Part shown: one piece after another, positions 1 to 64,000 of the stretch
How the letters are laid out: every line of letters begins with the position of its first letter
How positions within the stretch are numbered: position 1 is the stretch's first letter
Assembly (NCBI GenBank): GCA_951828385.1
Contig: OX639973.1
Span: 2,781,200-2,845,199, forward strand
From: an uncultured Poribacteria bacterium
GTDB lineage: Bacteria; Poribacteria; WGA-4E; WGA-3G
Length of the DNA stretch: 64,000 nucleotides
Reading direction: 5' to 3'
The notes under the pieces: generated by a model
Seen by the model: only the letters and a program-made list of their open reading frames with translations
The model's database searches: none
What the model was told of the DNA's origin: nothing
Translations under genes and position numbers: made by a program

Positions 1-2224
1 TGGCGTAGTGTGCCAATACCTGTTCATCAAGTGCCAGCTGCGCATCTTTTACGGCTTTTTCCGATTTGGATTTGGCATCAAGCAGGGAGAGACACTGCTC
101 AAGGGCATTTTGTTCGTCGTCGTTGTCCTGTGTCTCGCCGCGCATTATCAAATCGGGTGTGAGTGCTTTGAGGCGTTCCTTGACACTGCTGGCGGTGATA
201 TTGCCTTTGTCGTTGACAGCATCGGCGAGCAATCCGTCCTCACCGGTGTGTTCCTCAATGTATGCCTCTAACGCACTCGCAGCGCTCGCTTGCTTTGCCG
301 CTAACATCTCAATAACGTCTTGCTCATCGGCGAAATAGCGCGCAACAATCAACATCGGTGGAATCAGGTCCATCTTGTATTTACGCTTTTTGATGACGAG
401 ATCGGGAGTCTCCTTAACCTGTTTGCTTTGGATAACCTCTCGCGGCTTTGTTGCTTCGACCCACCCGTCCGACGCAATAAGATAAACATCGTCCTGCATC
501 ACCTCGTCCCAATAGTCCATCAGTTCCTGATAGACATCGTACCGATCAAGGAGTTGTAGAGCGTTGAAACGGGAGAGTAGGTCCTCCGATAACGTCCGAA
601 TGATTTCCTTCGGAGGCGTTCCGACATTAATAGCAAGCAGGCGTTGTGCGTGTGCCTCGCGCCATGCCTGAAAGACTGCCGAGACCTGCTGCTGGTAAGC
701 ACTGAATTCGGGATGCGTGAGGATTGTCGTTTTTACCTGTTGGGTCTCCACAAGCGGATCGCTGTACCCGGGTCTACCGTTGGCTCTAAATAAAGCGTTG
801 CGGAGTGTCGGAAAGACCGTCCAGTAATTCTTGAGTGCATCAATATGGGTGTCAGGGATGCCACCGTTGAGGTGTGCGCCGAGGTCGTGAAGGTCTTCCG
901 GTTCGCTGGTATCAATATAGCGTGGGATATTGAGGTTATAGGCGTTGGGGGGCTCAGCGATTTCAGAGATCGGCACCATACGCGAGTAGCGCGGTAATTC
1001 TGTCTGTTCATTGAAGACGGACACGATTTTATGGATGTCTTGGGCGCGAAGCCGGTTCTTATTGCCGTCCTTGAGGAACCCGTTGCTCGCGTCTATCATG
1101 AAAATACCGTTTCGGACGTGTGCGTTCTCTTTATCAATCACGAGGATGCACGCTGGGATACCCGTCCCGTAGAACAGGTTAGCAGGCAGACCGATGATGC
1201 CCTTGATATAACCGCGTACGATGAAATTCCTACGGATGTCTGACTCTTTGTTGCCACGGAAAAGGACACCGTGCGGCAGGATAATCGCGCCTTTGCCGCT
1301 GCTCTTGAGCGATGCGATGAAGTGAAGCAGGAAGGCGTAATCACCATTTTTGGCAGGTGGGACACCGTATTCAAAACGGTTGTAAGGGTCGTTCTCAGGG
1401 GTGAGTCCGTTGGTCCATGCCTTGTCCGAAAAAGGTGGATTGGCAACAGCGAAATCGAAAGTTTTCAAGCGATCATCGTCGGTGAAATCGGGCGCGGCGA
1501 GTGTGTTCCCGTGACGTAGGTCAGCCGTGATGTTATCGTGGAGGATCATGTTCATCCGTGCAAGTGCATGGGTGGCATTGTCCTTTTCTTGCCCATAGAT
1601 CGTCAGTCCGCGCGGTGCCTCGTCAGCAGCCTTGAGCAGTAGCGAACCGGAACCGCAGGTCGGATCATAAATAGTTTGATCCTGTTGCGTATCGGTACCG
1701 ATGCCGATGACCTTCGCCATGATGCGCGAGACTTCAGCCGGTGTGTAGAACTGTCCCTTACTTTTCCCCGATTCGGTAGCGAAGTGCCGCATGAGGTATT
1801 CATAAGCGTCGCCTAAGAGGTCATCTCCTTCGGCTCGGTTCGCGCTGAGATCAAGGTCGTTGAAAATAGCAACAAGTTTAGAGAGCCTGTCCTGCTTCTC
1901 TTTACCGCTGCCGAGTTTACTGCTGTCATCAAAATCTGCCTGATCGATGACACCGTTGAGATCGTTTGCTTTCGCGAATGCGCCGATGATGACGTTAATT
2001 TTTTCGCCGATGTCTCTGTTCCCGATCAGTGCCGCCATATCCGAGAAGCCTCCGCCTTCTGGAACGGTGATAAGTGCGTAGGGATCATTTTCGGCTTTAT
2101 CGGAGACGTATTTCATGAACAGCAGCGTCAGGATATAGTCTTTGTATTGTGATGCATCCATCCCGCCGCGGAGTTCGTCGCAGCTTTGCCAGAGCGACGC
2201 ATAGAGTTGTGATTTCTTTATCAT
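1..2224 (-). CDS. hsdM: Type I restriction-modification system, DNA methylase subunit M (3' end off window)
   Basis: The minus frame is open from an ATG at 2222-2224 to the left edge, about 741 codons, so the C terminus is missing. The N terminus (MIKKSQLYASLWQSCDELRG) is the HsdM helical N-terminal domain. It is followed by GQFYTPAEVSRIM, the SAM-binding motif DPTCGSGSLL and the catalytic NPPF of an adenine-N6 methylase. The protein would methylate adenine as the M subunit of a type I R-M complex; hsdS and hsdR should lie beyond position 1. The C-terminal region is longer than in classical HsdM (about 500 aa). Start evidence is modest: there is only a weak purine-rich Shine-Dalgarno. Family assignment is secure. 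Confidence 0.92.
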   Translation of the reverse strand, partial: MIKKSQLYASLWQSCDELRGGMDASQYKDYILTLLFMKYVSDKAENDPYALITVPEGGGFSDMAALIGNRDIGEKINVIIGAFAKANDLNGVIDQADFDDSSKLGSGKEKQDRLSKLVAIFNDLDLSANRAEGDDLLGDAYEYLMRHFATESGKSKGQFYTPAEVSRIMAKVIGIGTDTQQDQTIYDPTCGSGSLLLKAADEAPRGLTIYGQEKDNATHALARMNMILHDNITADLRHGNTLAAPDFTDDDRLKTFDFAVANPPFSDKAWTNGLTPENDPYNRFEYGVPPAKNGDYAFLLHFIASLKSSGKGAIILPHGVLFRGNKESDIRRNFIVRGYIKGIIGLPANLFYGTGIPACILVIDKENAHVRNGIFMIDASNGFLKDGNKNRLRAQDIHKIVSVFNEQTELPRYSRMVPISEIAEPPNAYNLNIPRYIDTSEPEDLHDLGAHLNGGIPDTHIDALKNYWTVFPTLRNALFRANGRPGYSDPLVETQQVKTTILTHPEFSAYQQQVSAVFQAWREAHAQRLLAINVGTPPKEIIRTLSEDLLSRFNALQLLDRYDVYQELMDYWDEVMQDDVYLIASDGWVEATKPREVIQSKQVKETPDLVIKKRKYKMDLIPPMLIVARYFADEQDVIEMLAAKQASAASALEAYIEEHTGEDGLLADAVNDKGNITASSVKERLKALTPDLIMRGETQDNDDEQNALEQCLSLLDAKSKSEKAVKDAQLALDEQVLAHYA

Positions 2225-2766
2225 AATCTTCGGTTCTAAAACCCTTAGTCTTTAGACGGGGATACAGAACCGCTCCTGTATTGTGTCAAAAAACCTTTGA
2301 CTTTAAACTAAAAATGTGATACACTTTTCTTTGTATTCGGCATTGGTTACAGTTGATGCACTGGTATATTGCTTGGTATTTGAGACAACTGTGTAAAAGC
2401 CTCATACGCCTCAAGAAATATCTAAAATATGCTTAACATGTGTTCGGGAAATCCAAGTCATGTTGTATCCCACGAGAATGTAAGAGGTTAATAACCTTTC
2501 AGACACATCAAAATGTTCATAAGGCACTTCGGTGCGGGGTCGGGGTAGCGTCCCTTGTGCTTAGGCATAGTAAGCCTTTGTTTTTGACATTCTCAAAATA
2601 AAGCAATGTCGTTTGAAGCCACAAATGCTTTCGCATAAAGTTTGCGGAAGCCCCTATGCTTTAGCAAGGGGTCTATCACTGCCATAGGTGAATCCTTTCT
2701 TGTGATATTGGCAATAGTGTATCACAAATTGCGCGACGCGTCAACGTTAGCGTAAGCCCTATTAGG
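2225..2766. other. Gene-free spacer with hairpins and degraded sequence
   Basis: No coding frame with a credible start or ribosome site is visible in these 540 bases. The stretch carries the IS605-type hairpin (2647-2679), a small AGGTTA/TAACCT palindrome near 2489-2501, and a perfect 8-bp stem TTGTGATA/TATCACAA at 2700-2727. That last stem could serve as a weak terminator for the TonB receptor side or as an operator. It looks like the graveyard of a small mobile element. Confidence 0.5.
2647..2679 (+). mobile_element. IS200/IS605-type end hairpin, possible omegaRNA 3' end
   Basis: The sequence reads GAAGCCCC, a bulged stem closing on a TTTA loop (TGC-TTTA-GCA), then GGGG and TCTATCAC. AAGCCC..gcTTTAgc..GGG..TCAC is a typical shape of the right end of TnpB-encoding IS200/IS605 elements, which is also the 3' part of their omegaRNA. 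No tnpA or tnpB frame survives nearby, so this is a solo end or a miniature derivative. The left boundary cannot be fixed by eye. Confidence 0.45.
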
Positions 2767-5595
2767 TTAGAAAGTTTGCGTCAAACGGACCATCGACAGA
2801 CGCCCGATTTCTGGTGCCCCGATAAACTGCTGGTGTCTACGGTCTAAAACATTTTGTACAGTGACGGATAGCCGCGGCCTGGGACCGATCGGTATTTCAT
2901 AACCGGCGTTTAAATCAATCGTATAATACGATTCTATATCACCGACGTAAACTCCCGATCTGACAGGGAAACCCGCCACAAAACGTGTCCGAAGTCCTAC
3001 GCCTAACCCATACTCAGTATTAACGTATTGAACGCTTGCACCGAACTTATTTTTCGGCGCGTTGAGCGCAATATCGCCAAGTCCATCAACGTCTTCAAAA
3101 AGGTCTTTACTGACAAACGAATAATTCGCACCAAAACTCAAACTCGGACTCAGGTAATAGGTAAATGTCAGATCGAATCCATTGAGCGAAATATCGCCAT
3201 AGTTCCGATAGGTCAGCATGATTGCGTTGGGATCTGCTGCCTGCTCAGGAGTAACTGTACCATAAGGTATAAAAGCAGCACCGTTGTTTTCAGTCCCCGC
3301 AACGAACAATTTCACCAATTCATCAACAGGTGAACCGTCGCCGTTACCCCCTTGTGCAGGAGCATCGAACGCAAGCAGTGCCTGTTTAAGGCCCGCATTT
3401 GCGGGATCAGCTAACGCTACGGTCATCTGTTCACCGAGGGACGCACCTAATGTTGCCGGATCCAAAAACACATTTGGGGTTTCGACAACCAGCGGACCTA
3501 CAAAATCGTTAATTCTGGAGTGATAGACATCGGCAGAAAACGCCAATTTGTTCATGAGAATCCCTTTGTAACCGATCTCATAGGTCTGTGTAATCGTCGG
3601 CTTAAGCGGATTAACGTCGTTTACACCTTCAACGTCAACAAAGTTACCCGCCTGTGGATCAAGCGAGCGTAAAACATTTTTCACACCCGTCACCTGCTTT
3701 GGAATAAGGTTATCAAACCCATCGGATAGTGCTGCGATTATAGGTTCTCCAAATCCCCCCGCTGTTAAACCTGCTTTAAAAACGGGGAGTGCGGCACTCA
3801 TGACAGCACTTCTCCCGACGTTCCACATAACGTTGGTGAAAACGGGATCATCAAGCGGAATGTACATCTCTGCTGGTAAACTTGCCAACGGCGAGAAGGG
3901 AGAGCGAAACTCCGGACGACCATCCTCACTTCTTTTGAAGGTAAACCCCGTTTCGGAACGGACACCCTGTGCGCGTATGTCAATATTCGGGCTGAAACCT
4001 AACACCGGTCCAAAGTTAGCACCTAACTGAAATGCATCTTTTGCCGACAAAATATCAAGAAATAGGTCTGACGTTCTCGGCGTATTGAAGGCACGGTTAT
4101 ACGTAACTCTCAAGTTATGAGCGTCGTTGGGTTGGAAGGCAAGCGCGACACGCGGTGAAAGGACGTAGTCTTCAAGTTGATTATGGTCATCAATCCTGCC
4201 CGCGGCTATTAGCTTTAATTGCGGAAGGATCCTGGTCTCTGACTGCAAATAGGCACCTATCTCGTTAATATTGTCATCGGCTTCATTGATGCCGTTGATC
4301 GTTCCCTCTGTATCCGGACGCGTCAGCAACACATCGAGTCCATAAGTAAAGCGCTGCCGTTCGCCAAAACTATAGCCGTGTTGAATCTGCCCGACATACA
4401 GATCGGAATTGTCAATAGTTGGATCGCCGCTCCGCACGACATAAGTATCTCCAGCATTGCTCCGATTCCAAAAGGCTTGTGCAAAGAGGTCTTTATAAAT
4501 AAAGCGTCCTTGGAGGTAACCATAAGTCCAGTTTTGGGCTTGCCCTGCACCAATCCCCGTCAGTTCAATACCGGTGGCTTGTGTGAAACCACTTGCCAGA
4601 ATCGCTGTCGTATCGTCGCTGGGGCTATAATCAACACGAAATTCGCCACTGGCTCTGTAAGTATCAAATATTAGGCCGCCTGCACCTTCAACATCCTCTT
4701 TTGATCGTCCTTCTTCCCAGTCATTTCCGCGAAAATAATTGCCCGAAAATTTATAGCCAATCGTCTCATTGACAACACCTGCGTGTCGGAGTGAGCCGAC
4801 AAGTATACGCCGTTCACCGCCGCCCAGACTGATGGTGGTGCCTTGAGAAGTGAAGGGTGAGCGGGTGATGATATGCATTACACCGTTGGCACTGTTTGGA
4901 CCGTAAAGTGCCGCCCCAGGGCCTGAGACGACTTCAATCTGTTCAATGTCCTCGTTTATCGTCGGGATAAAGCTGTAACTGTTCACCCGCAGCGACGGAA
5001 CACTCGCAATCCGATTGTCAACGAGTGACAAAAGTGAACCCGAAAAAACGTTGTTGAAACCGCGAACGACAACATACGATGCCCCAAGCCCGGCACTGAC
5101 AACATCCACCGCACGCACCGATTTTAAGTGTTCTGTAACACTCGGTGCGACGCGGTCTCTGATTTCCGAAGCACTCACAAGCGCAACGGATGCCGGTGCC
5201 TCAAGCACCTTTTCCTGACGGCGAGATGCCGTAACGGAGACTTGATCGAGTTGGATAACCTCCGAAGATAGGGCAATGTCTATAGACTTTGTTTCGTCGG
5301 CAGCAAGCGCGACATCTGCTATAACTTTATCTGCATAACCTGTTGAAGAAGCAGTAATCGTATAGGCACCTGCAGCTAAATCCGTAATCTCAAGTGTGCC
5401 GGTTGGACCGCTAACACCTGTAATGGCATCACCGGTTTCGGGCGTGACAGTAATGGAGACACCGTTCAATTTATTACCCGTTTGCGTATCTGCCACAGTG
5501 ATATTCAAGGTAGCGGCTTCCGCCGATACGACAACAAATCCCATAATAACAAATAAGAATAATGATAAGCCATAAAGTAGACTCAATGATTGCAT
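2767..5595 (-). CDS. TonB-dependent outer-membrane receptor with N-terminal carboxypeptidase-like domain
   Basis: This is a 942-aa outer-membrane transporter. Residues 1-28 are a signal peptide (hydrophobic stretch, then SAEAA). Residues about 29-115 are a carboxypeptidase-regulatory-like beta-sandwich (TQTGNKLNGVSITVTPETGD). The plug domain follows (RRQEKVLEAPASVALVSASE...VRGFNN). The rest is a long beta-barrel ending in the terminal Phe typical of the class (RLTQTF). The start is the ATG at 5593-5595 because AAAGGAG lies seven bases upstream; an earlier in-frame start at 5670 has no such site. The substrate is unknown. Its position behind a sugar kinase and oxidoreductase suggests a carbohydrate-related ligand, which is inference. 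Confidence 0.9.
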   Translation of the reverse strand: MQSLSLLYGLSLFLFVIMGFVVVSAEAATLNITVADTQTGNKLNGVSITVTPETGDAITGVSGPTGTLEITDLAAGAYTITASSTGYADKVIADVALAADETKSIDIALSSEVIQLDQVSVTASRRQEKVLEAPASVALVSASEIRDRVAPSVTEHLKSVRAVDVVSAGLGASYVVVRGFNNVFSGSLLSLVDNRIASVPSLRVNSYSFIPTINEDIEQIEVVSGPGAALYGPNSANGVMHIITRSPFTSQGTTISLGGGERRILVGSLRHAGVVNETIGYKFSGNYFRGNDWEEGRSKEDVEGAGGLIFDTYRASGEFRVDYSPSDDTTAILASGFTQATGIELTGIGAGQAQNWTYGYLQGRFIYKDLFAQAFWNRSNAGDTYVVRSGDPTIDNSDLYVGQIQHGYSFGERQRFTYGLDVLLTRPDTEGTINGINEADDNINEIGAYLQSETRILPQLKLIAAGRIDDHNQLEDYVLSPRVALAFQPNDAHNLRVTYNRAFNTPRTSDLFLDILSAKDAFQLGANFGPVLGFSPNIDIRAQGVRSETGFTFKRSEDGRPEFRSPFSPLASLPAEMYIPLDDPVFTNVMWNVGRSAVMSAALPVFKAGLTAGGFGEPIIAALSDGFDNLIPKQVTGVKNVLRSLDPQAGNFVDVEGVNDVNPLKPTITQTYEIGYKGILMNKLAFSADVYHSRINDFVGPLVVETPNVFLDPATLGASLGEQMTVALADPANAGLKQALLAFDAPAQGGNGDGSPVDELVKLFVAGTENNGAAFIPYGTVTPEQAADPNAIMLTYRNYGDISLNGFDLTFTYYLSPSLSFGANYSFVSKDLFEDVDGLGDIALNAPKNKFGASVQYVNTEYGLGVGLRTRFVAGFPVRSGVYVGDIESYYTIDLNAGYEIPIGPRPRLSVTVQNVLDRRHQQFIGAPEIGRLSMVRLTQTF

Positions 5596-5673
5596 GATAT
5601 TATCTCCTTTATTTATAACATATTTTGGTCCGTACCTAATAGATAGACAATATAACAAACTGAAAACCATTCC

Positions 5674-6624
5674 CTACAAGAAACTCTCAATCTCAGAAGG
5701 CGTTGGCAGTGAAGGGATCACGCCGACTTTCTGCGTTGCCAATGCCCCTGCAGCGTTTGCATATCGCATGATAGGATCCAGCTGCTTTTGTTCAAGCGCG
5801 GTCAAGTCCATATACTGCCTTAATTGTGCAAGCATGGCAGCGACGAAGGCATCTCCCGCCCCAAGTGTATCTACAACGTCAACCGTAAAACCGTCGACAA
5901 AACCGTTAGCAAAACCGTTTGTGTAATAACAGCCGCGCTCCCCTAATGTCACAACGAGCAACTTCACACCGAGTCCAAGGATACGTTCAATGCCTTGTTC
6001 AAAGTCCGCATCACCTGTAACAAATTCCCACTCCTCATCTGAAATTTTGACGACATCTGCGTAAGGCATTACCTCCCAGATCCATCGTTTGGCATTAGCA
6101 GCATCATCCCAGAGCATCAACCGTAAGTTCGGGTCGTAAGAGAGACGCGCGCCACTCGCTTTTGCGGACCGGATTGCATGGAGTGTCGCTTCTCGGCTCG
6201 GTGAATGGCTGAGGCTGACAGAGCCGTAGTGGAACAGTTCAGCCGATTGGATGTAGCCAATGTCAATTTCGTCAGGGGTGAGTTGAATATCGGCACCCGG
6301 GTGGCGATAGAAAGTAATGTCTTTCATGCCATCCGAACGCGTAGCGACAAAGGCTAAGGTTGTCCGAGAGGTTTCGCCTGCGATGAGATAGGCGGTGTCA
6401 ACGCCGTTCTGTTGAAGCACTTCGCGCAGGAAATCGCCGAACGCATCCGCACCGACTTTTCCGATAAACCCGGTATCTACACCGAGTTTGGCTAAACCGA
6501 CGGCAACATTGGCAGGTGCACCACCGGGTGCTTTAACAAATCCTGGAGCTTCAGCGAGTGTTACATCAGGCGTTGTGGAGACAAAATCAATCAGGAGTTC
6601 ACCGATACATAAAGCTTTTGGCAT
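5674..6624 (-). CDS. PfkB-family carbohydrate kinase (fructokinase-like)
   Basis: This is a 316-aa cytoplasmic sugar kinase of the ribokinase/PfkB family. It shows the N-terminal PfkB signature GGAPANVAVGLAKLG near residue 38 and the C-terminal signature DTLGAGDAF, whose Asp is the catalytic base. Length matches fructokinases (300-330 aa). The start is the ATG at 6622-6624, preceded by GAGGAAC. It begins 22 bases after the end of the upstream Gfo/Idh/MocA gene, so the two are probably co-transcribed. The exact sugar cannot be read from sequence; fructose is most common in the family. Confidence 0.88.
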   Translation of the reverse strand: MPKALCIGELLIDFVSTTPDVTLAEAPGFVKAPGGAPANVAVGLAKLGVDTGFIGKVGADAFGDFLREVLQQNGVDTAYLIAGETSRTTLAFVATRSDGMKDITFYRHPGADIQLTPDEIDIGYIQSAELFHYGSVSLSHSPSREATLHAIRSAKASGARLSYDPNLRLMLWDDAANAKRWIWEVMPYADVVKISDEEWEFVTGDADFEQGIERILGLGVKLLVVTLGERGCYYTNGFANGFVDGFTVDVVDTLGAGDAFVAAMLAQLRQYMDLTALEQKQLDPIMRYANAAGALATQKVGVIPSLPTPSEIESFL

Positions 6625-6646
6625 AGATTGTAGTTCCTCAATAAGA

Positions 6647-7732
6647 TCAAAATGTAGTGCGCAAGTCTTGTGCTTGTCCTGTCTGTGCGGATCGGTAACC
6701 CGCATCGAAAATTTCTATGACATGCCGGGCATGCTCCGCCGTGACAATCGTCGGTTTGTCCTCACGGATCCAGTCTACCAGCTGCATAATATCCTCATAG
6801 ACGTGCGATTCCTGAATGTTACGATGCGGTCCCACAACGTGCGGTAACTCCCTTTTCGGCGCGTCAATCGGTTCGCCGTTAAGGGTGCTGCCCTCAATCG
6901 CTCCCGCTGTTCCGTGAATCGCTAATCCACCTTTGATAGCGTGCCCCGCTGCGGCACCGTAAATAAACCCGAAGAAGGCATCACCAAAGTCCAGCAGAAT
7001 GAAGGTATTATCGTCCATATCGCAAGGGAGCATCTCGCCTCGGAACTCGCGTTCTTTGACGCGAACACCGGAGAACGCCGTCACGCGCTTCGCGGGACCG
7101 AGGATACCTGTCATCGTATGCAGACCGTAGACCGTCATATCATAGAGCGGACCGCCGCCGGGTTTACGGAAATACCATGCCGGATTGATATTCGAGAGCA
7201 TATCGTCGCCGTGCCTAACCGATTCGTTTTCGTGGTAGCGACCAAAAGAGGAACCAGTGGCTGCCCACGTCAACGTTCCAATTGCCCCCTCATTAATGAG
7301 TCTGCGAATTTCTTGATGGATTGGACGCAGCATCTGTCCGGGAGAAGCCACCAATTTTACGCCTTTGCGGGCTGCCGATTCAATCAGGTCGTCTGCTTCA
7401 TTGACAGTGGTCGTCATCGTCTTGTTGAAATGCGCGTGCAGCCCGTGTTCAATTGCGAGTTTCCCTTGCTCATAATGCAAACCGATAGGCGATGCGATGC
7501 TAACAGCGTCTACATGTCCGTCTGCCAAAAGTTCCTCGTAGGTCTGGTATGCGTGCGGGACATTGAATTTTTCAGAGGCGGCTTGTGCCCGACCGGGGAC
7601 AGGGTCACAGACAGCCGTTACCTGTAATCTATCTTGAACATCGTCTTGTGTGAGATGCGGAAGGATGCCGCGCACTGAGATACTTCCGACACCGATAACA
7701 CCGATCCTTACTCTGTCATTGGCGGTTTCCAT
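6647..7732 (-). CDS. Gfo/Idh/MocA-family NAD(P)-dependent oxidoreductase
   Basis: This is a 361-aa two-domain dehydrogenase. The Rossmann motif is GVIGVGSISVRG near the N terminus. The usual EKP motif is replaced by NKTMTTTVNEAD, which may alter the catalytic or coenzyme-positioning Lys region. The C-terminal half is the alpha/beta substrate domain (NPAWYFRKPGGGPLYDM). GGAGGAAATAGT directly before the ATG is a strong ribosome site. It forms an operon with the downstream PfkB kinase (22-base gap) and probably acts on a sugar or polyol. The specific substrate is unknown. Confidence 0.88.
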   Translation of the reverse strand: METANDRVRIGVIGVGSISVRGILPHLTQDDVQDRLQVTAVCDPVPGRAQAASEKFNVPHAYQTYEELLADGHVDAVSIASPIGLHYEQGKLAIEHGLHAHFNKTMTTTVNEADDLIESAARKGVKLVASPGQMLRPIHQEIRRLINEGAIGTLTWAATGSSFGRYHENESVRHGDDMLSNINPAWYFRKPGGGPLYDMTVYGLHTMTGILGPAKRVTAFSGVRVKEREFRGEMLPCDMDDNTFILLDFGDAFFGFIYGAAAGHAIKGGLAIHGTAGAIEGSTLNGEPIDAPKRELPHVVGPHRNIQESHVYEDIMQLVDWIREDKPTIVTAEHARHVIEIFDAGYRSAQTGQAQDLRTTF

Positions 7733-7825
7733 ACTATTTCCTCCAACTTTGGCTTCTAACTATCAGTAGAAAAATTTTTGATAAACCAGAGTCCTCTTGC
7801 TGACTGCTGATGGCTGACGGCTATC
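7733..7825. repeat. Spacer with CAGTCAGC-type interspersed repeat
   Basis: Read on the minus strand, this gap carries GGATAGCCGTCAGCC followed by ATCAGCAGTCAGC. The same slippery CAGTYGTCAG wording recurs in the suf spacers and inside the dehydratase gene at 56285-56322. It is a short dispersed repeat of this genome. Confidence 0.5.
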
Positions 7826-8710
7826 CTATTCCCGCCACGATGTTTCGTGTTGCCATCCGACAGCGTTTTTGAGTTTGTCGCAATTGATAAACGATTGATG
7901 CCCCTGAAGCGTTCTCACTTTTGGAAGGAATTCAGGCTTAAAACGCGCAACGAGTTCTTGAGAAGGTTCCAACGCGGATGTATCATCAGCATTGAGAAAA
8001 TAGACATCGTGCGGCGGCAGCATGTCTGCCTTTTCCATAATCAGGCGGTGCGCGCTGGCAACATCCTCACTGCCTACCCAACACCAGAGCCACGGTGTCC
8101 AAGCAGTTGTCGGTTTAGCGTTTTCTGCCATCTGCCTTCGCCGCTCTTCCGGACTGATACCAGCGGGACGTGTAATGTATGTTCGGATGCCGTAGGCGCG
8201 GCTATAGCTTGCTAACAGGTCCTCGCCGCAGCGTTTAGAGAAACTGTAGGAATCTTCAGGGTAACACGGGTGTTCTTCATCTATCGGTAGGTAATCTATC
8301 GGAATGTGAGTTTTGCTGATCCGAAAGCCGTGTCCCAATGCGCAATTGCTGCCGGACATCACAACCGTGTGGACACCTGCCTCAATCGCGGCTTGCATGA
8401 GGTAGTAGGTGCCGAGCATATTCGTTTTGAAGGTTGCGTCAAAGCGGATGCCTCTCTCTTCAGCCGCCGCCCGTAAATCTGGGTGATCGACGGGACCCGG
8501 TTGTGCGCCGAGGTGTTGGATAGCATCCACACCTTCAACGGCACGCTGACAGCCTTCAAAGTTGTTGAGATCCCCCTGAATAAAGGGTAAATGCGAGAAT
8601 TCGTCGGGCGGCGTTCTGCGCGACATCAGTACCAGCGAGTGCTCAGCCTCCAATTCTCGGATGACATACGCGCCGAGTCTACCGCTCGCGCCAGTTATCA
8701 ATACTTTCAT
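7826..8710 (-). CDS. NAD-dependent epimerase/dehydratase family protein (extended SDR)
   Basis: This is a 294-aa extended short-chain dehydrogenase. It has the GASGRLGAYV cofactor motif at the N terminus and the catalytic YxxxK as YSFSK around residue 153, inside EDSYSFSKRCGEDL. TRPAGISPEE matches the usual sugar-nucleotide epimerase region. It probably acts on a nucleotide sugar or a sugar lactone. I chose the ATG at 8708-8710 (MKVLITGASG) because it starts the Rossmann strand and has GAAAGG upstream. It is divergent from the hydrolase at 8827 and heads the four-gene minus-strand block. Confidence 0.88.
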   Translation of the reverse strand: MKVLITGASGRLGAYVIRELEAEHSLVLMSRRTPPDEFSHLPFIQGDLNNFEGCQRAVEGVDAIQHLGAQPGPVDHPDLRAAAEERGIRFDATFKTNMLGTYYLMQAAIEAGVHTVVMSGSNCALGHGFRISKTHIPIDYLPIDEEHPCYPEDSYSFSKRCGEDLLASYSRAYGIRTYITRPAGISPEERRRQMAENAKPTTAWTPWLWCWVGSEDVASAHRLIMEKADMLPPHDVYFLNADDTSALEPSQELVARFKPEFLPKVRTLQGHQSFINCDKLKNAVGWQHETSWRE

Positions 8711-8733
8711 AAAAAAACCTTTCAAAAATTGAG

Positions 8734-8762
8734 TTGACAGGTATGGTAGCGTCGTTTATGAT
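8734..8762 (+). promoter_or_regulatory. Sigma-70-type promoter of the hydrolase gene
   Basis: TTGACA (8734-8739), 17-base spacer, TATGAT (8757-8762). It lies 64 bases before the ATG at 8827 and faces the plus strand. Confidence 0.7.
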
Positions 8763-8826
8763 TATGCATATTATAGCGATGCCTCATATTTTGTCAAGTG
8801 AAGCGAATTTGTGGAGGAGAACAGTA

Positions 8827-9861
8827 ATGTACAACGCTGAGACACACTTCAAAAACTTATACGACACCGTTCCGAGACAGTATGAATTTCATGCCACCAC
8901 GCGGGAAGAGTTGGTGGCATGGCAAGCCAACTTTCGTCCTGAATTGAAGAAAATCCTCGGTTTAGATAACATGGAAGCCGATCTGGTGGACTACGTCCCG
9001 AAAGCGGAGCAGTTGGAAGTCTTGGATATGGACAACCACTTTCGGGAAAATTGGTATCTGTGGGTAGAGCCGACGGTGCCGTTGCCGTTCTATCTACTGC
9101 GTCCGAAAGAAGTTGAAGGCAAACTTCCGCTGATTCTTGCGCCGCACGGACATAACCATCCGCATCTCTATGCTGGTATCGCCCACTCTGAAACAGAAGA
9201 AGAACACATGCTGGAAGGTGAGCGCGACATCGCACGGCAGGCAGTCGTTGAGGAAGGTTATATCGCTATCGCTCCAACGACGCGGGCATTTGGTGAGACG
9301 CGCACTGACGCTGACAAACAAGCGAACAATACGCATTCTTGCCGACACCAGCTGGTTCATAGCATCCTTGTCGGGCGTACGCCGATCGGTGAGCGGGTGT
9401 GGGACATGTCACGCCTTATCGATTGGGCGATAGGAAACTTACCCGTAGATGCCGAACGCATCGCGATTACCGGTAATTCTGGCGGTGGGACGGTTTCGCT
9501 TTTCGCGGCGGCGTGTGAAACCCGGATCGCAGTTGCCGTGCCGAGTTGCTATTTCTGCACATTTGAAGGGAGCATCGGCATGATCCGGCATTGCGAATGT
9601 AACTATGTGCCGGGAGTGATGCGACTCGGAGAGATGTATGATGTCGCAGGCTTAATCGCGCCGCGTCCGTTCTGTGCGATTGCCGGACGCGATGACGGCA
9701 TTTTTCCGATAGACCACGTCAAATTCGCTTACGAACGGTTGAAAACGATCTACACAGTTGCCGGTGTTGGTGATAGATGTGAACTCTTCATCGGTGACGG
9801 TGGACATCGCTACTACAAAGCAGGCGCATGGCCCTTTGTGCGACGGTATTTTGAGGCATAG
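8827..9861 (+). CDS. Alpha/beta hydrolase (acetyl xylan esterase / dienelactone hydrolase-like)
   Basis: This is a 344-aa serine hydrolase. The nucleophile elbow is GNSGGG (ITGNSGGGTVSLFAA). A likely acid follows in AGRDDGIFPIDH and the catalytic His in GDGGHRYYK. An oxyanion-side motif PLILAPHGHNHPH lies upstream. No signal peptide is present, so it is probably cytoplasmic. The start is the ATG at 8827, preceded by GTGGAGGAGAACAGTA; earlier in-frame ATGs lie inside the promoter. Family resemblance is to esterases that deacetylate sugars. Next to sugar genes this is plausible but unproven. Confidence 0.85.
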   Translation: MYNAETHFKNLYDTVPRQYEFHATTREELVAWQANFRPELKKILGLDNMEADLVDYVPKAEQLEVLDMDNHFRENWYLWVEPTVPLPFYLLRPKEVEGKLPLILAPHGHNHPHLYAGIAHSETEEEHMLEGERDIARQAVVEEGYIAIAPTTRAFGETRTDADKQANNTHSCRHQLVHSILVGRTPIGERVWDMSRLIDWAIGNLPVDAERIAITGNSGGGTVSLFAAACETRIAVAVPSCYFCTFEGSIGMIRHCECNYVPGVMRLGEMYDVAGLIAPRPFCAIAGRDDGIFPIDHVKFAYERLKTIYTVAGVGDRCELFIGDGGHRYYKAGAWPFVRRYFEA

Positions 9862-9868
9862 CCAGAAA

Positions 9869-11329
9869 CTACCGTGAGCCTTTTTTTATTGCCCATAACG
9901 TTTTCAGAATGATTTTAATATCCAAGGCGAGCGACCAGTTTTCTATATAATACCGGTCATAAGAAATCCGCTCTTCAAGAGAGGTATTGCCACGCAAGCC
10001 GTTAACTTGTGCCCAGCCGGTCATACCCGATTTGACGCGCTGCCGAGCGAGATAGTGCGGAATAGATTCACTGAACGTGTCAATCAGACCGGACATCTCT
10101 GGTCTCGGTCCAACGAGACTCATATCGCCTTTAAGTACATTGAAAAATTGAGGCAATTCATCTAAACTCCAGCGTCTGAGAAATTTGCCGAGAGCGGTCT
10201 GCCGTGGATCGTCGGTTTCCGCCCAGACATGCCCTACTTTTTCCTCGGCATCCGCACGCATAGAGCGAAATTTGTAGATGTTGAACGGCTTTCCGGCTCT
10301 GCCGACCCGTTCCTGACGGAAAATCGCTTTGCCGGGCGATGTCAGTCGGATCACAATCGTTATTGCTAACATCAGCGGACTTAACACTATCAAGGCAAAC
10401 AGGCTGAAAACGATGTCGATCAGACGCTTAACGATACCGCTCACGCCTTGCATCGGTGTCTCCCGCAATTGTAGTACCGGTATACCCTGAAAAAAAGTAA
10501 TAGTTTCCGTGCCACCTTTGATAAATTCGGAGAGTTCGGGGAAAACATTGATTTGGACGGGTACACCTTCGCAGGCATGGAGAATTTGGAGAATAGTTTC
10601 ATTCCGCACCGTCGGTGATGAAATAAAGAGCGTGTCAAGCCGATGCTTTCGCACGATTTCAAGTATATTTTGACTTTCTCCAAGAGATGGCACCGCCGAC
10701 TCATCTTCGGTGACTATACCAACCAGTTCGTATCCGCTATTCGGACTCGCTTTCAAAAGATCAATAAACTGTTCCGCACGGGCATCATAACCGATGAGGG
10801 CAACGCGACTGACACCGACACCTTGGGCGTGAATCGCCTGACGGAAACGGTGAAGCACGAGCCTTCCCAAAAACAACCAGACGAGACTGAAACCAGAAGC
10901 AAGCAGCATGACCCAGCGTGAGTAAGCATCGTGGTGATAGATGAAAAAAAGGGCAGCTAACGTGGCAATGAGCGCGATACCAGAGGCTTTGCAGAGCGTC
11001 CAGAATGCTGAAAGGGTGGCATTGCTTTCCGGTCGATAGAGTTTCAATGCCTTCAGTGTCATCAACCAGATAATCGCCATCAGCGGGATGAGCCGGAAAT
11101 AGTCGTCGAGGGGAGGGGTGCCACCTTTATGTAACGCGAGTGCCTCAGGGGTCCAACCCGATTCAAACCGAACCCAATACGCGACGACAATTGCGGTGGC
11201 AACGAAACAGAGATCAAATAAGACTGTAAGCGCGATTAGCAAATGATCGAGCGTTTTCTTGTTCATTGGCAAATGTAGGGATGGAACTTGCAAACCCGTA
11301 CTGAGGGCTGCATTCAGGTTGCCTCTCAT
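9869..11329 (-). CDS. Undecaprenyl-phosphate sugar phosphotransferase (WcaJ/WbaP type)
   Basis: This is a 486-aa membrane enzyme that starts exopolysaccharide repeat units by moving a sugar-1-phosphate onto undecaprenyl phosphate. The N-terminal third has about four hydrophobic helices. A CoA-binding-like Rossmann domain follows (VALIGYDARAEQ), then one more helix (RLIDIVFSLFALIVLSPLMLA) and the bacterial sugar-transferase core (FRQERVGRAGKPFNIYKFRSM...LVGPRPE). Start choice is uncertain: ATG at 11329 is used here, ATG at 11266 (MNKKTLDH) is also possible, and a TTG lies at 11356. None has a good ribosome site. Confidence 0.88.
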   Translation of the reverse strand: MRGNLNAALSTGLQVPSLHLPMNKKTLDHLLIALTVLFDLCFVATAIVVAYWVRFESGWTPEALALHKGGTPPLDDYFRLIPLMAIIWLMTLKALKLYRPESNATLSAFWTLCKASGIALIATLAALFFIYHHDAYSRWVMLLASGFSLVWLFLGRLVLHRFRQAIHAQGVGVSRVALIGYDARAEQFIDLLKASPNSGYELVGIVTEDESAVPSLGESQNILEIVRKHRLDTLFISSPTVRNETILQILHACEGVPVQINVFPELSEFIKGGTETITFFQGIPVLQLRETPMQGVSGIVKRLIDIVFSLFALIVLSPLMLAITIVIRLTSPGKAIFRQERVGRAGKPFNIYKFRSMRADAEEKVGHVWAETDDPRQTALGKFLRRWSLDELPQFFNVLKGDMSLVGPRPEMSGLIDTFSESIPHYLARQRVKSGMTGWAQVNGLRGNTSLEERISYDRYYIENWSLALDIKIILKTLWAIKKGSR

Positions 11330-11404
11330 AGTATTTTTTTCAAGCGGAGCTTGCAATTCTGCCAGTCTGATACTGCACTAACAGTGAACTGACGGATACC
11401 TTAA

Positions 11405-11433
11405 AGTATAGCAGATTTGCCGGACGCTTTCAA
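11405..11433 (-). promoter_or_regulatory. Sigma-70-type promoter of the sugar transferase
   Basis: On the minus strand TTGAAA (11428-11433), 17 bases, TATACT (11405-11410). It reads toward the sugar-transferase gene, leaving a leader of about 70 bases to the ATG at 11329. Confidence 0.65.
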
Positions 11434-11577
11434 ATTAAAATCCAGCGCGATTTGAAGGTTGAAAGACGCGAATCGTTACTGATAAATTTCGCACAATGTG
11501 TTATGCTATCATTACAGACCTTTGTAGATCAAGTTTCGGAAATCTGAATATTTTACCGAAATGAGAGGGTATATAGA

Positions 11578-12666
11578 ATGGCGAATCAACTGAAAGTGGG
11601 AATCGTTGGCGCACACCGCGGCAGTTCTTATGTCGCACCGTTTAGAGCGATCGCAGAAACCGAGATAACAGCGTTTTGTGACCTCAATGAAGAGACACTC
11701 CAGAACGTTGCTGAACGGTTTGATGTCCCGCAGCAGTTCACGGATTATGAAGCGATGCTGGATGCAGTGGATATTGTGGTGCTTGCCACACCGGAGAATC
11801 TACACGTGCCGCAGTCGATTGAAGCGTTAGAAGCCGGGAAACACGTCATCAGCGAAGTAACTGCTGCCGTCAATTTAGAAGAGTGCTACGACTTGGTTCG
11901 GGCGGTTCGGAAGGCATCTGCGAAATATACAATGGCTGAAAATACGTGTTACGCCAAGCCAAATGTGTTAATCCGCAGCATGGTAGAGGCAGGTATGTTC
12001 GGAGATGTCTATTTCGGGGAAGGCGAATACCTCCACAACATCAAGTCGCTCCACCACGATGCAGACGGCAACCCAACGTGGCGATATTATTGGCAGGTCG
12101 GCATTAATCGGTGCAACTATGCGACGCATAGCCTCGGTCCCGTGCTTCAGTGGTTTGGGGGACGCGTTGCGAGTGTCTGTTGCCTCGGCACCGGCGTTAA
12201 CACCGATCCTGAGCACGCGATGGAAGATACAGTGATGATGCTGTGTAAAACAGATTGCGGTGGCTTAATCAAGATTCGGATTGATATGCTCTCGAACCGT
12301 CCGGCGAATTCCTATTTCAGTTTGCAAGGAACAGAAGGGTGTTATGAGAGCTCGCGTGGACTCGGCGCGGCACCGAAGCTTTGGTTGAGTGAGTTCGGAG
12401 TTAGCGAACAGTGGAGACCGCTCTCCCAATTTGAGGACTGCCTACCGGAGCGGTGGAAAAACCCACCTGCTGAAGCAGAAAATGCCGGTGACCTCGGCGA
12501 GTATTTCAAAGTACGGGATTTTGTTGATAGTATCCTCACCGATACGACACCACCAATTGATGTCTATACGGCGATGGATTACACGGTACCGGGGTTGGTT
12601 TCAGAGCAATCCATTGCGAACGGTGGGACACCGATAGAAGTCCCAGACTTCAGGAAAATTGAATAG
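11578..12666 (+). CDS. Gfo/Idh/MocA-family oxidoreductase
   Basis: This is a 362-aa protein with the Rossmann start KVGIVGAHRGSSY, which lacks the third Gly of the usual GxGxxG. The EKP-type motif is replaced by HVISEVTAAV. NRCNYATHSLGPVLQW is the family's substrate-side His motif. The start has GAGAGGG eight bases upstream. It is a single gene on the plus strand, divergent from the sugar transferase. The altered EKP suggests a changed catalytic mechanism or substrate, which cannot be settled from sequence. Confidence 0.85.
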   Translation: MANQLKVGIVGAHRGSSYVAPFRAIAETEITAFCDLNEETLQNVAERFDVPQQFTDYEAMLDAVDIVVLATPENLHVPQSIEALEAGKHVISEVTAAVNLEECYDLVRAVRKASAKYTMAENTCYAKPNVLIRSMVEAGMFGDVYFGEGEYLHNIKSLHHDADGNPTWRYYWQVGINRCNYATHSLGPVLQWFGGRVASVCCLGTGVNTDPEHAMEDTVMMLCKTDCGGLIKIRIDMLSNRPANSYFSLQGTEGCYESSRGLGAAPKLWLSEFGVSEQWRPLSQFEDCLPERWKNPPAEAENAGDLGEYFKVRDFVDSILTDTTPPIDVYTAMDYTVPGLVSEQSIANGGTPIEVPDFRKIE

Positions 12667-12709
12667 CAGAATGGCAATAGAGACGGATTAGATTTTGGAG
12701 CAGCGTGCT

Positions 12710-12883
12710 CTACTCCTCTTCTACAGGGGCAAAGACAAGTCCGCAGCTGCTGCATCGGTATCCACTCTCCGGTTTCGATTCCACAACGGGGAAGAGCATC
12801 CCGCAACAGATCGGACACGGTTCGTCAATTTCCATTTCGGCTTGTTCCATTTCACCAGAACGGTTTTCAAATTCAACGATCAC
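12710..12883 (-). CDS. Small zinc-ribbon protein, translationally coupled to the Uma2 gene
   Basis: This is a 57-aa protein read from a GTG at 12881-12883. AGAGGAGG lies six bases upstream and the first codons overlap the end of the Uma2 gene by 11 bases, a classic coupling arrangement. It contains CPICC and, about 20 residues later, CSSC, so two Cys pairs could hold one zinc. The rest is acidic. I do not recognise a named family. Its strict coupling suggests it works with, or restrains, the Uma2 nuclease-like protein. Confidence 0.65.
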   Translation of the reverse strand: MIVEFENRSGEMEQAEMEIDEPCPICCGMLFPVVESKPESGYRCSSCGLVFAPVEEE

Positions 12884-13469
12884 GAGTATCCTCCTCTTGC
12901 TCAGCAACCGCAACGCGCGTATAGATATCTCGCAAGGATATCTTGCAGCCGATTGAAATGAGTGACATCACATCTTCCGGGGCACAAAATTCTGTGTGGT
13001 CCCAGTGTTGATCTTGTCGCCGATAATGTTCAACGCAGAATCTATGCTGTGAGACAAGAATGTAGTCTCGCAACGATGCAAGTTGCTGATAGTGTTCAAA
13101 TTTTTCTGCTCGGTCGTATGCTGCAGTGGAGGGTGACAGTACCTCTACAATCACAACCGGGTTCAGAAGTGTGTCGAAAACATCATCCTCAAAGCGAGGT
13201 TCACCGCAGGCAACAACGACATCTGGATAGAAGTAGGCTATGGGACTCGGCTGCACGCGCATATCGCTGGAATGGACTTCACAATCTGACCCCACTAACT
13301 GGTTGTAAAGTCTATTGGATATGTTGCTTGTGATAAGACTATGGGCGCGACTTGCCCCAGACATTGCAAATATCTGACCGTCGAGGTATTCACTTTTGTG
13401 GAACGCCTTTCGTTCTTGAGTGATATATTCCTCAGCAGTGAAGAGGGTTTGCGCCGGAAGATATGCCAT
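12873..13469 (-). CDS. Uma2-family (DUF820) restriction-endonuclease-like protein
   Basis: This 198-aa protein has the PD-(D/E)xK-like Uma2 fold: FTAEEYITQER...KSEYLDGQIFAMSGAS near the N terminus, FYPDVVVACG with the metal-binding Asp, and PVVIVEVLSPSTAAYDRAEKFEHYQ with the Glu. Uma2 proteins are common in cyanobacteria and environmental phyla, and their role is mostly unknown. The start is the ATG at 13467-13469 (MAYLPAQ), with AAGGAAA upstream. Transcription continues into the zinc-ribbon gene. Confidence 0.85.
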   Translation of the reverse strand: MAYLPAQTLFTAEEYITQERKAFHKSEYLDGQIFAMSGASRAHSLITSNISNRLYNQLVGSDCEVHSSDMRVQPSPIAYFYPDVVVACGEPRFEDDVFDTLLNPVVIVEVLSPSTAAYDRAEKFEHYQQLASLRDYILVSQHRFCVEHYRRQDQHWDHTEFCAPEDVMSLISIGCKISLRDIYTRVAVAEQEEDTRDR

Positions 13470-13559
13470 ACCTATTTCCTTGAATAGAGGTAATGTTAAC
13501 GACATAATACCGCATTTTTAGGAAAAAGTCAATTTTTTCCCTATGCTGTTCAGGACGAT

Positions 13560-13889
13560 TTAATACCTCGGTAGGGTTGAATCAATTTCGATTGCCCACT
13601 GGTCAATGCCGCCGATGAGGTTCTTCGCGTCATTAAACCCGTTTTGTTGCAGATAGGCGACAGCATAGAGGCTACGTTGTCCATGATGGCAATAAACCAC
13701 AATTTCTTGGTCTGATGGGAGACCCTCTACATGCTGTGGCAACGTGTTGAGAGGGATTAGCCGTGCATCTTCCAGATGTACGATGTCGTATTCGCTCTGC
13801 TCACGGACATCCAACAATAGGACAGATTCGTTCGCGTCGAGTTTCTGTTTCAATGCTTCTGGTGAGATTTCAGGGAGAGTACGCTGCAT
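13560..13889 (-). CDS. Rhodanese-like sulfurtransferase domain protein
   Basis: This is a single-domain rhodanese of 109 aa. LLLDVREQSEYDIVHLEDARLIPL is the family core and VVYCHHGQRSLYA holds the active-site Cys in a CxxGxRS-like loop. It would carry persulfide sulfur in the cytoplasm. Its ATG overlaps the stop of the DUF971 gene (TAATG), and it is the last gene of the SUF operon, which fits a role in handling sulfur for cluster assembly. Confidence 0.88.
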   Translation of the reverse strand: MQRTLPEISPEALKQKLDANESVLLLDVREQSEYDIVHLEDARLIPLNTLPQHVEGLPSDQEIVVYCHHGQRSLYAVAYLQQNGFNDAKNLIGGIDQWAIEIDSTLPRY

Positions 13890-14269
13890 TATTTAGTTTC
13901 TTCCTCTGTCTGAATAGGTGGTAAAGGCGCGCATTCTGAACACGGACACGTCTCACGCAGGACTTCAAACGGATAGATACCAGTGTCGTGGCCATCACTC
14001 CAACTGAACTGGAGCGCGTAGCGTCCGACTAACTGGACATCAAGGGGTTGAATATCGTCCGAGACCTCAATCAGCGTTATATCTCCGTCGCCTTGCGGTG
14101 CAAAGAGGGAATGAACATCCCGACCTTTATGCCGGACAATGGCACATTCGGCGCACGGACACATCTGCCGGAGATAGGCGTATGGATACCAACTCACATG
14201 TCCATCCTTCCATTCCACCTGAAAGGTGGTGTCATGTTTCTTGAGGAGTTTCGGACTTTTTTTTACCAT
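13889..14269 (-). CDS. DUF971 / gamma-butyrobetaine hydroxylase N-domain-like protein
   Basis: This 126-aa protein shows the two-part DUF971 pattern: WKDGHVSWYPYAYLRQMCPCAEC and, after a linker, WSDGHDTGIYPFEVLRETCPCSEC (spelled here only in part as motifs). The twin CPCxEC clusters could bind zinc or an iron-sulfur cluster. It lies between sufT and the rhodanese gene with a one-base overlap to the latter. DUF971 proteins are often found near iron-sulfur maturation genes. The biochemical role is unknown. Confidence 0.8.
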   Translation of the reverse strand: MVKKSPKLLKKHDTTFQVEWKDGHVSWYPYAYLRQMCPCAECAIVRHKGRDVHSLFAPQGDGDITLIEVSDDIQPLDVQLVGRYALQFSWSDGHDTGIYPFEVLRETCPCSECAPLPPIQTEEETK

Positions 14270-14302
14270 AAAGAAAATTTTGGAAATTGCCTGATGAACT
14301 TT

Positions 14303-14602
14303 CTAAAAGAGACCGAGTTCATCCTTTGCCTCGTCGCTCATCATTTCCATGCTCCAAGGCGGACTCCAGACGACATTGACGTTAACTTCGTCAATCCCGT
14401 CTATTTGCTGCGTGACCTGCTGTGTACCGTTGATAATCTGTCCACCAGCGGGACATCCCATGCTCGTCAAGGTCATCGTAATATCCACAGTCGCCTCATT
14501 GATGTCCACGCCGTAGATCAGTCCCATATCAACGATGTTAATGCCAATTTCCGGGTCAATAATTTGTTTGATAGTCTCTAATACAGTTTCTTCAGATATC
14601 AT
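14303..14602 (-). CDS. sufT: SufT/MIP18-family (DUF59) iron-sulfur maturation protein
   Basis: This 99-aa protein fits the MIP18/SufT family: IIDPEIGINIVDMGLIYGV, then LTSMGCPAGGQI with the conserved Cys, and VNVVWSPPWSMEMMSDEAK at the end. Proteins of this family help deliver or mature Fe-S clusters. It sits inside the SUF operon between the Rieske and DUF971 genes. Confidence 0.88.
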   Translation of the reverse strand: MISEETVLETIKQIIDPEIGINIVDMGLIYGVDINEATVDITMTLTSMGCPAGGQIINGTQQVTQQIDGIDEVNVNVVWSPPWSMEMMSDEAKDELGLF

Positions 14603-14620
14603 TGGGGTTTCCTCCTATCA

Positions 14621-14646
14621 GGTAGCGAGGTTGTAAACCTCGTCAG
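14621..14646. repeat. Short palindrome of the GGTTnnnAACC family (intergenic copy)
   Basis: GGTAG, then CGAGGTT-gta-AACCTCG: a 7-bp perfect stem with a 3-base loop in the spacer between the Rieske gene and sufT. It has the same GTAG lead-in and GGTT/AACC core as the copies at 56928, 58097 and 60868. Confidence 0.7.
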
Positions 14647-14662
14647 CAAATAAACAAGCGGT

Positions 14663-14977
14663 TTATTCGTCAACGCTAATCAAAATATCATCATCTTCAA
14701 TTTTGACGGTGTAACATTCAATGGCTTCGACAGCAGGCATACAGAGCGGCTCTCCGGTTTTGACACAAAAACGTGCGCCGTGCCGTGGGCATTCTATCTC
14801 GTCGCCGTTGAGAAAACCTTCAGCTAAAGGACCGCCATCATGCGTGCAAACGTCCTCCATTGCATAAAATTCACCATCAATATTGAAGAGTAACACGGGG
14901 ACGAAATCCACCTCAACCAACTGTTTCGTGCCAGGCGGCACTTCACTAACTTTCGCAACTTTATAGAATTCTGACAT
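14663..14977 (-). CDS. Rieske [2Fe-2S] ferredoxin-like protein
   Basis: This is a 104-aa stand-alone Rieske protein. The cluster ligands are CTH in VCTHDGGPLAEG and, about 17 residues later, CPRH in IECPRHGARF. It lacks a membrane anchor, so it is a soluble electron carrier of the non-heme oxygenase ferredoxin type. Genes of this kind often ride in SUF operons. The gene starts 17 bases inside the upstream 84-aa gene, indicating coupling. Confidence 0.9.
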   Translation of the reverse strand: MSEFYKVAKVSEVPPGTKQLVEVDFVPVLLFNIDGEFYAMEDVCTHDGGPLAEGFLNGDEIECPRHGARFCVKTGEPLCMPAVEAIECYTVKIEDDDILISVDE

Positions 14978-15215
14978 TACGTTCCTTCCAAATTTCTTCG
15001 TGGGTATAAAACTTTAATTTCCCAGATTGTTTGCGTTTAAGAATCTCCTCCATATCCTCATAAAGGGGAGATTCCTTATCAAGGTAGAAAGTTCCGGGAT
15101 CTTGTGCCGCAAACGCTGCCAGTTCTTCACGAACTATTTTACGAATAATACTTTCTAATTCCTGAACGCTTAGCGTAACTTTCGTTTCTTGTGTTGCCGT
15201 TACATTGTTATCCAT
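14961..15215 (-). CDS. Unknown small protein in the SUF operon
   Basis: This is an 84-aa protein (alternative start at 15227 adds four residues). It has a helical N-terminal half (TLSVQELESIIRKIVREELAAF) and a basic, aromatic C-terminal half (SPLYEDMEEILKRKQSGKLKFYTHEEIWKE). The tail resembles the plain antitoxin-like tails of small environmental proteins, but no toxin gene is adjacent. It overlaps the Rieske gene by 17 bases. I do not recognise its function; it may be an adaptor or a relict antitoxin. Confidence 0.65.
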   Translation of the reverse strand: MDNNVTATQETKVTLSVQELESIIRKIVREELAAFAAQDPGTFYLDKESPLYEDMEEILKRKQSGKLKFYTHEEIWKERNVRIL

Positions 15216-15245
15216 TGCACTCATCCCTTTCTGCTTCAAAATTTC

Positions 15246-15632
15246 CTACTCATCTTCGCCGGGCCAACTCGTGATGCCATAAGCACCCGCCTTGAGGACT
15301 TTGAGAGCCAATAACGCACATTTGAGACGAACGGGCCCCAAAGGGATGCCGATCATATCCAAAATGTCATCTTTTGAAAGCTGCTTGACTTCATCAAGAC
15401 TTTTGCCTTCAATCCTCTCAGTCAGCATAGAGGCAGCCGCCAGACTAATCGTACAACCGTGCCCACAGAAACGCACCTCTTTGATCTTATCGTCTTCAAC
15501 AAGTAGGTCAATGCGAATCTGATCACCACAAAGCGGATTGTCTTCCTCGTGCGAAATATCAGGGTCCGGCAATGTCCCGTAGTTGCTCGGATTTTCGTAG
15601 TGATCAAGCAGTTCTTCCTGATATATGTTCAT
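15246..15632 (-). CDS. sufU: SufU-type iron-sulfur scaffold / sulfur-transfer protein
   Basis: This 128-aa protein is of the SufU/IscU type. The three conserved Cys are in NPLCGDQI, GHGCTISLAAAS and VRLKCALLAL. An insertion typical of SufU lies between the second and third. It receives sulfur from the SufS cysteine desulfurase encoded two bases upstream. No IscS or HscA genes are nearby, which supports the SUF assignment. Confidence 0.93.
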   Translation of the reverse strand: MNIYQEELLDHYENPSNYGTLPDPDISHEEDNPLCGDQIRIDLLVEDDKIKEVRFCGHGCTISLAAASMLTERIEGKSLDEVKQLSKDDILDMIGIPLGPVRLKCALLALKVLKAGAYGITSWPGEDE

Positions 15633-15634
15633 TA

Positions 15635-16879
15635 TTATTTTCCCCGAGTCATGAGTTTTTGTGTTCTACAGAGTCCCTCATACAATCGGTCTACGTCTTC
15701 AACTGTATTATAGAGGTAAAAACTGGCACGGGCGGTGGCAATAACATCCAACCGCTTCATGAGCGGTTGTGCGCAGTGATGTCCTGCCCGGATAGCGACA
15801 CCGTGCGTATCCAAAATTCCTGCTATATCATGCGGATGGACACCCTCCAAATTAAAGGAAATAACACCCGTCTTTTGATGGGGGGCAGACGGTCCGTAGA
15901 GGGTAATGCCTTCGATTTCTTTTAAGCGTTGGTGTGCATATTTTAAGAGTTCTTGTTCATGAACGTGAATTGCTGCTAAATTGGCTTGTGTGATATAGTC
16001 CACCGCGTGCCCCAATCCGATTGCTTCAGCGATGCTTGGGGTGCCCGCCTCAAATTTAGCGGGAAGTTCTGCATAACTTGATACGTCACGCTCAACACTC
16101 CGAATCATTGAACCACCGCCGAGGAACGGCGGCATCTCTTCAAGCAGCTCTATTTTACCGTATAACACACCGATGCCCGTCGGTCCGCACATCTTATGCC
16201 CTGAGAACGCAAGAAAATCACAATCGAGTTGTTGAACATCAACGTGAAAATGGGGTACCGATTGCGCTGCATCAACGACGACTTTCGCGCCAACAGCATG
16301 CGCAGCGTCAATGACAGACTGAATCGGATTGATGGTCCCAAGTACATTAGAAACGTGTCCCATAGCGACAAGTTTCGTTTTTTCGGTGAGGCAGTCGCGG
16401 AGTTGTGCGAAGTCAAGCAACCCTTCATCGGTAATCTCAAGGAACCGAAGCACTGCACCTGTCCGCTGTGCAAGCAGCTGCCAAGGCACCAGATTGCTAT
16501 GGTGTTCCATAACCGTCAGGATGATCTCATCACCTTCCCGAATATTCGTGCTTCCCCAACTATAAGCGACGAGATTAATGGATTCCGTTGTATTCCGCGT
16601 AAAGATGATTTGGCGCGAACGCGGTGCGTTAATCAGTTGTGCCACCTTCTCGCGGGCGCGTTCATATTGCTCCGTTGCCTCTTCTGAGATCCGATAGATG
16701 CCGCGATGGATATTGGAACGATAGGTATCGTAATAGGCATCCATTGCGTCAACAACCGGACGCGGGGTCTGGGTTGACGCTGCATTATCAAGGAAAGCCA
16801 GTGGGGGGGCTGTCGCGAAGATCGGAAAATCTTTGCGAATACCTTCCACATCAAGCGGGCGAAAGTGCGCCGTATGCAT
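15635..16879 (-). CDS. sufS: SufS cysteine desulfurase
   Basis: This is a 414-aa PLP-dependent cysteine desulfurase that removes sulfur from cysteine for cluster assembly. SGHKMCGPTGIGVLYGK holds the PLP-binding Lys and RAGHHCAQPLM the active-site Cys. LDNAASTQTPRPV and YRSNIHRGIYRISEEAT are typical SufS N-terminal motifs. The ATG at 16877-16879 (MHTAHF) has AAGGTG nine bases upstream. It is followed after two bases by sufU, the expected partner. Confidence 0.94.
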   Translation of the reverse strand: MHTAHFRPLDVEGIRKDFPIFATAPPLAFLDNAASTQTPRPVVDAMDAYYDTYRSNIHRGIYRISEEATEQYERAREKVAQLINAPRSRQIIFTRNTTESINLVAYSWGSTNIREGDEIILTVMEHHSNLVPWQLLAQRTGAVLRFLEITDEGLLDFAQLRDCLTEKTKLVAMGHVSNVLGTINPIQSVIDAAHAVGAKVVVDAAQSVPHFHVDVQQLDCDFLAFSGHKMCGPTGIGVLYGKIELLEEMPPFLGGGSMIRSVERDVSSYAELPAKFEAGTPSIAEAIGLGHAVDYITQANLAAIHVHEQELLKYAHQRLKEIEGITLYGPSAPHQKTGVISFNLEGVHPHDIAGILDTHGVAIRAGHHCAQPLMKRLDVIATARASFYLYNTVEDVDRLYEGLCRTQKLMTRGK

Positions 16880-16951
16880 TATGTTTATCACCTTGTGCGG
16901 AGCAAGCACACTCTCTTGAGCGTGCTTGCCATCGGAGATTTGTTCAATACA

Positions 16952-17293
16952 CTATCGACTGGGGAAACCAATATTGACAGCAGATGGTCCGTGGTCCTCA
17001 CATGCCTGATCCGTTGGAACATCGGTTGCAGCATCGCTGGAGTTGACAATCCCTTCCGAAACCAAATAGTGTTCCACTTCATCACCACTGACATCGGCAA
17101 GCATCACGTCGTCAATCTGGACGCATGGTTGATAAGGCTGCCGCGTCTTCTGAACCATTTCACGATAGTTGTCTTCGTTGTTGATGATGTCCCTATCTTC
17201 ATACGGTAAACCGTATTTGGCGAAGATGGCACGGACACCATTGCTCCATCCACAGACGGGCTTCATGTAAGCGATAATTTTGGGTTGACTCAT
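16952..17293 (-). CDS. Monothiol-type glutaredoxin
   Basis: This is a 113-aa glutaredoxin-fold protein with the active site CGWS (KPVCGWSNGV, Cys14), close to the CGFS of monothiol glutaredoxins that carry [2Fe-2S] clusters. YEDRDIINNEDNYREMV and QPCVQIDDVMLADVSGDEVEHYL are the remaining family motifs. It lies between sufD and sufS, fitting a cluster-carrier job. Confidence 0.85.
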   Translation of the reverse strand: MSQPKIIAYMKPVCGWSNGVRAIFAKYGLPYEDRDIINNEDNYREMVQKTRQPYQPCVQIDDVMLADVSGDEVEHYLVSEGIVNSSDAATDVPTDQACEDHGPSAVNIGFPSR

Positions 17294-17299
17294 TGTGAG

Positions 17300-17386
17300 T
17301 TTCTCCTTTTTTATTGGTTATCAGTTGTTGGTTATCGGTTATCAGTTAAAGAGGAATTTGTTAAACGAAAACCTTTTAACTGACAA
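17300..17386. repeat. Interspersed GTTATCAGTTG-type repeat in suf spacer
   Basis: TTATTGGTTATCAGTTG, TTGGTTATCGG and TTATCAGTTAAAG are followed by AACCTTTTAACTGACAACT, which pairs imperfectly with the first part. The same wording recurs in the two other suf spacers (18762-18900, 20335-20460) and near 59493-59575. Confidence 0.6.
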
Positions 17387-18745
17387 CTACTCAAGTTTGC
17401 GCGTAACGGATGTACGCAATTCTTCACGCACAGATTCTAATGGGATACGTTCCATGACAGGTTCAAAAAATCCATCAACAATCAGTTTTTCGGCTTGGGC
17501 GTAAGATACACCACGGCTCATGAGGTAAAAAACCTGCTCGGCATCAATTTTTCCAGCGGTTGCGCCGTGTGTACAACGCACCTCATGTGCCTGAATCTCT
17601 AATCCGGGCAAAGTATCGGCATGTGCGCGTTCACTGAGCAGGAGATTATCGTTTTTCTGGTACGCATCGGTATGGTTCGCCGACGGATAGACGTAAATGT
17701 TTCCACCCCATGCAGACTGTGCCCTGTCTTTAAGGACAGTCCGATACAATAGATCACTAAAGGTATGCGGTGAAACATGCTCCTGTGCAGTGCTAATATC
17801 TAAGTGTTGGCGAGCATCCGTAAAAGCGAGTCCTAACATTTTGGCGTTCCCGCCTGCCCCCTCTAAGACAACGGCTTGGTTTATCTTGTTGAGTCTACCA
17901 CCAAACGTGGCGGTCACCCAGCAAAGTTGCGCGTCTCTGTCAACCATCGCACGATGCGAGGCAAAGTTCCAGACGTGCCGATTCCAACGTTGCACTTGCA
18001 CGTACGTCACGTTCGCATTCTGGCCAGCGAAAATTTCAACCGCTCCACTATGGAATCCGCTCGCATCTGGCGTGGTAGATAAATTATCTTCCAAAACAAC
18101 GACCTGACTACCTTCCTCAGCAATGATCAGCGTATGCGATAAGTCAGCTTGCTCGGCTTCGGACATCCTGATATAGACGCGTAGCGGCACTTCAACCGTT
18201 ACGCCTTTCGGCACATGCAGTAAGTAACCACCTCGCCAAAATGCGCCGTGAAGTGCATCAAACTTATTATGTTGGGCGATATTCCCACTTTTTAACGCCG
18301 TCTCCAAGGTCACTGCCCTGTTCATGAAGTAGGTACGGAGGAGTTCCGGCTGCTCCTGCAGTGCTGTGTGGAGATCCGCAAAGTATACACCTTTTTCTTT
18401 CAGGATTTCAGAATCGGAAGTATGGTGGCATTGTCCATCAACTTGCACAAGCACACCCGCCGTTTCTGCTTCATCGTAGTCAACGTCTTTAGAAGATACG
18501 GCACCGTTAGGAACACTCGGATGATACTTTTCAACAGCGAAACTGCGGAGATATCGCCGGGTACGTCGCCAATAATCTTGAGTACGCATATCAACGGTAC
18601 GTCGCCACACATCATCTTGAGTCGTATGTGGCATCGGCAAAGATTCGTAAAATTCGTAAGCCTCCAACCGCTTCTCACGCATCCACTGTGGTTCAGCTGC
18701 TGCTATTTTTTGAAGAAATTCTTTTGAAAAATCACCTTTTTGCAA
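17387..18745 (-). CDS. sufD: Fe-S cluster assembly protein SufD
   Basis: This is a 452-aa SufD of the SufBCD scaffold. GGYLLHVPKGVTVEVPLRV and the beta-helix core lead to KNDNLLLSERAHADTLPGLEI, HEVRCTHGATAGKIDAEQVFYLMSRG and a C-terminal helix-rich tail (given as separate motifs). The length is usual for SufD (420-450 aa). It lies between sufB and the glutaredoxin gene, so the operon order is sufC-sufB-sufD. Confidence 0.92.
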   Translation of the reverse strand: MQKGDFSKEFLQKIAAAEPQWMREKRLEAYEFYESLPMPHTTQDDVWRRTVDMRTQDYWRRTRRYLRSFAVEKYHPSVPNGAVSSKDVDYDEAETAGVLVQVDGQCHHTSDSEILKEKGVYFADLHTALQEQPELLRTYFMNRAVTLETALKSGNIAQHNKFDALHGAFWRGGYLLHVPKGVTVEVPLRVYIRMSEAEQADLSHTLIIAEEGSQVVVLEDNLSTTPDASGFHSGAVEIFAGQNANVTYVQVQRWNRHVWNFASHRAMVDRDAQLCWVTATFGGRLNKINQAVVLEGAGGNAKMLGLAFTDARQHLDISTAQEHVSPHTFSDLLYRTVLKDRAQSAWGGNIYVYPSANHTDAYQKNDNLLLSERAHADTLPGLEIQAHEVRCTHGATAGKIDAEQVFYLMSRGVSYAQAEKLIVDGFFEPVMERIPLESVREELRTSVTRKLE

Positions 18746-18761
18746 TTTGTTTTATCCTTTA

Positions 18762-18900
18762 TTGGTTATCAGTACTCAGTTGTCAGTTGCCAGTTAAAAG
18801 GTCTTGACGTAACAACTCACTACTTCGTGGCATATTGCAAGTCCGAGCGGATTGATACAATCGTCTCTTAACCAACGACTGACGACTGACAACTGAAAAC
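18762..18900. repeat. Interspersed repeat pair in the sufB-sufD spacer
   Basis: TTATTGGTTATCAGTACTCAG, TTGTCAGTTGCCAGTTAAAAGG on one side and AACCAACGACTGACGACTGACAACTG on the other are imperfect inverted copies around about 80 bases (only short parts are quoted). It is the same family as in the 17300-17386 spacer. Confidence 0.55.
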
Positions 18901-18904
18901 CATC

Positions 18905-20323
18905 TTAACCGACTGAACCTTCCATCTGAAGTTGGATGAGGCGGTTCATTTCCACAGCATATTCCATTGGGAGTTCTTTAACGAGAGGTTCAATAAACCC
19001 GTTGACAATCATTGTGGAGGCTTCCTCTTCCGAAAGCCCACGGCTCATCAAGTAGAAGAGTTGTTCCTCACCGATTTTGCTGACACGTGCCTCGTGTTCA
19101 ATGTTCGTATCGTTCTCACCGATCTCAATAACCGGATAGGTGTCCGAACGAGAGTGCTTGTCAAGGATAAGCGCATCACAAACGACGTGCGATTTGCAAC
19201 CTTTCGCGCCTTTCGCAACATCTACCCACCCGCGATAACTCGATCTGCCGCCATCTTTACTGATACTCTTAGAGGTTATCTGCGAAGTGGTATGCGGTGC
19301 GCAATGATAGACTTTCGCGCCTGCGTCTTGGTGCTGCCCTTTGCTCGCAAATGCGATAGAGAGGATGTCGCCACGCGCGCCCGGTTCCATCATATAAACA
19401 CTCGGATACTTCATCGTCAACTTACTACCGAGGTTACCATCAACCCATTCCATCTGCGCGTCTTCATAGGCAAATGCCCGCTTCGTGACGAGATTATATA
19501 CATTGTTCGCCCAATTCTGGATAGTGGTATAACGTACCCGCGAACCCTTCATGCAAACAATCTCAACAACTGCGCTGTGCAGGGATTCGCTGCTGAATGT
19601 CGGTGCGGTGCACCCTTCAACGTAATGTACCTGCGAACCTTCGTCAGCGATGATGAGTGTACGTTCAAACTGCCCCATATTTTCGCTGTTAATACGGAAA
19701 TACGCTTGTAAGGGGTACTCAACCTTCACACCCGGCGGCACATAAACGAAACTGCCACCACTCCAGACAGCACTATTGAGTGCCGCGAACTGGTTATCCG
19801 CAGACGGGATGATAGTCCCGAAGTACTTTTTGACCAGATCGGGATACTCTTTAATAGCCGTATCGGTATCAAGGAACACAACACCGATTTTGTCCAATTC
19901 TTCGACGATGTTGTGGTAAACGACTTCGGAGTCGTACTGTGCACCGACACCCGCGAGGAACTTTCTTTCCGCTTCAGGGATGCCGAGTCGGTCAAAGGTC
20001 TTCTTGATATCGTCGGGTACATCGTCCCAACTCCGTTCGCTCCGGTCAGAGGCTTTAACGTAGTAGTAGATGTCGTCAAAATCGAGTTGCGAGAGGTCGC
20101 CGCCCCATCTGGTCATCGGCTTCTGCCTGAAAATCTTGTAAGCCTCAAGCCGGTACTGACGCATCCAATCGGGTTCACCTTTGATGTCGCACATCTGGTT
20201 GATGACTGACTCGTCTAACCCCTTGCGCGACTTGAACGTCGGTTTAATATCGTCGTGGAACCCGTATTGATAGTCTTTACTAATTCCGAGTTCTTCCATC
20301 GCATTCTTTTCAGAAGTTTCCAT
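18905..20323 (-). CDS. sufB: Fe-S cluster assembly protein SufB
   Basis: This is a 472-aa SufB, the main scaffold subunit. Hallmarks are [45 protein letters not shown] with the conserved Cys, [31 protein letters not shown] and [20 protein letters not shown] (given as separate motifs). It forms SufBC2D with the neighbours. Length matches the family (465-490 aa). Confidence 0.95.
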
Positions 20324-20334
20324 TTTACTTCCTC

Positions 20335-20460
20335 CTTCAGTCGTTGTCGGTATTCAGTTATCGGTTTCCAGTAAGAAGGTTATCTTTCTGGTAACTTTAA
20401 CCATCAACTCACCGCTGTTATAAATGTTAAAGCACGCGTTGATGGCTAAAACCGTGCCCT
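20335..20460. repeat. Interspersed repeat in the sufC-sufB spacer
   Basis: This spacer carries AGTCGTTGTCGGTATTCAG, TTATCGGTTTCCAGTAAG, then AAGGTTATC and further repeat-like words, ending in CCTGACAACTATTC. It is a degraded member of the suf-spacer repeat family. Confidence 0.45.
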
Positions 20461-20465
20461 GACAA

Positions 20466-21248
20466 CTATTCATCAATACCGTGTTTTTCACGAATCGGAT
20501 CGTAACCCTCTGCTTCTAACACTTGTGTCAATTCCCATCCGCCGGATTCGACGACCCTACCATCAAGCAGGATATGTACGAACTGTGGTCGGATATAGTC
20601 CAACAAACGTGGATAGTGGGTAATAATCAGCACGCCCAAATCGGGGCCGATCAACTGACTAACGCTTTCACCGACGATTCGCACCGCATCAATATCGAGT
20701 CCGGAATCGGTTTCATCGAGAATAGCGATTTTCGGTTCAAGCATTGCGAGTTGTAGGATCTCAGCGCGCTTCAGTTCACCGCCAGAGAATCCATCGTTGA
20801 GATACCGTCTTGCAAAAGAATCATCAACGCCGAGTTGTTGCATTTTCTCGCGAAGTTCACGCCGGAATTCGCGCATTGGGATCAGTCCGTCTTTTTCGGA
20901 ACCGTTTGCCTCTTTGCCACGGACGGCACTGACAGCGAGTCTTAGGAAATTTGCCAAACTGACACCTGGGATCGCCGTTGGATACTGGAAAGCAAGGAAA
21001 AGTCCGAGTTTGGCGCGTTCATTGGGTTCCAATTCCAAGACATCGACACCATCGAAAATTACCTCACCGGAATCAACCTCGTAAAGGGGATGCCCCATCA
21101 AACCTTTAGCAAGGGTACTCTTACCAGACCCGTTTGGTCCCATAAGCGCGTGGATTTCACCCTGTTGGACACTTAAATTTAATCCTTTGATAATTGGGTT
21201 TCCTTGCACACTGATGTGCAAGTCTTTAATTGTCAACTCATTGGCCAT
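20466..21248 (-). CDS. sufC: Fe-S cluster assembly ATPase SufC
   Basis: This is a 260-aa ABC-type ATPase. Walker A is GPNGSGKSTLAKGLMG, the ABC signature is FSGGELKRAEILQLAML and Walker B is IAILDETDSGLDIDAV. The THYPRLLDYI H-loop matches SufC. It powers the SufBC2D scaffold and opens the operon. The ribosome site AAGGAG lies about 14 bases before the ATG, longer than ideal. Confidence 0.95.
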   Translation of the reverse strand: MANELTIKDLHISVQGNPIIKGLNLSVQQGEIHALMGPNGSGKSTLAKGLMGHPLYEVDSGEVIFDGVDVLELEPNERAKLGLFLAFQYPTAIPGVSLANFLRLAVSAVRGKEANGSEKDGLIPMREFRRELREKMQQLGVDDSFARRYLNDGFSGGELKRAEILQLAMLEPKIAILDETDSGLDIDAVRIVGESVSQLIGPDLGVLIITHYPRLLDYIRPQFVHILLDGRVVESGGWELTQVLEAEGYDPIREKHGIDE

Positions 21249-21399
21249 TTTTTAATTTCGGACTCCTTACTTATGCTAAATTTAGAACATTTAGTACTTT
21301 GTTATTTGCGAACGCATTTCGTTTCAATTTCCCGCCACATGCGTTGATGTGTCCTGTCCCTCTAACATATCAGTATACTTACGGTTAGGGGCTTAGTGA

Positions 21400-22395
21400 T
21401 TATCCACCGATTCTTGACATATTCCGTTCCGGTTTAACGAAGTCGGCTGCATTAATCTTATGTCCCGCCTCTTTCTGTTCAACGGCACCCAGAATTAACT
21501 CAGCAATGGCTTCATCTGCTACGCCTTCGCGTAGGGGTGTCAGCAGATCCGTTTCCGTTAGCGAGAAGAGACAGGTCCGAAACTTCCCGTCAGCAGTAAT
21601 ACGGACCCGATTGCAATTTTCGCAAAACGGATCACTCACAGAGGGAATAACACCGACCTCATTCCCGTTATCCGAGAACCGATAACGTTTCGCAGTGTCA
21701 CTCTTCGCTTCGCCATCCATGGCGACTGGCGTGAGTGGATAGAGCGCGTTGATTTTTTCGATAATCTCTTTCCCCGGAATGTACATGTTGCGTCCCCATA
21801 CATCATCGGCATCCAGCGGCATAAATTCGATGAATCGGAGTTGATAATTATTTTTCCGTGCGAAGGTCGCCAAATCAACAATCTCGTCGTCGGTAAAACC
21901 TCGCATTGCGACAGCGTTGACTTTAATCGGATGAAAGCCGCACTCGTGTGCTGTTTTCAATCCCTTAAGTACACGAGAAAGTACTTTCCGGCGGGTCATC
22001 TGCTCGAATTTCTCTTCGTTAAGCGTGTCCAAACTCACATTAATCCGGCGGAGCCCAGCATCGTAGAGTGCCTGCGCTTGGCTAATAAGTCCGATACCGT
22101 TCGTTGTCAAACTAATGTCTTTGAGTCCTTCTAACTGCGTTAATTGCTTTATGAGGGCCGGCACGCCGGGACGCACAAGCGGCTCACCACCTGTAATCCG
22201 TACTTTGTTCACACCCAATCCGACGAAAATGCGCGCGAGATGTAGAATCTCGTCATAAGTCATGAGTGCCGAATCTGGCACGAAGGTCATGTCTTCCGGC
22301 ATACAGTAGATGCATCGAAAGTTGCAGACATCCGTAACCGAGATTCTAAGATTTGTATGAATCCGCCCAAAGCGGTCAAGCATTCGTTGTTTCAT
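21400..22395 (-). CDS. moaA: GTP 3',8-cyclase MoaA (molybdenum cofactor biosynthesis)
   Basis: This is a 331-aa radical SAM enzyme that starts molybdopterin synthesis from GTP. The N-terminal cluster motif is CNFRCIYC and the C-terminal cluster is CENCNRVRITADGKFRTC. RITGGEPLVR and NVSLDTL are typical. The C terminus ends in GG (SRIGG), the conserved tail that enters the active site. The start could also be the Met five codons later (MLDRFGR). A matching promoter lies at 22428-22456. No other moa genes are in the window. Confidence 0.94.
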   Translation of the reverse strand: MKQRMLDRFGRIHTNLRISVTDVCNFRCIYCMPEDMTFVPDSALMTYDEILHLARIFVGLGVNKVRITGGEPLVRPGVPALIKQLTQLEGLKDISLTTNGIGLISQAQALYDAGLRRINVSLDTLNEEKFEQMTRRKVLSRVLKGLKTAHECGFHPIKVNAVAMRGFTDDEIVDLATFARKNNYQLRFIEFMPLDADDVWGRNMYIPGKEIIEKINALYPLTPVAMDGEAKSDTAKRYRFSDNGNEVGVIPSVSDPFCENCNRVRITADGKFRTCLFSLTETDLLTPLREGVADEAIAELILGAVEQKEAGHKINAADFVKPERNMSRIGG

Positions 22396-22427
22396 CTTAA
22401 TTTACATAAACCCCAAATTTATTAAAT

Positions 22428-22456
22428 AGTATATCACATCAGTATTCTTTTTGCAA
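22428..22456 (-). promoter_or_regulatory. Sigma-70-type promoter of moaA
   Basis: On the minus strand TTGCAA (22451-22456), 17 bases, TATACT (22428-22433). It is divergent from the promoter at 22539. The leader is short, about 30 bases. Confidence 0.65.
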
Positions 22457-22538
22457 GTTTTTTATATAGTAAATACTTTAAAAAAGATTTTGGGTAAAAA
22501 TCGAAAAATTGTAACCCTACTCCGCAAAAGAGTTTTTA

Positions 22539-22567
22539 TTGACATTCCTGTGGCTATGATGTATAAT
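22539..22567 (+). promoter_or_regulatory. Consensus sigma-70 promoter
   Basis: TTGACA (22539-22544), exactly 17 bases, TATAAT (22562-22567). Both boxes are perfect, so this should be one of the strongest promoters in the window. It drives 22603-22971 and probably the next gene, up to the terminator at 23694. Confidence 0.85.
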
Positions 22568-22602
22568 ATATTTATACTTTCTGTAAACTGGAGGCAAAAT
22601 TG

Positions 22603-22971
22603 ATGAAAGAAAAAGTGTTTGATGTAGGCGGGGTTGAACTCCACGTCGACGAACGCAATTTCGGCGCAGACGGTGGTCCCTCTGTGCGTGTTTACGGCGA
22701 AGCGGATGGCGAAAATATTCAACTGCTCCGTTTCGACTGCTTTCGCAAGGACCCACACTATCACTACGATCCCTCCGGGAAGAACGATCAGCGGCATCTC
22801 GATAAAGCGAGTGTGCCAGATTCAGTCGCATGGACGATTGAACAATTAGGACAAAACCTCGTGGAGATGATTCACACAGCAGGTTATAGCAGCGTCGCTG
22901 ACAATGTTGATCAGGCGGCAGTCACAAAAATCCTACCTGAAGTCGAATCTCTTATGCAAGGCAAGACCTAA
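22603..22971 (+). CDS. Conserved small protein of unknown function
   Basis: This is a 122-aa soluble protein. The start is the ATG at 22603 with GGAGG nine bases upstream, just behind a consensus promoter. It is rich in acidic and aromatic residues (RFDCFRKDPHYHYDP), with a helical C-terminal half (SVAWTIEQLGQNLVEMIHTAGY). I do not recognise a domain. The HYHYDP stretch could bind metal. Its strong promoter and terminator suggest a highly expressed gene. Confidence 0.8.
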   Translation: MKEKVFDVGGVELHVDERNFGADGGPSVRVYGEADGENIQLLRFDCFRKDPHYHYDPSGKNDQRHLDKASVPDSVAWTIEQLGQNLVEMIHTAGYSSVADNVDQAAVTKILPEVESLMQGKT

Positions 22972-23011
22972 CTTTATAAATAAATTTTGGTGCATAAAGG
23001 AGAAAATTAAC

Positions 23012-23677
23012 GTGACGAAATCTATTACTATAAGCGTCATGCTGTTGACGCTGCTTGTAGGCTTGAGTGCCTATGCAGGCACACTCCAGGACTGGGGGAA
23101 GTGGAAAGAAGGTGAACTCCTTCTCGAAAACCACAGTTTTGAAGAGGATTTAGCAGGTTGGGATTTAGAGGACGGCGCATGTTGCGACCGCGGCGGATTG
23201 TACACGATGGAAATCGACAAGAAAAACCCACAACACGGAAACCAGTCGCTCAAAGTTATCGGGCATAAATCAACCGGTACCGCTTGGCATGCAAAAGTTA
23301 AACAGTTAGATACCTCAATGAAGTCGGGTGAAACGTACACTGTGATTTTTTGGGCGCGTTCCGAAAAGCCACGCGAGGTGACGCTGAGTATCCAGATGCA
23401 ACACGACCCTTGGACTTTCTATCAAGGCGGCGCCATCAACCTATTAGGACCGGAATGGATGGAGTACCATATTACCTTCAATTCAACTGCTGATGTTGAA
23501 AGAGACATGTGGGTAGGATTGTCGATTGCCCAATCCGATGAAGATTTCTGGCTTGACAACTTCCGATACTTTGAAGGCGAACCGGAAGACGACCTGAATC
23601 GTGAAACACCTTTCCCTGTCGATGCGAAAGAGAAGTTGGCGACGAAATGGGGCGAGGTTAAGACCGAACGGTTCTAA
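23012..23677 (+). CDS. Secreted carbohydrate-binding-module-like protein
   Basis: This is a 221-aa protein from a GTG start at 23012 with AAAGGAG upstream. Residues 1-20 are a signal peptide (hydrophobic core, then SAYAG). The mature part is one jelly-roll module of the CBM4/9 type: ENHSFEEDLAGWDLEDG at the start, GNQSLKVIGHKSTGTAWHAKV, GETYTVIFWARSEKP and a final DFWLDNFRYFEG. Such modules bind glycans and usually accompany hydrolases; here it stands alone. It probably shares the 22539 promoter and ends at the terminator at 23694. Confidence 0.82.
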   Translation: MTKSITISVMLLTLLVGLSAYAGTLQDWGKWKEGELLLENHSFEEDLAGWDLEDGACCDRGGLYTMEIDKKNPQHGNQSLKVIGHKSTGTAWHAKVKQLDTSMKSGETYTVIFWARSEKPREVTLSIQMQHDPWTFYQGGAINLLGPEWMEYHITFNSTADVERDMWVGLSIAQSDEDFWLDNFRYFEGEPEDDLNRETPFPVDAKEKLATKWGEVKTERF

Positions 23678-23693
23678 TGCATTTGATTTTATG

Positions 23694-23723
23694 AAGCGCG
23701 GTCCTTTGACCGCGCTTTTTTAT
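23694..23723 (+). terminator. Rho-independent terminator
   Basis: Stem AGCGCGGTC / GACCGCGCT with a short CTTT loop, followed by a run of T. It ends the 22603-23677 transcript and may also block read-through toward the converging hicB gene. Confidence 0.9.
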
Positions 23724-23733
23724 TTTAAAACTA

Positions 23734-24174
23734 TCACTGTTTCGCTGATGTTACTTCACCGGATCCCAGTCCTGCTGATAACATTTCAGTAACTAAGACA
23801 TTTAAACTTATGCCTTCTTGCTCGGCTCGCTGCAAAAGCTGCGTATGAATATGCTCAGGGATTTGTTGAATCCAAGGTCTGCTGAATCCGTTAGCAGAAC
23901 CAGGTTGAGGAATTTCATCACCAAACTCATTCGCTGCTTCTATCCAGCAAAAAACTGCGTCCTTTCCGTTCTCTATCGTTTCTTCAATGGTTTCACCATC
24001 AGACATACATCCAGGTAAGTCTGGGAATTCGATTAAATAACCACCACCTTCTTCAGGTGGCAATATGCTCATAAGAAATGGATATTGTGGTAGAGAAGGA
24101 AATCTGGTCAAATAGTTATTGCCTTCTTCAGATGGCAATATGCTCATAAGAAATGGATATTTTAGTTCATTCAT
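23734..24174 (-). CDS. hicB: HicB-family antitoxin with duplicated N-terminal segment
   Basis: This is a 146-aa antitoxin. The HicB core is YPFLMSILPPEEGGGYLIEFPDLPGC with MSDGETIEETIENGKDAVFCWIEAA (given as parts), followed by a C-terminal ribbon-helix-helix-like DNA-binding tail (HIHTQLLQRAEQEGISLNVLVTEML). It should neutralise the HicA toxin and repress the operon. Residues 6-30 and 31-55 are near copies, encoded by a 75-base in-frame tandem duplication. HicB overlaps hicA by eight bases. Confidence 0.88.
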   Translation of the reverse strand: MNELKYPFLMSILPSEEGNNYLTRFPSLPQYPFLMSILPPEEGGGYLIEFPDLPGCMSDGETIEETIENGKDAVFCWIEAANEFGDEIPQPGSANGFSRPWIQQIPEHIHTQLLQRAEQEGISLNVLVTEMLSAGLGSGEVTSAKQ

Positions 24175-24418
24175 GATTCATTTCCTCCAAGTGCTCAATT
24201 AACTGCACAAGCTGCCGAATGTATACCGGTTTAATCGGACGACGGGCAGGCACACTTAACCTTGCACCCGAATCATGGTGTAGCGTTATATGACTTCCTC
24301 CACCTTTAGGTCTGCTTATCCGAAACCCGTATCGCTTCGCAAGTGTCTCAACGTGAGAAATTTGCCAGTCACCGCGTGGATTGTTTTTCATTTTCGCTAG
24401 CAATTTATCCTGTGGCAT
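24167..24418 (-). CDS. hicA: HicA-family mRNA interferase toxin
   Basis: This is an 83-aa HicA-fold RNA-binding toxin. RPKGGGSHITLHHDSGARLSVPARRPIKPVYIRQLVQLIE carries the catalytic GSH triad His and the typical PIKPVYIRQ tail. HicA cleaves mRNA in a ribosome-independent way. It is the first gene, upstream of its antitoxin, as is usual for hicAB. The ATG lies only six bases after the -10 box, so the message is probably leaderless. Confidence 0.88.
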   Translation of the reverse strand: MPQDKLLAKMKNNPRGDWQISHVETLAKRYGFRISRPKGGGSHITLHHDSGARLSVPARRPIKPVYIRQLVQLIEHLEEMNHE

Positions 24419-24424
24419 AGTAAT

Positions 24425-24453
24425 AGTATAGCGAGTAATGACACTTTTTTCAA
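24425..24453 (-). promoter_or_regulatory. Sigma-70-type promoter of hicAB
   Basis: On the minus strand TTGAAA (24448-24453), 17 bases, TATACT (24425-24430). Only six bases separate the -10 box from the hicA ATG at 24418, which places the expected start of transcription on the start codon. Confidence 0.7.
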
Positions 24454-24532
24454 GACGATTTGGGTTCTATGCGAATATGGGACTTGCTTCCAATTCACTA
24501 CAGTATACCATCAAATCGCCATGAGATTAAAT

Positions 24533-25444
24533 TCACTCGTAGCAAAGTATCTCATAGTAGACGGTACTTTTGTGCAGTAAATCATTTATGAGTCTACAAT
24601 AAGAAAAAGTTTCAACATTTGATTGGGGTACTTGACTTCTGAACACTGACAGGCTCGCTTTGAGTTTTTCCCACTTGCCATACAATTGCAAACGCCGGGC
24701 ACCGGATAATGATCGATGATCAGGATTTTGATATACTAAGCACACTTTATGCTGATGGTGTTCCTTCATAATCCGAATAAGTACATCAGATAAATTATTA
24801 ATGTCTAATGTTGGACTCGCGAAAAAATAACAGAAATTAAATATAATCTGTGTCCCATCACCGTTTTCAATGTATTTGCCCAATAATTTCGTCAAGCCAT
24901 CGTAACTGTAGCCGTGAATTAACCCAAATTTATCAAAGAAAGGCTCTTTATAGGTGTTGGAGCCATATTTGTTGATTGTCACTGCCTTATTCAGCATCGT
25001 GCGTGAACTATCAATCCCTAAATAAGTAATGTCGCTCTGTTCTGCAAAAGCTCGAAAAGCAATACCTGAAGTTAATGGACCACAACCGAAGTCAACGAAT
25101 ACAACTTTATTCTTTTCACTTATCGGTGTGATGCACTTCGTAAAAATGTGATAAGAACCAAAAAGGTGCCTCGGCATGTGATGGACACAATAGATAGATA
25201 CCTTATCTTTTGGAAAATAATATTCATTAGACGGTTTATCAAATGAGACTTCATCAAAATTGCTCTGCCCTTGTTCGAGGATGCGCGCTATATCTTCCCA
25301 GTAGTATATTCTGTTATTTTTAACATCTTCCGAGAGGACCGGCAGATCGTGTTCAAAGGGTTGTATGATTAACTCTTCAAACAGGTTTTTTAGACTTTCA
25401 CTGGGTTTATAGTAGGTGTCATTCGGGCAGTGTATATAGGACAT
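24533..25444 (-). CDS. Class I SAM-dependent methyltransferase-like protein
   Basis: This is a 303-aa protein. VFVDFGCGPLTSGIAF is motif I of a class I methyltransferase, followed by TYLGIDSSRTMLNKA (motif II with the acidic Asp) and IIFNFCYFFAS. Flanking regions do not match a named family, so the substrate is unknown. The codon choice and AT content look different from the neighbours (AAA, AAT and TTT rich), which suggests transfer. The start MSYIHCPND at 25444 follows a 19-base tandem duplication (25430-25467) that creates an upstream five-codon ORF. Confidence 0.7.
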   Translation of the reverse strand: MSYIHCPNDTYYKPSESLKNLFEELIIQPFEHDLPVLSEDVKNNRIYYWEDIARILEQGQSNFDEVSFDKPSNEYYFPKDKVSIYCVHHMPRHLFGSYHIFTKCITPISEKNKVVFVDFGCGPLTSGIAFRAFAEQSDITYLGIDSSRTMLNKAVTINKYGSNTYKEPFFDKFGLIHGYSYDGLTKLLGKYIENGDGTQIIFNFCYFFASPTLDINNLSDVLIRIMKEHHQHKVCLVYQNPDHRSLSGARRLQLYGKWEKLKASLSVFRSQVPQSNVETFSYCRLINDLLHKSTVYYEILCYE

Positions 25445-25467
25445 ATTAGTGTATATAGGACATATTT
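25430..25467. repeat. 19-base tandem duplication at a start codon
   Basis: GTGTATATAGGACATATTA is present twice head to tail. On the minus strand each unit carries ATGTCCTATATACAC. The upstream unit reads five codons and then TAA, which ends one base before the real ATG at 25444. Confidence 0.85.
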
Positions 25468-25551
25468 TAGAGTTTGAGGGAGATAGTGAGGGATCGTGAT
25501 GAGAAATGGATATTTTGGTACATTCATGCGCGTCAAGATAGTTTCTCTGTT

Positions 25552-26139
25552 TTACGCCGATACAGATACAGGACGCTCCTCTAATTCGCCGCGGTATGCA
25601 AGCAGAATCGCGACAGCAATGCATATCCCGACAATACCCACCGGTGAGAAGTTACTGACCGTGTCCACCAACAATCCGAGCAATGGCGCGAGCATAATTG
25701 TTGCCAGCGATTTCGATTGTGCCTCAATAGATAAAATCGTCGCACCCATCTCAGGTGTGGATTGTGCATTGAAACGGCTAATCAACCCGGGTCGCCAGAA
25801 ATTCTGGAGAATTGCTAATCCGACGAAAAGCACGATGATGGCCGGATACCAACTGAACCACAATGCCGGAATCAATAAGGCAAAAAGTGCTAAATCCATC
25901 CACCACATAAATCGAGCAGCGCCCTCGTCGCCGCCGCGCCAATTTGAGACTTGATGCGAATTCCGTGAAGCAAAGGACGATAGGAAATAGAGCACAAAAT
26001 AGACCCCTGCCACAAGTAACGCTGTGCGTTTCGATTCATCTAATGCTAAAAGTAAGGGCAAAGCAATTACTGTACAATTGGTTAGGATTATAGCATGTTT
26101 TGGAAAAAAAGCAAGGAAAAGTAGAATGGAAAGCAGCAG
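25552..26139 (-). pseudogene. 5'-truncated MFS transporter remnant
   Basis: The frame is open from immediately after the stop codon of the upstream PLP gene (26140) to 25552, about 195 codons, with no ATG near its head. It codes for about five to six hydrophobic helices (LLLSILLFLAFF, TALLVAGVYFVLYFLSSFAS, LALFALLIPALWFS, AIIVLFVGLAILQNFWRP, VGIVGICIAVAILLA). This fits the C-terminal half of a 12-helix MFS permease. The N-terminal half is absent, cut exactly at the neighbouring gene. A TTG start at 26061 could give 169 aa, but a half-permease is unlikely to work alone. Confidence 0.7.
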
Positions 26140-27153
26140 TTATAAGTCGGCGGTCAATTCTTCCTGGTATGCGAAGAGTGCGGGGGTGCCGCCTGTGTGG
26201 AGGAAGATAACAGTATCATCACGTCCGAATTTACCTTGTTGGATGTGGTCAATGAGGCACGCCATCGCCTTAGCGGTATAAACAGGATCCAGGAAGATCC
26301 CCTCGGTTTTGGCAACGAGTTTGAGGGCAGCAATACATTCGGGTGTGAGGTAACCGTAAGCTTGCCCGATATAGTCATCTGTGTTCTGAATATCTGCATC
26401 GGTGACCTCGGTAGCTAATTCCAAAAGTTCGGCGGCACCGTTCGCAGCACCGCGTAGCCGATCAAACTTACCTTCCCAAACAATAGGCGCAATGCCAAAT
26501 GGTTTCATCTTCAGCCCAAGCGTTTTGGTACCGAGGACAAGTCCTGCCTGTGTACCGCCTACGGAAGCGGTATAAATCCAATCCGCATCAATACCCAACT
26601 GCTGTTGCTGTTGCGCAATTTCAGCGATACACCACGTAAAGGCAACGGCGGCAAGCGCAGTCGAACGCGGTGCTGCGAGGACATAAGGTTTCAGTCCTTG
26701 CGTCTTTAGTTTTTCCGCGAGTTCGTACTTCACCACATCTAATTCGGGTCCGAACGGTACATCAACAATCTCAACATCCGCCCCTGCGATATTATCTAAC
26801 AGTAGATTCCCTTGGAGGATACTTTTGTGATCCCGGGCGAGGCGAAGATAACACTTGAGTCCGAGTTTACCGCAGGCAGCAGCGGCTTGTCTACAATGAT
26901 TGGATTGCGAAGCCGCGCCCTGTATAATTGTATCAGCACCTTCTGCGACAGCGTCGCCGATCGTAAAAGTCAGTTGCCGTACTTTGTTACCACCAAATGC
27001 CAAACCTGAGCAATCTTCGCGTTTCATAAAGATACGCGGTCCGCCGAGCACTTCGGCAAGTCGCGGGCATTCCTCCAGTGGTGTCGGGAAATGACCGAGG
27101 TCTACCTGTGGCATCTGCACGATTTTTTGAACTAAGCGTTCGCTCGTCTCCAT
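26140..27153 (-). CDS. PLP-dependent D-cysteine desulfhydrase / ACC deaminase-family enzyme
   Basis: This is a 337-aa enzyme of the D-cysteine desulfhydrase/ACC deaminase family. PTPLEECPRLAEVLGG and MKREDCSGLAFGGNKVRQL hold the PLP Lys (GGNKVR). GAASQSNHCRQAAAACGKLG and TASVGGTQAGLVLG are the phosphate-binding motifs, and FLHTGGTPALFAY is the C-terminal signature. It would cleave D-cysteine to pyruvate, ammonia and sulfide, or act on a related amino acid. GCGGAG lies before the ATG. It follows the 565-aa gene by five bases, so the two are co-transcribed. Confidence 0.9.
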   Translation of the reverse strand: METSERLVQKIVQMPQVDLGHFPTPLEECPRLAEVLGGPRIFMKREDCSGLAFGGNKVRQLTFTIGDAVAEGADTIIQGAASQSNHCRQAAAACGKLGLKCYLRLARDHKSILQGNLLLDNIAGADVEIVDVPFGPELDVVKYELAEKLKTQGLKPYVLAAPRSTALAAVAFTWCIAEIAQQQQQLGIDADWIYTASVGGTQAGLVLGTKTLGLKMKPFGIAPIVWEGKFDRLRGAANGAAELLELATEVTDADIQNTDDYIGQAYGYLTPECIAALKLVAKTEGIFLDPVYTAKAMACLIDHIQQGKFGRDDTVIFLHTGGTPALFAYQEELTADL

Positions 27154-27158
27154 CCGTT

Positions 27159-28856
27159 CTACTCCGCTTCAATGACAACAGCCATCTGACTGACGCGTTT
27201 ACCATCTTTAGACTGCAATCCAGCCTTGACAACTTCAACGATCGTCCCAACTTCAAATTCACAAGCACGCGCGCCCATGACTTTGTGATACTTCGGTGAA
27301 ACCTTCGTTTCTCCGACTTCAATCGAGATGACTTCAGAATCAACGATATCCAGGAACCAATTCAGACGTTCCGGCAACTCATTCCCTTGCGTACTCTCTA
27401 CCACCTCAACGAAGAGAAAATCTCGGATAAATTCAATGAGGAATTTTTTAAAGATAAGCACCTCAATTTTCTCCGCGTGTTTTTTCTCCTGTTCGATCAA
27501 CTTACCGGCGAAGCGTTGAAGATAAGCATCACATTCATTCTGAATTTTCTCCAAATCGCGTTCGCTCTCGGCGAGAAGGTCCGGAAACAATGTCGGGGAC
27601 GGTGTAGAGACACCGCGCGTCTGCTTGAGTGTCCGCCTGAGACGTGTATCCACTTCATCAAGCACTTGGACAAGCTGCTCGGTTTCAGGTGTAGCACGTC
27701 CGGTCTCCTTCCGCCATGCGATCACTTCGCTCACCATGAGATTCAGAAGCAAAATCGCAATTTCCGCCTCGGAAAGCCTATCTATATCCCAATCAAGGAG
27801 ATTGAGTCCATATCCCTCGTTGTAATCTCGTTCCAACTTAGCGAGTTGGTCTTGAAATGCGTTCTGAACGGCTTCGCCTTTTTGTTGATAATAAGCCTTG
27901 CCACGTCTACCACCGGTAGTCAGCCCCAACGCTCGCGCAAGCTGCCCAAAAACACCCTTCTCTCTCCGTTTTAAAGCTGTACTACCCAGCTGCGCGGCCG
28001 CTTGTGCCTTTCGTTGTGCTGCGCGGGCCCTTGGTGGAAGGGACGGCACCGCGATTTTAAACTCCAAATTAGAATTGACAATGGATGACACAGACACGGC
28101 ATCCGGAGTTACAGGTAGTCTCAATGCCATAGGTCCAGGCGCAGGTTTTCTTTCCGCCGCCTGTTCGTGCTTCGGTAGCATTGATTCCAGGGTGCATTCT
28201 CCGAAAGGAGGCGGCACTGCTACTTCTTCCTTTACTTGTTGCGTCGTTTGGACATCAGGTAAAGAATATTCGTCCGCGTCAATGCCTGTTTCTATCGGTT
28301 CCGAGGTCTCTGCCATCGGAGCCTCTATTGCCGATGCTTCTACCTGTTGCTTTGTTTCTACCTCAGGAACGGAAGGGTCGCCCCCATTACTCTGGGTTTC
28401 TAAAGGCGGCGTAGTCGCCACAATTTTAGTGTCTTCTGGACTCCCTAAGACGGGGTTGTGAACCTTGTCCTGAACTTCTGTTAGCGATTCAGATTCGAGC
28501 GGATCCAATTCAGCGAGGGTTTCTGAAGTATCCGCCACTGCTTGTTCAGGTTTGAGTGCCTCCAATTCAGTTAATATTTTTTCAATGCGGGCAGAGACTG
28601 GGGCAGCATCATCAATAAAAAAGGTTAAACGATATGCTTCAAGAATCTCTGTCGGGAGGCGGCGCGAGACGGGTGCGTCGGTTAACTGAAACTGCGCCCA
28701 ATTGGCGAGCCCGCTCATCAAAAGCTTCTGATACATTACACGCACTTGTCTTTCGCTGTTAACCAGATTCCGTACACTCATAATAGTGGCATCACCATCA
28801 ATACTAAACAGGATTTCAATATCCCGGAAACGCCCTGTTACGCTGTTCCTTGTCAT
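27159..28856 (-). CDS. Large unknown protein with a GrpE-like C-terminal domain
   Basis: This is a 565-aa protein; the ATG at 28854-28856 has AAGGAGAAGGATAAC upstream. The N-terminal 90 residues (FRDIEILFSIDGDATIMSVRNLVN) are not recognised. A low-complexity acidic linker follows (about residues 95-240). The C-terminal 200 residues read like GrpE: a charged helical segment (VLDEVDTRLRRTLKQ, KIQNECDAYLQRFAGKLIEQEKKHAEKIEVLIFKKF in part), then KYHKVMGARACEFEVGTIVEVVKAG and RVSQMAVVIEAE, matching the GrpE beta-wing FDPNLHEAV...GTVVEVLQKGY...RPAMV. This is inferred from pattern only. GrpE is normally about 200 aa, so this would be a fusion. No dnaK is in the window. Confidence 0.55.
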   Translation of the reverse strand: MTRNSVTGRFRDIEILFSIDGDATIMSVRNLVNSERQVRVMYQKLLMSGLANWAQFQLTDAPVSRRLPTEILEAYRLTFFIDDAAPVSARIEKILTELEALKPEQAVADTSETLAELDPLESESLTEVQDKVHNPVLGSPEDTKIVATTPPLETQSNGGDPSVPEVETKQQVEASAIEAPMAETSEPIETGIDADEYSLPDVQTTQQVKEEVAVPPPFGECTLESMLPKHEQAAERKPAPGPMALRLPVTPDAVSVSSIVNSNLEFKIAVPSLPPRARAAQRKAQAAAQLGSTALKRREKGVFGQLARALGLTTGGRRGKAYYQQKGEAVQNAFQDQLAKLERDYNEGYGLNLLDWDIDRLSEAEIAILLLNLMVSEVIAWRKETGRATPETEQLVQVLDEVDTRLRRTLKQTRGVSTPSPTLFPDLLAESERDLEKIQNECDAYLQRFAGKLIEQEKKHAEKIEVLIFKKFLIEFIRDFLFVEVVESTQGNELPERLNWFLDIVDSEVISIEVGETKVSPKYHKVMGARACEFEVGTIVEVVKAGLQSKDGKRVSQMAVVIEAE

Positions 28857-29072
28857 GTTATCCTTCTCCTTGAAAATCTCTCTATATGTATTAACCAACG
28901 CGCGAATATAAATTTGGTAAACGCTATTGTACTAATTTTATTCAACGTCTTTTTGTCAATTTGCGTTACAAAGTTTTTGCTATCCAGTCGTCAGCTGAAT
29001 CAGAACTATAAGACGAATCTGCTGGAACAGCTTTCGATGAAACATCAGATGCTCGGAGCACCGATAAAAAAT
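28857..29072. other. Gene-free spacer
   Basis: A 216-base gap between the metalloprotease gene and the GrpE-like gene, AT-rich, with no hairpin or repeat that I can support. Confidence 0.4.
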
Positions 29073-32000
29073 TCACCTTCGGATGAGCATTTTTCGGGTT
29101 GCATGGAAATCGCCAGCGCGAATCGAATAAAAATAGATCCCGCTTGCGACAGGTTCGCCAGCAGCATTACGTCCATCCCAATGTGCGGTGTGCGAACCCG
29201 CCTTGCGGTACCCCAGCGGCTTAGCATAGATACGTCTGCCTTGCGCATCATAGATATAGAGCGACACATTCACATTTGCAGCGAGTTGATATGGAATCCA
29301 TGTCTCTGGATTAAATGGGTTTGGGAAATTTTGACTTAAACGGTTGACCGGAGTAGATTTAACGACATCCGGTACCCAATCAGACGGCAGCGTCTCCTCA
29401 ACAGCGAGCGAGTAACCGTCCGGATGCACGCGAAAGATGCGGAGTTGATATAGATCCGCGATATAGAGGGCAGTGTCTGTTAATTTTAATTCAGACGGAA
29501 ACTGGAGTTCACGAAACCGCGAAGTAACTGTCAGCGTGCGCGTATCAATCAACTGAACGCTATCGCTATCCAATAGATAGAGATAGTTCCCGCCGACCTG
29601 TGCATCAATGGGAAGCCCATCATTTTCATATACGCCATGCAATCTCGGTTGGCGCGGATCAGAGACATCAAGCACAGTAACACCAACACCGCTATCCAGT
29701 AGATACGCGCGTTTTCCGGCAAGTGTAACGCCGGTTGCATTTCCTTGTGTAGCGTAACGCCCAACAGCACGCGGCACTGAAGGCGCTGTAATGTCAAAAA
29801 TATGCATGCCACCCTCAAGCGCAGCAACATAGGCGTATGAAGGCGAAGCTGCGTCAACGACAACACGGTAAGCACTCCCATCTATATCACGTTTGAAAAC
29901 GATTCTGCTTTGTTGAGGGACCCGACTATCGACGACAATTAGCGATTCCGCGCAAAGATAGGCATAGCCTTCGTGCAACGCAATATCCGAAACAGGTGCA
30001 GCTGTCGGTATATGCGCCAGAATTGTATTCGCCGCGAGATCAACAACGAACATACCTGTCTCGGCGGCAACAAAGCCGTACCCGTCCTGTACACGAACTT
30101 TGGTGCAGCTTGTCGCCCCGAATTGCGCGTTAAAAGGACGCGTATCCGCAGGCAATGACAGATTTCGGGTCAAAGTACCGTGATAAGGGGTCGTGAATTC
30201 AAGAGTCCGCAATCCACCCACGCCGTTTGCCATATAGACGGTCTGCTCACCCTCCGTTGTTCCCACCACATCAAGCCCATAAACAGTACCCCCAAAAGCG
30301 TGGCGGTGTAACCACTTCGGCGATTCAGGTGTGCTGACATCAAGGGTCTGGATACCCCCTTTTCCATCGGCGATATAAGCCAAGGTCTCCGAGATGACGA
30401 CATCAGTTGCATTGCCGAACGTAGGTTGTGAGGAAATTCGCCGTGGCTGTTGCGGGTTATGTACGTTAATAATATGCAGTCCTGCTTGCTGATCCGTGAG
30501 ATAGACGGTATCGTTATGAAGTTGAATGCCGGTTGCGAACCCGGGCGTATTTAAGCGGAAACCTGTTTCGGGGTTTTGGATGTCCGTAACATCAACCAAG
30601 GTGAGGTTCCCTGAAGCGACATAAGCATACGCGGCATCTGCTGTCTCCGCAATCTCATAAGCGGCGGCGAGAATCGGCACAACACTGCGGAAGTCAAAAT
30701 TGCCGAATGGACTCGGTTCGAGGATGTACACACCGTGCCTATCATCACTCAAGTAGATGGTATCGTCATGGATAACAACATTGAGTGGCGTGCCGTCAGT
30801 GCGGAAGAAACGTCGAGGTCGAGGCGTTTGGACGTTGCGGATATGGTCTTGATTGTAAACGAGCATCCCGCGTTCTCTGTCAAGCACGTATAGATTGCCA
30901 TCGGCAACCTGGACTTTGCGTGCATCTGTGAATCCGCCAAGCGTCTTTAGAACCTTTGGCGCGGTCGGTACCGCAATATCAATAACGTGTACACCTGCAG
31001 CACCATCGGCAACATACGCGGTCCCGTTATCAACGACCACAGATCGCGCCTGTCCCGGTGTAGCGATCTCACCGATACGGACAGGCTGCGTCGGTTCAGC
31101 CAGCGAAAATATCTCAAATCCCCAATTGCTCGCTGCATAGAGATACGCAACATCTGTCCCACTCATTACAATATCCGTATAGTCGCTGGCGAGATGGATT
31201 TGCGTCATCGGTTCCAACTGCGTTCCCGGTTTGAGATCTATGGGGAACAGACTCGGCTGAGTGCGACTGTCAAGGGCATTTGTTACAACATCTGGCATAG
31301 TATCCGATGTCCACTCACGGGGTGCGCCCACTTCAAAATCTTCATGCCTATTTATAGCGATATAACTGAACGTCTGTGGCGCATCTGCTGTCACCATTAG
31401 TACAATCTCACCATTTCGCTGAAGATCTTCGCGTCGAATGTGCCCTCTATTTTGGGTGTCAAATGGGATAGGTGCAACAACTGCGCGTCCATTAGGTGGC
31501 AGGTAAAGGGTTGTGGCGTAGAGGTTTCCTGAATCCGTACCGGTCAGCGATATATCAAGCGTTTCAGGCAGATTTTCAAAGCGAATATAGTGCGCACTCC
31601 ACTGGTCAATACCGATATTATGCATCTCGCTCGGATAGCTGAAGACGCGCGGCACCGCAGCCGTCACCTTTCGGTTGCGCAAGCCGGTATAACCGAGCTT
31701 TTGGTCTCTCGCTTGTGCGTTCACCCAATTCGCGAGTCCCCAGTTCAGAAAGACTTCGGGGAAGCGTTCACTTCGCCCGCTACCTGCTAAGGCAGCGTCA
31801 ATTCCGTGTTCACCGAGAGCATCCGTTTGAATGATACCACGGATGAGCTCGGATCCGCCATACTGCTCATAGAGATAGAGCATGAGCATGAAAGCACCAC
31901 CGTAATAGACATCCCACGTGTTCGCATAAGCGAGCGAGACACCGGGATCCTTGAGATAACCGTCAACAAAAATAGTGTGCACATTGCCGTAAACTGCCCA

Positions 32001-32651
32001 TTCCACGAAAGATGCTGTGCCTTCTTCTAACCACCGCTGATCGGTTGTCCCACCGTTTTGAAACCAATTGACGAGATGTGCGAATTCATGCGCCAGACTG
32101 CTATAAAAGGTGTGTCGGGAGCGTTCTTTGAACTGAAAAATGTCCATATAGAGCATCTCACGCCGGTTGCTGTTGGGTGCTGTCGGTAACTGGTCAGTAG
32201 ATGCGAAATAACCGCCATATTCAAGTCCTGAGCCGTTCATACCGACATCGTGCATCAGCAGCGTTATGTGATTGTCTCTGTCGAGTCCGGGTTTCCATTC
32301 TGTGCCCATCCATTTTCGGACGTTCGGGTAGATGCGTGTGTCAAATTCCTTTGCGATTGCGATCGCTTCAACATCGGTGAGCATATCACGCACTGAATTT
32401 TCGATATAGACGTAGAGATGTTCGCTTTTGGCGATACAGGTGGCTGTTACTTCTGCTTCAGGAATATGAATAAAAAATCGTTCCGTCTGTCCGATTTGAA
32501 CGGGTGCAGCAGGTGCAGTGGGAACTGCTTCAGGTGGGTGTTGCACAAGGTGTTCTTGATGCAGAAGTGGTGTCCCGCACAGCCACGAATCCGCGAATAC
32601 GCAGCTGTTAACAATGAAAAAAATAAGATAGGTTGATACTAAAAGTCGCAT
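29073..32651 (-). CDS. Secreted metalloprotease with LVIVD-type beta-propeller and C-terminal sorting-like domain
   Basis: This is a 1192-aa exported protein. Residues 1-20 are a signal peptide ending CVFA. A zincin domain carries HEFAH (residues 188-192) and the downstream Glu in WLEEGTASFVEW. A long run of about ten repeats of the LVIVD/beta-propeller kind follows (for example VVDNGTAYVADGAAGVHVID, DTIYLSDDRHGVYILE). The last 90 residues are the shared domain NFPNPFNPETWIPYQLA...HWDGRNAAGEPVASGIYFY...RKMLIRR, likely a secretion or anchoring signal. It probably degrades or binds extracellular polymers. The substrate is unknown. Confidence 0.88.
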   Translation of the reverse strand: MRLLVSTYLIFFIVNSCVFADSWLCGTPLLHQEHLVQHPPEAVPTAPAAPVQIGQTERFFIHIPEAEVTATCIAKSEHLYVYIENSVRDMLTDVEAIAIAKEFDTRIYPNVRKWMGTEWKPGLDRDNHITLLMHDVGMNGSGLEYGGYFASTDQLPTAPNSNRREMLYMDIFQFKERSRHTFYSSLAHEFAHLVNWFQNGGTTDQRWLEEGTASFVEWAVYGNVHTIFVDGYLKDPGVSLAYANTWDVYYGGAFMLMLYLYEQYGGSELIRGIIQTDALGEHGIDAALAGSGRSERFPEVFLNWGLANWVNAQARDQKLGYTGLRNRKVTAAVPRVFSYPSEMHNIGIDQWSAHYIRFENLPETLDISLTGTDSGNLYATTLYLPPNGRAVVAPIPFDTQNRGHIRREDLQRNGEIVLMVTADAPQTFSYIAINRHEDFEVGAPREWTSDTMPDVVTNALDSRTQPSLFPIDLKPGTQLEPMTQIHLASDYTDIVMSGTDVAYLYAASNWGFEIFSLAEPTQPVRIGEIATPGQARSVVVDNGTAYVADGAAGVHVIDIAVPTAPKVLKTLGGFTDARKVQVADGNLYVLDRERGMLVYNQDHIRNVQTPRPRRFFRTDGTPLNVVIHDDTIYLSDDRHGVYILEPSPFGNFDFRSVVPILAAAYEIAETADAAYAYVASGNLTLVDVTDIQNPETGFRLNTPGFATGIQLHNDTVYLTDQQAGLHIINVHNPQQPRRISSQPTFGNATDVVISETLAYIADGKGGIQTLDVSTPESPKWLHRHAFGGTVYGLDVVGTTEGEQTVYMANGVGGLRTLEFTTPYHGTLTRNLSLPADTRPFNAQFGATSCTKVRVQDGYGFVAAETGMFVVDLAANTILAHIPTAAPVSDIALHEGYAYLCAESLIVVDSRVPQQSRIVFKRDIDGSAYRVVVDAASPSYAYVAALEGGMHIFDITAPSVPRAVGRYATQGNATGVTLAGKRAYLLDSGVGVTVLDVSDPRQPRLHGVYENDGLPIDAQVGGNYLYLLDSDSVQLIDTRTLTVTSRFRELQFPSELKLTDTALYIADLYQLRIFRVHPDGYSLAVEETLPSDWVPDVVKSTPVNRLSQNFPNPFNPETWIPYQLAANVNVSLYIYDAQGRRIYAKPLGYRKAGSHTAHWDGRNAAGEPVASGIYFYSIRAGDFHATRKMLIRR

Positions 32652-32724
32652 GGAGTATGTAATTATTCCTCGGTAGGTATACTAAGCCGGCAAATTTCCC
32701 TAACTATCCGTTTCACCACTCTCT

Positions 32725-32753
32725 ATTTTACAACAGTTAGGGCAGAAATTCAA
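32725..32753 (-). promoter_or_regulatory. Candidate promoter of the metalloprotease gene
   Basis: On the minus strand TTGAAT (32748-32753), 17 bases, TAAAAT (32725-32730), about 75 bases before the ATG. The -10 box is a good match and the -35 box a fair one. Confidence 0.5.
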
Positions 32754-32771
32754 CTGAGGTCGGAAATTTCC

Positions 32772-32800
32772 TTTACAGATCAAAATTCTTCTGCTATACT
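32772..32800 (+). promoter_or_regulatory. Surviving promoter of the Gfo/Idh/MocA pseudogene
   Basis: TTTACA (32772-32777), 17 bases, TATACT (32795-32800), 27 bases before the pseudogene ATG. It is still intact although the gene body is gone. Confidence 0.6.
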
Positions 32801-32826
32801 TTCGGTGTAAAAAACATCAAAAGGAA

Positions 32827-33060
32827 ATGTATCGTATCGGTATTATTGGGTTGGGCAATATTGGCGAGGGGCAAACTGTCATCGGGTATTGCGGTGGCGG
32901 CGGAATTCTCTCTTTCGCTATCCAATTTCAATCTCATAATTGAGGTGCTTTTAGGCTACAACCCCGCAATACCCAATCTCATCATTGAGTTTCTTGTTTC
33001 CAAATATAATTATATAACATTTCAAGGCAGAAGTCAACGAAATCGGGTTCGCCACCCAGG
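32827..33060 (+). pseudogene. Deletion-scarred Gfo/Idh/MocA paralogue
   Basis: This is a relic of a paralogue of the intact gene at 33410. ATG and about 13 codons (MYRIGIIGLGNIG) match its start. The text then jumps in frame to EGQTVIGYCGGGG, which matches EVQTVIGYCGGG around residue 160 of the intact protein, so about 145 codons have been lost. A stop follows at 32941-32943. Further on, TCAACGAAATCGGGTTCGCC (33034-33053) matches the 3' part of the intact gene (NEIGFATIESG). The surviving mini-ORF has AAGGAA upstream and a promoter, so a 38-residue peptide might still be made. Confidence 0.8.
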
Positions 33061-33106
33061 ACTATTTAGTTTTCGGTTTTTTCGTCCAATTTTGGACTCT
33101 CAGGCC

Positions 33107-33222
33107 CGGTAGGTGCGGTTTGATGAAGTTTAAGAAAATAAATCGGTAATAAACGGGCAATAAATGGTTTCCTTACTACAAACAGACGGGCTCGTAGTAG
33201 TGCGATTCATCGCACGTTCTGA
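33107..33222. repeat. Two palindromic repeat fragments
   Basis: 33107-33121 is the left half of the element CGGTAGGTGCGGTT seen in full at 56925-56953. 33188-33222 carries CTCGTAGTAGTGCGAT-tc-ATCGCACG, a member of the TGCGAT/ATCGCA palindrome family whose longest copy is at 47880-47950. The rest of this 760-base gap holds no gene. Confidence 0.65.
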
Positions 33223-33347
33223 TATTACCGAATTAATAAATTAATCTTCATGGAACTGCACCGGACTTGAAAAAGAAGATCCAAAAATTTAGACAATCCG
33301 AGAATTTACTTAAAACTAAATGACCGTGATACTCGGCTAACTTCCTC

Positions 33348-33376
33348 TTGCCAATTTCCCGCGTCTATGCTATCCT
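33348..33376 (+). promoter_or_regulatory. Candidate promoter of the Gfo/Idh/MocA-restriction operon
   Basis: TTGCCA (33348-33353), 17 bases, TATCCT (33371-33376), 34 bases before the ATG at 33410. It occupies the same relative position as the promoter of the pseudogene copy. Confidence 0.5.
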
Positions 33377-33409
33377 TTTATATCAACCCTCAAAAAAGGA
33401 GCAACGCCA

Positions 33410-34435
33410 ATGTATCGTGTCGGTATTATCGGGTTAGGCAGCATCGCCGCCCGTTATTCAACGCCTGATGACGCTTATCCATATTGCCATGCAGGTGGTA
33501 TCCGTTTTTGTGAGACAACCAAACTGGTCGCAGTCGCAGATATGTCCACGGAACGCCAATCAGAATTCCAGCAGACATGGGGACCCGGCTTCCCAGATAA
33601 CTCCATCAACTACTACGAAACAGATGTCCAGATGCTTGAGAGTGAAGAATTAGACATCGTCGCCGTCTGTGTCCGCGGACCGCATCATTTTCAGGTGATG
33701 CAGAATGTCTTGAGAGCAGACATTAAAGCCATCTTCCTCGAAAAACCTGCCGGATGTTCCCTCGAAGAAGTCGACACGATGACCGCCGGTGCCGACTTGA
33801 AAGGGATTCCTATCGTCGTGGACTATACACGCCACTGGGGGCCCCATCTCATCCGACTCCAATCGCTTATCAAAGACGGACTCATCGGCGAGGTACAAAC
33901 TGTCATCGGCTATTGCGGTGGTGGCGTGCTTTCCTTTACTATTCACACAACGGATATGATCTGCCAATTCGCAGGCTACGACCCGGTCTCCGTGACGGGA
34001 TTCGTCTCCGGTGGTGGCGATGTGCCAGAACCTTACGAACCTGAACCGGCGGTTGTCGGTGCAACCATCCAATTTGAAAGCGGTGTTATGGGATTCCATG
34101 TCGGAAACCACGGGACACGCGGCGGATTCTCCGTCGATGTTCTCGGCAGCGAAGGAACCGTTCAAACAGGATTTTATAGCGGCGCGACTGTCCATAGGGC
34201 GGGCAAATTGGTCGATAACGACACGCTTGATCTCCCTGAAAACGCCAGTCCGTTTAAGGTTGCGTACAAACAGATTACAGATTATCTTGATGGCGGTGCG
34301 CTTCCACATTGTGCCCGCGACGATTATACCGCTGTCAACGAAATCGGATTCGCCACGATTGAGAGCGGCATCACCGGGCAAACGATACAACTCCCGTGCC
34401 AAAACCGGAAACGACTTATTTTTGCAAATGGATAG
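33410..34435 (+). CDS. Gfo/Idh/MocA-family oxidoreductase
   Basis: This is a 341-aa oxidoreductase. It has GIIGLGSIAAR at the Rossmann start and the family EKP as FLEKPAG, with the catalytic Lys. VDYTRHWGPHLIRLQ and FTIHTTDMICQFAG are substrate-domain motifs. The ATG has AAAGGAG upstream. A decayed paralogue lies just upstream at 32827. The next gene starts eight bases after its stop, so it shares an operon with a restriction-methylase, an unusual pairing. The substrate is not predictable. Confidence 0.88.
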   Translation: MYRVGIIGLGSIAARYSTPDDAYPYCHAGGIRFCETTKLVAVADMSTERQSEFQQTWGPGFPDNSINYYETDVQMLESEELDIVAVCVRGPHHFQVMQNVLRADIKAIFLEKPAGCSLEEVDTMTAGADLKGIPIVVDYTRHWGPHLIRLQSLIKDGLIGEVQTVIGYCGGGVLSFTIHTTDMICQFAGYDPVSVTGFVSGGGDVPEPYEPEPAVVGATIQFESGVMGFHVGNHGTRGGFSVDVLGSEGTVQTGFYSGATVHRAGKLVDNDTLDLPENASPFKVAYKQITDYLDGGALPHCARDDYTAVNEIGFATIESGITGQTIQLPCQNRKRLIFANG

Positions 34436-34442
34436 GTATGCT

Positions 34443-37400
34443 ATGACGACTACTGACTATATTAACGCAATTGAGGAAGAATTACGAACCGGTCACGCGA
34501 CGGAGCATAGTTATCGTCCTATGCTCCAGCAATTTTTAGTTAGCTGGAGTCAGAACTTCTCGCCCGCAACGGATTACCATATCACCAATGAACCCAAACG
34601 TAACGCGAGAAATGCCCCCGACTTCCTCGTTCGGTGTAACGCAGTATCCTTAGGGTGGATTGAGACAAAACCGCCAGGAACAGCCTTAGATGCCGAAGAA
34701 GAATCTGAACAACTTCAACGGTATCGCAAAGCATTTCCAAATCTCATCTTAACCGATTATCTGGAATTTCGCCTCTATAGTGAAGGAGAAAAATGTCTCA
34801 CAGTCCGTATCGCGGATTTGGACAATACCACACAACGTTTAACACATCCGAACACAGATGATACTGAAGTCTCACACTTTTTAACAGCGTTTTTTGGTGC
34901 AGAACCGCTCAGGATTGGCAAAGCATCAGACCTTGCGCGAATGCTCAGTGGTAAAGCACAATTACTCAAGACAGCAATCATTGACCTCCTTCAAAATACA
35001 TCAAACGATGAACTCCAAAATCGGTTGGCTGCATTTCGAGAACATCTCATCGCGGATCTCTCTGAAGATGATTTTGGGGATATGATGGCTCAGACGATCA
35101 CCTATAGTCTTTTCGCCGCGCGGTGTTATCACACGCACGGGACCTTTAACCGAACCAGAGCGATAGAAATTCTTGACGAGATTCACCCTTTTCTGTCACA
35201 ACTCTTATGGATATCAATTCAAAGGTTAACGCAGCTGCATTGGATTATTGACCCTATTGCTGAACTACTTGATCTTGCTGATATGGAAAGTATTACCGCC
35301 GATTTTGGAACAGAAGGGAGACAAGCGGGTCCAATTATTCACTTTTATGAAGACTTTCTTAGCGACTACGATCCCGATATCCGCAGACAGCGCGGTGTTT
35401 ACTATACACCGGAACCCGTTGTTTCCTATATCGTCCGAAGCGTCAATACAGTATTAACTGAGAAGTTTAATTTGTCCGATGGACTTGCTCATACTGGCAC
35501 AGTTGATGTCAACGGAAAGCGTCTGCCAAAGGTTCAAATCCTTGATCCTGCCGCAGGCACTGGAACCTTTCTCCGATCAGTGATTTCACAGATATATGAC
35601 ACCATTATTACCAGTGGAATAGCCGGTGCGTGGCAAGAATACGTGCCGCAGTATCTCCTACCACGGCTTCACGGTTTTGAACGCATGGTGGCACCTTACG
35701 CAATGTGCCATTTGACTCTCACTTATCAACTTGATCAACTCGGATACCATTTGAAAGCCGATGAACGGCTTAATGTCTATCTTACGGATACACTTGAGGC
35801 AGGAGATCGTCAAGCAGGGCTGCCTATTTTTATAGATGAAATCGCCAAAGAAGCTGAATCCGCTGCCACTATTAAACGCGATCTACCAGTCATGGTGATT
35901 GTCAAAAATCCACCCTATTTAGCGGAGTCAGAGCACAAAGGCGAATGGATTACAAAACTTTTACGAGGTCTTGATGGAAACATCCCGACAGAAGACTATT
36001 TTGAAGTGGATGGACAACCACTTGATGAGCGCAATTCAAAAGCGTTAAACGACGATTATGTCAAATTCATCCGATTCGCCCAATGGCGTATTGAGCGTAC
36101 TGGATACGGAGTCCTCGCCTTCATCTCTAACCACGGCTACCTCAATAACCTCACATTTCGCGGCATGCGTCAAAGCCTCATGAAAACCTTTGATGCTATC
36201 TACATTCTCGACTTGCACGGGAATAAGAGAACAAATGAACAACCACCGGATGGAGGAACCGATGAAAACGTCTTTAATATTCAGCAGGGAGTCGCTATTG
36301 GTATCTTTGTCAAACAGAGACAAGAAAAATTAGATTCTGCACGTATTTATCATGCGGAGTTATGGGGAAATCGTGAGGATAAATACAATTGGCTTGAGGC
36401 AAATACCATTGACACAACCTCATGGAATAAGTTAACTCCAACATCTTCCAACTATCTTCTTGTTCCACATAGTGAAAGCGTAAGTGAAGAATATGAACGC
36501 TATTGGAAAATTACTGATATTTTTCTATCAAAGGTTAGTGGTATTACTACATCACGGGACGAGATGGTGACAGATTTTGAACCGGAATCGATATTTGAAC
36601 GGGTAAACCGCTTCCGAGATTCAACAGAATCCAGTGAACAATTACGTGAACAACTACCTATCAACATGAGCAATGAAGAGGATATAAGCAGGGCGCGCGA
36701 ATTACTTAGGGCAGAACAAGACCTTGAAAAGTACATCCAGCCGATTTTACATTTTCCATTCGATAGACGATTCATTTTTTACCATGATGCGTTAGTCGAG
36801 AGAAGAAGAAAAGACGTGATGAGACATCTCCTCGCTGGTCAAAATGTAGCACTATGTGTAGGTAGAGCAGGTCAAGCGGTCGGGAATGATACATGGAATA
36901 TCGTCTCTGTTTCCAAAACAATGGTGGATTACAATATCTTCCGACGCGGTGGTACCCGCGTTTTTCCTCTTTACTGCTACGTAGAAAGGGAAAGACAAAG
37001 GCACCATAACATGTCACAGCAATTTTTGGAAGAATTGTGCAGACATCTCAATTATGAAATTGACCCAACTAATACAATGCGTTTCATTTCTGATGGAAAA
37101 GGCGATTTGCAAACAACTATTGGACCGGAGAATATTTTCCATTATATCTATGCAATTTTACACGCGCCAAAGTACCGGGATCGATATAAAGATCAACTCA
37201 AAATTGATTTCCCGCATATCCCATTAACAACCAATCTCACATTATTTCAAAAATTGGTATCATTAGGTGAGCAACTGGCAGAGGCACACCTACTTCAGAG
37301 TGAAGATGTAAGTTTCCTGCCAGAATTTCCAGAGGGAGGTGACTCAGAAGTTGAGGAAATCCGTTGGTCAGAGGTAGACCAACGCGTTTGGATTAACTCA

Positions 37401-37628
37401 ACCCAGTATTTTACACTTATCTCGCGGGAAGTTTGGGAGTTTCGCGTAGGTGGACACTGTCCAGCAAAAAAGTGGCTTACTGACCGAAAATCGAGAATTT
37501 TGACTTTTGATGACATTCAACATTATCGGCGTATCTGCGGTGCGCTTGACAAAACCGTGAAAATTATGGAAGATATTGATAATACCATTGCTGAACATGG
37601 GGGTTGGCCCCTTGAAAACAAGGCATAA
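34443..37628 (+). CDS. Type ISP/IIG single-polypeptide restriction-modification enzyme
   Basis: This 1061-aa protein joins nuclease, methylase and target-recognition parts. The N-terminal 90 residues have a PD-(D/E)xK-like core (APDFLV...GWIETKPPG). The adenine-methylase core follows: GVYYTPEPVVSYIVRSV, motif I DPAAGTGTFLRSV, HGFERMVAPYAMCHLTL and the catalytic VKNPPYLAES. The C-terminal half matches the type ISP C-terminal specificity region (HFPFDRRFIFYHDAL, VRRGGTRVFPLY-like). I see no SF2 helicase motifs, so it is closer to type IIG. The start ATG at 34443 overlaps nothing and has a weak AGGT site; ATG at 34428 is an alternative. Confidence 0.82.
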   Translation: MTTTDYINAIEEELRTGHATEHSYRPMLQQFLVSWSQNFSPATDYHITNEPKRNARNAPDFLVRCNAVSLGWIETKPPGTALDAEEESEQLQRYRKAFPNLILTDYLEFRLYSEGEKCLTVRIADLDNTTQRLTHPNTDDTEVSHFLTAFFGAEPLRIGKASDLARMLSGKAQLLKTAIIDLLQNTSNDELQNRLAAFREHLIADLSEDDFGDMMAQTITYSLFAARCYHTHGTFNRTRAIEILDEIHPFLSQLLWISIQRLTQLHWIIDPIAELLDLADMESITADFGTEGRQAGPIIHFYEDFLSDYDPDIRRQRGVYYTPEPVVSYIVRSVNTVLTEKFNLSDGLAHTGTVDVNGKRLPKVQILDPAAGTGTFLRSVISQIYDTIITSGIAGAWQEYVPQYLLPRLHGFERMVAPYAMCHLTLTYQLDQLGYHLKADERLNVYLTDTLEAGDRQAGLPIFIDEIAKEAESAATIKRDLPVMVIVKNPPYLAESEHKGEWITKLLRGLDGNIPTEDYFEVDGQPLDERNSKALNDDYVKFIRFAQWRIERTGYGVLAFISNHGYLNNLTFRGMRQSLMKTFDAIYILDLHGNKRTNEQPPDGGTDENVFNIQQGVAIGIFVKQRQEKLDSARIYHAELWGNREDKYNWLEANTIDTTSWNKLTPTSSNYLLVPHSESVSEEYERYWKITDIFLSKVSGITTSRDEMVTDFEPESIFERVNRFRDSTESSEQLREQLPINMSNEEDISRARELLRAEQDLEKYIQPILHFPFDRRFIFYHDALVERRRKDVMRHLLAGQNVALCVGRAGQAVGNDTWNIVSVSKTMVDYNIFRRGGTRVFPLYCYVERERQRHHNMSQQFLEELCRHLNYEIDPTNTMRFISDGKGDLQTTIGPENIFHYIYAILHAPKYRDRYKDQLKIDFPHIPLTTNLTLFQKLVSLGEQLAEAHLLQSEDVSFLPEFPEGGDSEVEEIRWSEVDQRVWINSTQYFTLISREVWEFRVGGHCPAKKWLTDRKSRILTFDDIQHYRRICGALDKTVKIMEDIDNTIAEHGGWPLENKA

Positions 37629-37647
37629 TTATATCAATAAAATAACT

Positions 37648-38430
37648 ATGGCACCATTACGTAAACTTGATCATCTCTCTCGATTCTTTATGAAGTTTTA
37701 CGGTGGTAAGCACTATAAAACATCTCCGCACACACCGCTGCGTTTGCCGTTGAACGAATGTCGCGTTGCGCTCATCACAACTGCAGGTTTTTTTCTCGAT
37801 GGGCAGGATCCTTTTGAAAAGGGAGATTGTTCGTACCGCGAAATTCCAAATGTCATTCAGACACAGGCACTCATAAACGGACACAAAAGTGCGGCTTACG
37901 ATGAACGCGGTCTCGAAACAGATCCGAACCTCGCGTTTCCACTTGACAGATTCAGGGAGTTGGAGACCGAAGGCAAAATCGGATCCCTAAACCGTAGACA
38001 CTTCAGTTTTATGGGATCCATTACAAAACCGCACGCGCTTATCACACAATCCGCACCTGAGGTCGGACGGATGCTTAAAATGGACGGCGTAGATGTCGCT
38101 TTCTTAACGCCTGTCTGACCGATGTGCAATCAGTCTGTAGGATTGATACAACGTGCCGTTGAAGCGGCGGGAATTTCGACAGTTTCAATTACACTCGTTG
38201 AAAGTATGACGAAAAAGGTAAAACCGCCGCGCGCCTTAGCGGTGCCGTACGGTTTCGGACATCCACTCGGTGAACCGAGCAACCCAGAACTACAACACGC
38301 AATCATTGCTGAGGCACTCACACTCTTGGAAGACAAGACACCACCACCTGTTCTTAAAGTAGTAGGCAGAAAGGAGCTGCTTAGGTTAGGTCAAGTGTTA
38401 GCGAAACCAGACAACGTTTGTATCATGTAG
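37648..38430 (+). CDS. GrdB-like reductase family protein with in-frame UGA (probable selenoprotein)
   Basis: Two halves in the same frame are split only by TGA at 38116-38118. Read through as selenocysteine they give a 260-aa protein: VALITTAGFFLDGQDPF at the N-terminal half, then DVAFLTPV-U-PMCNQSVGLIQRAVEAAGI and RALAVPYGFGHPLG. This matches short proteins of the glycine/sarcosine/betaine reductase selenoprotein B family (PF07355), in which a U-x-x-C redox motif sits at exactly this place. Sec157 and Cys160 would form the redox pair. CAATC-AGTCTGTAG-GATTG, 10 bases after the UGA, could be the bacterial SECIS stem. The alternative is a Cys-to-stop mutation. It follows the restriction gene by 19 bases. 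Confidence 0.75.
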
Positions 38431-38436
38431 ATTGGG

Positions 38437-38754
38437 TTAGAGTTTCAACCATTGACGGACTGCGTCTTCAATCGCAGATAGTTGGTCGGGTTGGAGAGCA
38501 CCTAATTTCCTCAAGAACTTCGTTTCCGGTACGGTTACTATACTTTGTGCATCAAAAACACCAGTAGTATCCAAATATCTTGTTCGCACAGGTACTTCAA
38601 ACCTTGAGCCGCGTGTGCTTCTTGTGTGCGTTACAACGGTTACAAGCGCACGATCTTGCACAAGGGCAGGTGTGCTGATGACAAGACAAGGTCTAACTTT
38701 AGCTACCATGCCGAGGTCAACCAGCCAAACTTCACCGCGATTTTGTTTCGGCAT
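38437..38754 (-). CDS. PemK/MazF-family toxin
   Basis: This is a 105-aa MazF/PemK-fold endoribonuclease toxin. NRGEVWLVDLGMVAKVRPCLVIS is the N-terminal motif with the conserved RP. TVVTHTRSTRGSRFEVPV and VFDAQSIVTVPETKFLRKLGAL are the remaining strands (in part). It would cleave RNA when free of its antitoxin. The start is the ATG at 38752-38754, 23 bases inside the antitoxin gene. It converges with the selenoprotein gene, the two stops being six bases apart. Confidence 0.87.
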   Translation of the reverse strand: MPKQNRGEVWLVDLGMVAKVRPCLVISTPALVQDRALVTVVTHTRSTRGSRFEVPVRTRYLDTTGVFDAQSIVTVPETKFLRKLGALQPDQLSAIEDAVRQWLKL

Positions 38755-38938
38755 CTTTTTCCTCTGTTTTATCATGTGCAACGAAAAGTGCATCCGCAAT
38801 TTCCGTGAGTGCTTCATCAACCAACGGTGGGAAATCCAGCATAACCACCTGTTTTATGATTTCAGAGGCGAGCGCATGTTTTTCTATCTCAGGTAGTTGA
38901 TTGAATGCTTCCAATATGTTTTGTGACGTTGTATTCAT
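38732..38938 (-). CDS. Antitoxin of the MazF/PemK-type module
   Basis: This is a 68-aa acidic protein. It has a helical N terminus (SQNILEAFNQLPEIEKHALASEIIKQVV) and an unstructured charged tail (HDKTEEKDAETKSR), as in antitoxins that wrap a MazF-type toxin. The ATG at 38936-38938 has GGAGG six bases upstream. The promoter and a 15-base palindrome upstream suggest autorepression. Confidence 0.8.
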   Translation of the reverse strand: MNTTSQNILEAFNQLPEIEKHALASEIIKQVVMLDFPPLVDEALTEIADALFVAHDKTEEKDAETKSR

Positions 38939-38961
38939 CTGTGACCTCCGTATCAGGAAAA

Positions 38962-39007
38962 GCATAAAGTTTATGCAAATTATACACGATGTATTGACAA
39001 AATTCAA
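38962..39007 (-). promoter_or_regulatory. Promoter and palindromic operator of the toxin-antitoxin operon
   Basis: On the minus strand TTGAAT (39002-39007), 17 bases, TATAAT (38979-38984). Directly downstream GCATAAA-c-TTTATGC (38962-38976) is a perfect 15-base palindrome between the promoter and the ribosome site. A likely binding site for the toxin-antitoxin complex. Confidence 0.65.
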
Positions 39008-39151
39008 TACCTCTTTGGGAATGTCAATATACTATTTTGTCGGAGGGAATCGACACCAAATGCGCGTATGACATTTGCTGGGTTTACAAAACCTCCCACA
39101 ACGGATATACTTTCATAGGACGAACTACAAACAAGCAGAATGGAGAATTTG

Positions 39152-40213
39152 ATGGACAGAATTAAAGTTGGGATTATCGGATGTGGTGGCATCTTCCGTA
39201 ACCTCCACTCCCCTTATTACCAAGAACCGACACGCCGTGCTGACATCGTCGCGATTGCAGACATCAACGAAACATCCGCAAACGAACAAGCAGACCGGTT
39301 CGGTGCAGACGCATACACAGATTATCGCGCACTCCTTGACAGACAGGATATAGACGCTGTTGATGTGTGTGTCCATCCACGTCCGCATCTCGAAATTACG
39401 CGCGCCGCTGCCGATGCCGGCAAACACATCTTGATGGAAAAACCGATGTGTTGCAATGTCGCGGAGGGTGACGAGATGGTCGCCGCCGCTGAAAACGCCG
39501 GTGTCCTCTTGATGGTGGCTTATATGATGCGGTTTGATCCGGGATACATGAAACTGAAATCGCTATTAGACGATGGCACACTCGGCACCCTACAGATGGC
39601 GTATTCTAATCAGGTCGGTTGGTTTTCGCCGGAACGGCACCCGTGGCTCTTTGTCAAAGCAGAATCCGGGGGGATGTTGGTGGAGCAAGCCATTCACAAT
39701 CTCGACATCTGGTTGTGGTTATACGGTCCCGCTTCCACTGTCTATGGGTTTACAAGCCATGTTCCGCTCGGCGGTACCTATCCGTCTACTGACGAAGCCG
39801 TTGAAAACAACGCCGTGCTAACTGTGCATTTCAAAAACGGCGGTGTCGGCATGATGATTAAGAGTTGGGCAGCGGAGATCGGGAACAGTGGCAACGGTCT
39901 CGTCACCAGTAAAGGCTCCGCGACGTTGATTCGGCACGGACTCCGTTGGAAAACGCATGATATGGCATCGGCGGAAGAATTCACCGAACCAGCACCGGAT
40001 GACGACACCTATCGTAACGTGCCAGAGGCACAGCGTGAACAACGCTATTGGGGTATGGCAGCGAAAGGCGCGAGCATCGACCATTGGCTCCAGTGCATCG
40101 CCGGTGAAGCGGAACCGACGACGCACGGACGCATCGGCAGAGACGGAATTGAGTTAGCAGAGGCGACATATCGGTCTTCGCAAGTTGGTGCACAGATATC
40201 TTTGCCCCTGTAG
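39152..40213 (+). CDS. Gfo/Idh/MocA-family oxidoreductase
   Basis: This is a 353-aa oxidoreductase. The Rossmann motif is VGIIGCGGIFRNLH, the EKP motif is HILMEKPMCCNV, and MLVEQAIHNLDIWLWLYG is the substrate-side motif with the catalytic His. The start is the ATG at 39152 with GGAG seven bases upstream; ATG at 39140 would add four residues. It is a single gene, divergent from the toxin-antitoxin pair. The substrate is probably a sugar or cyclitol, by family. Confidence 0.88.
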   Translation: MDRIKVGIIGCGGIFRNLHSPYYQEPTRRADIVAIADINETSANEQADRFGADAYTDYRALLDRQDIDAVDVCVHPRPHLEITRAAADAGKHILMEKPMCCNVAEGDEMVAAAENAGVLLMVAYMMRFDPGYMKLKSLLDDGTLGTLQMAYSNQVGWFSPERHPWLFVKAESGGMLVEQAIHNLDIWLWLYGPASTVYGFTSHVPLGGTYPSTDEAVENNAVLTVHFKNGGVGMMIKSWAAEIGNSGNGLVTSKGSATLIRHGLRWKTHDMASAEEFTEPAPDDDTYRNVPEAQREQRYWGMAAKGASIDHWLQCIAGEAEPTTHGRIGRDGIELAEATYRSSQVGAQISLPL

Positions 40214-40347
40214 GGAGAATTGTAAACACAACCCTTTTTCCGCAGATGTTACACTGCCTCGCCTTTACATAGAGGCATAGCGTTTGCCTTTTATACCGTA
40301 TTGCGCACATCTTTTTCGACTTGCTCAACTACGAGGAGTACCGTTCC

Positions 40348-41454
40348 ATGAAATGTATTTATCCGTTTTTGGGAATTCTCATAATTTGCCTCAGCTGCTC
40401 ATCTGCACAACACGTAGAAATACCAGATCCGAACTTAGCCGAAGCCGTGCGAGAAGCATTAGGTTTGCGCCAAAAGGCACCTATTCCGAAAGAGAACCTG
40501 ATGGCACTAAAAACACTATCTGCTTCGCAAAGATATATAATAGATTTATCAGGGCTGGAAAAAGCAACAGGTTTAACAAGTTTACAACTCGACAAGAACG
40601 AAATAGAAGATATCACGCCGCTTGCTGACTTGATGCAGCTTACAGATCTGAATCTTAGGTCAAATCCAATTACGGACATTACACCCGTCGCTAAATTGAC
40701 ACAACTCACTAAGTTACAAATCGGTGGCGATTTAATACAGGATATTACACCACTCGCTGTGTTGACTGAACTTACTGAATTATCGATTTCGGGTAAACAA
40801 GTTAGTGACATTACACCGATCAAAGGATTGACCCAACTTACAACACTATCGGTTTCGTTTAGTCAAGTTAGTGACATTACACCGATCACAAGACTGACCC
40901 AACTTAAATTTTTAATACTCGTTCATAGTCAGATCAGAGACATCACACCACTCACAGCACTGAAACAACTTAACAGATTATGGCTTGTTTCTAATCAGAT
41001 CAGTGACATCACGCCACTCGCGGAGATGCCACAACTTACAGTCTTATTGATTGCGTTTAATCAAATCAGTGACATCACACCACTCGCTGGGTTGACAGAA
41101 TTTACTCAATTATCACTTGAGTATAATCAAATCAGCGACATCACGCCACTCGCGGAATTAACGCGGTTAAGATCCCTGGGACTTGGTCATAATCAAATTG
41201 AGGACATCACACCACTCACAGAAATGACGCAGCTGACGCGTTTAGGTCTTGAGGATAATCAAATCCGTGATATTAGCGTTGTTGAAAACTTCAAAAACTT
41301 ACGGAATTTAAATATCAGCCAGAACCTAATTCAGGATATGGCACCGATTAACAGACTCCGTAAACAGATTCCTGTTGAAGTCCAAACGCAAACCCGTCTA
41401 TCAAGGCAAGATCCGCGATCAGTGGTTGATGCCCCACCGCAAGATGATAGGTAA
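40348..41454 (+). CDS. Internalin-type 22-residue leucine-rich-repeat protein
   Basis: This is a 368-aa exported protein. Residues 1-20 are a hydrophobic signal followed by CSSAQ, which may be a lipoprotein site (no perfect lipobox) or a type I signal. A short helical cap (IPDPNLAEAVREALGLRQ) precedes 12 consecutive LRRs of exactly 22 residues, consensus xLTxLxLxxNQISDITPLAxLT. A basic tail follows (QTQTRLSRQDPRS). This SDITPLAxLTQLTxLxL pattern is the bacterial internalin type and suggests protein-protein contact at the cell surface. GAGGAG lies before the ATG. Confidence 0.87.
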   Translation: MKCIYPFLGILIICLSCSSAQHVEIPDPNLAEAVREALGLRQKAPIPKENLMALKTLSASQRYIIDLSGLEKATGLTSLQLDKNEIEDITPLADLMQLTDLNLRSNPITDITPVAKLTQLTKLQIGGDLIQDITPLAVLTELTELSISGKQVSDITPIKGLTQLTTLSVSFSQVSDITPITRLTQLKFLILVHSQIRDITPLTALKQLNRLWLVSNQISDITPLAEMPQLTVLLIAFNQISDITPLAGLTEFTQLSLEYNQISDITPLAELTRLRSLGLGHNQIEDITPLTEMTQLTRLGLEDNQIRDISVVENFKNLRNLNISQNLIQDMAPINRLRKQIPVEVQTQTRLSRQDPRSVVDAPPQDDR

Positions 41455-41460
41455 TGCACA

Positions 41461-41496
41461 AGGAGCTGCTGGGTGATAGCACCCTTCACAGCTCCT
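41461..41496 (+). terminator. Nested hairpin after the LRR gene
   Basis: AGGAGCTG / CAGCTCCT forms an 8-bp outer stem, and inside it GGGTG / CACCC forms a second stem with loop ATAG. There is no T-run, so it may be a transcript-protecting or rho-assisted end rather than a simple terminator. Confidence 0.6.
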
Positions 41497-41661
41497 ATCA
41501 GAAGTCGTCATGGAAAACGACATGCCGCTAAACGAAAATTTTAATGGTTGAATAAGTATTGAAACTCTGATAGAATACTACAGAATAAGTTATAAACAGA
41601 CAAATTATAAACTGGGGCTACCCGCAATTTGAAACTGGATGAACACGACTCTTGAAAGGAT

Positions 41662-42333
41662 GTGGCGAAGATTACAAGAGAAGAATTTTTAAAATACTAC
41701 GATTCAGCAGCTTACTCAGCCAAGCTACGGGTACCGAGATCGGGCCCCAACTTAGCTGTCATAAATACTGCGCGCATTAATGACGCTATTTCTTATGGGC
41801 GGAACGTTTATGCGATTGCCCTGGATCTTTTAGTGGATAGGCGCGCCGCGAATAGGGTGCAGCATGAGGTGTTCTGTCGGACTGTAGAACAGACACACAA
41901 TTTTTCTGTGGCAGATGTGTGGCGTGGCAACTCGCGTTGGGGAGGCCTTCAAAACCTCACGATAGCTGCCGCAGTTGATATTTTGTGTTTACCTGAAGAA
42001 AATAACCCACTCTCGCGCCCATTGATTGGCGGTGCACAATTAATTGGTGAGGTGAACAGTAAATGGTGGGGGATGCTGGCACTGACTTTGCGACTCAGAG
42101 GTTTGCTTGAATTTCAGGTAGGGTGTCTGACTGTTCTAAAAAAGCCGCTCCCAGAGATAGCGGAACGCCTTTCTAAGACAGAGCCTGAAATTCAAGCCCT
42201 GTACCAGACAACCCTCACGAGAATAAAGAACGCTATTGACCGGTGGGCGCAAACCGAGATTTCGGCAGCAAATGAACACGTCACTGAAGTAGAGGAAATC
42301 AAAAGACATTACGATTACGGAGGGGCATTATGA
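41662..42333 (+). CDS. Unknown protein, first gene of a three-gene operon
   Basis: This is a 223-aa soluble protein read from GTG at 41662. An in-frame TGA lies nine bases upstream, so this is the earliest start possible. AAAGG is only two bases from the GTG, a poor spacing. I do not recognise the N-terminal 150 residues (RINDAISYGRNVYAIALDLLVDRR, FCRTVEQTHNFSVADVWRG in part). The tail (LPEIAERLSKTEPEIQALYQTTLTRIK) resembles a helix-turn-helix of the sigma region 4 kind. It overlaps the next gene by ATGA, so the two are coupled. Confidence 0.7.
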   Translation: MAKITREEFLKYYDSAAYSAKLRVPRSGPNLAVINTARINDAISYGRNVYAIALDLLVDRRAANRVQHEVFCRTVEQTHNFSVADVWRGNSRWGGLQNLTIAAAVDILCLPEENNPLSRPLIGGAQLIGEVNSKWWGMLALTLRLRGLLEFQVGCLTVLKKPLPEIAERLSKTEPEIQALYQTTLTRIKNAIDRWAQTEISAANEHVTEVEEIKRHYDYGGAL

Positions 42334-43475
42334 GGATTGGTGTCGTTTACTCTGGAGAACAGGTACAACCGTGGCTCTTTCGGGCCTTGTACCCTGTTCA
42401 ATTGCGTGTAAACTGCATTGCAAATTCCAGTGCTGTTCCCGAAAACCGCGTCCGTGTTGAAAAGTTTGCATCATTCTTTGATTGTGCTTTCTTTGAGAAC
42501 CCTGAAGAGATGTTCAATACAACGAAGCCGAAATTAGATGGTGTTATCATTGTTTCAGGCGAGGTGGCAAGCGTGCCGCGTGTCCAACTTATTGAATCTG
42601 CCCTTGCTGCGGGTATCAATGTCTTGGCTCCGGCAGCACTTGGCTCTTTAGAAGACGGGCTCCGTCTTGCTGCAGTATCTGAAAAATATAAACGGCTTGT
42701 TATGACAGGCACAAGGTTCATATTTGGCAGATGTATTCAAGAAATCTTACGGATTGTCAGTAGTTCCGGGTTCGGAATTATTCAGGACATGCGGTTCTTG
42801 CTCGGCATCGGACGCGTGCCGTATTTAAACGACCTATTGAAGTTTGGAGACTCGCATTTTCAGATTGCCTTTGAGATAGCCCGCCGACTCTTTGTAGAAT
42901 ATACAGTGCTGCCTGAAGAAGCGACCGTGATGGCTTCCACAAATGGCGCACCGAACATCGCCTGCACTCTCAGATTTCCGCAGGGGGCACTTTGTACTTT
43001 CTGCCAAACCTCTAATCGTCAATGGGGCAACGACTCGTATCATAAAATTGAAATTACCGGCGGTGCCTCTCACATCTGGAGCGACCTGCAGACTTGGAAA
43101 TGCTTCTCTACGGAGAACACTTTCAGGATGGGCGGCGGAGATGAGGAAATTTCGGCGAATATACAAGGCTCTTCCGGTCAACTTAACGAGTTCCGTTTAG
43201 CTATTGAAGGTCATCGCGAACCTTATGCCGGCACGCTCCGGAGTACTTTGCCCGCGCTGTGGTTCCGAGAAAGATTACAAGACTGTATTGAACATGGACA
43301 GACGAGTTTAAAGCTGAGTGAGATTCGTGCGAACGTAGATACTGAGATTCAACGGCTGACTTCTCAGTTCGATGCTGATCCAGAGAATAGAGAATACCGA
43401 CATCAGAAGGCACTGCTCTTAGGTAAACGCGGTGATTTCTCCTTAGCACTTGCCGAGTACCACCAAATCTTGTAA
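42330..43475 (+). CDS. Degenerate Gfo/Idh/MocA-like protein
   Basis: This is a 381-aa protein with the outline of a Gfo/Idh/MocA enzyme. It begins MRIGVVYSGEQVQPW, where the GxGxxG cofactor motif is missing. KLDGVIIVSGEVASVPRVQLIESALAAGINVLAPAAL replaces the usual EKP region with no Lys. The middle (DSHFQIAFEIARRLF, HKIEITGGASHIW) follows the substrate domain, and the C-terminal 60 residues look like a TPR-type helix pair (NREYRHQKALLLGKRGDFSLALAEYHQ, in part). Catalysis is doubtful; it may bind a ligand as a sensor. It starts four bases before the end of the preceding gene. Confidence 0.65.
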   Translation: MRIGVVYSGEQVQPWLFRALYPVQLRVNCIANSSAVPENRVRVEKFASFFDCAFFENPEEMFNTTKPKLDGVIIVSGEVASVPRVQLIESALAAGINVLAPAALGSLEDGLRLAAVSEKYKRLVMTGTRFIFGRCIQEILRIVSSSGFGIIQDMRFLLGIGRVPYLNDLLKFGDSHFQIAFEIARRLFVEYTVLPEEATVMASTNGAPNIACTLRFPQGALCTFCQTSNRQWGNDSYHKIEITGGASHIWSDLQTWKCFSTENTFRMGGGDEEISANIQGSSGQLNEFRLAIEGHREPYAGTLRSTLPALWFRERLQDCIEHGQTSLKLSEIRANVDTEIQRLTSQFDADPENREYRHQKALLLGKRGDFSLALAEYHQIL

Positions 43476-43559
43476 ATTCGCCCAGGTACCTAACAGGCGA
43501 GAGATTTCTGTAACCAATGTTTGTAACAGTGATTTTCATCAAAAAACAAGGAAAATAAA

Positions 43560-44654
43560 ATGAATGGAAAAACTACGACTCAGACACAGAACGTTACCAG
43601 AGATATTATCGGTGAATCCGCACAGATGCAAGAGGTTTTTCGATCTGTAGAGCTCGTCGCTCCGACAGAGGCAACTGTCCTCATCACGGGTGAAACAGGG
43701 GTTGGTAAGGAGATTATTGCACAAGCTATTCATGACAGTAGCACCCGTAAAAATGAGCCTTTCAAAGTCATCAACTGTGGGGCGTTTGCCCCAGAACTCA
43801 TCCAGAGCGAACTCTTTGGACATGAAGAAGGGGCTTTTACGACTGCTATTCGGAAGCATCGCGGGATATTTGAACAGGCAAACGGCGGAACCTTGTTCTT
43901 GGATGAAGTCAGCGAGATGTCGCCTGAAGTCCAAGTGAAATTCCTGCGTGTACTGGAGCAGCAAGAATTTTCACCCGTCGGTAGCGAAGAAATCATCGAG
44001 GTGGATGTCCGAGTCGTCGCCGCAACAAACAGAAACCTTAAAACAGCGGTTATAAGAAAAAGATTTAGGGAAGACCTCTACTATCGACTCAACCTCTTTC
44101 GGATTCAAATTCCACCGCTTCGGAACAGACGTGCGGATATCGCCCCCTTGGCGCATGATTTTGTTGCCCAATTAAGCGAAAATTACGATAAATCCATCAC
44201 CGGTATAGCGCAGGAAGCGGTTAAGTATCTTCAAAATATTCATTGGTACGGGAATGTGCGAGAGCTCAGAAATGTAATCGAAACCGCGCTTATCTTTGCA
44301 GAAGGCGAAGAATTGAAAAAAGAGGATGTCGAAATAGCCGTAGAAAACCTAAATGCGCCGGACGAACACGCAGATACTGACTCGGAAGCGTTTAGAGATT
44401 CGTTCGCTGACGAAGTAGATCCTTCACAAGAACAAGAACCTAATGGAGACCCACCCGTAACACCCGAAGATGTCAGGAATAGATTGTTGGAACTCGTCCA
44501 GACCGGAACCATGTCCGAGATAACCTCTTATATTAGCCTTATACGATATGAGGCAGAAATTCCACACCACTCCAAACGGGACATTGCCAAACGCCTCCAA
44601 ATATCTGTGCCGACCTTAGATAAGTATCGGGCATTGGCTGAGGAAAACACCTAA
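43560..44654 (+). CDS. Sigma-54-interaction-type AAA+ regulator with GAFTTA motif
   Basis: This is a 364-aa AAA+ protein of the NtrC family with no receiver domain. Walker A is GETGVGKE (residues 44-51), the sigma-54 contact loop is GAFTTA (91-96) instead of GAFTGA, Walker B is TLFLDE (111-116), and FREDLYYRLNLFRIQIPPLRNRRADI holds the sensor II region (given in part). The C-terminal 100 residues end with a helix-turn-helix (KRDIAKRLQISVPTLDKYRALAEE). The unusual GAFTTA suggests altered or absent sigma-54 activation. It follows the degenerate Gfo/Idh/MocA gene by 84 bases, with AAGGAAA upstream. A sigma-54-type promoter lies 540 bases downstream. Confidence 0.85.
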   Translation: MNGKTTTQTQNVTRDIIGESAQMQEVFRSVELVAPTEATVLITGETGVGKEIIAQAIHDSSTRKNEPFKVINCGAFAPELIQSELFGHEEGAFTTAIRKHRGIFEQANGGTLFLDEVSEMSPEVQVKFLRVLEQQEFSPVGSEEIIEVDVRVVAATNRNLKTAVIRKRFREDLYYRLNLFRIQIPPLRNRRADIAPLAHDFVAQLSENYDKSITGIAQEAVKYLQNIHWYGNVRELRNVIETALIFAEGEELKKEDVEIAVENLNAPDEHADTDSEAFRDSFADEVDPSQEQEPNGDPPVTPEDVRNRLLELVQTGTMSEITSYISLIRYEAEIPHHSKRDIAKRLQISVPTLDKYRALAEENT

Positions 44655-44703
44655 AAAAGTCGATGCCCTTCCCCAAAAACTCACCATCTGCCTTTCCGCT
44701 ACT

Positions 44704-44914
44704 CATCAATTCTTAGGACTTACGCATGCTGCTCTTTTGTAGCACAAACTTCCCAGTTTGTGCCACCAGAACGCTGGGTTTTCATCAATTCTTAGGACTT
44801 ACGCATGCTGTTCTTTTGTAGCACAAACTTCCCAGTTTGTGCTACCAGAACGCTGCGTTTTCCGAAAATTCTCATCTAACAGAACGGGCTGCAGTCAAAA
44901 TTGCGTAAGTCCTA
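44704..44914. repeat. MITE-like element with terminal inverted repeats and a 79-base tandem half
   Basis: The unit 44792-44914 begins TTAGGACTTACGCA and ends TGCGTAAGTCCTAA, a 14-base inverted repeat. Inside is AGCACAAACT-tccc-AGTTTGTGCT, a 10-bp palindrome. The left 79 bases are present twice in tandem (44704-44782 and 44783-44861). Another full copy lies at 46379-46499 and a lone left end at 45771-45784. There is no coding capacity. Confidence 0.8.
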
Positions 44915-45195
44915 AATTCTATAGAACCCTCCGAATTCACACATTCGTTGATCAATATGCTTACCTGAGAACTCAATTTCTTCTCAATAGGTACTCACTT
45001 TGGCAACCCTAAAATTTTTTGTGCAGCTAAAAAATTTGGCATGCATCACAAAAATTTTTGCGTCTTTACACGGCTTAGCGAAACGGGATCTCATTGCGTT
45101 TAGCATCCATACAATGTTAGAAACCCAGATTTTACAAGGGTGTATCGTATCTGAACCTGTAGAAAACGCAATACCCCATCAGAAGATTGCCAGAG
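44915..45195. other. AT-rich gene-free stretch with a hairpin
   Basis: At 45010-45060 an A/T run ending in GTG is mirrored by CAC followed by another A/T run, forming an imperfect stem around a loop with GGCATGC. I see no gene. Confidence 0.35.
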
Positions 45196-45212
45196 TTGGC
45201 ACAGTTTTTGCA
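45196..45212 (+). promoter_or_regulatory. Sigma-54-type (-24/-12) promoter
   Basis: TTGGCACAGTTTTTGCA keeps the GG at -24 and GC at -12 with exactly 10 bases between, and matches the RpoN consensus TTGGCACG-N4-TTGCW at nearly every position. No protein gene follows within 1.3 kb, so it may drive a noncoding RNA. It lies 540 bases after the AAA+ gene that carries the sigma-54-type activator domain. Confidence 0.6.
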
Positions 45213-45542
45213 CATAACCCTTGCCAGTAGAAAAAGTAGAGAACGTCGCCAAACGAAGGCGCATTGCCGGGAGTGCGCGGGAAAATCGCGGCTCTCCTTC
45301 AAAATTTGTTGGATCGCGACGTGGGTTCGCACAAAGATTGGGTTTAAAAAAAATATTGTTGTAATTTATTTTCTTTTTTGCTATATTGCCTCTTGGCATC
45401 CGTAAAATCCAATATGGGTGGTTCGGCGAGTGTGCAAGACTCCCGAACCGCGGCACTGCCAACCAGGATTGCCAGTGCATGTTTAATTATATCATATATC
45501 TCGTTCGATGTCTCTGATATTTTTAAGCGGCCTCGTAACTTT

Positions 45543-45570
45543 TACGTGATTTTTTTCGGAAAATCACGTA
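45543..45570. other. Perfect 11-bp hairpin in the desert
   Basis: TACGTGATTTT (45543-45553), loop of 6, AAAATCACGTA (45560-45570). Another stem, GGTTCGG/CCGAACC, lies at 45420-45448. Such stems behind the 45196 promoter would suit a structured RNA. Confidence 0.5.
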
Positions 45571-45770
45571 TGATTGCGAATGGACATCGGGGACGGATTA
45601 CCGGGGTAGTCCCGCTACCTCCCGTCTCCGCCCAACTGGCAATTGAATTGGGTATGCGTCTGAGAAGACAACGTCCAAACACCCCGATTTTTGGTTCACT
45701 GATCGTCTTGCATTTGTGCTTTGCGGTCGCGTTCCGCGCGCTGGCTTTGTTGGCAAAGGCCCTGACTTAG

Positions 45771-45784
45771 TTAGGACTTACGCA
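45771..45784. repeat. Solo end of the TTAGGACTTACGCA element
   Basis: TTAGGACTTACGCA is followed by TACTGCTG, as in the full copies, but no right end is found nearby. It is a decayed copy. Confidence 0.6.
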
Positions 45785-45885
45785 TACTGCTGTGTGAACT
45801 TCATATTTTATTCGGGTTCCGAAAGTTACATACAATTTGTAGAAGCAATCTCTAAATCACGATCCTTTCTCTAATTCTTTTAAGT

Positions 45886-45914
45886 TTGACGTATTATCCA
45901 AATTTGCGTATAAT
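45886..45914 (+). promoter_or_regulatory. Sigma-70-type promoter with no gene behind it
   Basis: TTGACG (45886-45891), 17 bases, TATAAT (45909-45914). No coding frame starts in the next 600 bases. It may drive a noncoding RNA or belong to the element starting at 45981. Confidence 0.55.
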
Positions 45915-45980
45915 TCTACATATTAGGTTCAGCAATACAAAATTTTGAAATATTAAAAAAATGACTTAAAATGTATTAAA

Positions 45981-46239
45981 GTTTGGACAATGTTGTAAAT
46001 TTATACTGCCTTGTCAAAAGGCAGCTGTGTATCGGAACCCAGAAAACGAACCTTAATATTCTGTGAGTTTGTTTTTTGCTTGAACTTCGCAGAAAATGAC
46101 GCTATCGCCATTTGCGATCGGAGATAAGCTACCCGCAGGTTTCCTTGTGTGACTTTCATCGGACGATACCAAAGTATGTTTATGAAAGGATATCTCTTTT
46201 TCTGCTTTCACGCACCTTAATTCTTAAAATTGTCCAAAC
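45981..46239. repeat. 259-base element with GTTTGGACAA/TTGTCCAAAC ends
   Basis: GTTTGGACAA at 45981-45990 and TTGTCCAAAC at 46230-46239 are inverted ends around non-coding sequence. A third copy of the right end with its outer flank (TGTCCAAACTATAGTA) lies at 46357-46373. It looks like a second MITE family. Confidence 0.55.
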
Positions 46240-46378
46240 TATAGTAATATTTAAAGTTGACTTATAATCATATCATCTAAGAGGAATCGGCACAGAAGAC
46301 CAACGGTTTCCTATGCTACAAGGCACAAACTAAGGGGCTCATATCCTACAGCAAAGTGTCCAAACTATAGTATTTTTT

Positions 46379-46499
46379 ACGACTTACGCATGCTGCTCTT
46401 TTGTAGCACAAACTTCATAGTTTGTGCCACCAGAACGCTGTGTTTTCCGAAAATTCTCATCTAACAGAACGGGCTTCAGTCAAAATTGCGTAAGTCCTA
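46379..46499. repeat. Second full copy of the TTAGGACTTACGCA MITE
   Basis: It begins GACTTACGCATGC (left end two bases degenerate), has the AGCACAAACT-tcat-AGTTTGTGCC palindrome, and ends TTGCGTAAGTCCTA. It is about 95 percent alike, by eye, to 44792-44914. Confidence 0.8.
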
Positions 46500-46554
46500 T
46501 TTTTTAGATGTTAGCAGGAACCCTAAAATTGAAATTGCTTGAAAAGGAGTTATC

Positions 46555-47889
46555 ATGAAAACACTGATTGCAAGTCAAAAATGTGTGGTATCCGTCTTGT
46601 TGACATTGTTAATATTTATTGCCACGTATAGCACAGGATATGGACAGGCATTGAACGCAGGTGAACCGCGCACGGTACGCCTTTTCTACTTTCTACCCAA
46701 CGACCGCCCATATCGCCAAGAAGTGGTTGACGCGATGAAAACAGGGATTGTCGAAATCCAGACTTTTTTCGCAGAGCAGATGGAGCGGCATGGACACGGT
46801 CGCAAAACGTTCCAGTTTGAAGCCGATGCCCAAGGGACCCCGATCGTGCATCATGTAGATGGGGACCACTCCGACAGCCATTACAGAAACACAAGGCATC
46901 CCGGAAACGAGATTAGTCGAGCGTTTGATATATCTTCAATTGTTCAATTAGTCGTTATGGACATTAGTAGAAAAGGTGGACTTGCCACAGGAATTACCAA
47001 ACGGAGTGGAAGTGCTCTTGTTCATGGCGGTTGGGACTGGAGAATTGCGGCCCATGAACTGGGACACGCCTTCGGTTTGCACCACGATTTCCGTGATGAT
47101 GCGTATATGATGTCGTATGGAAGTAACCGAAATTCTTTATCTACATGTGCTGCCGAATTTTTGGTGGTAGATCCGTACTTCAATTCTAATATCCCCACTG
47201 AAGATGAATCACCACCAACAATCGAACTTATCTCGCCGCGCAATTATATGGAAGAAGCGGAAAGTGTCCCAATCCGACTAAGCATTGAGGATTCAGACGG
47301 ACTCCATCAGGTGCTTCTATACGTTTACGACGAACATATTCTCAGTCCCGACAAGAATTCTCCTCAAGTGAAGGCATGTCGTGTATTAGCGGGTGAAACG
47401 GATGCCATCGTTGAATTCAATTATGATGGTGGACTTCCATCTGATAATCAACGAAATCTTTCTAATACGGGTAAGCATAAGATTGGGTACGCGGCAGTTG
47501 ATACGAAAGGGAATCTGAGTCCGTTATCATCTTTTTACCTTGCGACAACTTCCCAACAACATCTTACCGCGTTTGAGGCGAATAGGGGTATAGTTAATTC
47601 GGTAGCATTTTCACCGGATGGCACAATACTGGGGTCAGCGCACGAAGATGGTTCAATCGTATTGTGGGATATAACAACAGAGGAAGTTATCACTACGATT
47701 CAAGGACATGACGAGCACACAATGGCTGTATCGTTTTCACCTAATGGTACGCTGCTCGCTTCTTCAAGTTATGGGAGCAGTACAGTCAAATTATGGAACA
47801 CCTTGACCTATGAAAATGTCGGCACGCTTGCAGGTTATACTGGCTTTGCTAGTAGTCTTTCAACTTTGAATCTGAGGGTAGGTTCGTAG
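46555..47889 (+). pseudogene. 5' part of a giant secreted protease/WD40 repeat gene, cut by an insertion
   Basis: This part encodes 444 aa. Residues 1-30 are a signal peptide (TYSTGYGQ). A metzincin-type zincin has HELGHAFGLHH (167-177). An Ig-like segment follows (PPTIELISPRNY...VPIRLSIEDSDG) and then WD40 repeats (NSVAFSPDGTILGSAHEDGSIVLWD). The frame runs into a palindromic repeat and stops at TAG (47887-47889). The WD40 text resumes on the other side of an IS630-type element at 49228 in a matching way, so both parts were one gene of about 2500 codons. AAGGAG precedes the ATG. A truncated protease could still be secreted, but it has lost the C-terminal sorting domain. Confidence 0.85.
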
Positions 47890-47950
47890 TAGTGCGATTT
47901 ATCGCACGTCAGCAACGGGCAATGAATTGCCCTACTACGAACAGGATTAC
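47880..47950. repeat. Long palindromic repeat (two hairpins inside an outer stem)
   Basis: TTCGTAGTAG and CTACTACGAA form the outer arms. Inside, TGCGAT-tt-ATCGCA and GGGCAAT-ga-ATTGCCC are two hairpins, a cruciform-like shape. Copies lie at 33188 (partial) and 59413 (inverted). It introduces the stop codon that ends the 5' part of the giant gene. Confidence 0.75.
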
Positions 47951-47954
47951 CTAT

Positions 47955-49223
47955 AAACTCAACATTGAAGCACTACTAGAGTGCTTCAATGTTGAGTTTG
48001 TGAAAAGAGTTGTTGACTTTTCATGTAATGCTGTGATATATTCTTCAGATAATCCTATTTCCTCTATGAGGGGTGTGTGATGAAAAAACATAAACATGAG
48101 GTTGAACTGACATCTGAAGAGCGTCAGACGCTTGAAACGTTAATTCGCAAGGGAGAACACAGTGCGCTGAAACTCATGCGTGCCCACATCTTGCTGAAAG
48201 CCGATAGCAATGGCCCCGGCTGGACGGATGCGCAAATCGCCGAGGCGTTTGGGTGCCATGAGCAAACCGCCTACAATGTTCGCAAACGTTTTGCGACGCG
48301 CGGGAGACTCTCCGCCTTGGAGCGGAAACCCCAAAGTCGCCCCTCTCACGTGCGAAAACTTGATGGTCAAGGTGAGGCGCGTTTGATAGCCCTGGCTTGT
48401 AGCGATCCGCCCGAAGGGTTTGCGCGCTGGACATTACAACTCCTTGCCGATGAACTTGTTGAACTTCAGGTTGTTGAAAATATCTCTATTGAAACGATCC
48501 GACAGACCCTAAAAAAAACGCCTTACGTCCGCATCGGTCATCCTACTATGTGATCCCGCCGGATCAAGACGCGGCATTTGTTGCGGCGATGGAAGCGGTT
48601 TTAGAGGTTTACCAACGCCCTGAAGACGCGAGATTTCCCGTTGTGGCTATGGACGAACGTCCCGTGCAGTTGCTTGCCGACATCCGGCCCCCGGTGCCGA
48701 TGAAACCCGGGCGCATCGCACGGATAGATTACGAGTATAAGCGCATCGGGTCGGTTTCTGCTTTCCTGTTTACCGCCCCGTTTCAGGGGTGGCGGCGTGT
48801 GTCGGTGCGAGAACGCCGCACTGCCGTAGATTGGGCGGAGGAAGTCAAGCACCTTTTAGATGAAGTCTATCCCGATGCCGAGCGAGTGACATTGGTTTGT
48901 GATAATCTCAATACACACAGACTCAGCTCTCTGTATAAAGCGTTTCCTGCCGAGGTGGCACTTGGGTTGTCTTCACGGTTAGAGATCGTCTACACCCCAA
49001 AGCATGGGAGTTGGTTGAACATCGCAGAGATTGAGTTGAGTGTCTTCTCAAGACAATGTCTGAACCGGCGGATTCCGGATATAGAGACGCTTCGGTCAGA
49101 GGCAGAAGCCTGGCAGACGTATCGGAATCAGACGGCGAACCGGGTTGATTGGCGATTTACGACACAAGACGCACGCATCAAACTAAAAAGACTATACCCT
49201 GAAACTCAACATTGAAGCACTAC
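47955..49223 (+). mobile_element. IS630-family insertion sequence with an extra inverted end
   Basis: The transposase gene is flanked by 20-bp inverted repeats: AGTGCTTCAATGTTGAGTTT at 47980-47999 and its inverse at 49202-49221, each bordered by TA, the target of this family. The element proper is about 47979-49223 (1.2 kb). Just outside the left end, 47955-47974 is an extra inverse copy of the same repeat, so a 45-base palindrome sits at the left edge. The IS interrupts the WD40 region of the giant secreted-protein gene. Confidence 0.85.
48080..49215 (+). CDS. IS630-family transposase made by -1 frameshifting
   Basis: Two frames: 48080-48553 (helix-turn-helix domain, ADAQIAEAFGCHEQTAYNVRKRF-type) and 48550-49215 (DDE domain). 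At 48511-48518 there is a run of eight A. Slipping back one base there turns LKKTPYVRIG into LKKNALRPHRSSYYVIPPDQ, which flows into the second frame without a gap. The DDE residues are in VVAMDERPVQL, LVCDNLNTH and PKHGSWLNIAEIE. The joined protein is about 378 aa, normal for the family. The start could be the GTG at 48077 or the ATG at 48080. The alternative is an inactivating one-base loss. Confidence 0.85.
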
Positions 49224-49227
49224 TAGG

Positions 49228-52200
49228 TCTGTATCGTTTTCGCCTGATGGTACGCTGCTCGCCTCTGGAACAGATAATGGAAGGTATGGGTTAGGTGATA
49301 AAACGGTTAGACTATGGGACGTGGCAACACGAACAAATATTGCTACCCTTGAGGGACATACGAAGGATATCCATTCAGTATCGTTTTCACCCGATGGAAC
49401 AACGCTTGCCTCCGTTTCTGGCAACTACGAACTTAGACTATGGGACGTGGCGACAGGGACAAACACTGCTACGATCGAGGAAGCTGGGAGCAGGTCAATA
49501 TCATTTTCACCCGATGGAACGATACTCGCTTTGCCCGGAGATTATTTTAACCTCACTAAAATTAAACTATGGGATGTGGCGACAAGAACACATATTGCTA
49601 CCCTTGATAAACGATGGACGAACACCGGTGAACGGATTCGGGGTGAGGTCTACTCAGTGGTATTTTCACCTGATGGAAGTACCCTCGCTGCCGCGCAGGG
49701 AAGTGAAATCCGTCTATGGAATGTGGCGACAAGAACACATACCGCTACTTTCACGGGGCATACGTCCGAGGTCTACTCAGTGGCATTTTCACATGACGGA
49801 GCAATTCTCGCTTCTGCGTCATCAGATAATACGGTCAGATTATGGGATGTGTCCGAGTGGTCGGGACCTCCCATGGCCTTTACTACACCGCTCATTCCAG
49901 TCAGTGATCGCACCCCGGAGGTGCGCGATGCGATTGTGCGCGCAGTACACTTAAATTCTGCCGCCGATGTCACCGAAGCAGACCTTGCAGGAATTACGGC
50001 ATTAAGCATTACCCACAAACGAAATTTCACATCACTGAAAGTGGGTGATTTTAGTGGACTATCTTCACTGGAAATGCTCGACATGGAGGTCAACGCTCTG
50101 AGGACGTTACCTGCCGGTGTTTTCAACGGGCTAACTTCACTAAGAACACTCAAACTTCGTAGTAACCGCCAACTGACCTCGTTACCTGCGGGTGTTTTCA
50201 ATGGGTTATCTTCACTCATAACGCTCCATCTGGACTATAACGCTCTGACCTCGTTGCCTGTTGATGTTTTCAACGGGTTATCTTCACTGACGCTCCTCAA
50301 CCTAGGCGACAACGGTCTGAGCTCGTTGCCCGCGGGTATTTTCAACGGACTATCTTCACTGGAAACGCTCAACCTGGGTAACCACTCCTCTGGTGGCAAC
50401 GACAACGCCCTGACTTCGTTGCCTGTAGGTGTTTTCAACGGACTATCTTCACTGGAAACGCTCAATCTGCAGTACAACCCTCTGAGTACGCTACCTGTGG
50501 GTGTTTTCAACGGACTATCTTCTCTGAAAAACCTCATCCTGTCTCAAAACGCAGTTAATCCCCTTCTGCTCATTGTATCCTTAGAAAAGGTTGCAAATGG
50601 TCAGTTCAAAGCAGTGGCACCGGCCGGTGCACCTTTTGATATTGTATTGCCGCTTACCGTTAGAAACGGTAGCATCACCAGTGGCGCAGAGAACATCACG
50701 ATCCCCACAGGCAGTGTGGAAAGTGAGACCCTCACGGTAACTCGCACACCCGACACAACGGATGCTGTCACCGTCAATATCGTGACATTACCGAACCTGC
50801 CATCAGTTCACGGTGTGTCAGTTCACAGTGGGTATGCACTCGTTAAATCTGCTGATTTGCCACTCAACCTTCCGTTGCCAGAAATCCGCACTTTGATAGG
50901 AAGCCGCACGTCTCAAGTGCGCGATGCTATCGTCGCAGCAGTACCGGGCGTGGACAATGCTGCCGATGTAACTGAAGCACACCTCGCCGCTATTACGGCA
51001 CTCAACTTAAGTAACAAAGGCATCACAGCCCTGAAATCCGGTGATTTTGACGGGTTGACCGCGTTGACAAACCTTAACTTGTTCGACAATGATCTAACAA
51101 GTCTTCCAGAGGATGTGTTTGATGGACTCTCTTCGCTGACAACGCTTTCCTTGCATAACAACAGATTAACAGCATTACCACCGGACATCTTTGATGGACT
51201 CACTGCATTGACAAACCTTGACCTGTCAGGTCTCAATAAACTCTTTTTTGGTGCGTTTACCACATTACCGGTAGATGTCTTTGATGGGTTGACCGCGTTG
51301 ACAACGCTCAACTTACAGGGCAATGACTTTAGCACACTTCCAGCGGGTGTATTTGATGGACTCACCGCACTGACAGACCTCTGGTTGAATGCCAACAAAC
51401 TAACGACCTTACCTGCGGGTGTATTTGATGGACTCACCCAATTGGAAAAACTGCGTCTTTCTAGCAACAAATTGAGGACCTTGCCCGGAAAGATATTTGA
51501 CGAACTCACATCACTGACATTTCTTGACTTACAAAACGGCGAGTTAAGTTCGTTGCCAGCGGATACATTTGATGGACTCACATCATTAAAGACACTTTTT
51601 CTCGACAGAAACCGATTAACATCGCTACCGGATGGGATATTTGACGGGCTTACGTCACTGTCATCTGTCGGTTTACGAGGCAACCCAGGTGCCCCATTCC
51701 GGATAGGTGTATCACTGGAAAAAGTTGGCACGGATCAATTCAAAGCAGTCGTACCCACGGGTGCACCGTTTGATATTGTGCTACCGCTTACCATGACAAA
51801 TGGAAGCATCAGTGGTGGTGCAACAACAGTCACAATATCCGCTGGCAGTGTGGAGAGTGAAGTACTTACTGTGACACGCACGTCCGGCACAACTACTGCT
51901 GTCACTGTGGATATCGGCACCTTACCGGGGCTACCCTCAAATCATGACGGCTACGCACTACGCAAATCCACCACTCACTTGCCGTTGACAGTCATCGATG
52001 CACCACGGAACAGTGCCCCTGTATTCACCGATGGCACAACCACCACCCGCACAATCGCTGAAAACACCGCCGCAAATACAAACATCGGCACGGCTATAAC
52101 TGCCACAGATGCCGATACCGGCGACACACTCACTTATACCCTCGGCGGCACGGATACCGCCGCCTTTGAGATTGACACAACAACAGGACAATTGAAAACC

Positions 52201-55200
52201 AAGGCAGCACTCGACTACGAAATCAAAGCCGCTTACACGGTAACTGTTACTGTCTCCGATGGCAGCTTGACTGATACCATCACCGTTACTATTAACATTA
52301 CGGATGTAAACGAATTGCCCACAAGCGCGGGAGTCTGTAAAGTTGGGGATGTCCTTAAGCCCGGTGAAAGTTGTACCTATCCCGGCACGGATGTGAAGTT
52401 TTCTGTCAACGCGAACGGCAGCGGACAGTTCTTGTTCCTTACTGCTGCAAACAACATCAACATTCAGAACACAGAACTTAACAACGTGTCTTATACGCTC
52501 GTTGCTAAGAAACTCGCCAGTGGCTCTTGGGAAATAGAGGAGATTGCCGACAGTTCAGCTCCCAAAACAACGAACACCGCCCCAGTGTTCACCGATGGCA
52601 CCCGCACCACCCGTTCTATTGCAGAGAACACGGCATCGGGACAAAACATCGGCACAGCAATAGCCGCGACAGATGCCGACAACGATACCCTCACCTACAC
52701 GCTCGGTGGCACCGATGCCACCGCGTTCAGCATCGTCAGCATTTCCGGGCAGCTGCGAACCCGTGCTGCATTAGATTATGAAACCAAGTCATCCTATTCC
52801 GTCACGGTCACCGTTTCTGATGAGAACGGCGGCACTGATAGCATCACGATCACAATCAATGTCACGGATGTAACCGAAATTACAAATACCGCTCCTGTGT
52901 TCACAGATGGTACAACCGCCACCCGCACTGTTGCTGAAAACACCGCCGCCAGCACAAACATCGGCACGGCTATAACTGCCACGGATACGGATAATGACAG
53001 GCTCACTTACACCCTCAGTGGCACCGATGCCGCAGCGTTCACTATCGTCAGCACTACCGGGCAGCTGCGAACCAAAGCCACCCTCGACTATGAAACGAAG
53101 GCAGCCTACTCGGTAACAATCACTGTCTCCGATGGCAGCCTGACTGACACAATTAGTGTCACTGTCAATATCACAGATGTAGACGAAGGAGCCGCAGGCA
53201 CCTCTGGGGATAATACGCCACCACCAACCCCGGATACCCGGATAGCCTTTGAAGCCAACACACCCGCTGAATATACGCGTGTGACACTCAGCGATAACGG
53301 TAAGGTTTGGGGCATCCCGACAAAATACACCACCGATTCTGATGTCGGCACAGTCGCATATATGGCACTCGCAACGTTGATGGGATGCGATTTCGCTGAC
53401 GCAGAGGTCGCAAGGCAAAGTAAAGTGTACATCAAGAGGCACTCCTTGGGAACACTGAGCAACTTTGCGTCGGGGACGGTCTGTGGAAAAACAAGTCGCA
53501 CCTGGTCAAGTTCTTGGAGCGCAGTCCGGATCACACATCTGCGTTTTTTTGATGAGACAGGTACGCCTAACATCAAGGAGGCGGTCTACAACGCCGATAC
53601 GGATCAAATAGAGATCCCTGGAGGATGGCAACCACCGGATATAACACAACAGCCTGACCCACCCGAACAACCGCAACAACCCCAGCAACCTGGAAACGGA
53701 GGCGGCACCCCGACGCTCACCGCATCAACTATGTCTCCATTGACAGAGGCGACGCTGCATGGAGGGGTCGTGACACTGACACTCAGTGGCAGAATCTATG
53801 AATCCTCTGGTTCAAAAATCAGAGGGGCAGTGTCATTCTCTGGCATTCCTGGTGTCACCGTCAAGCCCCCCAAAAGCAGGTGTGGGTGTCAGCTTTTCTT
53901 CTTCAATTGTAACTGCTACACATACGACTATGGTATCAGCCGTGTTAGCGATACTGAGGTCACTGTTAAACTGGTATTCGATGGTAATATTGACAACGAT
54001 AGCACGCTGACATTTACCGTCGGTGCGGGTGCCATCGCTGGATACAACGGACCGGCACTCACCGCACAACTGCCTGTCTCAGCAGTGCAAGAATCGTTAG
54101 TTGCATCAACTATGTCTCCATTGACAGAGGCAACATTAGATGGAAGTAGTGTCACACTGACACTCAGTGGCAGAATTTATGCCTTTGGTTCAAAAATGAG
54201 AGAGGCAGTGTCATTCTCTGGCATTCCTGGTGTCACCGTCAAGCCCTCCGAAACAAATTGTGTTTGTAGGTTTGCCTTCAATTGTAGGTGCAACATATAC
54301 TATGGTATCAGCCGTGTTAGCGATACTGAGGTCACTGTTAAACTGGTATTCGATGGTGATATTGACAGCAATGGCACGCTGACATTTACCGTCGGTGCGG
54401 ATGCCATCGCTGGATACAACGGACCGGCACTCACCGCGCTGGTCTCTGTCTCTGCTGGAGGGGTGCCTGCAGATCCCGAAGTACCTATAAATATGGGTGG
54501 AACACCAACGCTAACCGCTTCAACCACGGCACCATTGACAGAAACAACGCTACATGAAAGCGTCGTCACACTCACACTCAGCGGTGGCACCTATAAGCAG
54601 CAGAGTTTCAACCTAACAGTGTCCGGTATTAACGGTGTCACTGTTAGCACATTTCCCCTTGGCATTCCATTTCACCTTCGGAGTTTTGACCTTGATCGCC
54701 AGAGCGACACAGAAGTCGCCGTTGAACTCACATTCAACGGCGACTTTGATACCGATGCTACACTCACTTTTACTGTCGGCGCAGGTGCCATCGCTGGTGG
54801 ATACAACGGGCCGGCACTCACAGCAGAACTGCCTGTCACAGCAGTGGAAGAATCGTTAGTTGCATCAACAGAGGCACCTCTGACAGAGGCGACACTTGAT
54901 GACAGTGTCGTTACTCTCACACTCACCGGGCGCGCTTATGTGCGGTCTTCTTATGATATTGAGCGGGCAATGACAATCGCCGGCATTGACGGCGTAACAA
55001 TTCCTTGGCACGAGCCTGACAGAAAAAACGACACCGAAATCACTGTGGAACTTGAATTTGATGGCAATATCAACGTTGATAGCACACTCACATTCACCGT
55101 CGGCGTAGGTGCCATCTCAAACTACAACGGACCCGCACTCACCGCACAAATAACGGTCACCGCAGACAGAGAAAACGCCCTTTTAGCAAACTTCCCGAAC

Positions 55201-55461
55201 CCGTTCAACCCTGAGACGTGGATACCCTATCACTTGGCAAAACCCACAGAGGTCACCCTCACAATCTACGCTGTGAACGGACAAGCGGTGCGGACATTAG
55301 CACTCGGACATCAACCCGCGGGTATCTACCAGACTCGCAGTCGTGCAGCGTATTGGGACGGCAGAAACGCACAAGGTGAACCCGTCGCAAGCGGTGTCTA
55401 TTTCTACACACTCACCGCAGGCGATTTTTCTGCCACACGAAAGATGTTAATACGAAAATAG
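49228..55461 (+). pseudogene. 3' part of the giant secreted repeat protein (WD40, LRR, cadherin, sorting-like domain)
   Basis: This is an open frame of about 2077 codons with no start of its own; it continues the WD40 text of 46555-47889 (SVSFSPDGTLLASG). In order: four WD40 repeats (to about 49860); a first LRR array (49990-50560) with a beta-domain (FKAVAPAGAPFDIVLPLT); a second LRR array and a copy of the same beta-domain (50900-51960); three cadherin-like repeats (NTAPVFTDGTTTTRTIAENTA type, 52010-53190); an unrecognised Cys-containing segment; four repeats beginning TASTMSPLTEATL (53710-55165); and the C-terminal NFPNPFNPETWIPYHLA...RKMLIRK domain. Such proteins mediate surface contact or eukaryote-like interactions. 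It is probably not translated unless an internal GTG is used. Confidence 0.8.
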
Positions 55462-55690
55462 CATCTATAGGACTTGCGCATTACGCCTTAAAATCCCCTG
55501 ATAAGGGATTTAGCGGTTTATAGCAAAATCCAAAAATAAGCGGACACTTGTAGCATAAATTTTTGGTTTGTGCCTCCTTGTAGCATAGGCTGTTAGCCTG
55601 TGCCTCCGTGAGAACAAACTTCACACATTCACACAACAATACGAATGTATAAGTCATTACGCGGGCCACTATAATAAGGAGAACTAACGC
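55462..55690. other. Gene-free spacer with a hairpin and repeat words
   Basis: The stretch contains a MITE-like end (TAGGACTTGCGCA, 55469-55481), the stem AAATCCC/GGGATTT at 55492-55511, and two palindrome-like words around 55553-55606 (TTGTAGCATAAAT..., TTGTAGCATAGGCTG-ttag-CCTGTGCC). No gene is visible. Confidence 0.5.
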
Positions 55691-55750
55691 ATGAAAACAA
55701 CACTATATTTCACACTCACACTACTCACTTTTGTAATGCTCACATTATAG
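55691..55750 (+). pseudogene. Orphan signal-peptide leader
   Basis: AAGGAG, then ATG at 55691 and 18 hydrophobic codons (MKTTLYFTLTLLTF...), then TAG. It reads like the leader of an exported protein whose body is lost or replaced. It could instead be a short hydrophobic peptide of its own. Confidence 0.5.
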
Positions 55751-55912
55751 AAGACATCTCACATGCGGGTGTGCGCAAGCAGTTAGCCACCGTACGCATG
55801 AGAAGATTGGTGTCCGCAAGCGGAAAGCTCGCGACAAGGTGGGCAGATCTGAAGAGGCAAGAATGAACGAAGGGCGGGCATATAGCACCGGCCTTATAAT
55901 AAATGTGCCCGT

Positions 55913-58633
55913 TTACATCGAAATCCCCAATAACCCGCGCGTCAACTGGAAATCCGTATTCCCTTTACCGTGCAGCTTCGGCGTATACTGCCGCGAAGCC
56001 ACCTCCACGATTAACGCCAACAAGTCGTCAACATCAGCCGTTGATAAATCCAAATCCGCACCGTAGGTGCTTTGCGTTGTGACATCTGTAGAGACCTGAA
56101 CCAACGGCACCATCACATGCGATTGCAACGGCGCACCAACGATGTGTGCAAGTGCGAGATCCACACCGGTCGCGCCGAGTCCTGTTAACGTCTCCGTCGG
56201 TTGATCTGTCGGTGTCTCCATAATGTGGAATCCGGCTTTCTCGACCCGCTGCCCATACGCCAAAGTCGGTGTGTTTGTCAGATGAACCACTGACGACTGA
56301 CGGCTGACGGAAACCGATAGCCATCCCGCATTTGCTGGCACGACAACTGTTCCGCCTGCAGCAGCGACCCTATGCGTTAATTGTGTCAAGGACTGCGAGA
56401 CTTCTTTTGTCACTTCACCCGTTGATGTCACGGCAATACAGAGATGTTCTAATCCGGCATCGACAACCGGAACAGACGGTTTATCCGCAAGCGTTTCCGA
56501 GAACCAGTCTTGTACCTTTTCAATAACAGCATCAATCCCACCATCCAATTGGACACTCGCCCACCCGTAACGTTCCGGCGATATACCGAGCTTCTGAATC
56601 TCATGTCGGACGTGGTCGTTGTGCGTCTTCTCACAACCGTGTTCAAGGAGCAAACCGAGCGCAACTTTCGGATGCGTCAGATGTCCAATCATCGTGCGGG
56701 TATAAATCTCCTCAGAACGTCCGCCGGAGACACCACACCCTTCTGTATGCGGCAGCGCGACAAAACGCGATATGCCTTGCTTGCTACCTATCTTTCGTTC
56801 ATTGCAGCGATGCGCGATCATCTGCGCAATCTGCCCGGAGCAAAGGCTCGTCGGCAAGATGAGTCCGACTTGATCCGTGCGGTATCCTGCTTCTGTTTGG
56901 AGTGCGCGGAAAACTCCTCGACCTGGTAGGTGCGGTTTCCTAACCGCACCTCCTTCCCAAGCTTCAATCGGAATCGGTTCCCCAGACTTCAATTCGGATT
57001 CCGTTAACAGCGGATCTAAATCTACCGGACCCGTCTGCTTCCAATCGCGCCATAGCGAGACTTGGGAATGCCCGGCTTTCTCACCGACTGAACGTTCACC
57101 GGATGCAACATCCACTGTCAAGTCCAGCATCGAGTCGCCGAGTACTTCCATCGGTGTGCCGTCAAGATACGCACCAGCGTTCACGTCCATGTCTTTGGTA
57201 AGCATCTCGTAGCGTCCGGTCGTGGTGACAATCTTAATCGTCGGCACGAACGGAAAATTCGTAATGGAACCGTTGCCAGTAACAAAGAAAATCATGTTGG
57301 ACCCGGATGCCACCTGTCCTGCGATGCTTTCTAAATCGTTGCCGGGGCTGTCCATGAAGTAGTAACCCGGTTTTTCCATGAGTTGGCTGTAATTGATAAC
57401 GTAGTCGAGGCAGACATCCGGATGCCGTTTCATTGCCGCACCGATCGATTTAATGGCGATGTTGTAAAGTCCACGGAAATTGTTGCCGCCAGACGGATTG
57501 CCTTCAGCGGAGTGTCCATGCCATGAAACGCGTTCTTTGAACCGTTCAATGGTATTGAGGAACGTCCGCGCCGTCGGCAGGTCTCGGACATTTTGAAGTA
57601 TGTATGCCTCAGACCCGATTAACTCATCGGTCTCCGCCAGGTTAGCACACCCACCATAACGGATAACCTCTTTCGCAACGTAAGCAGCAAGCGGATTACC
57701 AGACACACCAGAGAATGCATCGGAACCCCCACACTGCAGGGCAATCTTCAGATTTTCCAGAGGTTGTTCGGTGCGCGCTACGCTGTTCACGGTATCCAAC
57801 CATCCATTAATAATCTCTGCTCCACCTGATAAATCCGTGTCGAAACTTCCCTGTAACCGATAGAAATGGTGAACGACATCATCCAAAGCGTAACCTTCGC
57901 GGAACATATACGATTTGAGCATTTCGTTCGTAACCGATTCGGTGCCGTAGTCGACGAGCAGCATCGCACCGATATTCGGATGGACAGTGAAACCGGCGAG
58001 CGTTCGGAGCAGCATATCAATGTTATTCGGAGTCCTGCCTTCGCCGCCTTCTGTATGTGTCACGGCAACAACACCGTCTATGTTTGGAAATGTATCGGGG
58101 TTACAAACCCCGCCTACCGAACACATCTCGGCAAGCCTTCTCGCGAAACCGGAGGTGCGGGCAGTTGTGCCCATAACGACGATATAGTTTCGCGTGCCAA
58201 CGCCACGGTTGCCCGGACGCTGATAACCGAGGAAGCAACGCTCGTCCGTATGCATCGCCACCTGCTCCCCAGGGCGGAACTCTGCTTCGTCTAATTGATA
58301 GGGTGCCATCTTGTCGCTGAAGTTAGGTGTTCCCGGCAATGCAAAAGATAAGTTTCTGATTGATAAAGAATCAATCATCTTCTGATTGCAGACATAATCG
58401 CCGGGGGCAATGGAACGTGTGGCAAAACCGAAGGGTAAACCCCACGACAGCAACGGTGCTGCTTCTGAAATTGACGCAATGGCAAAGCGGTGGCCTTCTA
58501 AGATGGTATGCGATAGTTGAAACTGTTCTCCATTATAGCGAATAAGCGTGCCACTCTCCAATGTCTGCGTAGCGATAGCGACGTTATCATCTGGCGATGG
58601 CAACCGAGCAACATCGGTAAAATCATAATCCAT
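55913..58633 (-). CDS. UxaA-family (altronate/galactarate dehydratase-like) protein with two catalytic-type halves and in-frame repeats
   Basis: This is a 906-aa protein, about twice a normal UxaA (about 500 aa). An SAF domain at the N terminus (VAIATQTLESGTLI) is followed by a first catalytic-type half (GYQRPGNRGVGTRNYIVVMGT, VAVTHTEGGEG, LQCGGSDAFSG in part) and a second one (ILPTSLCSGQIAQMIAHRCNER, ALPHTEGCGVSGG, LLEHGCEKTHNDHV). It would dehydrate a sugar acid. The codons at 58094-58120 (SVGGVCNPDT), 56925-56953 (GGAVRKPHLP) and 56285-56322 (LSVSVSRQSSVV) coincide with genome-wide repeats. AAAGGAG lies 11 bases before the ATG. The operon context is unclear. Confidence 0.85.
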   Translation of the reverse strand: MDYDFTDVARLPSPDDNVAIATQTLESGTLIRYNGEQFQLSHTILEGHRFAIASISEAAPLLSWGLPFGFATRSIAPGDYVCNQKMIDSLSIRNLSFALPGTPNFSDKMAPYQLDEAEFRPGEQVAMHTDERCFLGYQRPGNRGVGTRNYIVVMGTTARTSGFARRLAEMCSVGGVCNPDTFPNIDGVVAVTHTEGGEGRTPNNIDMLLRTLAGFTVHPNIGAMLLVDYGTESVTNEMLKSYMFREGYALDDVVHHFYRLQGSFDTDLSGGAEIINGWLDTVNSVARTEQPLENLKIALQCGGSDAFSGVSGNPLAAYVAKEVIRYGGCANLAETDELIGSEAYILQNVRDLPTARTFLNTIERFKERVSWHGHSAEGNPSGGNNFRGLYNIAIKSIGAAMKRHPDVCLDYVINYSQLMEKPGYYFMDSPGNDLESIAGQVASGSNMIFFVTGNGSITNFPFVPTIKIVTTTGRYEMLTKDMDVNAGAYLDGTPMEVLGDSMLDLTVDVASGERSVGEKAGHSQVSLWRDWKQTGPVDLDPLLTESELKSGEPIPIEAWEGGAVRKPHLPGRGVFRALQTEAGYRTDQVGLILPTSLCSGQIAQMIAHRCNERKIGSKQGISRFVALPHTEGCGVSGGRSEEIYTRTMIGHLTHPKVALGLLLEHGCEKTHNDHVRHEIQKLGISPERYGWASVQLDGGIDAVIEKVQDWFSETLADKPSVPVVDAGLEHLCIAVTSTGEVTKEVSQSLTQLTHRVAAAGGTVVVPANAGWLSVSVSRQSSVVHLTNTPTLAYGQRVEKAGFHIMETPTDQPTETLTGLGATGVDLALAHIVGAPLQSHVMVPLVQVSTDVTTQSTYGADLDLSTADVDDLLALIVEVASRQYTPKLHGKGNTDFQLTRGLLGISM
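56285..56322 (-). repeat. CAGTCGTCAGT-type repeat inside a coding gene
   Basis: On the minus strand CTATCGGTTTCCGTCAG, CCGTCAGTCGTCAGTGGTT. The same wording occurs in the suf spacers and at 7798-7825. It encodes SVSVSRQSSVV in the dehydratase. Confidence 0.55.
56925..56953. repeat. 10-bp palindrome inside a coding gene
   Basis: AGGTGCGGTT (56928-56937), loop TCCT, AACCGCACCT (56942-56951), preceded by GGT. It is in frame with the dehydratase and encodes GGAVRKPHLP on the minus strand. Confidence 0.8.
58094..58120. repeat. Second palindrome of the same family inside the coding gene
   Basis: GGGGTT (58097-58102), loop ACA, AACCCC (58106-58111), followed by GCCTACC. Read on the minus strand this is GGTAGGC-GGGGTT-tgt-AACCCC, and encodes SVGGVCNPDT in the dehydratase. 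Confidence 0.8.
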
Positions 58634-58699
58634 ACAAAGCGTACTCCTTTGTCAATATCGGCATGTGTTAGAAAAGATGTATCTGGAATATCCCAAGAA

Positions 58700-59314
58700 T
58701 TAACGACGATAAATGCTCACCTCGATTGCGTCCTGTTTCACCCACGGCAGATCAATGTCAAACCAATGTGTTTCAGATTCATAACGTTCGCGGACGTGTC
58801 CGAGGTAATCCGCCATCGAATCGGCGCCGATACCGACGTTATCCGCCACAACAGTTGCGGGATCCGTCAGTCGCGATTCAATCGCCTGAAAACACGGGAA
58901 ATAGTTGCTGAAGTTGTTATCAAGGAGCAAAAAATCGACAGGGTCTTGAATGCCTTTAAGTACTTCCTGTGCATCACCGATGCGTGAGTCAACGAGGTCC
59001 GCCATACCCGCGCGTTCAAAATTTGCGCGTGCTTGTGCCGCTCGGTCAGCGTCTATTTCGACTGTTATCAAACGTCCAGCCCCAGCATCTCTTAACACGC
59101 GTAACATCCAGAGCCCAGAATAACCAATAGCCGTGCCACATTCAACAATAAGCAATGGCTTCGCTGCCGCAACGCAGGCAGCAAGAAATTTCGCCTTTTC
59201 TTCCCCTAACATCGGGATTCTCTCTGCCTTACACTGTGCCTCAACCTCTTGTAAAACCTCATCAAACATATAAGCCTCCATCAGAACTCGGTTGATCTGT
59301 TCCAAACTTGACAT
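58700..59314 (-). CDS. O-methyltransferase family protein (class I SAM)
   Basis: This is a 204-aa methyltransferase. VECGTAIGYSGLWMLRVL is motif I, RLITVEIDADRAAQARANFERAG is motif II (in part) and DFLLLDNNFSNYFPCF the acidic metal-site region seen in catechol/caffeoyl-CoA O-methyltransferases. The acceptor is unknown. The start is not firm: ATG at 59314 lacks a ribosome site, while ATG at 59269 (MFDEVLQ) has GGAGG five bases upstream. Confidence 0.82.
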   Translation of the reverse strand: MSSLEQINRVLMEAYMFDEVLQEVEAQCKAERIPMLGEEKAKFLAACVAAAKPLLIVECGTAIGYSGLWMLRVLRDAGAGRLITVEIDADRAAQARANFERAGMADLVDSRIGDAQEVLKGIQDPVDFLLLDNNFSNYFPCFQAIESRLTDPATVVADNVGIGADSMADYLGHVRERYESETHWFDIDLPWVKQDAIEVSIYRR

Positions 59315-59412
59315 CTGTCAATAGATATGCTAAATTTTTATTGTTTCGTATAAGATCTCATTAAAACAATCATACACGAAAATCTCCTTGAAGTCAAGAG
59401 GCAGTACAGAGT

Positions 59413-59575
59413 GCATTATTGCCCGTTCCGACGTGCGATGAATCGCACTACTACGAACCGGGTTTACCTTTCATTTCAATGTTGACAGAGCAGTAGTTAA
59501 TAGTTATAAGTTAAGAGAAAGACTTTATCTATCAAGTTCCGTCTTAACTAACAACCAATAACCAACAACTATTTT
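59413..59575. repeat. Inverted copy of the TGCGAT/ATCGCA repeat and a suf-spacer repeat
   Basis: On the minus strand GGTTCGTAGTAGTGCGAT, tc, ATCGCACG, then AACGGGCAAT (59413-59467): a copy of the 47880 element that lacks its second hairpin arm. 59493-59575 carries TTAATAGTTATAAGTTAAGAG and, inverted, CTTAACTAACAACCAATAACC, related to the suf-spacer repeats (short parts quoted). Confidence 0.65.
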
Positions 59576-59650
59576 TAATAGACAAAAAAAATTTGCAACC
59601 AAATCCCCTGCTTGGTGTGTATCATAGATAAGCACCTCCGGAGGGACCTG

Positions 59651-60250
59651 ATGCCTGAGTTAGACGATGAACTAATGGAACGCTACCAAAAAGGGGATGA
59701 AAACGCGTTTACGCTTCTCGTACGCCGCCATCAACAGCCACTTGTTAACTTCATTGCTCGGTTTATCAATGACAAGGACAGTGCTGAGGATCTGGCGCAG
59801 GAGACGTTCATCCGCATTTTTAAAGCCGCGAACCGCTACAAATCGGAGGGCGCGCATTTTAAAACGTGGATGTATCACATCGCCTCAAATCTTTGCAAAA
59901 ATGAATTACGCAATCGCGGACGGCGGGATCGGTACAGAGTCGATAACGTCGTGAACAGCGGAAGCGAGAGTGATAGCGACACAGAACAGATCGACTTAAT
60001 CGCAAACGCGCCCGCGAACCCCGAGCTCCAACCGGAAATCGCACTAGAACGCAAGGAACTACGAAACGCTATTCAAAAAGCAATCGCAGAATTACCAGAA
60101 CAGTATAGACTCCCGCTTGTGCTCCGCGATCTACAAGGACTCAGTTACGATGAAATCAGCGAAGTACTCGAACTCCGAAGCGGTACAACGAAATCTCGCA
60201 TCAACCGCGCCCGGCTTATGCTTAAGGAAAAGTTAAAACCTTTTATCTAA
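59651..60250 (+). CDS. ECF-type RNA polymerase sigma factor
   Basis: This is a 199-aa ECF sigma factor. Region 2 is SAEDLAQETFIRIFKAANRY with FKTWMYHIASNLCKNELRNR, and region 4 is ELPEQYRLPLVLRDLQGLSYDEISEVLELRSGTTKSRINRAR (in parts). GGAGGGACCTG precedes the ATG at 59651. It is followed by its likely anti-sigma partner 17 bases later and by a protease-like gene, an arrangement of envelope-stress sigma factors. TTTGCAACC at 59591 could be part of an autoregulated promoter, but this is weak. Confidence 0.92.
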   Translation: MPELDDELMERYQKGDENAFTLLVRRHQQPLVNFIARFINDKDSAEDLAQETFIRIFKAANRYKSEGAHFKTWMYHIASNLCKNELRNRGRRDRYRVDNVVNSGSESDSDTEQIDLIANAPANPELQPEIALERKELRNAIQKAIAELPEQYRLPLVLRDLQGLSYDEISEVLELRSGTTKSRINRARLMLKEKLKPFI

Positions 60251-60267
60251 TGTTTTAGGAGCGACTT

Positions 60268-60858
60268 ATGAACTGTTTACAGGCTGAGGAACACTTCTCT
60301 GCCCACTTTGAAGACACACTCGATTATCAGACACTGCAAGGTTTTGAAGGACACCTCGCAGAATGTGAGGCGTGCCAACACGAATATGTCCGATTCCAGG
60401 AGTCTGTGAAGGCGGTACAACAATTGCCGCAGATACAACCCTCGCCGTACTTTATGTCAACGCTACAGCAACGCCTCGCCACAGAAGGACGCGATCCGAG
60501 CAGCCTTAAGGCAATTGCCGCAACAGGCTGGAAACAACTCTTAGATGTCCTTCGTCGTCCCAAATGGGCGTTCAGTGGCATCATGGCATTGATTCTTGCC
60601 GCCGCGGGCACCTATTTCTATCAAGAGCGTCCACTGTTCGAGCGCGACCTCCGGCCAGCACCAATAGCGACTATCTCTCAAGGCGAACAGATAACAACAC
60701 CCCCCGATACCTTTGGGGTAGAATCACAGCGTTCCGTGAGAGGTAACCGCGGGTTCCTGCCGAGCGATGCTATCTCAACGCCAACGCAACCGATGCAGCA
60801 GCGTTATATGTTAAAGCAGGTCAGTTACACCAACGCCTCCACCAGCGGCGGGCTCTAA
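60268..60858 (+). CDS. Zinc-finger anti-sigma factor, membrane-bound
   Basis: This is a 196-aa anti-sigma factor. The N-terminal zf-HC2-type zinc motif is HLAECEACQ (H-x3-C-x2-C) after MNCLQAEEHFSAHFE. One transmembrane helix lies near residues 92-112 (WAFSGIMALILAAAGTYFY). The C-terminal part is periplasmic and low in structure. It should hold the sigma factor at the membrane until cleaved. AGGAG lies before the ATG. Confidence 0.87.
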   Translation: MNCLQAEEHFSAHFEDTLDYQTLQGFEGHLAECEACQHEYVRFQESVKAVQQLPQIQPSPYFMSTLQQRLATEGRDPSSLKAIAATGWKQLLDVLRRPKWAFSGIMALILAAAGTYFYQERPLFERDLRPAPIATISQGEQITTPPDTFGVESQRSVRGNRGFLPSDAISTPTQPMQQRYMLKQVSYTNASTSGGL

Positions 60859-60867
60859 TAAGGCCCT

Positions 60868-60892
60868 TGTAGGAGGGGTTTCTAACCCCGAT
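60868..60892. repeat. Palindrome of the GGTTnnnAACC family between anti-sigma and HtrA-like genes
   Basis: TTGTAGGA-GGGGTT-tct-AACCCC-GATT (stem 60875-60880 / 60884-60889). The same element family as in the dehydratase, with a different stem. It might act as a weak attenuator in this operon. Confidence 0.75.
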
Positions 60893-60915
60893 TCATAACT
60901 TCAAGGAAAATAAGC

Positions 60916-62100
60916 ATGTACGCCATAAAATCAAAACACCAACAATGGATCATCGGAATGCTCAGTCTGCTTTGCTATGCCGTCACTCCGAGTATCGCGA
61001 ACGAAAACGTTTTGCAGCAGCTTGAAAAGGAATTCCAGAAGGTGGTCACCGCCGCTCGTCCTGCCGTTGTGAGAATTGTAGCGACGCAGATAATGCCGGC
61101 ACCGGACACTGACAAACTGATATTTACCCGCCAAAACATCAGCTCCGGCATTGTTATCGACACCGCTGGACACGTCGTGACAACGACATTTGAGATGGAA
61201 ACACCAAGCAAGATTGAAATCACCTTTAACAACGGAAAGGTTGCTCCAGCCAAACTCGTTGGCATTGATACACTCACGGACATTGCGGTACTCCGAGTCG
61301 CGGATACCCAGCTAACAACCATACATCCGCAAAAATCTCAAACCGCGGCATCTGTACAGTCGCGCGCGGCGCGCCAGCCTAAAGCACTCATGACGCAGGA
61401 ATTTAAAACCACAGTACCTGTGAAGTGGGGGGACTCCTCAAAAATCAATACCGGTTCTTGGGTCGTAACAATCGGAAGTTCTTACGGACATAGCCCAATC
61501 GTCTCTTTCGGCATCGTGGGCGGGTGGGACACCTTACCAAATCAATTGTGTGGCGAATTGATTAAAATCAACGCTGCGGTGACACCCGGCAACAACGGTG
61601 GAGCCGTCATAAACACCTCCGGCGAAATTGTCGGAATGATCCTTGCTGTGCTGACAGAACCGCCTAATACCACTAACGCAGCCGTTGACGCGCTTCTCCA
61701 GAAAATGGTTAACCCCGACATCACACAATTTCTTGTTCAAGAGTTCTCACAGGAAAGTCGTACGCAGGAAATCACCTTTGCCATGCCGATGGAGATGGTT
61801 CGCGCCGTTGCCAACGAAATCATAGCACACGGAAAGGTCGCACGCGGTTGGCTCGGCGTTGAAATAGAAATCGTTGACCTTGGGGTCTTCATTACGGGTG
61901 TGATTGAAGGCAGCCCCGCCCACAAAAGTAAACTTTTACCGGGAGATATTATCCTCGAATTTAACGAAGAGCCTGTCCGCTCCTATGATGAACTGTTAAG
62001 ATGTGTCGCGAGTGAGCGACCCGCCACGAAGGTTCAACTCAAAATCCGCAGAAACGGCACCGAGCAACATCGAACGGTAATATTAGGCGAAAAAGAGTAG
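60916..62100 (+). CDS. HtrA/DegP-like PDZ protein with missing catalytic residues
   Basis: This is a 394-aa exported HtrA-like protein. Residues 1-28 are a signal peptide (YAVTPSIA). The S1C protease fold follows: ISSGIVIDTAGHVVTTTFEME, DTLTDIAVLRV (Asp122 kept), VTPGNNGGAVINTSGEIVG. In HtrA the His sits in TNNHVV; here Phe92 is at that place. The Ser of GNSGG is replaced by Asn227 (GNNGG). So it is probably not a protease. A C-terminal PDZ domain is intact (RGWLGVEIEIVDLGVFITGVIEGSPAHK in part). It follows the ECF sigma/anti-sigma pair, so it may sense or bind misfolded envelope proteins. Confidence 0.85.
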   Translation: MYAIKSKHQQWIIGMLSLLCYAVTPSIANENVLQQLEKEFQKVVTAARPAVVRIVATQIMPAPDTDKLIFTRQNISSGIVIDTAGHVVTTTFEMETPSKIEITFNNGKVAPAKLVGIDTLTDIAVLRVADTQLTTIHPQKSQTAASVQSRAARQPKALMTQEFKTTVPVKWGDSSKINTGSWVVTIGSSYGHSPIVSFGIVGGWDTLPNQLCGELIKINAAVTPGNNGGAVINTSGEIVGMILAVLTEPPNTTNAAVDALLQKMVNPDITQFLVQEFSQESRTQEITFAMPMEMVRAVANEIIAHGKVARGWLGVEIEIVDLGVFITGVIEGSPAHKSKLLPGDIILEFNEEPVRSYDELLRCVASERPATKVQLKIRRNGTEQHRTVILGEKE

Positions 62101-62105
62101 AACAT

Positions 62106-63191
62106 CTAACGCGCTATTCTCTCAAACTCAGCGAGATATGCCGCCGCAATCTCACGATTCCCCTTAATAATCAACAGATTCTCACTATTATTTTTCTCTG
62201 CGTTTTTTGAGAAGTTGTAGGACCCCGTAATCACCGTATCCGCATCAACAACGATCACCTTGTGGTGCATAGTCCCTTTGTTTTTATCCAGAACAACAGA
62301 CAAACCCGCCGCTTGCATCGCCTTATATTCGGCGTATGGATTATCCGTCTGCCGCGCTTCAAACACACCCCGGACTTCAATACCGGACGCGAATCTGTCC
62401 CGCATCGCTGTGCCGAGTGTATCGTGTGTAAACGAAAACGCCATAAAATGAATTGACTTCTCAGCAGACCGGATCTCCTTCAAAAGTGGCGGGATCGTGT
62501 CACTTTTCGGTGAGAAATAGGTAAAAATCTGTGTGCCATCATTCAGCGTTACCTTCGGATACGCAACAAACGCGCCAGAGGGTTTTCCAACCTGTGCATC
62601 CAGAAACAACTCCCGAAACTCCTGTGTGAAGTTATACGCCATCGGGACCGAATCGATGAGTATGACGTTATTGCTGTTCTTGTACGCCCCGTTATAAGTC
62701 GTGTTATAAGAACCTGTCCAGACGTATCGCTCATCAATCACGATAAACTTGTGATGCATCAGACTGCCAGGATCCTTATCGTCCGAAACAGGGATCCCGA
62801 TGTCCTGCAATCGTCCAATTTCCGAGTCATCCATATTGTCTGTCTCCGTGACAACTCGTACTTGCACCCCACGCTTGTGTGCCGCAATTAAAGCATCGGC
62901 GACTGGCGCGGCATCTAAATCATAGAGTGCCGCATCAACTCGCACCGCAGCCGTCCCAATTCTATCAACAAGCCGTTTTTCTAACGAATAAGCACTACCA
63001 ACCGCATTGACTTCACTAAAATAGACCTCCCACGCGCCCGCAGTCGTCGCGCCGGGTCTGCCCTTGTAATATTTTATACCGAAGCCGATCGCGATAGCAG
63101 AAAACAAAATAAGAAGGAAGGGTACGAATAATTTCGGTTTACTGACCTCCGGTGCCGCGTCAGTGCTGGGTGTGCTCACATCGCTATCCAT
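62106..63191 (-). CDS. Phospholipase D-like protein with two HKD motifs
   Basis: This is a 361-aa membrane-anchored PLD-superfamily protein. One transmembrane helix lies near residues 20-38 (LFVPFLLILFSAIAIGFGIKYY). The two catalytic motifs are HHKFIVIDERYVWTGSYN and HHKVIVVDADTVITGSYNFS (HxK-x4-D). It may act on phospholipids or nucleic acids, outside or at the membrane. GGAGATAG lies before the ATG at 63189-63191. It converges with the HtrA-like gene (five-base gap). Confidence 0.87.
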   Translation of the reverse strand: MDSDVSTPSTDAAPEVSKPKLFVPFLLILFSAIAIGFGIKYYKGRPGATTAGAWEVYFSEVNAVGSAYSLEKRLVDRIGTAAVRVDAALYDLDAAPVADALIAAHKRGVQVRVVTETDNMDDSEIGRLQDIGIPVSDDKDPGSLMHHKFIVIDERYVWTGSYNTTYNGAYKNSNNVILIDSVPMAYNFTQEFRELFLDAQVGKPSGAFVAYPKVTLNDGTQIFTYFSPKSDTIPPLLKEIRSAEKSIHFMAFSFTHDTLGTAMRDRFASGIEVRGVFEARQTDNPYAEYKAMQAAGLSVVLDKNKGTMHHKVIVVDADTVITGSYNFSKNAEKNNSENLLIIKGNREIAAAYLAEFERIAR

Positions 63192-63226
63192 ATTTTTTTC
63201 TATCTCCGTAATAGCAGCACAAAACG

Positions 63227-64000
63227 TTAGACTCCCCACCTTTGCCGTGATTCCTCCAACGACTCAATCTTGGCATCCTGCTGCTTCCACGCGTAATGTC
63301 CTTTCGGTTTCTCACCAACCCATCTTTCATCAATCGGTTCCGATGCCAGCTGATAGCGCGTATCCGCCGTTATCCGAATTTTATTAGATGTGTTAACCAA
63401 AGAAGCGTGCATGAGGAACATATTGAAAATGATAAGATCCCCCGCCGAAAACGTTGTTGTCGCCCAATGTCCGCCAAATTTCTCAACGATTTCGAGTGGA
63501 TTGTCGCTAAAATGTCCTTCAATCATATCCCGGTCAACATCTGCCTTCCCATAAGTGGCGCGAACCTTCTCAAATCGATTGGAACCGAGACAGAAGACAA
63601 TAGGTCCCATATCAAGCGACACATCGCCAAAGGGTGTCCAGCAAGAGTAGAGTTCTTGCGTGCCTCTCCCCATAAAGACGATATCGTAATGAATTGGAGA
63701 GCCTGACCCGGGGCCTGCCGTGCGAAGCCATTTGAAATCGAACGTCCGTGCATCGCCGCCGAGGAATCGCTTGAAAAAGTCCATCACCGGTGCACCTTCA
63801 ACGACGGCTTTAAATGCTGGCAGCTGCGCTAACACCTTATTCCCCATTGAACCCGTTGACGTGGGTTCGGGATACGCCGGGTTGAAGATCCCGTCCATTA
63901 AGGGTGTATCCGGTGCAAGCATGCCTTTCGCTGCGAGTCTTTCCAGAATCTGTTGACGCGCCGTGAGGACAGCATCCTTGTCATGTAGTCCACGAATCAG
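63227..64000 (-). CDS. Phytanoyl-CoA dioxygenase (PhyH) family protein, 5' end off window
   Basis: The minus frame is open from the right edge to 63227, 257 codons; the N terminus lies beyond 64000. SPIHYDIVFMGRG holds the HxD iron ligands and MHASLVNTSNKIRITADTRYQ the distal His and the 2-oxoglutarate-binding Arg of the Fe(II)/2-oxoglutarate oxygenase fold. Families like this are very common in poribacterial genomes. The substrate is unknown. It is 35 bases upstream of the phospholipase D-like gene in the same direction. Confidence 0.88.
   Translation of the reverse strand: MIRGLHDKDAVLTARQQILERLAAKGMLAPDTPLMDGIFNPAYPEPTSTGSMGNKVLAQLPAFKAVVEGAPVMDFFKRFLGGDARTFDFKWLRTAGPGSGSPIHYDIVFMGRGTQELYSCWTPFGDVSLDMGPIVFCLGSNRFEKVRATYGKADVDRDMIEGHFSDNPLEIVEKFGGHWATTTFSAGDLIIFNMFLMHASLVNTSNKIRITADTRYQLASEPIDERWVGEKPKGHYAWKQQDAKIESLEESRQRWGV

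Follow-up and report, generated by a model that had tools for sequence, protein, structure and literature searches.

A probable PrdB-like selenoprotein gene with a conserved in-frame UGA codon in an uncultured Poribacteria bacterium

Genes at the locus

The window (the whole 64-kb stretch of DNA that was analysed, in a genome of 6.66 Mb assembled as a single contig) contains a gene that begins with ATG, ends with TAG and is crossed by one in-frame UGA (Table 1). The initial annotation had described two ORFs in the same frame with only a TGA between them, which is indeed the arrangement found, and a standard gene finder would split the gene in two. The downstream ORF has an ATG of its own at 38122. 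Around the UGA, the translation reads FLTPV-U-PMCNQSVGLIQ, and the UGA lies, as had also been claimed, at the position of the redox Cys or Sec of the family, ahead of PMC: the [Sec/Cys]xxC motif falls in the same alignment column as that of PrdB.

Table 1. Features at and around the probable selenoprotein gene, in window coordinates
Feature	Position	Strand	Remarks
Gfo/Idh/MocA oxidoreductase gene	33410..34435	+	PF01408; homologue directly upstream of the selenoprotein gene in relatives
Type ISP restriction-modification gene	34011..37628	+	PF18135, PF02384; limits of the ORF, true start probably later; between the Gfo/Idh and selenoprotein genes
Probable selenoprotein gene	37648..38430	+	260 codons including the Sec codon, plus TAG; PF07355, E 6e-10; TIGR04483, E 1e-43, below cut-off
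In-frame UGA, probably read as selenocysteine, residue 157	38116..38118	+	codon conservation among relatives
Codon of Cys160, putative resolving partner in U-x-x-C	38125..38127	+	invariant in 24-sequence alignment A4
SECIS-like hairpin	38129..38147	+	8-bp stem, 38129-38136 with 38140-38147; loop GUA, 38137-38139; 18 nt after the UGA
Second Gfo/Idh/MocA oxidoreductase gene	39140..40213	+	PF01408; downstream neighbour conserved in close relatives

A gap of ~16 bases separates the Gfo/Idh gene from the selenoprotein gene in most close relatives. The type ISP restriction-modification gene, which occupies this gap in the window, looks like an insertion, and a gene of the same cluster is found in the gap at three other loci (L054, L065 and L066). 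When the 64 loci of a wider collection of homologues are taken together with the window, 30 of the 65 regions have genes of the Gfo/Idh/MocA cluster nearby, 57 in number and all on the same strand, and in 25 of these 30 such a gene is located 150 bases or less upstream. The upstream Gfo/Idh gene of the window itself was dropped from this analysis by an overlap filter. The usual presence of these neighbours, facing the same way, in close relatives suggests a possible functional link. No Gfo/Idh neighbour of the cluster occurs in 7 of the 37 Poribacteria regions (one of them, L054, a contig of 3.4 kb), and none was seen in other phyla in the neighbour analysis of the 64 loci. The Rubrobacter group (L089-L116) comprises 18 Actinomycetota loci with the same Sec protein, where the motif is PSUPLCHR. 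Its recurrent neighbours are a YchF-type GTPase, DUF6391 and a pyridine-nucleotide oxidoreductase; these differ from the Poribacteria neighbours, so no operon extending across phyla was found.

Several other features of the window are recorded here as observations. Directly downstream of the selenoprotein gene, on the minus strand, is a PemK/MazF-like toxin gene, overlapped by a small upstream ORF that has no Pfam match and may be an antitoxin (38437-38820 and 38732-39007, both minus strand). Two overlapping ORFs of 158 and 221 aa at 48077-49215 resemble a transposase divided between two frames, presumably IS630-like, where the TGA at 49213 is an ordinary stop. An ORF of 2046 aa (49321-55461) is rich in repeats that, judged by eye from the translation, are WD-like, leucine-rich and cadherin-like.

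Conservation of the UGA codon and the selenocysteine machinery

A double ORF of this kind does not by itself exceed chance, since same-frame pairs of long ORFs split by one stop (more than 120 codons before it and more than 80 after it) number eight in the 64-kb window, with TAG (4) and TAA (2) as the stop as well as TGA (2). The evidence beyond chance is therefore the conservation, in relatives, of the UGA itself and of the frame on either side, rather than the ORF pair. Forty genomes, that of the window included, were searched for the gene; the nearest named relatives are Candidatus Poribacteria MAGs. A match was present in 31 genomes and absent from nine; the one in G036, at a contig end, does not reach the site, which leaves 30 that do. 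In all 30, UGA is found at the position of codon 157 and conserved protein continues after it. A second collection of 64 loci, which overlaps the first so that the two counts are not independent, has UGA at 59 loci and Cys at five (L086, L100, L102, L104 and L111), with no other type of codon. Relatives with an ordinary stop at this position had been named as a point to check, and in neither set does the protein end there. Downstream of the UGA, close relatives differ mainly by silent substitutions: relative to L024, the 80 codons that follow it show 21 silent and 7 amino-acid changes, while for L051, the most distant of those compared, the figures are 27 and 45.

The genome is also equipped for selenocysteine. 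All four genes that the initial annotation had proposed to look for are present: selA (603.5 bits), selB (355.2 bits) and selD (362.6 bits) score over their curated cut-offs, and the tRNA-Sec gene (selC, 76.4 bits) follows selB on the same strand after 40 bases, where ARAGORN calls a tRNA-SeC with anticodon tca. Translation of selD (G000:C1:1330118-1331041, L020) likewise has to pass an in-frame UGA, close to the start of the gene (CAGUASK), and selD is thus itself a selenoprotein gene; the genome therefore appears to use the Sec system in at least two genes. Among the relatives, 39 of 40 genomes have a tRNA-Sec over the cut-off. The one exception, G030, is among the nine that lack the selenoprotein gene, the other eight of which do have a tRNA-Sec.

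The SECIS-like hairpin

The short stem-loop that had been noted 10 bases after the UGA is confirmed, with a 5' arm that starts at exactly this distance. The bSECIS rules, as excerpted from PMC13188914, are a loop of 3-9 nt, a stem of 4-16 bp, a G in the first two loop bases and 16-37 nt from UGA to loop, and the window hairpin fits in all four respects (3-nt GUA loop, 8-bp stem, loop G, 18-nt spacing). For the minimum free energy the same excerpt gives a limit of -7.5 kcal/mol or lower, to be compared with -6.7 kcal/mol for the 21 nt of the hairpin alone and -9.7 over 42 nt. The structure is only moderately stable (z -1.14, 25 of 200 shuffles being as good), and an Rfam search gave no match.

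With the U of UGA counted as base 1, bases 14-21 pair with bases 25-32 around a GUN loop. All eight pairs are kept in the window. Among the 59 Sec loci, 48 keep eight pairs, six keep seven, three keep six, L091 keeps five and L107 two (at least seven of eight, therefore, in 54), and the GUN loop is present in 58; the five Cys loci retain fewer pairs (3, 6, 4, 5 and 4 of 8). Covariation was measured in alignment A5, with 58 of the 60 UGA sequences in 55 distinct rows, L091 and L107 having been left out. In the stem, 97.3% of cells are paired; shuffles give 90.9%, and sliding the stem gives no more than 55%. Cells with changes on both sides number 34, as compared with 12.7 in the shuffles. Two of the five covariation measures are not above the shuffles, which leave the relatedness of the sequences in place: values as high were reached in 325 of 500 for both-side-changed pairs and in 326 of 500 for further pair types. 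In four loci of the Rubrobacter group, a U-to-G change turns Ser into Ala, and the silent base of the Gly codon opposite has become C, so that the pair is kept.

As the stem overlies conserved peptide, constraint on the protein accounts for some of the conservation of the stem; the reduction of silent variation in this region is not significant (p 0.055). When positions within each gene are ranked by mean fold energy, the stretch after the Sec codon is in the top tenth for 39 of 60 sequences, and also for two of the five Cys homologues, so that energy alone does not separate the Sec from the Cys forms. Pairing of the named stem separates them better, if not perfectly. Overall, compensatory changes preserve the predicted hairpin over the range from Poribacteria to Rubrobacter, and the Cys homologues have a poorer version of it. 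Covariation of this kind across phyla provides a clean example of a SECIS element outside the usual model organisms.

These results bear on three further readings of the UGA. It could be an ordinary stop, or the mark of a disabled gene, with the downstream ORF a separate gene or dead remnant; split ORFs are not rare in the window, and the downstream ORF could start from its own ATG. However, the identical split recurs at the same codon in every one of the 30 relatives that cover it, followed by conserved protein, only UGA or Cys codons occupy the site in 64 loci of several phyla, and the genome has the full Sec machinery, which together make such a stop very improbable. Misreading of a Cys codon as TGA would take a single base, and Cys is indeed the residue in five of the 64 homologues, but the presence of this UGA in tens of genomes that were assembled separately refutes a sequencing error in practice, and the hairpin is kept best where the UGA is present; we therefore dismiss this reading almost entirely. 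Insertion of some other amino acid, through an altered code or plain readthrough, has in its favour that the residue cannot be told from an in-frame UGA alone. This is scarcely credible given the near-universal tRNA-Sec of the relatives, the tca anticodon in the genome itself, the presence of selA and selB, and Cys as the only alternative residue at the site; moreover, TGA also appears to terminate genes in the window, such as the ORF ending at 49215.

The sequence checks that had been proposed (Sec machinery, codons of relatives, hairpin rules) support the original view of a probable selenoprotein. We conclude that the gene is, with high probability, a real selenoprotein gene, and its UGA a conserved sense codon. 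At this codon, SelB carrying Sec-tRNA-Sec would bind the loop of the hairpin, and selenocysteine would be inserted.

Family placement and possible role

The protein had been called GrdB-like. This stands at the level of Pfam, where it matches PF07355 (GRDB) with 39.4 bits against a gathering cut-off of 22, but the short PrdB (small subunit of D-proline reductase) is more closely related. The PrdB model, TIGR04483, is the best NCBIfam match with 149.5 bits, itself below the equivalog cut-off of 300, while the true PrdB proteins of L102 and L104, whose genes adjoin PrdA and PrdC, reach 449.7 and 460.8 bits. For TIGR01917 (glycine reductase selenoprotein B) the score is 47.9 bits against a cut-off of 602.2, and the match covers only model positions 273-418 of 431.

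The consistent failure to find the partner subunit casts doubt on 'proline reductase' as the usual functional label. The PrdA/GrdE family (PF09338) was detected in none of the 40 Poribacteria-group genomes, that of the window included, and in none of 24 genomes of other phyla with non-operon homologues, where the control genome was positive and many of those searched are MAGs that may be incomplete. One and the same search found the family in 4 of 4 genomes with a true prd operon, in 0 of 7 Poribacteria-group genomes (again with that of the window) and in 0 of 1 Rubrobacter genome. With tblastn, in flanks of up to 8 kb that are shorter in many loci, PrdA and PrdC were found at only four of the 64 loci (L100, L102, L104 and L111), all of Bacillota and exactly those with the motif GGCGTC. 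On a tree of the homologues the PrdA trait takes one change and the Sec/Cys state two, with long branches flagged by the program. In the part of a serpentinite paper that was consulted, PrdBA serves as outgroup to GrdBE, the two subunits being treated as a pair (PMC9751293).

The gene could still encode PrdB proper, the Sec subunit of a D-proline reductase working with PrdA. Its top NCBIfam match points that way, as do the GDxSYREIP and [U/C]xxC regions common to true PrdB, and Sec UxxC proteins of this kind are listed as 'Proline reductase PrdB' in two marine surveys (PMC2398784, PMC1088965). The score of half the cut-off, the 0 of 40 genomes with PF09338, the confinement of PrdA and PrdC to four Bacillota loci and the motif TPVUPMC in place of GGCGTC argue against it, and we regard it as quite unlikely. 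The product is most likely a free-standing, PrdB-like Sec/Cys redox protein. D-proline reduction is improbable because the PrdA family was not found in any searched genome with the free-standing form, and a redox role other than this reaction is probable. About even chances can be given to a wider proposal, that these proteins form a distinct free-standing selenoenzyme family, which occurs in Poribacteria, Rubrobacteria, Acidobacteriota and Chloroflexota and has carried the name 'proline reductase PrdB' although it lacks PrdA.

The AlphaFold model of the protein (mean pLDDT 90.4) places Sec157 directly after the strand 150-154 and at the start of the helix 158-173. Sec157 and Cys160 may work as a selenenylsulfide/selenol-thiol pair, which would pass electrons to or from a partner protein or a small substrate. 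A sequence search returned no solved relatives, and Foldseek against solved structures no confident match (best E 0.036). The best match by VIA-align, a Rossmann-type dehydrogenase (Z 8.5), is within the range of common arrangements and was not usable.

Some of the proteins labelled 'proline reductase PrdB' may thus belong to a group of their own, for which no proline reductase partner was found, and what this PrdA-less group reduces becomes a testable question. If the family is distinct, much of the abundant marine 'PrdB' would be a selenol redox enzyme rather than a sign of D-proline fermentation, and its hosts would be aerobic or sponge-associated bacteria. Among the papers searched, none has the term 'PrdB-like', and none has 'selenoprotein' and 'Poribacteria' together.

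Among known systems, PrdB (TIGR04483, within PF07355) is the closest: the length of ~240-260 aa, the GDxSYREIP region and the column of the redox motif are shared. True PrdB differs in scoring about three times as high on its model, in reading GGCGTCHRS where the present protein has TPVUPMCNQ, and in being accompanied by PrdA and PrdC at the locus and PF09338 in the genome. Sec-containing PrdB is known from clostridia, according to the excerpt of PMC13188914. With GrdB, GrdF and GrdH (PF07355, TIGR01917, NF040794, NF040795) the similarity is restricted to the C-terminal half of GrdB, which aligns and includes the UxxC motif; only about the last half of these models of 431-435 positions is matched, at 47.9-58.5 bits against cut-offs of 602-800, and the GrdE family (PF09338) that belongs to GrdB systems was not found in the genome. 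We therefore call the gene PrdB-like, rather than GrdB or PrdB, as by sequence it appears closer to PrdB than to GrdB and is not a proven PrdB. The marine 'Proline reductase PrdB', to judge from its published description, has the same UxxC motif and, in the GOS table, belongs to the same Pfam family. In the portions of the two surveys consulted, Sec 'PrdB' with UxxC is represented by 42 Sargasso Sea sequences (PMC1088965) and by 235 GOS sequences assigned to pfam07355 (PMC2398784), and ranks among the commonest marine selenoproteins (PMC1088965, PMC2398784). Sec-containing 'PrdB' is thus already catalogued in marine metagenomes; the kind of gene is known, and the present gene is a new member.

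Follow-up and report, generated by a model that had tools for sequence, protein, structure and literature searches.

Can short mobile palindromes settle inside protein-coding genes and leave the encoded enzymes working? This question is raised by a dehydratase-family gene in the 64,000-nucleotide stretch of Poribacteria DNA that we analyzed, here called the window. The gene contains two GTAG-tagged hairpins in its reading frame. A preliminary description of the locus took them for repeat insertions tolerated inside proteins, and the empty or alternatively filled sites that we find in relatives support that proposal. Specifically, we consider it very probable that GTAG-tagged REPs have inserted into genes, and that permissive linkers serve as recurrent landing and exchange sites for them.

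Two GTAG hairpins in a dehydratase-family gene

The host gene lies at 55913..58633 on the minus strand and encodes a UxaA/GarD-like protein of 906 residues that combines SAF, GD_AH_second, and GD_AH_C domains with an extra C-terminal half. Gene calls were made with a simple in-house ORF scorer. In Pfam, the ORF matched GD_AH_C with E=1.9e-79, together with GD_AH_second and SAF, and its PDB homologue is GarD (6u7l, E=5.6e-34). Judged from these matches, the ORF is a genuine gene of the galactarate/altronate dehydratase family. Measured against relatives, its dN/dS is 0.05-0.11, and purifying selection acts on it.

Both hairpins, each with its GTAG, and both of the peptides attributed to them were present in frame inside the 906-residue gene, where they had been placed. 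At site 1, the minus-strand segment 58091..58120 encodes SVGGVCNPDT (residues 172-181) and contains a hairpin with a 7-bp stem, GTAGGCGGGGTTTGTAACCCCG, at 58096-58117 on the same strand. At site 2, the minus-strand segment 56924..56953 encodes GGAVRKPHLP (residues 561-570) and contains a hairpin with a 10-bp stem, GTAGGTGCGGTTTCCTAACCGCACCT, at 56926-56951, with its GTAG on the plus strand. The two had been regarded as one kind of element. Both are indeed GTAG REPs, but they belong to two distinct families, C at site 1 and A at site 2. Two intergenic elements had been named as their kin, of which one is secure: the plus-strand element GTAGGAGGGGTTTCTAACCCC at 60868..60888 (G000:C1:2842068-2842088, 0 mismatches) is an exact family C copy, whereas the plus-strand GTAG hairpin GTAGCGAGGTTGTAAACCTCG at 14622..14642 is not matched exactly anywhere else in the fetched sequences, and its family membership is unproven. 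The spacer that holds the former, 60859-60915, is hypervariable, carrying different repeats in 13 relatives between conserved flanking genes; this copy is therefore unusable for estimating net insertion length.

Across the 6.66-Mb single-contig genome, the A/B-type pattern has 204 matches (113+91), compared to 17 (8+9) in a reversed control. Family C (GTAGGMGGGGTTTNNAACCCC) has 69 matches (33+36), and another family, D (GTAGGGGNNRGGTNACCYNNCCCCTAC), has 62, each with 0 in the control. Because the matches are exact and far exceed the controls, the UxaA hairpins are copies of two dispersed families. Two marks of the GTAG REP superfamily are in evidence: dispersal at high copy number, and a short palindrome whose 5' end bears an unpaired GTAG tag. 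Element length spans 21-40 nt overall, with 21-27 nt for elements other than A and about 40 for A. Could ordinary coding sequence instead be palindromic by accident? Short hairpins are common, and enrichment of the pattern in the window alone is mild (5 matches versus 1.3 expected). Accident accounts neither for exact identity to genome-wide families that have zero control matches (C and D) nor for segments that are missing in relatives. Simple coincidence is ruled out by the genome-wide counts relative to controls together with the absence in relatives, and we give it practically no credence.

Empty and alternatively filled sites among homologues

Occupancy was scored in 50 distinct homologues, and the presence or absence of the two segments was compared across 49 distinct poribacterial homologues. 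Of the 50, 21 have C at site 1, 4 have D, and 25 are empty there, with the D palindrome GTAGGGGCGAGGTCACCTCGCCCCTAC replacing C in some relatives. Site 2 holds A in 8 homologues, E in 8 (doubled in 2), F in 10 (doubled in 3), and nothing in 24. Every row outside the clade of the window's genus lacks an element at both sites, and many members of the genus likewise lack both segments. The expectation that the ten-residue segments are extra and absent in relatives agrees with this alignment. Moreover, repeat-free homologues show other residues at both sites, for example, SVRTEAYPN or IETASVDTNTPALQF, rather than the same ones. At site 1, the net gain amounts to +12 nt with C and +18 nt with D. 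At each site, the gain is smaller than the element, and part of the old linker has been lost or overwritten; net gains of mostly 3-18 nt, set against the element lengths given above, make such loss the usual outcome. With C and D, about 9-12 nt of the target disappear. How the replaced bases disappear is a matter that we infer.

A third site is a variable linker at 56264..56326 on the minus strand (residues about 770-790), recognized from the DNA of relatives. Many strains carry family F there, and others carry C nested inside the F hairpin (L108, L057). In L075 and L081, the nested C-in-F unit is itself repeated in tandem, three or five times, and still other repeats also occupy this linker. 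The window possesses another sequence at this position. In L056, a further repeat, AAAACACCCAAGCAAAAACACC, resides inside the nested C, and a similar sequence occurs in the window's own genome (k-mers ACCCAAGCAAAAAC). An AlphaFold model (mean pLDDT 67, used for coil/helix assignment only) places all three sites in coil between regular elements, with moderate confidence, and low confidence at site 3.

On a nucleotide tree of the gene, with the site columns left out, the minimum number of changes is 14 at site 1 and 12 at site 2. L057 and L081, a sister pair with about 95% identity, carry different states at the two sites, with 90-100% identity in the 30 adjacent bases. Four-fold-site diversity is 0.09 in the C element compared to 0.46 for the gene, and 0.15 in the A element compared to 0.44; in both cases 0 of 390 windows are as low. 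Such low diversity in the REP codons indicates either that the elements have not been at these sites for long or that constraint acts on them. Combined with the patchy tree, it points to repeated recent arrival or to short-tract exchange.

Part of the patchiness may stem from recombination between strains and not from fresh insertion. Taken further, the notion is that each element inserted once per site, and that the patchiness mainly reflects short-tract homologous recombination of old REP alleles among co-resident Poribacteria. All site-2 A alleles, which span four separate clades, have in common a TTGGGAGG-like flank that lies outside the element and is missing around other genomic A copies. 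This arrangement suggests one insertion, followed by spread through recombination. Likewise, the element DNA is nearly identical across strains in which the gene has a dS of 0.6-1. What recombination of old alleles does not readily deliver is the presence of several unrelated families, nested in one another, at each of three sites, nor switches that are confined to tens of bases between matching flanks. We judge this reading a serious contender whose chances fall somewhat short of even. It is compatible with the insertion reading, and insertion must precede recombination.

The low synonymous diversity could also reflect constraint at the DNA level, not youth. If so, the in-gene hairpins would be kept as RNA or DNA elements, such as an attenuator, an mRNA stabilizer, or a protein-binding site, and the peptide would be a by-product. 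REPs have such roles elsewhere (PMC3733652), and in this gene, nothing has lower synonymous diversity than the element. Nonetheless, many functional homologues have no element, the same site holds unrelated hairpins in both orientations among homologues, and the host genes are unrelated to each other. We therefore consider retention for a hairpin function highly unlikely.

Copies in other genes and RAYT partners

Our genome sample consisted of 864 kb of contiguous sequence plus REP-centered loci. Among the 85 C and D copies examined in the window's own genome, 36 lie inside predicted ORFs (C 18/50, D 18/35), and 30 of the 36 are at least 60 nt from ORF ends. Family A, by comparison, is mainly extragenic: 28/30 copies lie outside ORFs and 2/30 inside (Fisher p=2e-4 versus C/D). 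Extrapolated to all copies, the number of decorated genes in this genome is estimated at roughly 50-60. Family C exists in 7/7 other complete or near-complete poribacterial genomes checked, in 4 to 169 copies with controls of 0, while D is abundant in only some of them. In relatives, 10/30 C copies and 3/16 D copies are intragenic. Genic as well as intergenic copies of these palindromes are found throughout the window's own genome and in poribacterial relatives.

The decorated proteins with strong Pfam matches include GlyRS beta, LpxB, an SDR, a GH2, and an ABC transporter, and also a type ISP restriction enzyme; a glucan-branching enzyme carries a REP peptide as well. PDB alignments of GlyRS (7lu4) and of the glucan-branching enzyme (4bzy) show the insertion relative to distant homologues. 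For the nine decorated genes that have orthologues in complete relatives, the REP peptide is missing in most relatives. At one locus (L177), a relative has a D-type peptide where the window's genome has C, and at another (L194), a relative has one copy and the window's genome two. A family F match in L116 was disregarded, as were several matches close to ORF ends, because these could be start-codon artefacts.

RAYT genes (NCBIfam NF047646), located with a RAYT query, exist in the genus with flanking cognate REPs of family A (L226, L230, L243, L245, L246), B (L223, L232, L241), E (L252, L253), E' (L071, L231, L238-L242), F (L233, L234, L249, L251, L255), and H (L072, L206-L212). In addition, a RAYT-like gene in the window's own genome (C1:3908423, L355) is flanked by family G. 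The F-type RAYT protein scores 58.7 with NF047646, below the cut-off of 80. The A, E, and F pairings give each of the three site-2 families a cognate RAYT gene within the genus. In the window's own genome, RAYTs lie next to E', H, and G repeats; no RAYT flanked by A or B was found there, nor did any closely resemble the A type (55% identity at best). In the fetched RAYT loci, no C or D core lies beside a RAYT except for one C copy in L239. Families C, E, and E' have a GTAGGAG...GAT frame in common, which makes the E' RAYT a candidate partner for C. The nine strongest Y1_Tnp (PF01797) matches in the window's own genome were discarded as RAYT candidates: they have no cognate REPs and are IS200-type TnpA, an assignment for which one of the nine gave NF033573 and the rest were judged by sequence. 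Family G hairpins, GTAGCACAAACTTCCCAGTTTGTGC, are also present in the window at 44742-44763, 44818-44845, and 46406-46427.

The hypothesis is that short GTAG hairpins are mobilized in trans by RAYT (REP-associated tyrosine, HUH) transposases and would insert into genes as well as between them. Stop-free copies that arrive in loops or inter-domain linkers would survive as extra peptides of 7-15 residues, such as VGGVxNPD, GGAVRKPHLP, RGEVTSPL, VGVGLPNPY, and GLETPPT, in proteins that otherwise remain conserved and functional. At permissive linkers, unrelated REP families would replace one another, nest, and multiply into tandem arrays. Short-tract recombination probably moves alleles between strains as well. 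Catalysis by RAYTs is presumed, most tentatively for C and D, and the peptides are presumably neutral. One could speculate further that RAYTs drive a continual exchange, at permissive linkers, of REP cassettes whose lengths are divisible by three and which are open in several frames, and that this turnover overwrites the linkers and generates loop diversity in core enzymes. We regard that extension as rather unlikely.

Relation to known palindromic repeats

In other phyla, GTAG REPs inside genes have been reported before (Di Nocera 2013, PMC3733652), and two Xanthomonas species have different REPs at roughly the same point of recB (PMC3733652). Analogous to the GTAG REP/RAYT REPtrons (PMC3733652; TnpAREP, PMC8266576), the poribacterial system has a GTAG tag on a 20-40-nt palindrome, many families at high copy number, RAYTs flanked by cognate REPs for families A, B, E, F, G, and H, and some in-frame copies. 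It differs in two respects. GTAG REPs are usually, albeit not by strict definition, mainly extragenic (PMC3733652), whereas poribacterial C and D are 36-51% intragenic in our sample. Moreover, three sites in one poribacterial gene swap several unrelated families, nested and in tandem. The mechanism by which REP elements spread has yet to be settled (PMC8266576).

The preliminary description had also likened the insertions to palindromic elements within Rickettsia genes. The comparison, for which we used PMC3767692 and PMC3733652, is apt in principle: like Rickettsia RPEs and Wolbachia WPEs, the poribacterial repeats lie in frame inside conserved protein genes and are tolerated in protein loops. 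A single locus may house more than one RPE group (PMC3767692), and possible RPE hot spots have also been noted. The likeness does not extend to the sequences, which are GTAG REPs, several families of them with RAYT partners, and not RPEs; at 21-40 nt, compared to the 100-150 bp of RPEs (PMC3767692), size excludes RPE membership. REPINs and BIMEs are likewise REP based and RAYT associated, and family H forms clusters of inverted REPs around a RAYT. Within UxaA in the window, in contrast, the A and the C insertion each consist of a single hairpin rather than two inverted REPs, and so are not REPINs; L151 has a two-copy insertion. Family H REPs (GTAGTAGTGCGATTCATCGCAC, GTAGTAGGGCAATTCATTGCCC) are found in the window at 33197-33215, 47889-47932, and 59433-59452 as REPIN-like inverted pairs, and the RAYT at G000:C1:476481 has about 12 of them around it.

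GTAG REPs, RAYTs, in-gene REPs, and Rickettsia RPEs are all known, and the kind of element is not itself new. What is new is the phylum, along with two families whose copies are not chiefly extragenic and the recurrent replacement of one REP family by an unrelated one at a single position in a protein; also unusual are the nested and tandem REPs within coding sequence. Poribacteria are absent from the text of Di Nocera et al. 2013 (PMC3733652), and literature searches that paired Poribacteria with REP terms returned no description of REPs in Poribacteria, which bears out the earlier remark that none was known for this phylum. In these sponge-associated bacteria, REP hairpins have landed repeatedly, in frame, in flexible loops of ordinary enzymes. 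Poribacteria thus offer a natural record of REP movement and of the reshaping of proteins by REPs. Within one genus, dozens of genomes display orthologous sites, in conserved coding sequence, that are empty, filled, or filled by a different element, and aligning them locates insertion boundaries and target loss to within a few bases. Such sites allow direct tests of how the elements insert, what RAYTs contribute, and what the insertions cost proteins in fitness. Mobile DNA has supplied loops in core enzymes, some of which, such as GlyRS and LpxB, are probably essential.

Other features of the window include a perfect inverted repeat with 20-bp arms, AAACTCAACATTGAAGCACTACTAGAGTGCTTCAATGTTGAGTTT, at 47955-47999, parts of which recur as k-mers in the genome sample. 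Finally, a 2046-aa ORF at 49321-55461 contains WD40-like, leucine-rich, and cadherin-like repeats, and its C-terminal segment, NPFNPETWIPYHLAKPTEVTLTIYAVNGQAVRTL, resembles type IX-type sorting domains when judged by eye.
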